The position numbers and the translations under genes are program-made. From an uncultured bacterium (GTDB taxonomy: Bacteria > Cyanobacteriota > Vampirovibrionia > Gastranaerophilales > Gastranaerophilaceae), in assembly GCA_949284715.1 (NCBI GenBank), contig CASDWH010000014.1:1-32065 (forward strand): DNA of 32,065 bases, written 5' to 3'. This document shows positions 1 through 32,065 of the stretch, piece by piece; the first letter of the stretch is position 1, and each line of letters opens with the position of its first letter. A model generated the notes under the pieces. That model made no database searches. It saw nothing but the letters and a program-made list of their open reading frames with translations, and was not told the origin of the DNA.

Positions 1-97
1 AATTATATATATAATTAATTAAAATAATAATCGTAATAATAAGCATAAATTATTTGTAGAAAAAGGTCTTAAACTCAATAATAACAATATTTTTTAA

Positions 98-160
98 TGT
101 CAAAAGATTGTAGAATTTTGTTTAAAAAGATTGTCAAAAGATGTTCAAAACTTGTCAAAA
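98..160. repeat. Direct repeats TGTCAAAA upstream of the response regulator
   Basis: TGTCAAAA occurs at 98-105, 132-139 and 153-160, with a near copy TGTTCAAAA at 143-151. The last three start 11 and 10 bp apart, about one helical turn, the layout OmpR-family regulators usually bind as tandem half-sites. An inverted match, TTTTTGACA, lies at 231-239 near the promoter. Autoregulation by the next gene is an inference. The region is very AT-rich, so chance repeats are possible. Confidence 0.4.
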
Positions 161-223
161 TTTTCAGATAACATTTAATTAACAGAATTTATCTAAAAGT
201 TATTAACAATAAAAAACAGCTTA

Positions 224-252
224 TAGACATTTTTTGACATTTTTTCTACAAT
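224..252 (+). promoter_or_regulatory. Promoter of the response regulator gene, near-leaderless
   Basis: TAGACA (224-229), a 17 bp spacer and TACAAT (247-252) match the sigma-70 consensus at 5 of 6 positions each. The -10 box ends 10 bp before the ATG at 263, so the predicted 5' leader is only a few bases, and no Shine-Dalgarno sequence is visible. Confidence 0.5.
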
Positions 253-262
253 ATTAAATGAA

Positions 263-961
263 ATGGCAAACAAGATTTTAGTAATAGATGATGATAAAGC
301 AATAAATGAATTAATAAAAATAAACCTGGAACTTGCAGGTTATAAAGTAATTCAATGTTTTAACGGGATAGACGGGTTTCAGACAGCAAAGCAGGAAGAA
401 CCTTCCTGTATAGTATTGGATGTAATGATGCCGGAAGTTGACGGATTTACGGTTGCGCAGAGAATACGCCAGTGTCCTGAGATTTCTGATACTCCTATTA
501 TTATGCTGACCGCTCTGTCACAGCTTAATGATAAAGTTAAAGGTTTTGATACAGGCGTAGACGATTATTTATGCAAACCTTTTGAAATAGAAGAGTTAAT
601 GGTAAGAATAAGAGCGCTCCTTAAACGTTCTGATAAAATTCCAAAATCTGCGGCCACCCGTGAACTTTTGACGTATAAAGAAATTACACTTCTGCCTGAA
701 AATTACAGTGTAAAAATTAATGATAAAATCCAGAAACTTACGCCTATCGAGTTTGATATATTTAATGTTCTGTTCCAGAACCACGGAACAATAGTTGCCG
801 GAGCTAAGCTACTTAAAGATATCTGGGGGTATGAGCCTGATGATAATCTGGAAACAATCAGAGTCCATATAAGACATTTAAGAAGCAAAATTGATAAAAT
901 ATCTGACGGCAAAAAATATATAGAAACAGTTTATGGCGGCGGGTATAAATTAAATTTATAG
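263..961 (+). CDS. OmpR/PhoB-family response regulator
   Basis: A 232-residue transcription factor of a two-component system. The receiver domain (about 1-120) has the acidic pocket D9-D11, phosphoacceptor D53 in the L-D-V-M-M-P context, T83 and K105. A winged-helix Trans_reg_C domain fills about 135-232 and ends in the typical Y-G-G-G-Y-K-L. Length and order are those of PhoB, RpaB and MtrA-type regulators. It sits directly upstream of dnaN. The only histidine kinase in the window (5042-6931) lies nearby on the other strand and is a plausible partner; in cyanobacteria the comparable pair would be NblS/RpaB, but I cannot assign orthology. The start has no Shine-Dalgarno sequence and a promoter very close by. 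Repeats upstream may be its own binding sites. Confidence 0.9.
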   Translation: MANKILVIDDDKAINELIKINLELAGYKVIQCFNGIDGFQTAKQEEPSCIVLDVMMPEVDGFTVAQRIRQCPEISDTPIIMLTALSQLNDKVKGFDTGVDDYLCKPFEIEELMVRIRALLKRSDKIPKSAATRELLTYKEITLLPENYSVKINDKIQKLTPIEFDIFNVLFQNHGTIVAGAKLLKDIWGYEPDDNLETIRVHIRHLRSKIDKISDGKKYIETVYGGGYKLNL

Positions 962-981
962 TATATTTTTTAATTTTGTAC

Positions 982-1012
982 TATAATTTAACTGGAGTAT
1001 ATGTTTAAGGAG
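982..1012 (+). promoter_or_regulatory. -10 box and ribosome binding site of dnaN
   Basis: A perfect TATAAT at 982-987 follows the end of the response regulator gene by about 20 bp. AAGGAG at 1007-1012 sits 7 bp before the dnaN ATG. No clear -35 box is seen. dnaN can probably be transcribed separately from the regulator. Confidence 0.5.
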
Positions 1013-1019
1013 TATCGTC

Positions 1020-2135
1020 ATGAAATTTTCAGTAGAAAAAGATATTATATTAAATGGTCTTAGAATCGTTGAGCGTGCAACTGTTCCAAAAGGTTTACAG
1101 CCTGTTCTTGCTAACGTTTTGATTGAATCCGTTTCATCCGATACTCTTAAGCTGTCTGCTACAAGTTTTGATTTGACAGTTGTAACAACCATAAACGGAA
1201 AGATTGAAACAGAAGGTAAAATTACTCTTCCGGCTAAAAAACTTTCTGATATTGTATCAAGGCTTGGTAATGCTCCTGTTAATTTTGAAATAAGTGACGA
1301 TAATATAGCTGTTATTACCAGCGGAAAATCTAAATTTGATATTATCGGTATTGCTGCGTCAGAATTCCCTGTTGTTGAAGATGAATTAACAGAAGGTGAG
1401 TCTATTGAAATTGAAATGAAACCCTTTGTCACCTGTGCAAAAATGACAAGCTTTGCTGCCGCAGGGTATGAAACAAATAATCTGTTATCCGGTGTAATAT
1501 GTTCTATTAATGATAAAATTCTTGAAATGGCTTCCACTGACGGCAACAGACTTGCAAGGGCTAAAGAATTTGTTAAAAATGACGAAAATAAAGACTTTGC
1601 AATGATTGTTCCTTCAAAAATTCTTTCTGAATTTATAAGAATGACTTCTTATGTAGAAGATGAAAATGTTGTTATATCAAAAGAAAAATCAAGAATTATT
1701 TTTAAAACAGGTACAACTAAACTTATTTCAAGACTAATGGAAGGACAGTACCCTAAGTATAACCAGCTTATACCTACAAGCTTTTCTAAACAGGCTCTTG
1801 TAAACCGTGATAAGCTTATTTCTGCACTCGAAATAGTTTCTACGATGATAAATGAAAAAACAAGTATCGTTAAATTTGAATTTACTGACGGAGTGTTAAA
1901 AATGAATGCGGATACTCCTGATGCCGGCGCCAGCGAAGATAAAATAGAAATATCTTACAGCGGCGAGGATATGGTTATTGCATTTAATTACCGCTATCTT
2001 CTTGATTTCTTAAAAATAGCAGAAGTTGAAGAAGTTTTAATCCAAATGAATACTAATTTATCAGCCGCCGTTCTAAGACCCAAGAGCGAAGAAGATTATC
2101 TGTATTTGATTATGCCTGTACAATTACGGGTTTAA
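1020..2135 (+). CDS. dnaN: DNA polymerase III beta subunit (sliding clamp)
   Basis: A 371-residue beta clamp, the usual family length, made of three successive clamp folds. It forms a ring dimer around DNA and tethers DNA polymerase III and repair enzymes. Recognisable family features are the E-G-Q-Y-P-x-Y segment in the central part and the C-terminal M-P-V-Q-L-R-V, equivalent to the M-P-M-R-L end of the E. coli clamp that helps form the partner-binding pocket. An AAGGAG site supports the ATG. dnaA is in the window but 5 kb away on the opposite strand, so the classic dnaA-dnaN pair is broken up here. crcB follows after 3 bp, suggesting co-transcription. Confidence 0.97.
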   Translation: MKFSVEKDIILNGLRIVERATVPKGLQPVLANVLIESVSSDTLKLSATSFDLTVVTTINGKIETEGKITLPAKKLSDIVSRLGNAPVNFEISDDNIAVITSGKSKFDIIGIAASEFPVVEDELTEGESIEIEMKPFVTCAKMTSFAAAGYETNNLLSGVICSINDKILEMASTDGNRLARAKEFVKNDENKDFAMIVPSKILSEFIRMTSYVEDENVVISKEKSRIIFKTGTTKLISRLMEGQYPKYNQLIPTSFSKQALVNRDKLISALEIVSTMINEKTSIVKFEFTDGVLKMNADTPDAGASEDKIEISYSGEDMVIAFNYRYLLDFLKIAEVEEVLIQMNTNLSAAVLRPKSEEDYLYLIMPVQLRV

Positions 2136-2138
2136 TAT

Positions 2139-2525
2139 ATGACTAATAATATAATTAATGTTTTGGCAGTTTTTACAGGCGGCGGATTCGGAGCTGTTCT
2201 GAGATATTTTACAGGATTGATAATTGTAAGTGATAAGTTTGCTTCTGCTCCGGCTACTCTCTGTGTCAATATTATTGCAAGTTTTATTTTTGGTGCAGGG
2301 TTCGGGTATTTTTATTCCAGGACAAATATTCCGCCCCAGTTTAAACTCTTTGTTACCTGCGGTTTTTGCGGCGGGTTGTCAACATTTTCAACTTTTGCAT
2401 TTGAAACATTAAAAATGTTTGAGTCGCACGAAATAGTTCCTGCTGTTGTTTATATAGGCCTTAGTGTTGTTTTATGTATGATTGCTGCGGGTGCCGGTGT
2501 ATATATTACAGGCCGCGGGTTATAA
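2139..2525 (+). CDS. crcB: Fluoride channel FluC/CrcB
   Basis: A 128-residue, four-helix membrane protein that exports fluoride as a dual-topology dimer. The family signature is clear: G-G-x-F-G-A-V-L-R-Y near the N terminus, a conserved Asn in the T-L-C-V-N segment, and G-F-C-G-G-L-S-T-F-S-T-F with the phenylalanines and polar residues that line the pore. It starts 3 bp after dnaN and probably shares its transcript. Its last 40 bp are copied about 1.35 kb downstream beside folC, which shows crcB and folC were once convergent neighbours. No fluoride riboswitch is visible, as expected inside an operon. Confidence 0.95.
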   Translation: MTNNIINVLAVFTGGGFGAVLRYFTGLIIVSDKFASAPATLCVNIIASFIFGAGFGYFYSRTNIPPQFKLFVTCGFCGGLSTFSTFAFETLKMFESHEIVPAVVYIGLSVVLCMIAAGAGVYITGRGL

Positions 2526-2564
2526 TAGTTCTTCGCGGGATTTGAACAGGCTTGCTTGATAACA
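2486..2564. repeat. Direct repeat copy 1: crcB/folC junction, left of fic
   Basis: This 79 bp stretch covers the crcB 3' end plus a remnant of the folC 3' end. Copy 2 lies at 3838-3912. The first 34 bp are identical; afterwards there are 4 substitutions and one extra CTTG in this copy. On the minus strand the remnant still reads L-F-K-S-R-E-E-L-L-stop, matching the real FolC C terminus, but the CTTG insertion shifts the frame further upstream. Immediately beyond, 2566-2575 is an inverted match to 3922-3931, suggesting a template switch or rearrangement at this end. Confidence 0.85.
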
Positions 2565-2582
2565 AGTCTGCGGTTTTGTATA

Positions 2583-3689
2583 TTATTCTCCATCCACTAT
2601 TTTTATAAGTTCTTGGAAAGCATATAAATTTCCACGGTTTCCGCTGGCTTCTCTAATAAGTGTAAGTACTTGCTTTTCGGCAAGCTTTTGTAATATTGAA
2701 TTAGCAGTTTTTCTATTGGCTATATTTGCTGATTTTGCAAAGGAAGAAGTTGTAAAAATAGGTTTTGAAAAAATAGTGTCTATAATGTTAAATGTATACT
2801 GCGATTTTATTGTTTCTTGAATTATATTTTTCGTGTTATTACTTAATTCAAGAATTTGGTTAATTTTTTGCGTATTTATTTTTGATTGCTCTATAATTGC
2901 AGTTAAGAAAAACTCAATCCAGTTTTGCCAGTTGTCACTTTTGGTTATATTTCTAAGATTGTTATAATATTCTTCTCTGTGTTTTTCAAAATATTCACTC
3001 AAATAGAATATAGGTTGCGCCAGATATTGTTTTGAATATAAAAATATTGGAATCAATAGCCTGCCAAGCCTTCCGTTTCCGTCTAAGAACGGGTGAATAA
3101 TTTCAAATTGTGCATGCACAATAGCTAATTGTATTAATAAATCTAAATAATCAGAATTTATAAACTTTTCCCATTCATCAAGGTAATCAATAATTTCATT
3201 AGGAGCAGGGGGAATAAAAGAAGCATTTTCAATAGTAGAGTTTTTGGGGCCAATCCAATTCTGTATTTTTCTGAACTCACCTCTACCTTTATTTGCGCCG
3301 CGAACACCTCTTAGTAAGACACTATGTATATCTCTAATCATATTTAGATGAATAAAAGGTTTTTCTTCTAAAAGTTCTATTGCATAAGCCATCGCTGTAC
3401 GGTAATTGAGTATTTCTAATATATCTTGTTTTTTGTTTGTATCAAAATTTTCTCCTGCTTCATGCTGTAAGACTTCGGTTAAAGTTGCTTGTGTTCCCTC
3501 AATTTGAGATGACATAGCAGATTCTTTTGTTGTCATAGGAGCAAGTAGAATTTGCGGATTAATCAGATGGCTTAAAGCCCCGTTGTAATTAGATAATGCT
3601 GCATGAGATTTTCCGATAAACGGTACCAGTTTTACATAATCAATATTTATATCCGCAATTTTTTTTGGTTTTGATGGATTATAATTCAT
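2583..3689 (-). CDS. Fic-domain protein AMPylase with inhibitory motif and C-terminal winged helix
   Basis: A 368-residue Fic protein that likely transfers AMP from ATP to a target hydroxyl. The Fic_N part carries the inhibitory motif S-x-x-x-E-G at 60-65, the class in which an N-terminal helix blocks ATP binding. The catalytic motif H199-P-F-x-x-G-N-G-R-L-G-R is complete, so the enzyme should be active once relieved. Residues after about 290 look like a winged-helix DNA-binding domain, as in SoFic-like proteins. The ATG is supported by GGAG. No separate antitoxin gene is present; inhibition is built in. The gene lies between duplicated copies of the crcB/folC junction and has a strikingly ordered operator region, so it looks like an acquired, self-contained module. 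The target is unknown. Confidence 0.92.
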   Translation of the reverse strand: MNYNPSKPKKIADINIDYVKLVPFIGKSHAALSNYNGALSHLINPQILLAPMTTKESAMSSQIEGTQATLTEVLQHEAGENFDTNKKQDILEILNYRTAMAYAIELLEEKPFIHLNMIRDIHSVLLRGVRGANKGRGEFRKIQNWIGPKNSTIENASFIPPAPNEIIDYLDEWEKFINSDYLDLLIQLAIVHAQFEIIHPFLDGNGRLGRLLIPIFLYSKQYLAQPIFYLSEYFEKHREEYYNNLRNITKSDNWQNWIEFFLTAIIEQSKINTQKINQILELSNNTKNIIQETIKSQYTFNIIDTIFSKPIFTTSSFAKSANIANRKTANSILQKLAEKQVLTLIREASGNRGNLYAFQELIKIVDGE

Positions 3690-3707
3690 AAACGCTCCAT
3701 TATTTTA

Positions 3708-3736
3708 AATATAGCATAAAAACAATTTGTGGGCAA
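3708..3736 (-). promoter_or_regulatory. Promoter of the fic gene, overlapped by an operator
   Basis: Read on the minus strand: TTGCCC (3736-3731), a 17 bp spacer, TATATT (3713-3708), then a leader with GGAG before the ATG at 3689. The -35 box and start of the spacer fall inside the degenerate operator whose TTTGTG half-site (plus strand) is at 3726-3731. A protein bound there would block RNA polymerase. Confidence 0.55.
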
Positions 3737-3841
3737 TAAATACCAAAAAATTACACACAAAAACATTTGTGTGTAATTAAAGTAACACAAATATATTTGT
3801 GGGTAAAAATTGATTTTAAATTACTCACAAATATATTTGCG
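3720..3841. promoter_or_regulatory. Four phased palindromic operators upstream of fic
   Basis: Three palindromes share the arms TTACNCACAAA and TTTGTGNGTAA around a 4 bp centre. The best, at 3749-3778, is a perfect 13 bp inverted repeat with centre AACA. The second (3786-3801 core) has a perfect 16 bp core, and the third (3826-3841 core) differs by one base. A fourth, mostly right-half site overlaps the promoter. The TTTGTG/TTTGCG half-sites start at 3726, 3766, 3796 and 3836: steps of 40, 30 and 40 bp, all multiples of about one helical turn and so on one DNA face. The likely ligand is a dimeric repressor, possibly the Fic protein itself through its C-terminal winged helix. Confidence 0.75.
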
Positions 3842-3912
3842 GGTGCCGGTGTATATATTACAGGCCGCGGGCTATAATAGTCCTTCGCGTGATTTGAACA
3901 GACTTGATAACA
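3838..3912. repeat. Direct repeat copy 2: crcB tail remnant plus folC end
   Basis: This 75 bp is the partner of 2486-2564. It holds a non-coding remnant of the crcB 3' end, followed by the intact folC C-terminal codons. The repeat begins inside the third fic operator, where the operator's T-T-T-G-C-G-G-G-T meets the crcB-derived sequence. That junction may reflect microhomology at insertion. Confidence 0.85.
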
Positions 3913-5041
3913 TATAAAAAGAACCGCAGACAATTGTTAATTTGTTATTTTGTATTTGTAAATTTCCGTCAAATTTCTTGCAAGGGTACGGGCAAGCCGA
4001 TTTTAAATCCTCAAATTTAGCGGTGTTTGGATAATTAAATTCATAAAAATAAATGTCATCTTCAGGCCTGAATAAAATATTTATCATTTTTTTATACTCT
4101 TTGTTTTTTAAACACCCGAAAATAAATGTTCTTTGATACTGCGGATATAAATAATCAAGGTTTAATTTCAATGCTTCAATACCGTTCGGGTTGTGTGAGG
4201 CATCTACAATAAGATTATGTTTTGGAAAATATTCAAATCTGAACGGATGAATAGTGTTTTTGAGTCCTGTCAGAATCTCATCATTCATTATATCTTTAAA
4301 AAATGTTTGTATAACTGTAAGTACAAGCGAGATATTTTCTTCCTGCTGAAATCCTTTGAGAGCGCAGGCTTGTTTATATTCATCATTAACTACAGGCGGT
4401 ATTAGTATAAATAAAGAATTTAATTTATCAGCCCTGTCTTTGAGTACTTCCATTGCGGAGGCTGTTACTACAGGACAAGCCGGTTTTATGATACCGGCTT
4501 TTTCAAATGCAATTTTATCTTTTGTATTACCCAGTCTTTCTGTATGGTCATAATCTATATGGGTTATAACAGAACAAATATTTTGCTTAATTACATTTGT
4601 TGCATCAAATCTTCCGCCAAGTCCTGTTTCTAAAATAACTATTTCCGCGCCTTTTTCTTTGAAGTACAAAAACATCATTATAGTAAGTATTTCAAATTCA
4701 GTCAGATGTATAGAAACCTCATCAGCTTTTTTACATATATCAAATACGTATTTTGCAAAAATTTCTTTTGGAATATTTTGGCCGTTAAATTTAATCCTCT
4801 CTGTATAATCGAAGATATGCGGGCTGGTGTATAATCCTGTTTTATATTTTGTTCTGAGTATTGACTCAAGCATTGCACAAACACTGCCTTTGCCGTTTGT
4901 ACCTGCAACATGAATATATTTTAAACTATTCTGCGGGTTATTAAAAAGATTCAGAATTTTTGAAATTCTATCCAACCCGAGTTCTATAAAAAATCTGCCT
5001 TTTGAGGTTAAAAGTTCTATGGCTTTTTCGTAATTATCCAT
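3872..5041 (-). CDS. folC: Folylpolyglutamate synthase / dihydrofolate synthase
   Basis: A 389-residue Mur-ligase-fold enzyme that adds glutamate to dihydropteroate and to folates using ATP. The P-loop H-V-A-G-T-N-G-K-G-S lies near residue 45, and the family motif E-T-G-L-G-G-R-F-D-A-T-N near 140. The S-H-N-P-x-G segment in the C-terminal domain is also typical. Length is slightly below the usual 420-430, at the C-terminal end. The start codon directly abuts the stop of the histidine kinase (TAAATG), so translation is probably coupled. The last codons overlap the duplicated sequence next to fic, indicating that the ancestral neighbour was crcB in convergent orientation. Confidence 0.95.
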   Translation of the reverse strand: MDNYEKAIELLTSKGRFFIELGLDRISKILNLFNNPQNSLKYIHVAGTNGKGSVCAMLESILRTKYKTGLYTSPHIFDYTERIKFNGQNIPKEIFAKYVFDICKKADEVSIHLTEFEILTIMMFLYFKEKGAEIVILETGLGGRFDATNVIKQNICSVITHIDYDHTERLGNTKDKIAFEKAGIIKPACPVVTASAMEVLKDRADKLNSLFILIPPVVNDEYKQACALKGFQQEENISLVLTVIQTFFKDIMNDEILTGLKNTIHPFRFEYFPKHNLIVDASHNPNGIEALKLNLDYLYPQYQRTFIFGCLKNKEYKKMINILFRPEDDIYFYEFNYPNTAKFEDLKSACPYPCKKFDGNLQIQNNKLTIVCGSFYMLSSLFKSREGLL

Positions 5042-6931
5042 TTATTTCTTTTCTATTGATGATAAAGTCCATCCGTTGCCGTGTGATTCCTGTTGGGTTT
5101 CGCTTTCTGAAGGAAGGTTTGGAATATATTCTTCCGGTTCTTCTTCCGGCTGGTCAATAGGAAGTCTGAATCCAAAGGTTGAACCTTCGCCGAGTTTTGA
5201 ATGAACAAAGACTTCACCGTGATGGTGTTTTTCTATAGCTATTTTTACAAGATGTAATCCAAGCCCTGTACCTTTTACAGAGTGGGTGGCATTTTCAACA
5301 CGATAAAATCTTTCAAAAATTTTATCAAGACATTCTTCAGGTATTCCTTGACCCTGATCTTCTACGCTTATTTCTACACAGTTATCTACACGGGAACGTT
5401 CTGCACGGATTTTTATACGTTTGCCGTCCGGTGAATACTTGATAGCATTAGAAATTATGTTCATTAATGCTCTTGAAATACTGTCAATATTCAGAGTAAC
5501 TTCCGGCAAATCAGGTTCTTTTATTATAGAGAAGGTTAAATTGTGTTCTTTTGCTAATACTTCAACCTGATTTACGCAATCTTCTATTATTTCAACAATA
5601 TTTTGTTTACTCATTTCAAGATGAACATTTTGAGATTCATATCTTGAAAAATCAAGTATATCATTTACCATCCGGTTGAGTCTTATAATTTCCTGATTCA
5701 TTACACCTATGAATTCGCGCTGGGTGTTAAAGTCAAAATTGTCACCATAGTTGTATAAAGTATCAATATAGCTTCTTAAAACGGTGACAGGTGTTCTTAA
5801 TTCATGTGATACATTTGATATGAAATGCGAGCGTAATTGATCCATTTCTATTTCTTTGGTTACGTCAATCAGAACTATTATGTAGCCTGTATAGGCTCCG
5901 CTTCTTGAAAACATAGGTGATATAAGCGATTTGATAATTCTTTTTGATATTTCTATGTTAAATTCAAGCGGTTTTGATTCCATTTCTTCAAGCGGAGTAT
6001 CTTTAAACTGTTCGATTTTATCTTTAAAACAGAGTTCTCCGTTTGTATCGCAGAATTGTTGTATTTGAGTATTAACAATATCATTATCTGTTACTTCTAA
6101 AAGTTTCTTTGCGTGGTTATTTACCAGTATTACTTTGTCTTTACTGTCGCAGACCACAACACCGTTTACAATACTCATAAGTACAGCTTCAAGTTTATTG
6201 CGCTCAAAAGTAAGACTTTCTATAGTTTGTTCATTATACCGGCTGAGTTTGCGGGACATATCATTAAATGCATCGAATAATTCAGATACTTCGCGTCCTG
6301 CATTTTCTTTGTCAATTGTATATCCAAAGTCGCCTGATGAAATCTTTTTAACACCGTTATAAAGTTTTCTTAATTCTCTGCTTACAATTGATGTATTCAT
6401 ATAAACAATACCGGATATTACAATCCATGCCAGTATAAATACGAGAATCATTGAAAATTGAGCAGTTTTAACAATTTTGGCAAGAGTTTTTCCGGACATA
6501 CCAATCATTACGGAACCGGCAGTATCAGCCTGACCGAGATTAATAATTTTTAATGGCGCGGAAGCTTTAATAGCATTAGTTTCATATTTATTTGGAAAAT
6601 CATCTTTTGATGAATAAATAATTTTTGAATTAGAATCTCTAAATTCTACGTAAGAAATATCAGAATTGTTTTTAAGAATGGATTTAGAATGTTCTCTTAA
6701 TGTTTCATATTTTTCAAGGTCAGGAATATCTTTAATTATTTCCTGGCTTTCTATAGCAAGTGTTTTGGATATTATTGAGGCAAAGTTTCTGTAACCTGAA
6801 TTGAGGGTTTGTTCTATTTCAAAGATGGCAAAAGAAGCTAAAAGCACAATGAAAACAGTACTTAAAGCCATCCCCGTAAAGATAAGTTTCGACTGCGTAG
6901 TCAATTTTTTCACGGAAACCTTCTCATCCAT
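5042..6931 (-). CDS. Membrane histidine kinase, HAMP-PAS-HisKA-HATPase
   Basis: A 629-residue sensor kinase when started at the ATG at 6931. Helix TM1 is about 16-37, an extracytoplasmic domain 38-157, TM2 about 158-179, HAMP about 179-233 and PAS about 243-358. HisKA has phosphoacceptor H376 in S-H-E-L-R-T-P. HATPase_c (about 478-593) has the N box N-I-I-S-N-A-I-K-Y, the D-Q-G-Q-G-I-P box and G-T-G-L-G-L. The layout is that of PhoR, WalK and NblS-type kinases. A TTG 12 codons upstream is in frame, but it is the start of a consensus promoter and is rejected as start. The Pro/Glu-rich C-terminal tail (after about 593) is unassigned. A likely partner is the response regulator at 263-961. folC follows without a gap. 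Confidence 0.92.
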   Translation of the reverse strand: MDEKVSVKKLTTQSKLIFTGMALSTVFIVLLASFAIFEIEQTLNSGYRNFASIISKTLAIESQEIIKDIPDLEKYETLREHSKSILKNNSDISYVEFRDSNSKIIYSSKDDFPNKYETNAIKASAPLKIINLGQADTAGSVMIGMSGKTLAKIVKTAQFSMILVFILAWIVISGIVYMNTSIVSRELRKLYNGVKKISSGDFGYTIDKENAGREVSELFDAFNDMSRKLSRYNEQTIESLTFERNKLEAVLMSIVNGVVVCDSKDKVILVNNHAKKLLEVTDNDIVNTQIQQFCDTNGELCFKDKIEQFKDTPLEEMESKPLEFNIEISKRIIKSLISPMFSRSGAYTGYIIVLIDVTKEIEMDQLRSHFISNVSHELRTPVTVLRSYIDTLYNYGDNFDFNTQREFIGVMNQEIIRLNRMVNDILDFSRYESQNVHLEMSKQNIVEIIEDCVNQVEVLAKEHNLTFSIIKEPDLPEVTLNIDSISRALMNIISNAIKYSPDGKRIKIRAERSRVDNCVEISVEDQGQGIPEECLDKIFERFYRVENATHSVKGTGLGLHLVKIAIEKHHHGEVFVHSKLGEGSTFGFRLPIDQPEEEPEEYIPNLPSESETQQESHGNGWTLSSIEKK

Positions 6932-6938
6932 ACCCTGA

Positions 6939-6967
6939 ATTATATCATGTATGTATATTTGTAGCAA
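6939..6967 (-). promoter_or_regulatory. Promoter of the histidine kinase, leaderless type
   Basis: On the minus strand TTGCTA (6967-6962), a 17 bp spacer and perfect TATAAT (6944-6939) lie only 7 bp before the ATG at 6931. Transcription would start at or next to the ATG. No good Shine-Dalgarno sequence is present. Confidence 0.6.
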
Positions 6968-6998
6968 ATACTTTTTAAAGCTTAATTGTGACTATTTG

Positions 6999-8387
6999 TT
7001 ATTCTAATTTTAGGGCTTGTTTTATTTCCCGGACATCTTCTCTTAACCGGCGGTCTGTTATAAGCTCCTGTTTAATTTTTTCGTATGAGAAAAGCATCGT
7101 AGGGTGTTTTTTTTCAAAATATTCACCTATATTAACGTAACTCATGCCTGTAGTTTCGCGGGTTAAATAAACTGCAACCTGCCTTGCAAGCGAGATTGTC
7201 TGCGAACGCTGTGTACTTTTTAAATCTTTTATAGATACATTATAATATTCCGCACATACTTTTGCTATTTCATCAATTGTAATTTTCTTTTTGTTTTCTT
7301 CGCACCTAAGAGTAGACTTAGCAAAATCAAGAGTTATAGGTGTATTACTGATACTTGCGTATGCTGAAACTTTATTGAATACACCTTCTAATTCGCGGAC
7401 ATTATCACAAAAATGTTTGGCTATATATTCGCAGACATCATCAGGCATTTCTATTCTTTCCTGAGAGGCTAGATTTTTGAGTATAGCAACTCTTGTTTCA
7501 AAATCAGGCGGCTGTAAATCAACTATAATACCCATTTCAAATCTTGAACGCAGCCTGTCTGTAAGTGTCGGAATATCTTTGGGCAGACGGTCGGAAGTTA
7601 TTACAATCTGTTTATTTTTGTTGTAGAGTGTATCAAAAGTATGGAATATTTCTTCCATTGTACGTTCTTTTGATTCAACAAACTGGATATCATCAATTAA
7701 TAAAATATCTACGTTTCTGTATTTTTGACGGAATTTGGACATTCTCTCGGCTGAGTTTCCGCCCATTCTTAAATTGTTTATAAGTTCATTAACGTATTCT
7801 TCTGTTTTTATGTATCTTATTTTCATCTTCGGGTAATGGGTTATGATATAATGCCCGATAGCTTGCATTAAATGGGTTTTACCCAGTCCCGAGCCTCCGT
7901 AAATAAACAGGGGATTGAATTTTTTACACGGTTCTTTTGCTACTTCAAACGCAACAGCGTGTGCCATTTTGTTATTTTCACCGACAACGAAGTTTTCAAA
8001 CTTGTATTTAAGGTTAAGATTGGCGGCTGACTGCATTATGGCAAGATTGTCCATTGCACGTTCGCGGGTTTCTTTATCAAAATATTTTTTATTAATTTTT
8101 TCTGTCTGTTTTTTTAATTCTTCTGATTTTTTTGAATCAACGATTATATCAAACTTAATATCCCGTCCGGTGACAGCTTTAAGCGCATCAGTAATTTGTT
8201 TGTAATGATGCTTTCTAATTATTTGGACAGCAAAAGACGCACCTGTAAGAAAGGTAATTTTATCATCCTCAAACCCGACCGGCTCAAGCGGCATTATCCA
8301 CGGATAAGAAGTTTCCGGAACCGTTTTTTTTAGTTCTTCTTTTACACTATCCCAAATTTCGACTGCTTCATTTACTGCTGTACCCAT
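6999..8387 (-). CDS. dnaA: Chromosomal replication initiator DnaA
   Basis: A 462-residue AAA+ initiator that binds DnaA boxes and melts oriC. From the ATG at 8387: an N-terminal DnaB/partner-binding domain (about 1-85), a short linker, then AAA+ with Walker A G-G-S-G-L-G-K-T at 164-171 and Walker B L-I-D-D at about 230-233. The C-terminal DNA-binding domain (about 350-462) has the signature region, here G-E-Y-F-E-K-K-H-P-T-M, where most DnaA proteins have G-x-x-F-G-x-R-D-H-S-T-V. An in-frame TTG 12 codons upstream belongs to the -35 box. The gene is downstream of murI by 64 bp and has its own promoter. dnaN is not adjacent. Confidence 0.96.
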   Translation of the reverse strand: MGTAVNEAVEIWDSVKEELKKTVPETSYPWIMPLEPVGFEDDKITFLTGASFAVQIIRKHHYKQITDALKAVTGRDIKFDIIVDSKKSEELKKQTEKINKKYFDKETRERAMDNLAIMQSAANLNLKYKFENFVVGENNKMAHAVAFEVAKEPCKKFNPLFIYGGSGLGKTHLMQAIGHYIITHYPKMKIRYIKTEEYVNELINNLRMGGNSAERMSKFRQKYRNVDILLIDDIQFVESKERTMEEIFHTFDTLYNKNKQIVITSDRLPKDIPTLTDRLRSRFEMGIIVDLQPPDFETRVAILKNLASQERIEMPDDVCEYIAKHFCDNVRELEGVFNKVSAYASISNTPITLDFAKSTLRCEENKKKITIDEIAKVCAEYYNVSIKDLKSTQRSQTISLARQVAVYLTRETTGMSYVNIGEYFEKKHPTMLFSYEKIKQELITDRRLREDVREIKQALKLE

Positions 8388-8394
8388 ATTATTT

Positions 8395-8423
8395 ATGATA
8401 CTAAAAGTCTGATTATCATGCAA
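8395..8423 (-). promoter_or_regulatory. Promoter of dnaA, leaderless type
   Basis: On the minus strand TTGCAT (8423-8418), 17 bp spacer, TATCAT (8400-8395), then 7 bp to the ATG at 8387. This matches the geometry of the kinase promoter at 6939-6967. No Shine-Dalgarno sequence precedes the ATG. Confidence 0.5.
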
Positions 8424-8451
8424 AAGATTATTAACTTTTATATAGTTGAAT

Positions 8452-9258
8452 TTACAATAACACAGGATTGTTTTTTATATGGTAGAATAATTCTCCTGAA
8501 ATTCTGAATTGTTCAGGGTTTGCGCTTACTACGAATATTTCTTTTCCCGGAGTGTTCGATAAATTGTTTAGCTCTTTTTTTATTAAATCTTTTTTTATAA
8601 ATTCAGAAAAATAAATTGCCGGATCTATAAAAATACTGCTATCAGCGAGTTTTGAGAGCATGCCTGTAAGGAAAGGATAATGCGTGCAGCCCAGAACTAT
8701 TTTTTCAGGGGTATAAATCATAAGTTCATCAAAATATTTTTTAACCAGATTAATACTGGCTTTATTATTAAATGTTTTATTCTCAACAATTTCAACCCAT
8801 CCCGGGCATGCTTTTGTATAAATTTGTATATCCGGATTATATTTTTTTATTTCTTTTTCGTAAGCACCGGAATTTATGGTTGCCAAAGTAGCAAAAATTC
8901 CGAGTCTTTTAACTCCTGATTCTGCAAGAATTTTTGCAGATGACTGGATAATCGGATATATCGGAAAATTGTAATCGTTTTTAACTTCTTCGTAGGCAAC
9001 AGCAGAAGTAGTGTTGCAGGCAAGTACTACTGCTTTGACGTTTTGGGATTTGAAGTAATTAAGGATGGTTTTTAAATAACCGGTTATTTTATCTTTTGAT
9101 TTAGAGCCGTATGGAACATTTTTTAAATCACCGTAGTAAATAGTGTTTTCGTTAGGCATTAGCTGTTTAAATTTAGCAAATACAGATAACCCGCCGACTC
9201 CGGAGTCGCAGAACCCTACAGGTAATTCTCTGTTATTTTTTTGAATTAATGTACTCAA
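8452..9258 (-). CDS. murI: Glutamate racemase
   Basis: A 268-residue cofactor-independent racemase that makes D-glutamate for peptidoglycan. Both catalytic cysteines sit in family motifs: A-C-N-T-T-S (about residue 81) and G-C-T-H-Y-P (about 191). The N-terminal F-C-D-S-G-V-G-G-L-S is also characteristic. The start is TTG at 9258, and here TTG is credible: GAGGG lies 5 bp upstream, and no ATG exists before the conserved start of the protein. The gene overlaps the 3' end of the upstream amidase by 26 bp, so the two cell-wall genes are translationally linked. Confidence 0.93.
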   Translation of the reverse strand: MSTLIQKNNRELPVGFCDSGVGGLSVFAKFKQLMPNENTIYYGDLKNVPYGSKSKDKITGYLKTILNYFKSQNVKAVVLACNTTSAVAYEEVKNDYNFPIYPIIQSSAKILAESGVKRLGIFATLATINSGAYEKEIKKYNPDIQIYTKACPGWVEIVENKTFNNKASINLVKKYFDELMIYTPEKIVLGCTHYPFLTGMLSKLADSSIFIDPAIYFSEFIKKDLIKKELNNLSNTPGKEIFVVSANPEQFRISGELFYHIKNNPVLL

Positions 9259-11116
9259 TTATACCCTCAGCTATAGATTTTGCTATTTGTTGCTTGTGAT
9301 TTTCAGTAACGAGTTTGGCACGTTCGGCTTCGTTAGATATGAAGCCCATTTCTACTAATATAGCCGGAACGGTTGTATGATTTATAACATAAAATTTAGA
9401 CTGGAACAATCCTCTGTCTTTTGTAGAGGGAATATTTTTTATAAGATGTTTGTGTACTATCTGAGCCAGTTCCAGACTGTAATCGTGGTACCAGTGAGTT
9501 TCTATACCGTAAATATCGTTTTTAACCGATGAATTAACATGAATACTTACAAATATATCAGGTTTTTTCTTTTCACACAAATCAACTCTGTCCTGCAAAG
9601 ACGGCCCTGAATCATCACTTCTGGTCATATAAACTTTATAACCGCGTTCTTGAAGGATTGCTTCAACCATTTTGGTTACATACAGCGTAATATCTTTTTC
9701 GTTTATCCCTGCTCTTATTGCGCCGTAATCAGTTCCGCCGTGTCCGGCATCAAGTACGACAGAACCTTTTGATTTTTTATTTCTGAATATCGGCGTCGGC
9801 GTCGGTGAGGTTACAACAAGTTTTACAGCTCTGCCATCCGCACTTTCATCAAATCTGATGACTTTATCCCTTGACAACGGACAAGTCATTCTTATTCCTA
9901 TGTTTGACATTAAAGAGAGTTTAACATCTTTTACTCCAGCCTGTGATAAAGCATTTTGAAACTCTTGTTCATTATAGCTTACTGCATTAAGGAAGTATGC
10001 GGTAAAAGAATCAGGATTTCTTCTAATCCCTGTTATTACAGGTTTGGTGAAGGATAATACAAGTTCGTTTGTATATCTGTCAATTTTTTTGTTAAAATAT
10101 CCGTTTATATTTGTTTTTGTCTGTGAAACATAGGCGGATGTGAGTTTATCCGTGTTTATTATAAATAATGATTGATTATCAGGTGAAAATATCGGCAGGT
10201 ATTTGGAAGTTTGTGTAGTTGTAATAACAATACGTGCTTTATTTACTTCAAATTGTCCTATTTTAATAGTTTCTCCGCTGCTGCCAAGCGGGATTTCTTT
10301 GTTTCTTATATCGGGTTCGACGTAAGTATTAGGCATATCAATAACAAGTCTTGACGGGTTTGACAGAAATGTTGGTGATTCTATCTGCGCCTGCCCGAGT
10401 CCCTGTATAAGTATTCCGTTATTCTGGTATTTAACAAGTTTAAGATAATATCCTGTTTTTAAACCGGTATCAATACTTGTTTTTTTTATTGTGTCGTAAT
10501 TTACTCCGTCAGAGTTTGCAAGTGTTGTATTCTGGATAGAGGTTTGAATATCTTCCAGTAATTTTTTATCAGCCTCAGGTTTTACTATAGGTATGGTATT
10601 TCTTTCTATTGTTTGGGCAAATATTTTTAAATATTCGTAATAATCGTTGGCTGATTTCCTGAAATCTCTGTAAATTGTTCTGAAATAATTTCCTGTGACA
10701 TCTATTTTATCATTGTATTTAATAATAATATTTCCGTCTGCCTGAGAAATTTTTATATCAGAAGGTGAAATACTTTCTTCTAAGGTCATAACAACTCTTA
10801 CAACAGCAGGAGAAACTGTATTTTGAGAAATAACAATCTCCATTAAAGGGCTTCTTTCAAATACATAATTGCGTTTTGAGCCTGTAAGTATTGCGTTTTC
10901 TATATCAAAATAAACGCGGTTGGGTTGTTCAAGAGTTTTTGTTTTTATATCTCTTTTCCCGCCATCCGGCGCTTGAGCTGATATAAAAATGAGTTTATCC
11001 GAGTTGTCAAAATGAACAGAATCAATTTTTAGCACATCCTGTGCATTAACTGCTCCCGTAATATTAATAATAAAACTAATTATAAAAAATAATGCTGTTA
11101 GTATCAGTCTTTTCAT
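9233..11116 (-). CDS. N-acetylmuramoyl-L-alanine amidase with AMIN domains
   Basis: A 627-residue exported Amidase_3 enzyme (AmiC type) that cuts the amide bond between muramic acid and the stem peptide. A signal peptide spans about 1-25 with likely cleavage after V-N-A. Two AMIN-like regions (about 27-125 and 222-325), which target the wall or septum, are followed by a less clear stretch and the catalytic domain (451-625). Zinc ligands and catalytic residues are visible as H459 (D-A-G-H-G-G), E473, H526 (S-I-H-V-N) and E589 (V-E-M-G-F). The in-frame TTG 8 codons upstream is less likely than the ATG starting M-K-R-L-I-L, which opens the signal peptide. AMIN-amidases of this layout occur in cyanobacteria. 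murI overlaps its 3' end. Confidence 0.93.
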   Translation of the reverse strand: MKRLILTALFFIISFIINITGAVNAQDVLKIDSVHFDNSDKLIFISAQAPDGGKRDIKTKTLEQPNRVYFDIENAILTGSKRNYVFERSPLMEIVISQNTVSPAVVRVVMTLEESISPSDIKISQADGNIIIKYNDKIDVTGNYFRTIYRDFRKSANDYYEYLKIFAQTIERNTIPIVKPEADKKLLEDIQTSIQNTTLANSDGVNYDTIKKTSIDTGLKTGYYLKLVKYQNNGILIQGLGQAQIESPTFLSNPSRLVIDMPNTYVEPDIRNKEIPLGSSGETIKIGQFEVNKARIVITTTQTSKYLPIFSPDNQSLFIINTDKLTSAYVSQTKTNINGYFNKKIDRYTNELVLSFTKPVITGIRRNPDSFTAYFLNAVSYNEQEFQNALSQAGVKDVKLSLMSNIGIRMTCPLSRDKVIRFDESADGRAVKLVVTSPTPTPIFRNKKSKGSVVLDAGHGGTDYGAIRAGINEKDITLYVTKMVEAILQERGYKVYMTRSDDSGPSLQDRVDLCEKKKPDIFVSIHVNSSVKNDIYGIETHWYHDYSLELAQIVHKHLIKNIPSTKDRGLFQSKFYVINHTTVPAILVEMGFISNEAERAKLVTENHKQQIAKSIAEGIIEYINSKK

Positions 11117-11330
11117 TTTGTACCATAACAATTTTAACAAAAATAAGAAGCAAATGCTTTTATTTTACAAAAATTAATTAAACTTTTTGAGTTTGCGGAA
11201 AAATATACATTTCCCTTGCAGACTCCGGGGAACGGTTTTACATCCTCTTTTTTCAAAATACATTATAATTTTATGAATATTTGAAATCTATACTCCGGAT
11301 GGGGTGTAAAAATATCAAAATAATTAGTCT

Positions 11331-11359
11331 TTGAAAAAGTGTAAGAAATATGATACAAT
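11331..11359 (+). promoter_or_regulatory. Promoter of aroE
   Basis: TTGAAA (11331-11336), 17 bp spacer, TACAAT (11354-11359) with an extended -10 TG at 11351-11352. GGAG at 11372-11375 precedes the ATG at 11382. The other part of the 265 bp gap after the amidase start shows nothing convincing. Confidence 0.65.
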
Positions 11360-11381
11360 TAACCTGTATTCGGAGTGAAAA

Positions 11382-12230
11382 ATGTATAAATTAGGAATAA
11401 TTGGTTATCCTCTTGGACATTCCATATCAGCGGTAATCCATGCTGCGGCGATGGAAAGTATAGATGTTGAAGGTGTTTATGATGTTTTAGAAACCCCGCC
11501 GGAGGATTTAATATCAAGAATTAAGTTTTTAAAAACACAGAATTATACAGGGTTTAATGTCACTATTCCTTTGAAAGTTCCTGTTTCGCTGTTTTTGGAT
11601 GAAATAGATGATTATGCAAATATTGCTGGCTGTGTTAATACGGTTAAAATTAATGCTGATAAAACCCTGTTTGGATACAATACCGATATTTACGGATTTA
11701 AAATGGCTATTCCGCTGGAATTAAACCTTAAGAATAAGAATGCTTCTGTTTTAGGCACCGGCGGCGCTGCCCGTGCCGCTGTAGTAGGGCTTATAGAGCG
11801 CGGTGTAACAGAGGTTGATATGTATACCAGAAATATTATTAATGCAAATCAAACTCTTAATTATCTGCGCGCACAGTTTCCCGATGTAAAATTTTCTGTA
11901 TATCAAATCCAGAATATAAGAGATTTATCGCATACAGCAATAGTAGTAAATACCACCCCGATAGGCATGCGCGGATATATGATGAATGAAAGTCCTCTAG
12001 AGGAAAGTGATATTAAAAAACTGAATCCTGAAACAGTAGTTTATGATGTCATTTATAACCCTTCCAAAACGAAATTGATTTCTATGGCGCAGAAGTGCGG
12101 CTTAAGAACTATAGGCGGTCTTGATATGCTTATAATGCAGGCTCAAAGAGCGCAGATTATCTGGACAGGCAGAACCCCTGATGCAAATGTTATGAAAATA
12201 GCCGCGCTTGAAGCTCTTGCCGGCATGTAG
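11382..12230 (+). CDS. aroE: Shikimate dehydrogenase (NADP+)
   Basis: A 282-residue enzyme of the shikimate pathway that reduces 3-dehydroshikimate to shikimate. The substrate domain has the G-H-S-I-S serine motif (S14, S16), catalytic K65 in N-V-T-I-P-L-K and D102 in N-T-D-I-Y-G-F. The Rossmann nucleotide loop is G-T-G-G-A-A-R-A at about 125-132. The C-terminal G-G-L-D-M-L-I-x-Q-A is typical. It appears to be a single-gene unit with its own promoter. Confidence 0.95.
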   Translation: MYKLGIIGYPLGHSISAVIHAAAMESIDVEGVYDVLETPPEDLISRIKFLKTQNYTGFNVTIPLKVPVSLFLDEIDDYANIAGCVNTVKINADKTLFGYNTDIYGFKMAIPLELNLKNKNASVLGTGGAARAAVVGLIERGVTEVDMYTRNIINANQTLNYLRAQFPDVKFSVYQIQNIRDLSHTAIVVNTTPIGMRGYMMNESPLEESDIKKLNPETVVYDVIYNPSKTKLISMAQKCGLRTIGGLDMLIMQAQRAQIIWTGRTPDANVMKIAALEALAGM

Positions 12231-12259
12231 ACAGCGGATTAATATTTGTTGTTCACTGC

Positions 12260-12288
12260 TGTACATTTTTCCTGAATAAATATATAAT
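12260..12288 (+). promoter_or_regulatory. Promoter of the M49-like peptidase gene
   Basis: TGTACA (12260-12265), 17 bp spacer and TATAAT (12283-12288). The ATG at 12314 is preceded by GGAG at 12303-12306. The -35 box matches only 4 of 6 positions. Confidence 0.45.
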
Positions 12289-12313
12289 AAAAAGTTGTAA
12301 TGGAGTTTAAACA

Positions 12314-14221
12314 ATGGAAATGAAACCTGTTACCGGTACACATATCCCGCAGATGAATAACTATACTAAAGAAAAATCTCCGGATGCTTATATGCCGGAT
12401 GCAAATAGTGGTGCAAATCCAAAGAGAATAACAGAGGAGCTTAATAAAATGAGTGAATTAAACAAATCAATGGTTACATATCAAAAAGATTATGAGTTTA
12501 ATCTTTCTAAGGAAGAATTAGCCAGACGTATAAATAAAGAGTATATGACAACAAAAAAAATGCTGGCCGGTGATTCAAATGAGTATACATCACTGGCTGA
12601 GGGTGATAAAAAAGCGCTTAAGCATTTAGTCCGGGCGGCATATATTCTTGAAGAGATAAATTTTAAACTTGATAACCATCACAACCTCGCCTTTAGGGAT
12701 TTCCTTAACCGTGAAATTGCTAAAGATAATGAAACAGCAAAACTTACCCGGGTATTGTTTGATGCTCAGAAAGGTGTTTGCGCTATAGATACCGAATCTA
12801 ATAAGATAAATCTTGCAAAAGGCGTAACTGAAAAATTGGGAAAAGGTTTGTATCCGGAAGATTTGAGCGTTGAAGAGTTTCATTCAATTATAAAGAAAAT
12901 GATTGAAGAGGGTAAGATTGATGAAGTCCGGACAATTCTTAATCAGCGCAGTGTTGTAGAGCGTGATGGTGAAATTTTAAAAGGAACGGATTATATTGAT
13001 AAATATAAATCAGAATTTGAGGCAATGGCAGCGGAACTGGAAAAAGCTGCAAAATATTCTACAAATCCTGATTTTAACGAGTTTTTGGAACTACAGGCAA
13101 AAGCTCTCAGGACAGCAGATCCGATGTTAGATGCTTATGCAGATAAGAAGTGGGCTGAGCTTCAGGACACACCGTTAGAATTTACTATAACCCGCGAAAA
13201 CTATTCAGATGAGATGACCCAGACAGTAATTGAGAATAAGGAATTGATGGACTTACTTTCTAAGTATGATATCAAACCTGTTTCTAAAGATATGCTCGGC
13301 GGGAGAGTCGGTATTGTTAACAAAAAAGGTACTGATGCAATATTGAAAGTTAAAGAATATTTACCGCTGATGGCAAAGAATATGCCGTTTAATAATGAAT
13401 ATGAACAAAATATTTCGCCGGATAAGGATTCTAAACAAACAATGGTTGATGTTGACCTTGTTGCAGTTACAGGTGATGTAGGTGAATACCGCGGAGGTAT
13501 CACATTAGCGGAAAATCTGCCAAATGATGATAAACTTTCACTTACAATAGGCGGGGGAAGAAGAAATGTTTATCATCGCCAAATCCGTTTAATAACAAGT
13601 GAAGATGCTAAACAAAAACTGCAAAAACGTCTTGATGCAATATTAAATAAAGAGCAGCATAAATATTACAATGACGAAGCTGACCACTGGTTTACCGTAG
13701 GACACGAAAACGGGCATTCATTAGGGCCGAATAAAAATAGAGAGGCTTTAGGTAAATATCAGTCAATTATTGAAGAAAACAAAGCCGATATGGTTTCGCT
13801 TGCAATGCTGGATGTTTTAACAGAAAACAGGTTATATACTCCGGAGCAGCATGAACAAATTATTGTTACTTTTGCGGCTGATAATATGTTAAAATCTAAA
13901 CCTGTTTTAAGTCAGGCACACAGAGTCAGAACGGTTATGCAGAATTACTTTTTCTTAAAACACGGAGCGATTGAAATATCGAAAGACGGAATTTTAACTG
14001 TTAACATCGATAAGATGGTTCCGACAGCGCGTAAAATGCTGGAAGAAATTGTAAGAGTTCAGATTGATGCGGATTTTGATAAAGCTGAAAAGTATGTACT
14101 TAATAACTTTGTCTGGACTGATGAAATGGAAACTGTTGCGAATAAATTAAAAGAAGTTTCTAAAACCCTCAATGGGAAAGTAGAAGCACCTCTTGCAATG
14201 GAACTTCTGGAAGCGGAATAA
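12314..14221 (+). CDS. M49-like (dipeptidyl peptidase III-type) zinc metallopeptidase
   Basis: A 635-residue soluble protein with no signal peptide or membrane helix. Residues 464-468 are H-E-N-G-H, a zincin HEXXH site, and E487-E488-N-K-A-D downstream matches the E-E-x-R-A-D/E glutamate motif of peptidase family M49, with G-K-Y-Q-S-I-I before it as in short M49 relatives. W-F-T-V-G-H-E leads into the motif. Classic M49 enzymes have the six-residue H-E-x-x-G-H; here one residue is missing, a variant known in a few bacterial members. The N-terminal 280 residues are helical and charged, and not recognised. The gene is alone between a promoter and a strong terminator. A role in cytosolic peptide breakdown is the family-based guess. 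Confidence 0.7.
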   Translation: MEMKPVTGTHIPQMNNYTKEKSPDAYMPDANSGANPKRITEELNKMSELNKSMVTYQKDYEFNLSKEELARRINKEYMTTKKMLAGDSNEYTSLAEGDKKALKHLVRAAYILEEINFKLDNHHNLAFRDFLNREIAKDNETAKLTRVLFDAQKGVCAIDTESNKINLAKGVTEKLGKGLYPEDLSVEEFHSIIKKMIEEGKIDEVRTILNQRSVVERDGEILKGTDYIDKYKSEFEAMAAELEKAAKYSTNPDFNEFLELQAKALRTADPMLDAYADKKWAELQDTPLEFTITRENYSDEMTQTVIENKELMDLLSKYDIKPVSKDMLGGRVGIVNKKGTDAILKVKEYLPLMAKNMPFNNEYEQNISPDKDSKQTMVDVDLVAVTGDVGEYRGGITLAENLPNDDKLSLTIGGGRRNVYHRQIRLITSEDAKQKLQKRLDAILNKEQHKYYNDEADHWFTVGHENGHSLGPNKNREALGKYQSIIEENKADMVSLAMLDVLTENRLYTPEQHEQIIVTFAADNMLKSKPVLSQAHRVRTVMQNYFFLKHGAIEISKDGILTVNIDKMVPTARKMLEEIVRVQIDADFDKAEKYVLNNFVWTDEMETVANKLKEVSKTLNGKVEAPLAMELLEAE

Positions 14222-14224
14222 CCT

Positions 14225-14266
14225 GAAGGGCGGAACAGCATTGCTGTTCCGCCCTTCAATGTTTTT
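14225..14266 (+). terminator. Strong intrinsic terminator after the peptidase gene
   Basis: A perfect inverted repeat has 16 bp arms, 14225-14240 and 14242-14257, separated by one base (effective loop 3-5 bases). It is GC-rich and followed by GTTTTT. It also sits at the end of the convergent gene at 14265-14801. Confidence 0.9.
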
Positions 14267-14801
14267 ATTTCCCAAATCTTTGTGCAAGCTCTTGCATATA
14301 TTCGTCAAAACTTAGTTCTTGCGTATTATTCTTTTTTAAAAACTTTAAAAATCTCGGGTAATCATAATCGGCATATGAATTATAGAGTTTTATTTGCTGT
14401 AAATGTTCCGGAACTGATTGAATTTCTTCTGCATGTTTAACTCCAAAGCTTACGCTTTTAAAGAGGTTTTTAAATCTGTATGAAACAGTTTTTAATACAT
14501 CTTTTTCGCTTATTTCAAAGAAGGGTGCTGTTTCAATGTCCGGTAAATTTATTCCGTTTAATTTACAGTTCATCCAGAGCCAGTTTGGTGATTTTTGGAG
14601 TGCATCAGCCGTTTCCGCAACTTTTTCATAGGTGTCACAATCATTAAGAGAACGATTTTTAAATACAATATATTTTCCCTTTTGAAAGAATTTGCCATAG
14701 GTTTGCATGAGTTTGTTGTATTCTTCTGTATTGCATTTAACCATTTTTATAGCTTTAAATGATTGAGCCGGTTGTATTTGAGTATTATTCATTACTTTCA
14801 T
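14265..14801 (-). CDS. Unknown protein with N-terminal S-F-K-A motif
   Basis: A 178-residue protein that I do not recognise. It is mostly basic and helical by composition, without signal peptide or membrane segment. The N terminus (M-K-V-M-N-N-T-Q-I-Q) is polar and Asn/Gln-rich and is followed by S-F15-K16-A17, a motif shared with at least four other unknown genes of this window. Aromatic residues are frequent in the middle (W-L-W-M-N-C). GAAAGGA before the ATG supports the start. It lies 15 bp downstream of a second gene with the same N-terminal pattern and both motifs are at residues 15-17, so the two are likely co-transcribed and may be related in function. Confidence 0.75.
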   Translation of the reverse strand: MKVMNNTQIQPAQSFKAIKMVKCNTEEYNKLMQTYGKFFQKGKYIVFKNRSLNDCDTYEKVAETADALQKSPNWLWMNCKLNGINLPDIETAPFFEISEKDVLKTVSYRFKNLFKSVSFGVKHAEEIQSVPEHLQQIKLYNSYADYDYPRFLKFLKKNNTQELSFDEYMQELAQRFGK

Positions 14802-14816
14802 AACTATTCCTTTCGG

Positions 14817-15224
14817 TTATTTTTCAATAACTGCTTTTCTGAAAAGCTTATTTTCAGGTGCCTTGTTTCCCATTCTGATAATTGTTTTTAGCGCAAAATC
14901 CAGAGGATTACAATTATCTGAGGAAGCTATAGAGAATTGTTTTGATAAAGTGTAATCATTGCTATTTTGGGCTATAGCAACATTTTTCCGTTTTAGAAAA
15001 CGTGAAAATTGCAAAATGGGCTTGCCGTCTTTTGTCTGCTGTATATCTAAAAGTAATCTAACATTAAAATGTGAAGAGGCAATATTTTTCCGCGCTGTAT
15101 TCAGTTTATCAAATTTATTTTTGGCAGCTGCATAGTCTGCGACTTGTTTTAATGAATCACTATAAAAAAATCTTGCTTTAAAAGCGGGGGGAATGTAATT
15201 ATTCTGAGTATTATTAATTTTCAT
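14817..15224 (-). CDS. Unknown protein with N-terminal A-F-K-A motif
   Basis: A 135-residue unrecognised protein, basic, without signal peptide or membrane helix. The chosen ATG (15224) is the second of two in-frame ATGs six bases apart: GGAG is 8 bases from it but only 2 from the first. The N terminus M-K-I-N-N-T-Q-N-N-Y is followed by P-P-A-F15-K16-A17, as in the downstream neighbour. The two genes form a minus-strand pair between the peptidase and tpiA. Confidence 0.72.
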   Translation of the reverse strand: MKINNTQNNYIPPAFKARFFYSDSLKQVADYAAAKNKFDKLNTARKNIASSHFNVRLLLDIQQTKDGKPILQFSRFLKRKNVAIAQNSNDYTLSKQFSIASSDNCNPLDFALKTIIRMGNKAPENKLFRKAVIEK

Positions 15225-15315
15225 CTGCATATCTCCGGAATTTTTAATCTTTTTGCTAAATTTACTGTACTAATACATAATATTGCTGAACAAAAAAATT
15301 TGCTTTAAACAGAAA

Positions 15316-15339
15316 TTTTGTAAAAAAAATGTTACAAAA
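15316..15339. repeat. Inverted repeat in the gap before tpiA
   Basis: TTTTGTAA (15316-15323) and TTACAAAA (15332-15339) form 8 bp arms around 8 bases. It lies between the divergent unknown gene (start 15224) and tpiA, so it could be an operator or simply AT-rich chance. The remaining part of this 250 bp gap holds only the tpiA promoter. Confidence 0.3.
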
Positions 15340-15411
15340 AGAAAATGCATATGCCCCTTGCTGTATACCGTAACCCCTGTATTTTATATGCCGCCTGTAC
15401 TTTCAAGCCTC

Positions 15412-15440
15412 TTGATTGTACATTTTTTTTGATTTAAAAT
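15412..15440 (+). promoter_or_regulatory. Promoter of tpiA
   Basis: TTGATT (15412-15417), 17 bp spacer, TAAAAT (15435-15440). A ribosome binding site AAGGAG at 15463-15468 precedes the ATG at 15475. It may also drive the downstream yceD-rpmF-fab genes, since no terminator is seen after tpiA. Confidence 0.6.
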
Positions 15441-15474
15441 CTATCCGTATACTAGTTTTTTTAAGGAGAAAATT

Positions 15475-16269
15475 ATGTCAAGAAAACCGATTATTGCAGG
15501 AAACTGGAAAATGAATCTTTTACAATCAGAAGGGAAAGCTCTTTTTGATGGTATTAAGAACTTCGCAAAAGATTTTTCATCATCACAGCTTCCTGAAATT
15601 GTAATAGCACCTACTTTTACATCACTGTCGGCTGTAGCATCTGAAAAATGCAATTGCGGCGCAGGCTGTGATAAGATTGCTATTGCTGCACAAAACTGCC
15701 ACTGGAAATCTTCAGGTGCATACACAGGTGAAGTTTCTGTAGAAATGGTTAAGGATGCAGGATGTGAATATGTTATTATCGGTCACTCTGAAAGAAGACA
15801 GTATTTCTCTGAAACAGATGAAATGATTAATTTAAAGGCAAAAGCAATATTAGCAGGCGGTCTAATTCCTATTATCTGCTGTGGTGAAACACTTGAACAA
15901 AGAGAATCAGGAATTACAGACAGCCATATTGCTTCACAAATCAAAGCTGCATTAGACGGTATTTCAGCAGAAGATATTGCAAAATCAGTTATAGCATATG
16001 AACCAATCTGGGCAATCGGAACAGGCAAAACCTGCGACGCGAATGAAGCAAACAGAGTTATTGCAATGATTAGAAGTGTAGTAAAAGAAGTTGCAGGGGC
16101 AAGCGCGTCTGATTCTATCAGAATCCTTTACGGCGGTTCTGTTAAACCTTCTACTATTGAAGAACAAATGTCAAAATCTGATATTGACGGAGCATTGGTA
16201 GGCGGAGCAAGTCTTACAGCAGAAAGCTTTAATGAAATTATTGCAAACACAATGAAAGTATCTGTATAG
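15475..16269 (+). CDS. tpiA: Triosephosphate isomerase
   Basis: A 264-residue TIM-barrel enzyme interconverting glyceraldehyde 3-phosphate and dihydroxyacetone phosphate. Catalytic residues are K12 (G-N-W-K-M-N), H104 (G-H-S-E-R-R) and E176 (A-Y-E-P-I-W-A-I-G-T-G), with the flexible loop intact and the phosphate-binding Y-G-G-S-V-K-P. An extra segment at about 57-67 contains three cysteines (C59, C61, C65), making the enzyme slightly longer than the usual 250 residues. The next gene starts 24 bp later. Confidence 0.97.
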   Translation: MSRKPIIAGNWKMNLLQSEGKALFDGIKNFAKDFSSSQLPEIVIAPTFTSLSAVASEKCNCGAGCDKIAIAAQNCHWKSSGAYTGEVSVEMVKDAGCEYVIIGHSERRQYFSETDEMINLKAKAILAGGLIPIICCGETLEQRESGITDSHIASQIKAALDGISAEDIAKSVIAYEPIWAIGTGKTCDANEANRVIAMIRSVVKEVAGASASDSIRILYGGSVKPSTIEEQMSKSDIDGALVGGASLTAESFNEIIANTMKVSV

Positions 16270-16292
16270 AATTATAAAAGGAGGTTCAAAGT

Positions 16293-16544
16293 ATGGCACA
16301 GCAGTTTCCACCGCCGCAGCCCCAGCAAACGAGAACAGCACTGGTACTGTTTTTAAAAGGGTCAGCAACACCTGTGGTTTTGTATTTCGAAAACCCGCAG
16401 GCTGTATATGCCGAATTAAAACAACTTATGAAATCACCGAATCCTGTTCTTGTTGAGAAAGAACCAATCGGGCCTGTAAGAAAACTTTGTTTTGTATCTA
16501 CCCAGATAGCAGGTCTGATACTTCAAGAGGAACCATATGTATAG
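16293..16544 (+). CDS. Small unknown protein at the head of the yceD-rpmF-fab run
   Basis: An 83-residue protein I do not recognise. It begins with a Pro/Gln-rich stretch (about 4-13), then alternates short hydrophobic strands (A-L-V-L-F-L, V-V-L-Y-F) with a helix-like segment, giving the look of a small alpha/beta domain; no membrane helix is evident. An AGGAGG site precedes the ATG. Its last 8 bp overlap the start of yceD, so expression is coupled to ribosome and lipid genes. Confidence 0.7.
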   Translation: MAQQFPPPQPQQTRTALVLFLKGSATPVVLYFENPQAVYAELKQLMKSPNPVLVEKEPIGPVRKLCFVSTQIAGLILQEEPYV

Positions 16545-17022
16545 TGTAAAAATTAAGGACATTGAAAAAGAAGAAGGAAAAGTCCTTACACAGCATTTTA
16601 GTTTTGAGATTAAGGAATTATCCGCAAGAGTGGATAGTTCCTTGACCTTCAAATCTTTAGGCGAATTTATTGAAGTTACCGGGCATGTAGATGGTGAAAT
16701 TAATCTGGAATGCGATATTTGCCTTGAACCTTTTGTGCAAAAACTGGATTTTGATATAGACGAAACCTATGCCAAAACTACACTTTACGGTGAATACGGA
16801 AATGAAGTGGAATTAAGAAACGGTCAGTTTGTAACAGATTTAAACGGGGCGGATGAGATTGATGTTTATGACTTATTGTATCAATCTGTAATATTATCTT
16901 TACCAAATAAAAAAGTTTGTGGTATAAATTGTAGTGAAGGTCTTTTTGTAACGGATGAAGAATATCAGCCGGCAGATGAAAGACTTGAAATATTTAAAAA
17001 TGTAGAAATAAAAGACAACTAG
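16537..17022 (+). CDS. yceD: YceD/DUF177 family protein
   Basis: A 161-residue DUF177 protein. Members are linked to accumulation of 23S rRNA or the large ribosomal subunit and are almost always upstream of rpmF, as here. The C59-x-x-C62 in E-C-D-I-C-L-E-P-F and the C-terminal V-C-G-I-N-C-S-E-G-L are the family landmarks. It overlaps the preceding small gene by 8 bp and lies 36 bp before rpmF. The exact biochemical role is not settled for the family. Confidence 0.88.
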   Translation: MYSVKIKDIEKEEGKVLTQHFSFEIKELSARVDSSLTFKSLGEFIEVTGHVDGEINLECDICLEPFVQKLDFDIDETYAKTTLYGEYGNEVELRNGQFVTDLNGADEIDVYDLLYQSVILSLPNKKVCGINCSEGLFVTDEEYQPADERLEIFKNVEIKDN

Positions 17023-17058
17023 TCGAAGTAGAAAAAGCAAAAAGAAAGGTATAGAAAA

Positions 17059-17421
17059 ATGGCAGTACCAAAGAAAAGAACCGGGCATAGCGCTCAAGGT
17101 AAAAGAAGATCGAACTGGAAGGCAACAAAGCCTGAAACGGCAAAATGTCCAAATTGCGGTGCAACAGTTTTAGCACACACAGTTTGTATGTCTTGCGGAC
17201 AGTACAAGGGTAAAGTAGTAAGCATTAAGGCTCCCGGATATGTAGAAGCTGATGCGGCTAAGGCACCTGCAAAAAAATCAACAAAGGCAAAGAAATCAGA
17301 AGCTAAAGCTGAAACTAAGGCAGAAGAAGCAGCAGAAACCGTGGAAGTAAAAGCTGAAGAAGCTGCAACTGAAGCTGTTGAAGAAGTAAAGGCTGAAGCT
17401 GAAGAAAAAACTGAAGAATAG
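17059..17421 (+). CDS. rpmF: Ribosomal protein bL32 with a long charged C-terminal tail
   Basis: Residues 1-57 are a normal bL32: M-A-V-P-K-K-R-T start, then C-P-N-C and C-M-S-C zinc-ribbon pairs. The family is normally about 57-65 residues, but this protein has 120. Residues from about 65 to 120 are almost only Ala, Lys, Glu, Thr and Val, first basic then strongly acidic, a likely disordered or helical tail. The reading frame is open and in step with plsX, which follows 26 bp later, so this is not obviously a frame error. An AAAGG site precedes the ATG. The rpmF-plsX-fabH order is the conserved bacterial arrangement. Confidence 0.95.
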   Translation: MAVPKKRTGHSAQGKRRSNWKATKPETAKCPNCGATVLAHTVCMSCGQYKGKVVSIKAPGYVEADAAKAPAKKSTKAKKSEAKAETKAEEAAETVEVKAEEAATEAVEEVKAEAEEKTEE

Positions 17422-17447
17422 TTACTTTACATAAATAAGAGGAAAAG

Positions 17448-18500
17448 ATGACAAGAATAGCTATTGATGCAATGGGCGGAGATTACGCACCGTACGAAGT
17501 AATAGCCGGGGCTGTTTGGGCGGCTCAGGATTATGGTGTAGGGCTTGAGCTTGTAGGGAATCAGGATAGAATAGAACAGGTTCTTGAACAGATTTCAAAA
17601 GAGGGTTTTTTATCCGAGTGCGGCAAGGCAGGCAGGAAGCGCAGAGTACGTGTTAATGTAAAATCACTGGATATTAAAATTACCCACGCATCAGAAGTTA
17701 TAGAAATGGGTGAAGCTCCCGGACAAGCTATTCGCAAAAAGAAAAAATCCTCAATAGTATTAGCAGTAAACTCTGTAGCAACCGGCAGCTCTGATGCTCT
17801 GGTTGCTGCCGGGTCTACCGGTGCTGCTATGGCCGCGAGTTTGTTTGGTTTAGGTCGAATCCACGGTATTGACCGCCCCGCGATAGCAGTTACCCTGCCT
17901 ACTATGAAAAAGCCGATAGTCGTTATAGATGCCGGCGCAAACAGCAATTGTACTCCTGAAATGTTAAGACAATTTGCTATTATGGGGCAGACTTTTTCAA
18001 AGAATGTCCTCGGAATTGAAAATCCGCGCGTAGGTGTTTTGAATATAGGCGAAGAAGCAGGTAAAGGCAACGAACTTGCACAGCATACTTATAAACTTCT
18101 TGAGGAAGAACAGGATAAATTCAATTTTGTCGGTAATATTGAAGGGCGTGAAATTTTCCTTAATTTATGTGATGTGGTTGTTTGTGACGGGTTTGTAGGA
18201 AATGTAGCGTTGAAAATAACGGAAGGAACTTCTTCTATGCTGTTTAGAATGCTCAAAGAACAATTTAAGTCAGACCTTCTCGGAATGATTATAGGACTTC
18301 TTGCAAAACCGTTTATGAAAAGGATTTATACAAAAATTAATTATGAAGAATTCGGCGGTGCATTATTGCTCGGGATTAAAGGTATAACTGTAATATCTCA
18401 TGGCCGGAGCAAAGCGTATGCAATTAAAAATGCTGTAAGAGTTGCAAAAGAAGCTGTAGTTAACGGTGTTAACAGACAGATTGCAGAATCAGTTGTTTAG
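17448..18500 (+). CDS. plsX: Phosphate acyltransferase PlsX
   Basis: A 350-residue enzyme that turns acyl-ACP into acyl-phosphate, the first step of phospholipid synthesis through PlsY. The start I-A-I-D-A-M-G-G-D-Y-A-P, the A-G-S-T-G-A segment, V-V-I-D-A-G-A-N-S-N-C and C-D-G-F-V-G-N are all family motifs, and the length is typical. It lies between rpmF and fabH; fabH begins 21 bp after its stop. Its C-terminal third has the usual E-F-G-G-A-x-L-L-G motif. Confidence 0.96.
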   Translation: MTRIAIDAMGGDYAPYEVIAGAVWAAQDYGVGLELVGNQDRIEQVLEQISKEGFLSECGKAGRKRRVRVNVKSLDIKITHASEVIEMGEAPGQAIRKKKKSSIVLAVNSVATGSSDALVAAGSTGAAMAASLFGLGRIHGIDRPAIAVTLPTMKKPIVVIDAGANSNCTPEMLRQFAIMGQTFSKNVLGIENPRVGVLNIGEEAGKGNELAQHTYKLLEEEQDKFNFVGNIEGREIFLNLCDVVVCDGFVGNVALKITEGTSSMLFRMLKEQFKSDLLGMIIGLLAKPFMKRIYTKINYEEFGGALLLGIKGITVISHGRSKAYAIKNAVRVAKEAVVNGVNRQIAESVV

Positions 18501-18521
18501 GTGTTACCAGAGGGAGTAGAG

Positions 18522-19532
18522 ATGGCAGAGAATAGAATTCCGTTAAGAATTGCAGGTGTAGGGTATGGTTTGCCAAAAGCCGTTGTTACAAATGATGATT
18601 TAACAAAATTGTATGAAACATCTGATGAATGGATTTTTACAAGAACAGGGATTAAGGAAAGAAGAGTTGTTTCAGGAAATGAAACAGCTATAGACTTAGG
18701 TTTTGAAGCGGCAAAGAATGCTATTGAAAAATCAGGAATAAAAGCGGAAGAGACAGATTTGGTTCTTGCGGCGTCGTCTGCACCTCCGCAATTGTATCCT
18801 GCAATTGCCTGTCATATCCAGTCTAAATTGGGTATACCTAATTATGTACCTGCTTTTGATATAACTGCTGCCTGTACCGGACTTATTTACGGCTTGCAAA
18901 TTGCCAGAGGGCTGATTGGCTCTGGTTTGTACAAAAATATTTTAATAGTTGCAACAGACAATAATTCAAAATTGGTTGACTGGACTGACCGTTCAACATC
19001 AATTTTGTTTGGTGACGGCGCTGGTGCAATGGTTGTTACAAGAGCAGATGACGGAATTGATGATGTTTTATCACTTGATATTAGAGCAGACGGTTCTGTC
19101 GGCGAATATATTTATATGGACATGCCCGGGCAAACTTGTCCGCTTGTTGAGCCTGCTGAACAAAAAGACTGCCATATCAAAATGAACGGCAGAGAAGTTT
19201 ATAAATTTGTTGTGACAGTTTTACCTAAGTATATTGAAAAATGTCTTGATGAAGCGCATATGAAAGCAGAAGAAGTTGATTATCTTATTCCTCATCAGGC
19301 TAATCAAAGAATTATAGAAGCTATGCAAAGCCGTCTGGGGTATGACGATAGCAAAGTAATTTCCAATATCAGATACTATGGCAACACTTCTGCTGCGTCT
19401 ATTCCGATTGCACTTGCTGAAGGTGTTGAAAATGGTAAGATTAAGCTTGGAACTACAGCTATTCTTTGCGGTTTTGGTGCAGGTATGACATGGGGTGCAG
19501 CTATAGTAAGGCTTAGAGAGGGTATTTGCTAA
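18522..19532 (+). CDS. fabH: 3-oxoacyl-ACP synthase III (KAS III)
   Basis: A 336-residue condensing enzyme that joins acetyl-CoA to malonyl-ACP to start fatty acid synthesis. The catalytic triad is C118 (T-A-A-C-T-G), H258 (I-P-H-Q-A-N) and N288 (Y-G-N-T-S-A). The ATG at 18522 is preceded by AGAGGGAG; an in-frame GTG at 18501 lies before that site and is not used as start. The C-terminal G-F-G-A-G-M-T-W-G is complete. Confidence 0.96.
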   Translation: MAENRIPLRIAGVGYGLPKAVVTNDDLTKLYETSDEWIFTRTGIKERRVVSGNETAIDLGFEAAKNAIEKSGIKAEETDLVLAASSAPPQLYPAIACHIQSKLGIPNYVPAFDITAACTGLIYGLQIARGLIGSGLYKNILIVATDNNSKLVDWTDRSTSILFGDGAGAMVVTRADDGIDDVLSLDIRADGSVGEYIYMDMPGQTCPLVEPAEQKDCHIKMNGREVYKFVVTVLPKYIEKCLDEAHMKAEEVDYLIPHQANQRIIEAMQSRLGYDDSKVISNIRYYGNTSAASIPIALAEGVENGKIKLGTTAILCGFGAGMTWGAAIVRLREGIC

Positions 19533-19536
19533 CAGT

Positions 19537-19887
19537 ATGAAAATAGGTAGTGTAAAAAATTCTTTTAAACAAACTATACCTCCCTGGGTCGTTAATAAAA
19601 TAAAAGACGGTGTAATGACTATGGAGTTGATTGCTGTTGCCACCGGCGGGGCTTATGTCGGTAAGCAGCTAATGGATATGGAGTATGGTAAGAATAATAA
19701 TGAGTTAGTTAATCAGTATAACCAAGATAAATATAATGAAATGCCTGAAACCAATTTATCGGATACCGTCTGGAATAAAGCCGTATCTAATATTGAAGAT
19801 TCACTCAGGCAGGATAGTATTGCAATTACAAATTATGCCAAAGGGCTGCAATCGGTACGTGATAGTTTAGAGAATGTACAACAGTAA
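19537..19887 (+). CDS. Unknown small protein inside the fab operon, N-S-F-K motif
   Basis: A 116-residue protein with no recognised family. It begins M-K-I-G-S-V-K-N-S-F10-K11-Q, resembling the F-K motif of other unknown genes here. One moderately hydrophobic stretch at about 28-44, containing A-T-G-G-A-Y-V-G, may be a membrane or amphipathic segment; the remainder is polar, Asn/Gln-rich and probably helical. It starts 4 bp after fabH, so it is co-transcribed and perhaps translationally coupled; no strong ribosome binding site is seen. The position between fabH and fabD is unusual and suggests a lineage-specific addition. Confidence 0.65.
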   Translation: MKIGSVKNSFKQTIPPWVVNKIKDGVMTMELIAVATGGAYVGKQLMDMEYGKNNNELVNQYNQDKYNEMPETNLSDTVWNKAVSNIEDSLRQDSIAITNYAKGLQSVRDSLENVQQ

Positions 19888-19911
19888 GATAAATAAAAAA
19901 GAGGCGAAAGG

Positions 19912-19931
19912 GTCGGGTATACCTGCCCGAC
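19912..19931 (+). promoter_or_regulatory. Small hairpin in front of fabD
   Basis: GTCGGGTA (19912-19919) pairs with TGCCCGAC (19924-19931), including one G-U pair, around a 4-base loop TACC. It ends 5-10 bases before the fabD ribosome binding site (AAGGAG region near 19937). There is no T-run, so it is not a terminator; it may influence fabD translation or RNA processing. Confidence 0.4.
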
Positions 19932-19948
19932 AAAAGAAGGAGTATGAT

Positions 19949-20896
19949 ATGACAAAAAAAATGGCTTTTATTTTTCCGGGGCAGGGTGCGCAGTCTGTTG
20001 GAATGGGAAAAGATTTGTATGATAATTATGATGCCGCAAAAGAGGTATTTAATTCAGCAGACAGGATTCTCGGGAGAAGCATTTCATCAATTTGTTTTGC
20101 AGGGCCTGAGGAGGATTTAAAGCAAACAGTTAATACCCAGCCTGCAATTGTAGCAACTTCTATTGCTGCATTAGAAAGTTTTAAATCACAACTGGATGTC
20201 AGCCCGTCATATACAGCCGGTCATAGTCTTGGCGAATACTGTGCGATGTATGCATCAGGTGTTATGGATTTAGAAACGGCAATGAAGCTTATTCAAAAAA
20301 GAGCAGAGTTGATGGGAAAAACCGAAGGCGGTTCTATGGCTGCTGTTTTAAGCGCTCCTGAGGGAACTGTCGAAGAGGCTTTAAAGGAAGCATCATCAAT
20401 TGGTTATGTTGATGTTGCAAATTATAATTCACCTGCTCAGGTTGTTATAACAGGCGACAGCGCTGCTGTTCAAAAAGCGGGAGAACTATTGATAGCAAAG
20501 GGTGCAAGAAGAGTCGTACCGCTTGCGGTGTCGGGCGCATTCCATTCTAAATTCATGGAGAGTGCAGGCAAAGAGTTTGCGGAATATTTGAGCGGGTTCT
20601 CATTAAATGATGCATCTATTCCGGTTGTGACAAATGTTGACTCTGAATTTACGACACAGGCTTCTGATTTTATGAAAAAAATGCCTGAACAGATTTATTC
20701 ATCAGTTTATTGGACACAGTCCGTACAAAAAATGGTTTCTGACGGTGTAGAAATATTTGTAGAAATCGGCCCTGGTAAAGTCCTTGCGGGGCTGGTTAAA
20801 AAGATTGCTCCGCAGGCAAAGGTGTTTAATATTTTTGATAAAGCAACTCTTGATTTGACAGTAAGTGCTTTAAAAGAAGAACTTTGCGGGGTATAG
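19949..20896 (+). CDS. fabD: Malonyl-CoA:ACP transacylase
   Basis: A 315-residue enzyme that loads malonyl groups onto ACP. The catalytic Ser93 is in G-H-S-L-G-E-Y, His199 in G-A-F-H-S-K, and the N-terminal F-P-G-Q-G-A-Q is diagnostic. The ATG at 19949 follows GAAGGAG; longer open frame upstream overlaps the previous gene and lacks the family N terminus. Confidence 0.96.
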   Translation: MTKKMAFIFPGQGAQSVGMGKDLYDNYDAAKEVFNSADRILGRSISSICFAGPEEDLKQTVNTQPAIVATSIAALESFKSQLDVSPSYTAGHSLGEYCAMYASGVMDLETAMKLIQKRAELMGKTEGGSMAAVLSAPEGTVEEALKEASSIGYVDVANYNSPAQVVITGDSAAVQKAGELLIAKGARRVVPLAVSGAFHSKFMESAGKEFAEYLSGFSLNDASIPVVTNVDSEFTTQASDFMKKMPEQIYSSVYWTQSVQKMVSDGVEIFVEIGPGKVLAGLVKKIAPQAKVFNIFDKATLDLTVSALKEELCGV

Positions 20897-20916
20897 TACT
20901 AACAAAGGCAGGTGTA

Positions 20917-21162
20917 ATGATAATAAATAATATGGCATTAGGGGTTGACAATTCTGCCTTCAGTGGGCTTTTTCGGAATAAAGCAGAGAAACCTTTTCGA
21001 CGTGAGATTCTTCCTCGTAATGTATATTTGGAAAACGGGCGTGTAATAAAAATGGAAGAAGTTAGAAAAAAACTTGATAAAATTACTGGAGAAACTTTTG
21101 CTGAAAGATGCGGCAGAATTATAAAGAAAATTGCAATAAAAGCCGGCAAGTGTTTCAAATAA
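20917..21162 (+). CDS. Unknown small basic protein inside the fab operon
   Basis: An 81-residue, strongly basic protein with no recognised family. It starts at ATG 20917 behind a weak AGG site, after fabD by 20 bp. Its N terminus reads M-I-I-N-N-M-A-L-G-V-D-N-S-A-F15-S16-G17, similar in layout to the F-K-G/A motif of the other unknown genes. The C-terminal half is rich in Lys/Arg and could be a helix binding nucleic acid or membrane, but that is only composition. It is the second unrecognised gene inserted among fab genes here. Confidence 0.6.
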   Translation: MIINNMALGVDNSAFSGLFRNKAEKPFRREILPRNVYLENGRVIKMEEVRKKLDKITGETFAERCGRIIKKIAIKAGKCFK

Positions 21163-21207
21163 AGTTAAAATAGAAGAGTATTAAACTCTTAAAAAATAAG
21201 GAGAAAA

Positions 21208-21942
21208 ATGATGACAGAAAGAAAAATTGCATTAATCACAGGCGGTTCGCGCGGTATTGGTCTGGCTTGTGCTATTGAGCTTGCAAAAGCAGGGTGTGAT
21301 ATTATTATCAACGATATTTGCGATGCAGAAAAAGCAAAGCCGGCACTGGATGAAATTAAGGCGTGCGGTGTAAACGCTTATTTCTACAGCTTTGATGTTT
21401 CTGATGACAAGGCTGTTCAAGAAAATGTTGATAAAATGATAGCTGAACACGGCAAGATTGATATTCTTCTTAATAATGCCGGTATTACAAAAGACGGTTT
21501 GTTTGTAAGAATGGATATGGAACAATGGGAAAGAGTTATTAAGATTAACCTTACAAGTGCATACTGTGTAACACATGCTGTAATTAAACATATGATGAAA
21601 GCAAGACAGGGTTCTATTATCAATATGTCAAGTATTGTAGGCCGTCACGGCAATGCCGGTCAGGCAAATTACTCCGCATCAAAAGCCGGTTTGATTGGTT
21701 TAACACAAACCCTTGCAAAAGAATTCGGTTCAAGAAATATCAGAGTAAACGCTGTATGTCCCGGATTTATTCAAACAGCAATGACACATGATTTAGCAAA
21801 TATTGATGAGTACTTAAAAGCAATTCCGATGAAGAGATTAGGAACTCCTGAAGATATTGCAAAAGTCGTTAAATTCCTTGCACTTGATACGGATTATGTA
21901 ACAGGCCAGGCGATTGAAGTTGCCGGCGGTTTGATGATATAG
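21208..21942 (+). CDS. fabG: 3-oxoacyl-ACP reductase
   Basis: A 244-residue short-chain dehydrogenase, the NADPH-dependent reduction step of each fatty acid cycle. The cofactor loop T-G-G-S-R-G-I-G is at 11-18, N-N-A-G at 89-92 and the catalytic set S142, Y155, K159 is intact. AAGGAG supports the start; there are two adjacent ATGs, so the protein may begin at 21211. It is followed by a hairpin and a separate acpP promoter. Confidence 0.96.
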   Translation: MMTERKIALITGGSRGIGLACAIELAKAGCDIIINDICDAEKAKPALDEIKACGVNAYFYSFDVSDDKAVQENVDKMIAEHGKIDILLNNAGITKDGLFVRMDMEQWERVIKINLTSAYCVTHAVIKHMMKARQGSIINMSSIVGRHGNAGQANYSASKAGLIGLTQTLAKEFGSRNIRVNAVCPGFIQTAMTHDLANIDEYLKAIPMKRLGTPEDIAKVVKFLALDTDYVTGQAIEVAGGLMI

Positions 21943-21952
21943 GTTCAGGCTG

Positions 21953-21986
21953 TTAAAGAGGTATGTTTTATTACATACCTCTTTAA
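21953..21986 (+). terminator. Hairpin after fabG, probable weak terminator
   Basis: A perfect 14 bp inverted repeat (21953-21966 and 21973-21986) with a 6-base loop lies 10 bp after the fabG stop. The T-run behind it is poor, so termination may be partial. A second inverted pair, AAAAATTGT (21992-22000) and ACAATTTTT (22022-22030), follows. Confidence 0.6.
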
Positions 21987-22038
21987 GTCTTAAAAATTGT
22001 AACATTTCCCCGTGTACTGTAACAATTTTTATACTATG

Positions 22039-22066
22039 TTGCAAAAATATCTTTAAATAGTATAAT
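22039..22066 (+). promoter_or_regulatory. Promoter of acpP
   Basis: TTGCAA (22039-22044), 16 bp spacer and perfect TATAAT (22061-22066), with AAGAGGA before the ATG at 22110. A dedicated promoter fits the need for far more ACP than enzyme. Confidence 0.65.
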
Positions 22067-22109
22067 TTAGAATGACAGTGTTTAATACATTAATAAGAGG
22101 AAAATAAAG

Positions 22110-22340
22110 ATGAGTACATTAGAAAAAGTTAAAAAAGTAGTAGTTGACCAATTAAGCGTTGATGAAAGCTTAGTTACACCTGAAGCAAGCTTTACTGCTG
22201 ATTTAGGTGCAGATTCATTAGATACAGTTGAATTAGTTATGGCTTTTGAAGCAGAATTCGGCTGCGAAATTCCTGATGAAGAAGCTGAAAAAATTCAAAC
22301 AGTTCAAGACGCAGTTAACTACATTGAGGCACACTCATAG
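22110..22340 (+). CDS. acpP: Acyl carrier protein
   Basis: A 76-residue acidic four-helix protein carrying the growing acyl chain on 4'-phosphopantetheine at S36 of the D-S-L motif. Length and the [11 protein letters not shown] segment are canonical. It has its own promoter, and a hairpin separates it from fabF. Confidence 0.98.
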
Positions 22341-22366
22341 TCCGTAACCGGACAAACCGTGTTTGC

Positions 22367-22402
22367 GAGGGTGAAAAATTAAATATTTAATTTTTTGCCC
22401 TC
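22367..22402 (+). terminator. Attenuator-like hairpin between acpP and fabF
   Basis: GAGGG (22367-22371) pairs with CCCTC (22398-22402), and the AT-rich sequence between is also self-complementary through two G-U pairs, giving a near-continuous 17-18 bp stem. TATTTATT follows instead of a clean T-run. Partial termination here would lower fabF relative to acpP; this role is inferred. Confidence 0.5.
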
Positions 22403-22424
22403 TATTTATTAAGGGAAAGAGAAC

Positions 22425-23672
22425 ATGACAAAACGCAGAGTTGTAATTACCGGATTGGGAGCCGTCACTCCTTGTGGTATTGGTGTAAATGAATTCTGGA
22501 AGAATATGTTGGATGGTGTTTCCGGTATAAGTCTTACTGAGGCTATGGATACCGAACGTCATACAGTAAAAATTTCAGGTGAAATAAAGAATTTTGAGCC
22601 GGAAAAATATTTGGACGTAAAAGAGGCTAAAAGAATGGATAGGTTCACCCAGTTTGCTATGGTTGCGGCTGATGAAGCTATCAGAGATGCAGGATTAAAG
22701 GATGGCGATTATGACCCGTACAGAGTCGGCGTAATTGTCAGTGCTGCCGCAGGCGGGTTTAAGACTTTTGAAAAAAGTCACAAAGATATTATTGAAAAAG
22801 GCCCTACAAAATGTTCGCCGTTTACAATCCCTATGCTGATTGTAGATATGCCGTCAGGCAGAATTTCTATGAAATACGGCTACAAAGGCGTTAATAAAGC
22901 TGTTGTTTCAGCCTGTGCAACGGGTTCTCACTCAGTTGGCGATGCTTTTCGTACTATTCAGTACGGCGATGCGGACTGTATGATTGCAGGCGGTTGTGAA
23001 GCTACTATTTGTGATGTAGGTATAGGCGCATTTACTGCTGCAAGAACATTGTCTAAAAGGAATGATGAACCGAAGAAAGCAAGCAGGCCTTATGACAGGG
23101 ATAGAGATGGCTTTGTTATGTCAGAAGGCGCCGGTGTACTTGTTCTTGAAGAGTATGAAGCGGCTAAAAAACGCGGCGCGCATATTTATGCAGAGATTGT
23201 AGGTTACGGTCAATCTGCTGATGCTTATGATATGGTTGCTCCTTGCCCCGATGGTAAAGGCGCCACCAAGTCTATGGAATTGGCGCTTGCAGATGCCGGA
23301 ATGAAGCCGGAAGATGTTCAGTATATTAATACTCACGGTACTTCTACCGGTCTTGGTGATGTTGCGGAATCCAAGGCTGTTGAAAGAGTGTTCGGTGACA
23401 AAGAACATAATAAATCACTTTATATTTCATCAACCAAAAGTATGCATGGTCATATGCTTGGCGCGACAGGCGCGGTTGAGAGTATTGTTTGTGTAAAAAC
23501 TATTACAGATAATATTATTCCGCCGACTATTAATCTTGATAACCTTGATGAAAATGTTGCAAACCTTAATTATGTTGCAAATAAAGCGTTAAAACACGAA
23601 GTACATGCCGCTCTGTCAAATTCCTTCGGGTTTGGCGGACACAACGCTACTTTGTTGTTTAAAGAAGTTTAA
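22425..23672 (+). CDS. fabF: 3-oxoacyl-ACP synthase II (KAS II)
   Basis: A 415-residue elongating condensing enzyme. Catalytic C164 (S-A-C-A-T-G), H304 (T-H-G-T-S-T) and H341 (M-H-G-H-M-L-G) form the C-H-H triad, and K336-type lysine of S-S-T-K-S is present. The C-terminal N-S-F-G-F-G-G-H-N is complete. It is the last fab gene and ends in a strong terminator. Confidence 0.97.
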   Translation: MTKRRVVITGLGAVTPCGIGVNEFWKNMLDGVSGISLTEAMDTERHTVKISGEIKNFEPEKYLDVKEAKRMDRFTQFAMVAADEAIRDAGLKDGDYDPYRVGVIVSAAAGGFKTFEKSHKDIIEKGPTKCSPFTIPMLIVDMPSGRISMKYGYKGVNKAVVSACATGSHSVGDAFRTIQYGDADCMIAGGCEATICDVGIGAFTAARTLSKRNDEPKKASRPYDRDRDGFVMSEGAGVLVLEEYEAAKKRGAHIYAEIVGYGQSADAYDMVAPCPDGKGATKSMELALADAGMKPEDVQYINTHGTSTGLGDVAESKAVERVFGDKEHNKSLYISSTKSMHGHMLGATGAVESIVCVKTITDNIIPPTINLDNLDENVANLNYVANKALKHEVHAALSNSFGFGGHNATLLFKEV

Positions 23673-23698
23673 GGTTATAGAAATGTTCATATCATATC

Positions 23699-23728
23699 AG
23701 CGGAACGTATAGCCGTTCCGCTTTTTTT
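23699..23728 (+). terminator. Intrinsic terminator of the fab operon
   Basis: AGCGGAACG (23699-23707) and CGTTCCGCT (23714-23722) form a 9 bp stem with a 6-base loop, followed by a run of seven T. Confidence 0.9.
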
Positions 23729-23760
23729 CTTAAAAACGGGGTAAAATAGAGGGGGTGTAC

Positions 23761-24291
23761 ATGGCAGAAAGTATAATTATTTTTTCGGGAAAACAGTATT
23801 CTGGGAAAGACACTGCCGGAGAGTTTTTTCTGGAAAATCTCGACGGGTATAAACGCTGTGCTATGGGTGATGTTATAAAACAGGAATTTGCGCGTCGGAA
23901 TGGAATTAGTGTTGAAGAGATTGAAAAAAATAAATCAGCGTACCGCCAGGGGCTTATAGATTTGGGAAATTGGGGGCGTAGTCAGTCTGCTGATTACTGG
24001 CTTGAAAAAATTGTTTCGCAGGAGGGGAAAATCATTGTAACAGATGTACGCGTACCGCACGAGTATGAAGTGTTTAAAAAGGCGGGAGCGGTCAGTATAA
24101 GAATAGAGGCTCCACGGGAAGTGAGGGCTGAGCGCGGTACACTTGTCGGCGAGGAAGATATAACAGAAACAGGGCTTGATGATGTCCTTGATTGGGATTA
24201 TATAGTTGAAAATGACTCGGATATAGAAAGTTTTAAGCATAAACTTCTGGATATTATTACCGATTTAAATAAGGAAATTAATATCTTTTGA
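23761..24291 (+). CDS. P-loop nucleotide (dNMP-like) kinase
   Basis: A 176-residue P-loop protein. The Walker A is G10-K-Q-Y-S-G-K16-D-T, and later segments D-V-R-V-P-H-E-Y-E, and R-I-E-A-P-R-E-V-R-A-E-R resemble phage-type deoxynucleoside monophosphate kinases and related adenylate-kinase-like folds; the animal phosphomevalonate kinase group looks similar at the P-loop. I cannot choose the substrate. GAGGGGG precedes the ATG at 23761; an in-frame GTG two codons earlier lies within the ribosome binding site spacing and is rejected. The 3' end overlaps a convergent gene by 14 bp. Confidence 0.7.
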   Translation: MAESIIIFSGKQYSGKDTAGEFFLENLDGYKRCAMGDVIKQEFARRNGISVEEIEKNKSAYRQGLIDLGNWGRSQSADYWLEKIVSQEGKIIVTDVRVPHEYEVFKKAGAVSIRIEAPREVRAERGTLVGEEDITETGLDDVLDWDYIVENDSDIESFKHKLLDIITDLNKEINIF

Positions 24292-25075
24292 AAAATTTAA
24301 TAATGTAATATATCGGGTTATGGATTATAAAGAAAAATTTGTAATATTCCTGTCCTAAAATATGTACCCAGCCGTTAATATCACCGCCTTTAATGGTGTC
24401 TATGTCCTCTGCAAAGTATTTTACCTTTTCACATACAAGCCTGGGACATAACACGCCGCTCTCCCCCACTATAAGGGCTTTTGTTGGGAACTCTTGATAG
24501 TATTCTTGTTCTAGTACACATAATAAGGTAAATTTATTAGATTTGTAGTTTTGCTTTAAGACATTAAATAAATTCTCAATATATTTTTTATCTTCTTCAA
24601 CTGTTGTATTTTTTATTTTTACTACAAATAGTGTTCTTTTGCCGCCTGTTAATAAATTTGATGTTTTTTCTCCAAGATATTTGACTCTTGATTTCAGTTC
24701 TTCAACAGCTTTTTGCAACAAATCATTGTTAATACTTCCGTCACTATTTATTAATGCTTTTTCATTTCTTGGATGAAAAGCTATTTGATATTCATCGGAT
24801 AACAGCATATACCCTTTTAAACTGAAATTGCTGTTATATATATCTGTAAGATTATTTATAGCCTTTAAGAATAATCTTCTATCATGCTCGTATGAATATG
24901 TAAAAATGTAATGGTTACATTCCCTGCATAACAGATTATTTATCCTCATTGACACTTCGCAGTTATAGCCCAGTGAACAAATTTCATCATATTTTTTGCC
25001 TAATTTTACTGTCCAGAGATAAGGATATTTCCCTCGTAATATGTCTATAAATCTTTGTAAAAAATTTAATCTCAT
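24278..25075 (-). CDS. DUF1796-like putative cysteine peptidase
   Basis: A 265-residue protein. The segment S-L-G-Y-N-C39-E-V-S-M-R-I matches the conserved Cys motif of DUF1796, a family predicted to be papain-like; F-H-P-R-N-E and R-T-L-F-V-V-K-I downstream fit the same family, but I could not run a search. The C-terminal stretch is aromatic and basic (F-F-F-I-I-H-N-P-I-Y-Y-I) and could contact membrane. Its ATG directly abuts the obg stop (TAAATG), so it is translated from the obg mRNA. DUF1796 genes are often near surface polysaccharide genes, which is not the case here. Function unknown. Confidence 0.6.
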   Translation of the reverse strand: MRLNFLQRFIDILRGKYPYLWTVKLGKKYDEICSLGYNCEVSMRINNLLCRECNHYIFTYSYEHDRRLFLKAINNLTDIYNSNFSLKGYMLLSDEYQIAFHPRNEKALINSDGSINNDLLQKAVEELKSRVKYLGEKTSNLLTGGKRTLFVVKIKNTTVEEDKKYIENLFNVLKQNYKSNKFTLLCVLEQEYYQEFPTKALIVGESGVLCPRLVCEKVKYFAEDIDTIKGGDINGWVHILGQEYYKFFFIIHNPIYYIIKFFKRY

Positions 25076-26368
25076 TTATTTACTTGTATCCCATAATTCA
25101 TCATCATAATGAACAAGTTCAAGATGTCCTATGATAATTGTGTCGCCGTTTTTGATACCTTTTTTCTTAAGTTCTTCAAAAACACCCATTGAAGTTAATA
25201 TGTTCTGAAGCCTTACAACCTGCTCGGTGTTCCTTGCATCAGTAACACCTGCCAGTCTGCTGATTTTGCCTCCGGTTACTATAAACCCGTCTTTTGCAAA
25301 TTTTGTTACTTCAAAATTGCTGTCATCATTGTCATAAGCGCCGGTATCTTCTTTTATATCAATTTCAAAATCCGGTTTGGGAATTTCATCTATTTTTTTG
25401 TCTATGAAAAACAGAAGTTCCTGTAGATTTTCTCTTGTAACAGCGGATATTATAAAAACATCATTTGATATTTTCCGGAATTCTTTTTGTAATTCTTCGC
25501 GTATCGTTTCATCTACAGCGTCAGCCTTGTTTAAAACGGTTATTTGATATAAATTCTTTAACCGTTCTGAATGTTTTGCAAGTTCATTATTAATAATTTT
25601 ATAGTTTTCAAGCGGATTTTCGGCTGTCATATCGACAATATGCAGCAGAAATCTGCACCTTTCAATGTGGCGCAGAAACTCGTGTCCGAGTCCTACCCCT
25701 TCACTTGCGCCTTCTATCAGCCCCGGAATATCGGCGATAACGTATGCATCACCATCTAATTTCTTAACAACACCAAGATTAGGGACAAGGGTCGTAAACG
25801 GGTAATCTGCGATTTTGGGTTTGGCAGAACTTACAGCACTGATAAATGTTGATTTGCCGGCATTTGGCATGCCAAGCAGTCCTACATCAGCAATAAGTTT
25901 AAGTTCTAATTCCAGAATTCTTTCAATTCCGGGTTCTCCGGGTTCGCAGAATTGGGGAGCTTTTCTGTTTGCTGTAGCGAAACGTGCGTTCCCGCGCCCG
26001 CCGCGCCCGCCTTTTGCAGCAAGAAGAGTCTGCCCGTCCTCTGTCAGGTCGCCTATTATATTGCCTGTCTTTGTATCACGTACAACGGTTCCTAACGGGA
26101 CTTTTATATATAAATCATCAGCACCTGCTCCATGCATACCTTTAATGCCGCCGTTTTCTCCGTTATCGGCTTTGTATACGGATTTGTGTTTAAAATCCAT
26201 CAAGGTTGATATGTGACCGTCTGCAACCAGATAAATATCACCGCCGCGCCCGCCGTCACCGCCTGCCGGCCCGCCTTTATCAACGTATTTCTCGCGGCGC
26301 CACGCTACCATGCCATTGCCGCCTTTGCCCGATACTATTCTGATTTTTGCTTTATCTAAAAACTTCAT
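25076..26368 (-). CDS. obg: GTPase Obg/CgtA
   Basis: A 430-residue ribosome-associated GTPase involved in late 50S assembly and stress control. The glycine-rich Obg fold fills 1-158, the G domain has Walker A G166-M-P-N-A-G-K-S173, the D-I-P-G switch at about 213-216 and N-K-A-D near 287. A C-terminal OCT domain (about 345-425) is present, as in many Firmicutes and cyanobacterial members. The start is weakly supported by a ribosome binding site, but the N terminus M-K-F-L-D-K-A is conserved. It is divergent from tsaD and co-transcribed with the DUF1796-like gene. Confidence 0.96.
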   Translation of the reverse strand: MKFLDKAKIRIVSGKGGNGMVAWRREKYVDKGGPAGGDGGRGGDIYLVADGHISTLMDFKHKSVYKADNGENGGIKGMHGAGADDLYIKVPLGTVVRDTKTGNIIGDLTEDGQTLLAAKGGRGGRGNARFATANRKAPQFCEPGEPGIERILELELKLIADVGLLGMPNAGKSTFISAVSSAKPKIADYPFTTLVPNLGVVKKLDGDAYVIADIPGLIEGASEGVGLGHEFLRHIERCRFLLHIVDMTAENPLENYKIINNELAKHSERLKNLYQITVLNKADAVDETIREELQKEFRKISNDVFIISAVTRENLQELLFFIDKKIDEIPKPDFEIDIKEDTGAYDNDDSNFEVTKFAKDGFIVTGGKISRLAGVTDARNTEQVVRLQNILTSMGVFEELKKKGIKNGDTIIIGHLELVHYDDELWDTSK

Positions 26369-26386
26369 ATCTTAATTCGCTTTTGT

Positions 26387-26394
26387 ATTATAAT
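26387..26394. promoter_or_regulatory. Overlapping divergent -10 boxes of obg and tsaD
   Basis: The 8 bp ATTATAAT reads TATAAT on the plus strand (26389-26394, for tsaD) and TATAAT on the minus strand (26392-26387, for obg). Plus-strand start would fall at or next to the tsaD ATG (26401); minus-strand start would leave a leader of about 12 bases for obg. No good -35 box is seen for either side. Confidence 0.5.
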
Positions 26395-26400
26395 GCTACT

Positions 26401-27429
26401 ATGAACACAATAAAAAATACATTATTTTCTAATAAACCTGTAACAATTGATGAAAATTCAATCATAATGGCAATAGAATCAAGCTGTGATGAAACGGCGG
26501 GTGCTATTGTTAAGGGCGGGCGTGAAGTGCTTGCAAATGTTGTTGCCTCCCAGATTAAGACACATGAAATTTACGGCGGAGTAATTCCGGAAATTGCAGC
26601 CCGCGAGCATTTGGAAGCTGTTAATTCCGTTATTGCTGAAACTTTTAAACAGGCAGGGCTTAAACCTGATGATGTAACAGCGTTTGCCGGTACGGTCGGC
26701 CCTGGACTTGTAGGGTGTCTGCTTGTCGGGCTGAATGCTGTTAAAACACTGGCACTTGTGCATGACAAGCCGTTTATTGGGATTAATCATTTGAACGCTC
26801 ATATCAGCGCCAATTTTATTGATACGGATTTAGAACCTCCGTTTATTGCACTTCTTGTTTCCGGCGGACATACACAGATTATTGAGGTTAAATCTTATTC
26901 CGAGATGAATATAATCGGTGAAACGATTGATGACGCCGTAGGCGAAGCGTATGACAAGGTCGCAAGACTCATCGGACTTCCGTATCCGGGCGGGCCTAAA
27001 CTCGATAAAATGGCACAAACCGGAAATCCGAAAGCTTTTCAATTACCGCAGGCAAAAGTCGGAGAGTATGATTTTAGTTTCAGCGGGCTTAAAACCGCGG
27101 TATTCAGGCTTGTGAAAAGCTTTGACGGGAAAGAACTTCCGGTAAGTGATATTTGTGCTTCATTCCAGGAATGTGTGAGTGAAACTTTATTGAAAAAGGT
27201 TAAAAAAGCGCTTATTGATAAAGGATATAAAACGGTTGTATTGGCCGGCGGCGTCGCTGCAAACAGTGAAATCAGAAGAAAAATCTTTAATCTCCGCGAT
27301 GAAGGGTACTCTGTCTACGCCCCTGCTATGAAGTATTGTACTGACAATGCTTCAATGGTCGCAAGTTGCGCGTGTTTGTTTGAAAATTCTTTTGATGATA
27401 TTAATGTTGAAGTATTTTCACGCGCATAA
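26401..27429 (+). CDS. tsaD: tRNA N6-threonylcarbamoyladenosine transferase subunit
   Basis: A 342-residue ASKHA-fold protein (Kae1/TsaD) that, with TsaB and TsaE, transfers threonylcarbamoyl to A37 of ANN-decoding tRNAs. E-S-S-C-D-E-T-A is near the N terminus, metal ligands H130 and H134 lie in N-H-L-N-A-H, and the C-terminal C-T-D-N-A-S-M aspartate is present. The ATG at 26401 is 6 bp behind the -10 box and has no Shine-Dalgarno; an upstream in-frame TTG at 26347 lies within obg and is rejected. A later start at the M of M-A-I-E-S-S-C is also possible. Confidence 0.95.
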   Translation: MNTIKNTLFSNKPVTIDENSIIMAIESSCDETAGAIVKGGREVLANVVASQIKTHEIYGGVIPEIAAREHLEAVNSVIAETFKQAGLKPDDVTAFAGTVGPGLVGCLLVGLNAVKTLALVHDKPFIGINHLNAHISANFIDTDLEPPFIALLVSGGHTQIIEVKSYSEMNIIGETIDDAVGEAYDKVARLIGLPYPGGPKLDKMAQTGNPKAFQLPQAKVGEYDFSFSGLKTAVFRLVKSFDGKELPVSDICASFQECVSETLLKKVKKALIDKGYKTVVLAGGVAANSEIRRKIFNLRDEGYSVYAPAMKYCTDNASMVASCACLFENSFDDINVEVFSRA

Positions 27430-27438
27430 TGGGCAGGC

Positions 27439-28008
27439 TTAACCGTTTTCCTTGCTCCACAACATGATTCGTTTTTTATTGTTTATTAATGAGAACCCGT
27501 TTCGTTCATAAAAACTTACAGCACCCGGAGTTGAATTGAGTTTGATTTTGGTATTTGCAGCTTTTAAGCAGTCTAATATTGCACTTCCAAGCCTTTTGAA
27601 TAACGGAGGATCCGGCAACAGATGTATATATTGCGGGTGTACCTGTAAATAATTGATATTAATAGTTTTATCACCTTTAATACTGGTTTCTGCTATACCC
27701 AGTATTTCGTCTGCGTGTAATTTTTCTAAAGAAGCTTTCTGATTTGTCAGTGCAAAGAATTTTGTTAAAGATTCATCAAGCAAAGTTTTTCTGCTTATAT
27801 ATTTTGCATCAAATAAAATCTCGTTAGCATAAGAATTATCGCCAAATTCGACTGCCGTTTTTTCAAGAGTCTTTAAGTCGCCCGTATCAAACGGGTTTAT
27901 CTCCACAAAATTAGCTAGTTTATTTGTGTACTTCTGTGTTTCGTATGAATATTGTTTGATTGGGATTTTTTGTATAAATTTTGCCCCGAAAGAAATATTA
28001 TTGTCCAT
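27439..28008 (-). CDS. GNAT-like acetyltransferase with N-terminal I-S-F-G-A motif
   Basis: A 189-residue protein. The C-terminal half looks like a GNAT domain: Y-L-Q-V-H-P-Q-Y beta strand, L-F-K-R-L-G-S-A-I-L helix and the final S-F-Y-E-R-N-G-F strand-loop typical of the family. The acetyl-CoA loop (usually Q/R-x-x-G-x-G/A) appears as L-F-K-R-L-G-S-A, a weak version. The N terminus M-D-N-N-I-S-F7-G8-A9 fits the F-K-G/A pattern of other unknown genes in the window. It is convergent with tsaD (9 bp gap). Substrate unknown. Confidence 0.65.
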   Translation of the reverse strand: MDNNISFGAKFIQKIPIKQYSYETQKYTNKLANFVEINPFDTGDLKTLEKTAVEFGDNSYANEILFDAKYISRKTLLDESLTKFFALTNQKASLEKLHADEILGIAETSIKGDKTININYLQVHPQYIHLLPDPPLFKRLGSAILDCLKAANTKIKLNSTPGAVSFYERNGFSLINNKKRIMLWSKENG

Positions 28009-28045
28009 TTGAATAGTTTAAATCCACTGAAAAAATTTTTTTGCT

Positions 28046-28089
28046 AAAAATGTTAAATTTTGTAAAGGCTGTTTTATTTTAACATTTTT
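28046..28089. repeat. Inverted repeat downstream of tRNA-Phe
   Basis: AAAAATGTTAAA (28046-28057) and TTTAACATTTTT (28078-28089) form perfect 12 bp arms with a 20-base loop. Between tRNA-Phe and the GNAT-like gene (minus strand), it may be a terminator for the tRNA or an operator for the GNAT-like gene. Confidence 0.45.
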
Positions 28090-28093
28090 ATTA

Positions 28094-28104
28094 GGCTGAA
28101 AGCC
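28094..28104. repeat. Small hairpin GGCTGAAAGCC, copy 1
   Basis: A 4 bp stem with loop GAA (GGCT/AGCC). The same core recurs, with a longer stem, at 28366-28384, so the pair flanks the tRNA-Phe locus. Confidence 0.4.
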
Positions 28105-28126
28105 CGGCAATTATAAATAAAAAATA

Positions 28127-28199
28127 TGCCGCAACTCGGAATTGAACCAAGGACACAGGGATTTTCAGTCCCTTGCTCTACCAACTGAGCTATTGCGGC
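28127..28199 (-). tRNA. tRNA-Phe (anticodon GAA)
   Basis: A 73-base cloverleaf on the minus strand: acceptor GCCGCAA/TTGCGGC, discriminator A, a standard D arm with A-G-T-T-G-G-T-A-G-A-G-C, anticodon loop C-T-G-A-A-A-A (GAA) and a T arm with G-G-T-T-C-A-A-T-T-C-C. The CCA end is not encoded. A T-rich stretch follows. A repeat of its first 12 bases lies about 80 bp upstream, next to the probable promoter. Confidence 0.97.
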
Positions 28200-28296
28200 A
28201 TATTCTATTCAACTGTCATCGGAGTTGGTAGAGCAAGCTCTACAGATTCTGTAACTCCGTTCCGCTGCGCTCCACAGGGGAGCTATTGCGGCATAT
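28187..28296 (-). repeat. Duplicated tRNA 5' end flanking a structured 76 bp segment
   Basis: GAGCTATTGCGGCATAT (17 bp, plus strand) occurs at 28187-28203, inside and just before the tRNA, and again at 28280-28296. The 76 bp between has its own structure: CGGAGTT/AACTCCG as outer stem and GTAGAGC/GCTCTAC as inner hairpin. In addition 28223-28237 is a perfect 15 bp inverted copy of tRNA bases 28172-28186 (D arm). It looks like an insertion that duplicated its target, or a rearranged tRNA fragment. Confidence 0.7.
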
Positions 28297-28316
28297 ATTT
28301 TCAATTGCTAAAACTA

Positions 28317-28344
28317 ATTATATCTACTAAAGAATAATAATCAA
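28317..28344 (-). promoter_or_regulatory. Likely promoter for tRNA-Phe
   Basis: On the minus strand TTGATT (28344-28339), 16 bp spacer, perfect TATAAT (28322-28317). It precedes the duplicated tRNA 5' end (28296) by about 20 bp and the intact tRNA by about 118 bp. Confidence 0.6.
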
Positions 28345-28365
28345 GTATTTATTTGAGTAAAGTAG

Positions 28366-28384
28366 GTTGGGCTGAAAGCCCAAC
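28366..28384. repeat. Hairpin GTTGGGCT-GAA-AGCCCAAC
   Basis: A perfect 8 bp stem with loop GAA; it shares the core GGCTGAAAGCC with 28094-28104. It lies between the terminator of the downstream membrane gene and the tRNA promoter. Confidence 0.55.
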
Positions 28385-28420
28385 AAAAAACTTGCAGGGC
28401 GTAATTTTTTATGCAGCCTG
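28385..28420 (-). terminator. Probable terminator of the two membrane protein genes
   Basis: On the minus strand an imperfect hairpin (CAGG at 28420-28417 with CCTG at 28398-28395 and further TAA/TTA pairs inside) is followed after a few bases by six T (28390-28385). The stem overlaps the last codons of the gene at 28409-30016. Confidence 0.45.
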
Positions 28421-30016
28421 ATTTTTTTGAGCCTGTTCTGCCTCAAGTTTTGCTTTACGTCTTGCTTCTGACTTTCTTGTCATATGTATATTAAGAGTTG
28501 GAATACCAAGCCCCAGAGCTGTTCCTGTAAATGCGTATCCTGCAAACTGTGCGATGTTCAGTACTTTTAATTTTTTCTTAGTAGCTGCAAGTATTGGTTT
28601 GGCGGCAGGTGATTTTTCCAGCAATTTAATCATTTCTGTTATATTCATTGCCATTTGTTTACCTGTTTTTATATCTTTTTTAATTGTTGATATACCAACG
28701 CTATGAAGTGCTTCTCTGAGTACTTCGTTTCTTGATTTTAGTGTAGAGCCGGTAATAATATTGCCGTCGTTCTTTTTGTTAAAGTTCAATAACTTTTTCC
28801 CTGTAAAGGCAGCGGCCATACCTCTGTTTACAAAATCACCCAGAACAAGCCAGCTCAGGAATCCAAAACTGTCTTTTACGCTGGATTCTCTTAGCTCATC
28901 TTCGCTTCTTGTAACCAGAACTCTGCTGGTAACTGTTACGCCATAGATTCCTTTTAACTGGTTAATTGTCGGTGCAAGCCCTTGAAAGGCCATTTTATTA
29001 AGGAAATCTTTAGGCTTGCATTTTAGAGATGCTAATACCATTGTCAGCATACCTGCGCCGACTGCGAGTTTTTCGAGTTTGAACTTTGTTGAGCGGTCTT
29101 TTTCATTGCAAGTTCCGCCGACGAATCCTTCTTTCCCTGTACGTTTTTTTGTATACCACATGTTAATCGGTTGTACAGACAATCCTACGCCGGAACCTAT
29201 TAAAAAGCCTAATAAAGCTCTGCCTTTGTTGAATTTAGACATTGCAGACAAAAATTTATTTTTTCCGCCGCTTGCTGCTGCATTATTAAATGCCTCCATT
29301 ACTTTTTGTTCTTTAAACGCTTTTGTCATGCCGACAATGTCGTCGAGTAATGTGTTGAGGTTAGAAGTTCCGCTGTTTTTAAGCTTGAATCTGGTATCCG
29401 CGCCGGTATTTTCAGTGATTATAGCGTTAAGGACACCGCGTTCCGGAGATTTGCTGCGCCAATGTTTTATATTGATATTTTTATCATTTATTACATCATC
29501 AAGGATGTTTACAATTTTTTCTTTGTCACTTTCGTTTGTGAGTTTAATGAAACCTGTATCATTATTTTTTGTTGTATTGTATCCTTCAATTTCGTCGATA
29601 ATTTTTTTCAGGTAATCTTTTTGAGAGGAATTATTTTTCAAATGTTCATTCCAGAATTCAGCGAGAGTATTGACTCTTTCAGGGGAGGTAAAAATTTTGC
29701 TTGCTTTAACATTGTATTTATTAGCAACAACAGTGCCTAAAACAGCTCCGGCGCCCATTCCGTATAATCCGATAGACGCATCATTAATGGTACCCATTGA
29801 TTCCCGGAAACCTGTTTCAACGCCTGCATCTATACCGCGGCAGATACCGTCTTTTGCTGTACGGGGTGCAACCATAAATGCAACATCGGTAAGGTTCGCG
29901 CCTACGCCCAAGTTTGTTGCAAGGTAGTTTAAAACACCGCTTGTTCCTTTGAATGCGGGCTGTTTATTGTTTGTAATGTTGTTAGGGTAATTGTTTTGAT
30001 TTAACTGTACTTTCAT
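28409..30016 (-). CDS. Unknown multi-pass membrane protein, A-F-K-G motif, paralogue A
   Basis: A 535-residue protein of no family I recognise. Polar Asn/Gln-rich start, then P-A-F22-K23-G24. Several hydrophobic, Gly/Ala-rich stretches (for example about 75-95, around 270-285, 320-335 and near 490-505) suggest a multi-pass membrane protein with a large soluble part at about 100-240. It shares with the next gene the V-A-P-R-T motif at 49-53 and a later stretch (R-V-L-V-T-R-S-E-D-E-L-R-E-S compared with R-I-A-A-A-D-D-K-N-E-V-R-E-S, followed by a hydrophobic segment ending G-D-F or G-D-Y), so the two are paralogues. The C-terminal tail is charged and rich in Lys, Glu and Ala. It lies 10 bp after paralogue B. 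Confidence 0.7.
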   Translation of the reverse strand: MKVQLNQNNYPNNITNNKQPAFKGTSGVLNYLATNLGVGANLTDVAFMVAPRTAKDGICRGIDAGVETGFRESMGTINDASIGLYGMGAGAVLGTVVANKYNVKASKIFTSPERVNTLAEFWNEHLKNNSSQKDYLKKIIDEIEGYNTTKNNDTGFIKLTNESDKEKIVNILDDVINDKNINIKHWRSKSPERGVLNAIITENTGADTRFKLKNSGTSNLNTLLDDIVGMTKAFKEQKVMEAFNNAAASGGKNKFLSAMSKFNKGRALLGFLIGSGVGLSVQPINMWYTKKRTGKEGFVGGTCNEKDRSTKFKLEKLAVGAGMLTMVLASLKCKPKDFLNKMAFQGLAPTINQLKGIYGVTVTSRVLVTRSEDELRESSVKDSFGFLSWLVLGDFVNRGMAAAFTGKKLLNFNKKNDGNIITGSTLKSRNEVLREALHSVGISTIKKDIKTGKQMAMNITEMIKLLEKSPAAKPILAATKKKLKVLNIAQFAGYAFTGTALGLGIPTLNIHMTRKSEARRKAKLEAEQAQKNQAA

Positions 30017-30026
30017 AGGGCTGCCT

Positions 30027-31619
30027 TTAGTTTTGTGCGATTTGCGTATTTCGTTTTTCTTGCTGTTCTTTTAACGCTTTTTGTTCCTCTTCAAATTGTT
30101 TTATTATTTGTGCTTTTATTTGTTCATGTTTTTTCTTGGTTTTGCCTCGTTCGTAAATGATTAAACCGAGTATTGCAAAGGAACTTAAAAGATTTACAAG
30201 CTGGCAGATTGAGCGGTATTTTTGAGCTTTACCGGTCAATGCTTTATCTGCAAACATCAGTTCATTAGAGGATTTTATATGAGTATTAAGCACCCAGTTT
30301 TTGAATTTTGTTAAAATATTTGCATCTTTTGGTGAAACAACAGTTCTGTTTAAGAGTTTAACACCTGTGCGAGCTTCTATTGCTGATGCTGCGGCCTTAC
30401 CGCCGTAGTCGCCGAAGAAATATAAACTGCCAAAGGTTAAGAGATCTCTGCCGCGTGATTCCCGTACTTCATTTTTATCGTCGGCGGCGGCGATTCTTGA
30501 AGAGAACGTGATGGCTGAAATTGCTCTTGCCTGATCCATTGTCGGGTATTTCCCTTTGAACTGGAGCATTCTGCCGAGCATTTTAAGGTTTGGCCTTTGG
30601 GTTGCTGTCATCAGGATTGAAGCTGCTGCCATGCCGAGCATTGCACCTATTGAGATTAGTTTTTCCTGTCCAAGCCCTTCTTTTGCTTTTGCTTTAATAC
30701 GGGCGTATAATTCAGGATATTTTTTTGCATCTTCAAAATCTTCATATATCGGAGCGCCTTTGACACCTGACAGTTTGCCTGTCATCCATCTGTTAAAGAA
30801 TTGCATTGAAGCGGCAAGCGGAAGTACAAGAAGCAGAGCTATGGCGCTTTTTCCTTTGACAAGTTTTTCGGCTTTTGCTGCAAATTTTTCTATTCCGGAG
30901 CTTCCTGACGCATTGTATTCGTGAATATATTTTTTAGTATTTTGCAGCAGAGAAGAAACGCTGACATCTTTCAAGTAAGCACCTTTATCACCCAGGCGTA
31001 TACTTTCATTAACATGGGTTCTGGTCATTATTTCATCAATTACTTTATTAAATTCTTTTTCATTTGCTGCATTGGCAAGTCTTGTACCAAAGGTTTCTAA
31101 ATCTGATTTAAGAACATCAGAGTATTTGATAACGTTGTTGCCGTCAATTCCTTGAACTTTTGATAATAATGATTCGTAGACTTTTGGCATATTACCGTTT
31201 TGTTCTTTATAAATCCGGCTGACGGTTCTTATTGTATCGGTGTCTGCAAGGCAGTCTGCCATTTTCCCGCCTGTTTTAATAAAATGTTTATCAAGTATTT
31301 TTCCCGCGCCGATTGCTATAAATCCCGGAATAAGGCAATTGATAATAAGTCCGCCGCCTTCTCTGCATAAGGTTTCAAATCCGGCAAACAGATTTGTAAC
31401 TGAGTCAAATATTGTCCGCGGGGCAATTGCTGTTGTAACATCGAGGGTTGCAACATTCATCATAGGATTGCGTTCAAGATATTGCATTCCTGCAACTGCC
31501 GCACCGGCAACTGCTGCAAGCTTTTTGCCTTTAAAATTTATTGAATTTCCATTTTCCTTATTATTTTCTTTTTGGGGATGGAATTTTGTACTTTCCGATA
31601 TATTAACCTTGTTAATCAT
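30027..31619 (-). CDS. Unknown multi-pass membrane protein, N-F-K-G motif, paralogue B
   Basis: A 530-residue protein, unrecognised. The ATG at 31619 is preferred; a GTG two codons upstream is in frame, and neither has a clear Shine-Dalgarno sequence. After a polar, Lys/Asn/Glu-rich start it has I-N-F29-K30-G31, then an Ala/Gly-rich hydrophobic stretch, A-P-R-T at 66-69, a Gly-rich hydrophobic segment (about 90-110) and further hydrophobic stretches near 265-280, 325-340 and 485-500. The C terminus is a long Lys/Glu/Gln coiled-coil-like tail. The shared motifs with the downstream gene point to a tandem duplication. Topology cannot be settled by eye. Confidence 0.72.
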   Translation of the reverse strand: MINKVNISESTKFHPQKENNKENGNSINFKGKKLAAVAGAAVAGMQYLERNPMMNVATLDVTTAIAPRTIFDSVTNLFAGFETLCREGGGLIINCLIPGFIAIGAGKILDKHFIKTGGKMADCLADTDTIRTVSRIYKEQNGNMPKVYESLLSKVQGIDGNNVIKYSDVLKSDLETFGTRLANAANEKEFNKVIDEIMTRTHVNESIRLGDKGAYLKDVSVSSLLQNTKKYIHEYNASGSSGIEKFAAKAEKLVKGKSAIALLLVLPLAASMQFFNRWMTGKLSGVKGAPIYEDFEDAKKYPELYARIKAKAKEGLGQEKLISIGAMLGMAAASILMTATQRPNLKMLGRMLQFKGKYPTMDQARAISAITFSSRIAAADDKNEVRESRGRDLLTFGSLYFFGDYGGKAAASAIEARTGVKLLNRTVVSPKDANILTKFKNWVLNTHIKSSNELMFADKALTGKAQKYRSICQLVNLLSSFAILGLIIYERGKTKKKHEQIKAQIIKQFEEEQKALKEQQEKRNTQIAQN

Positions 31620-31658
31620 ACACACATATCTAACTACATATTCACGGCTACACTGCTG

Positions 31659-31667
31659 ATTATACCA
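31659..31667 (-). promoter_or_regulatory. Extended -10 promoter of the paralogue B gene
   Basis: On the minus strand TGG-TATAAT is seen (TG at 31667-31666, TATAAT 31664-31659), a full extended -10 element, about 40 bp before the ATG at 31619. No clear -35 box is present, as often with extended -10 promoters. Confidence 0.55.
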
Positions 31668-31940
31668 GCAAGTATATTTATTTAAAAGCAGAGCAAAATA
31701 AAAATTGCTTTTTTTTAGACAATTGTAAAGAGAATGTAAAGAATTAATCTTAAGTGTTTTTATAATCTAATAATAATTGATTTAAAACGCTAAGTGTTCT
31801 CTCAAAAGGCTTTTTGGAGTCCAAAATTTTTATCTCTTTATTCAAAAAAATGATTAATAATTTAATTGTAAATTTTTGTAACGATTTAGGTAAAGAAGAG
31901 GTAAAAGATTAAAGAAAAGGAGATGAAGTGCCGATAAAAG
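31668..31940. other. AT-rich intergenic region between divergent genes
   Basis: No ORF is seen. It holds a TATAAT at 31761-31766 that could serve the plus-strand partial gene, a weak AAAAGCA/TGCTTTT hairpin with a run of eight T near 31709-31716, two TAAGTGTT direct repeats (31751 and 31790 region) and AAGGAG at 31917-31922. The AAGGAG is 18 bp from the ATG at 31941, too far for a normal ribosome binding site. Nothing else convincing. Confidence 0.4.
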
Positions 31941-32065
31941 ATGTATAAAGGAAAAAGGACGGGATTAACGCAAATGGGAATGGCAGCGACACAAGCGAAT
32001 TTGTTGACGTTAACCAATCGAAAGAATACGATAGGGTATAACTTGTCGATGCTTTCCGCGCAGAA
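31941..32065 (+). CDS. Partial gene, unknown protein with G-M-A-A-T-Q-A-N-L-L start
   Basis: Only the first 41 codons are in the window: M-Y-K-G-K-R-T-G-L-T, then Q-M-G-M-A-A-T-Q-A-N-L-L-T-L-T-N-R-K. This resembles the N terminus of a family I recall from gut cyanobacteria and other gut bacteria (G-M-A-A-S-Q-A-R-L-L-x-L-T-x-R), whose function is unknown to me. The ATG at 31941 is the only one upstream of it, since TAA stops the frame at 31935, but initiation at the M of M-G-M-A-A (31974) is equally plausible. The product runs past the window edge. Confidence 0.5.
   Translation, partial: MYKGKRTGLTQMGMAATQANLLTLTNRKNTIGYNLSMLSAQ

Follow-up and report, generated by a model that had tools for sequence, protein, structure and literature searches.

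What are the two genes that stand side by side at the end of this contig, and do their products work together? The window (the whole stretch of DNA analysed, 32,065 nucleotides) is contig 14 of a 2.0 Mb genome in 42 contigs. Near the contig end it carries two genes, here called A and B, both on the minus strand and arranged head-to-tail with a spacing of 10 bp (Table 1). The closest named relatives of A shared 84–85% protein identity with it and came from metagenome-assembled 'Candidatus Gastranaerophilales bacterium' genomes, which places the organism in the order Gastranaerophilales. Members of this order are non-photosynthetic relatives of Cyanobacteria. An initial annotation of the DNA had proposed that A and B are paralogous membrane proteins of an unknown family that could form a lineage-specific complex.

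Table 1. Positions of the A/B gene pair, its motifs and other genes in the window
Feature	Position	Strand	Remarks
Gene A	28409–30016	−	ORF, 535 aa, ATG start; second in the pair
Gene B	30027–31619	−	ORF, 530 aa from ATG; first in the pair; alternative GTG start at 31625 gives 532 aa
N-terminal tail of A, residues 1–24, to F22-K23-G24	29945–30016	−	pLDDT <50
N-terminal tail of B, residues 1–31, to F29-K30-G31	31527–31619	−	pLDDT <50
A-P-R-T of A, residues 50–53	29858–29869	−	P51 and R52 invariant (alignment A4)
A-P-R-T of B, residues 66–69	31413–31424	−	P67 and R68 invariant (alignment A5)
D-E-L-R-E-S of A, residues 373–378	28883–28900	−	E374 and E377 invariant (n = 67)
N-E-V-R-E-S of B, residues 383–388	30456–30473	−	E384 invariant; N383 and E387 at least 90% conserved (n = 62)
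Promoter-like site	31659–31686	−	TTTAAA, 16 nt, TATAAT preceded by TG; 10/12 consensus matches; about 40 bp 5' of B
GNAT-type acetyltransferase	27439–28008	−	Pfam E = 4.5e-4 (below cut-off); N-terminus MDNNISFGAKF
265-aa gene	24278–25075	−	No convincing Pfam match
Kinase	23755–24291	+	Pfam deoxynucleotide monophosphate kinase (1e-14) and phosphomevalonate kinase (5e-11)

Two homologous membrane proteins

The two ORFs are of nearly equal length, and both carry the F-K-G near the N-terminus, the A-P-R-T motif and the charged C-terminal tail that had been described for them. The D-E-L/V-R-E-S motif attributed to both was found as D-E-L-R-E-S in A, whereas B reads N-E-V-R-E-S. The remark that the proteins otherwise differ strongly was overstated. 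BLASTP aligned A with B at 26% identity over 492 positions (E = 1e-21). When the profile of A (67 sequences) was compared with that of B (62 sequences) by hhalign, the probability was 100 and the E value was 6.4e-42 over 462 columns. A and B are genuine full-length homologues, collinear nearly end to end. They are thus diverged paralogues, as proposed, and what they share is significant in profile comparison.

Residues that are invariant or near-invariant in both paralogues were (B numbering) F29, D60, P67, R68, E82, R86, E87, Q273, N276, T280, K320, F354, Q363, R375, E384, E387 and D392. In the A-P-R-T motif, A and B together showed an invariant proline and an arginine kept in at least 90% of sequences. 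In the tails, F22 of A was conserved in at least 90% of its 67 sequences, with variable residues before it, and F29 was invariant in the 62 sequences of B. An internal repeat was also considered. The halves of the proteins share R...E...R-E patterns by eye, and the repeat was rejected after hhalign of the halves gave P values of 0.13 and 0.16.

AlphaFold2 models of both proteins were confident and nearly all helical, with a mean pLDDT of 81.0 and a pTM of 0.77 for A, and 81.8 and 0.78 for B. Each model contained four to five hydrophobic segments and a mixed helix/strand part at about residues 110–250. The disordered N-terminal tails, 24 residues in A and 31 in B, held no stretch resembling a signal peptide. 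The hydrophobicity of A was modest (peak 1.5), so its membrane topology is uncertain.

Searches of family libraries gave no significant match for either protein. The best E values for A and B were 0.074 and 0.1 in Pfam, 0.15 and 0.0074 in NCBIfam (the latter scoring 16.7 bits, where the cut-off is 100), and 0.27 and 0.84 in PHROGs. PADLOC gave no match, and PDB sequence profiles gave chance matches only. Foldseek against the PDB was not significant (best E = 0.11 for A and 0.04 for B), nor was anything significant when B was compared with viral models. The best VIA-align Z scores, 6.1 for A and 5.8 for B, lay within the range that the tool states for chance, and they pointed to folds other than the pyrophosphatase and the glutamate transporter. 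No solved or curated family can therefore be named for A or B. Neither aligned with a known family, in keeping with the unknown family first suggested, and these results support the view that A and B, as multi-pass membrane proteins, fall outside the families described so far. The missing fold match does not prove that their fold is new.

Membrane-integral pyrophosphatases (for example 8b23 and 4av3) recurred among the VIA-align rows, with Z = 5.7, 201 aligned residues and an rmsd of 5.7 for A, and Z = 5.0, 170 residues and an rmsd of 4.8 for B. The likeness is that of a helical membrane protein. Identity was 6–9%, however, Foldseek was not significant, the Z scores were in the chance range, and no Pfam pyrophosphatase match appeared at E values up to 10.

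Distribution and age of the pair

The profile of the A/B family was searched against a phylum sample of 291 genomes, 133 from the order Gastranaerophilales and 158 others, five of which were from the same class. It matched 132 of the 133 order genomes, 122 at E < 1e-100 and ten weakly, and none of the 158 others. The titles of named matching loci, where they gave a group, read Gastranaerophilales, Melainabacteria or Cyanobacteria; the few exceptions look mislabelled. As far as these genomes were searched, the family appears confined to the order, which bears out the proposed lineage specificity. Being near-universal in a large, mostly uncultured order of gut bacteria, found in none of the relatives searched outside it and falling outside every family in the libraries searched, the pair is a good candidate for group-defining cell biology. 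As to mobile elements, A had no match in phages and B had none in plasmids.

For gene order, we used the best 80 of the 233 stretches that matched in a search of genome contigs. B lay directly 5' of A in all 80, of which 75 were complete and five had B cut by the contig end, so the paralogues are kept side by side as had been supposed. Among the 75 complete pairs the gap between B and A had a median of 13 bp and ranged from −4 to 76. Strict pairing is not universal, since two genomes (G009 and G017) contained A with no B in about 1.4 kb upstream. In G029 and G034 the A-like and B-like copies were unlinked, and in G014 B was split over two overlapping frames with no A-type copy. These exceptions, together with the weak matches in ten order genomes, indicate that the pair is open to loss or divergence. 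The split B of G014 (G014:C1:72381-73879, L034) reflects either a shift within the gene or a fault in the assembly.

In a tree obtained by a quick search with SH-aLRT support, in which some order-level sequences were not clearly A or B, the A side and the B side each contained members of families f1 and f6. The duplication thus predates the split of those families. Further paralogues were present in the genome to which the window belongs. A third, unlinked one lies at C1:45833-47332. A fourth, distant one (L090:11937-13727, minus strand, contig C30) matched the family at E = 4e-9. Its N-terminus is a TM1506 domain (DUF1893, PF08973; E = 3.2e-22), which A and B do not have. A and B need not, therefore, pair only with each other.

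The genes that flank the pair varied by clade, and several of the commonest were on the opposite strand. Because the neighbours change between clades, they give no hint of function. A consensus scan found 20 promoter-like sites in the region, compared with 13.2 in its shuffles, so the site upstream of B is weak evidence.

A possible heteromeric complex in the inner membrane

The best explanation of these results, which we hold tentatively and at slightly less than an even chance, is that A and B are a small gene pair, probably an operon, of ancient paralogues apparently confined to the order, whose products would form a heteromeric inner-membrane complex with an order-wide role. The two genes would be co-expressed, B ahead of A, and their products would come together in the inner membrane. 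The simplest roles for such a complex would be those of a channel, a transporter or a scaffold. Its working or packing core may be formed by the clusters of conserved D, R and E residues next to the hydrophobic helices, and the N-terminal tail, predicted to be cytoplasmic, may present the F-x-G for partners to dock on. The pair would stand alone, with no conserved functional neighbours. Conserved adjacency and the shared conserved residues are what suggest a heteromer.

Multi-pass membrane proteins that are paralogues and form heteromeric pairs are a general kind and no single family. A and B resemble them in being two diverged homologous membrane proteins that are encoded by adjacent genes and have long been retained jointly. 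They differ in that no sequence or fold relation to any of them was found, and the complex here is only predicted.

The same data could be read differently. A and B may act apart, as separate homo-oligomers with related but distinct roles, and their adjacency would then be a relic of tandem duplication kept for co-expression. Both copies retain all of the shared polar residues, with no sign that either is a degenerate partner, as this reading would have it. It also agrees with the genomes in which A has no adjacent B, with the unlinked copies in G029 and G034, and with the extra paralogues in the same genome. Against it, the B-A order and the short gaps were found in every one of the best 80 of 233 loci, across deep divergence. 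Keeping the order while the neighbours change goes beyond what one would expect of inertia, and we regard separate action as rather unlikely. The heteromeric pair remains our preferred reading.

The N-terminal tail in other proteins

A position profile was trained on the A/B family only and then used to score the N-termini of other proteins. Each homologous cluster contributed one protein, shuffled versions of the same N-termini gave the expectation, and scores of at least 8 were counted. The own-genome pool covered about 0.74 Mb of the 2.0 Mb and contained 535 unrelated clusters. In it, 17 N-termini reached the score, whereas 4.7 were expected (200 shuffles, maximum 13), giving a P value of about 1e-5, uncorrected for several prior motif definitions. 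The flanks of the best 80 of 233 loci gave 7 compared with 3.1 expected (P = 0.04, likewise uncorrected). There was no excess in G034, which belongs to another family of the order (3 compared with 2.8). The control genomes, one from another order of the class and one from elsewhere in the phylum, gave 1 compared with 1.7 and 0 compared with 1.2, respectively.

The motif was then counted at the same score in the relatives of individual proteins, with the caveat that relatives inside one protein family are not independent. It occurred in 12 of 17 AAA ATPases, which are unrelated to A/B (0.34 in shuffles), in 4 of 8 DHH phosphoesterases (0.24), in 5 of 30 5'-nucleotidases, mostly from the window's own genus (0.75), in 1 of 9 relatives of the GNAT enzyme (0.19), and in 2 of 5 members of the family of a 723-aa orphan (0.09). 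Other members had F-x-A, F-x-S or none. Of seven GNAT homologues whose starts were compared, four began with stretches of the ISFGA, ISFKA or VYFGA-like type and others with ISFEA or ISFLA.

Only two analyses gave a clear result, namely the scoring with the profile and the count among orthologues. Plain counts of the F-x-G tripeptide at unrelated N-termini were not clearly above internal windows, counting by cluster gave a slight excess for F alone, and F-x-G was weakly associated with an N-terminal signature (P = 0.02, 0.38 and 0.05). Some of the pools behind these plain counts and the association may have lacked the window's own genes, which the profile scoring included. Taken together, the support for a shared tail is strong in A/B and the AAA ATPases, moderate for the own genome overall, and weak or absent in the other two pools from the order. 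C-terminal motifs were also tried and rejected; [PK]-I-G-F in the AAA relatives and F-x-x-F in B were not enriched or occurred in only some clades.

The tail may therefore be an order-specific docking or sorting tag, which these counts suggest but do not prove. The tag would perhaps consist of a variable, N/Q/K-rich disordered tail, often starting with M-[K/R/N]-[I/V]-x-x-[I/V] and ending in x-F-x-G, and its carriers would perhaps include the A/B membrane pair, AAA ATPases, DHH and GNAT enzymes and many orphans. In its fullest form, which we consider possible but doubtful, such a tag would be present on about 2% of the proteome, and one shared receptor would dock, sort or export the carriers. 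A and B would then be the most widely retained of the carriers, or else belong to the membrane site that receives them. No such motif was found in the titles and abstracts, partial in coverage, of literature on Melainabacteria and secretion. If the tag is real, it would amount to a lineage-specific targeting or docking code that can be read from sequence, and it would open a way into the functions of many orphan proteins of the order.

The tail could also be explained without any tag. F-x-G would then cap the first helix at the start of the membrane domain, and its recurrence elsewhere would be a coincidence of low-complexity N-termini. In the fourth paralogue, where the TM1506 domain occupies the N-terminus, a similar PSFGNG stands just before the membrane part and not at the N-terminus, as expected of a cap (the alignment there was not significant). 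The plain tripeptide counts, the lack of excess in G034 and the weak signature association point the same way. The excess found by the A/B-trained profile in the 535 own-genome clusters, with none in the two control genomes, argues against coincidence, and so does the frequency of the motif in the AAA ATPases, in which no such membrane domain follows. On balance a helix cap alone seems somewhat unlikely.

It is improbable that A and B are secreted or transferred proteins whose hydrophobic helices insert into another membrane, with the disordered, N/Q/K-rich F-x-G tail as a non-cleaved export signal. The same type of tail on diverse proteins with no obvious signal peptide, among them AAA ATPases, DHH phosphoesterases and some 5'-nucleotidases, would fit a shared export tag, and a flagellar-type export apparatus may be present in the order, since flagellar genes are reported in its members (PMC3787301, PMC5877343). 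Against this, no secretion system was linked to the A/B genes, and a family that almost every genome of the order has is more likely to do housekeeping than to act as an effector. Several tagged proteins resemble cytoplasmic enzymes, and the tail is equally explicable as a docking site.

Several individual carriers were recorded. An AAA ATPase (L089:17499-18953, minus strand, contig C21) has the A/B-like N-terminal tail MKVQPVNINS...KTGFRGL. In its relatives throughout the order the tails are otherwise unalignable but retain F-x-G or a variant of it, and its ATPase part resembles PADLOC IetA. Similar N-terminal tails with no obvious signal peptide were seen in an AAA-M41 protease (L236:764-3919), a DHH phosphoesterase (L240:303-2696) and a 5'-nucleotidase (L276:8583-10124). 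The 723-aa orphan with the tail is encoded at L083:16665-18836 (minus strand, contig C15), and both its relatives and the same genome contain related regions inside very long open frames, the longest of about 2700 codons.
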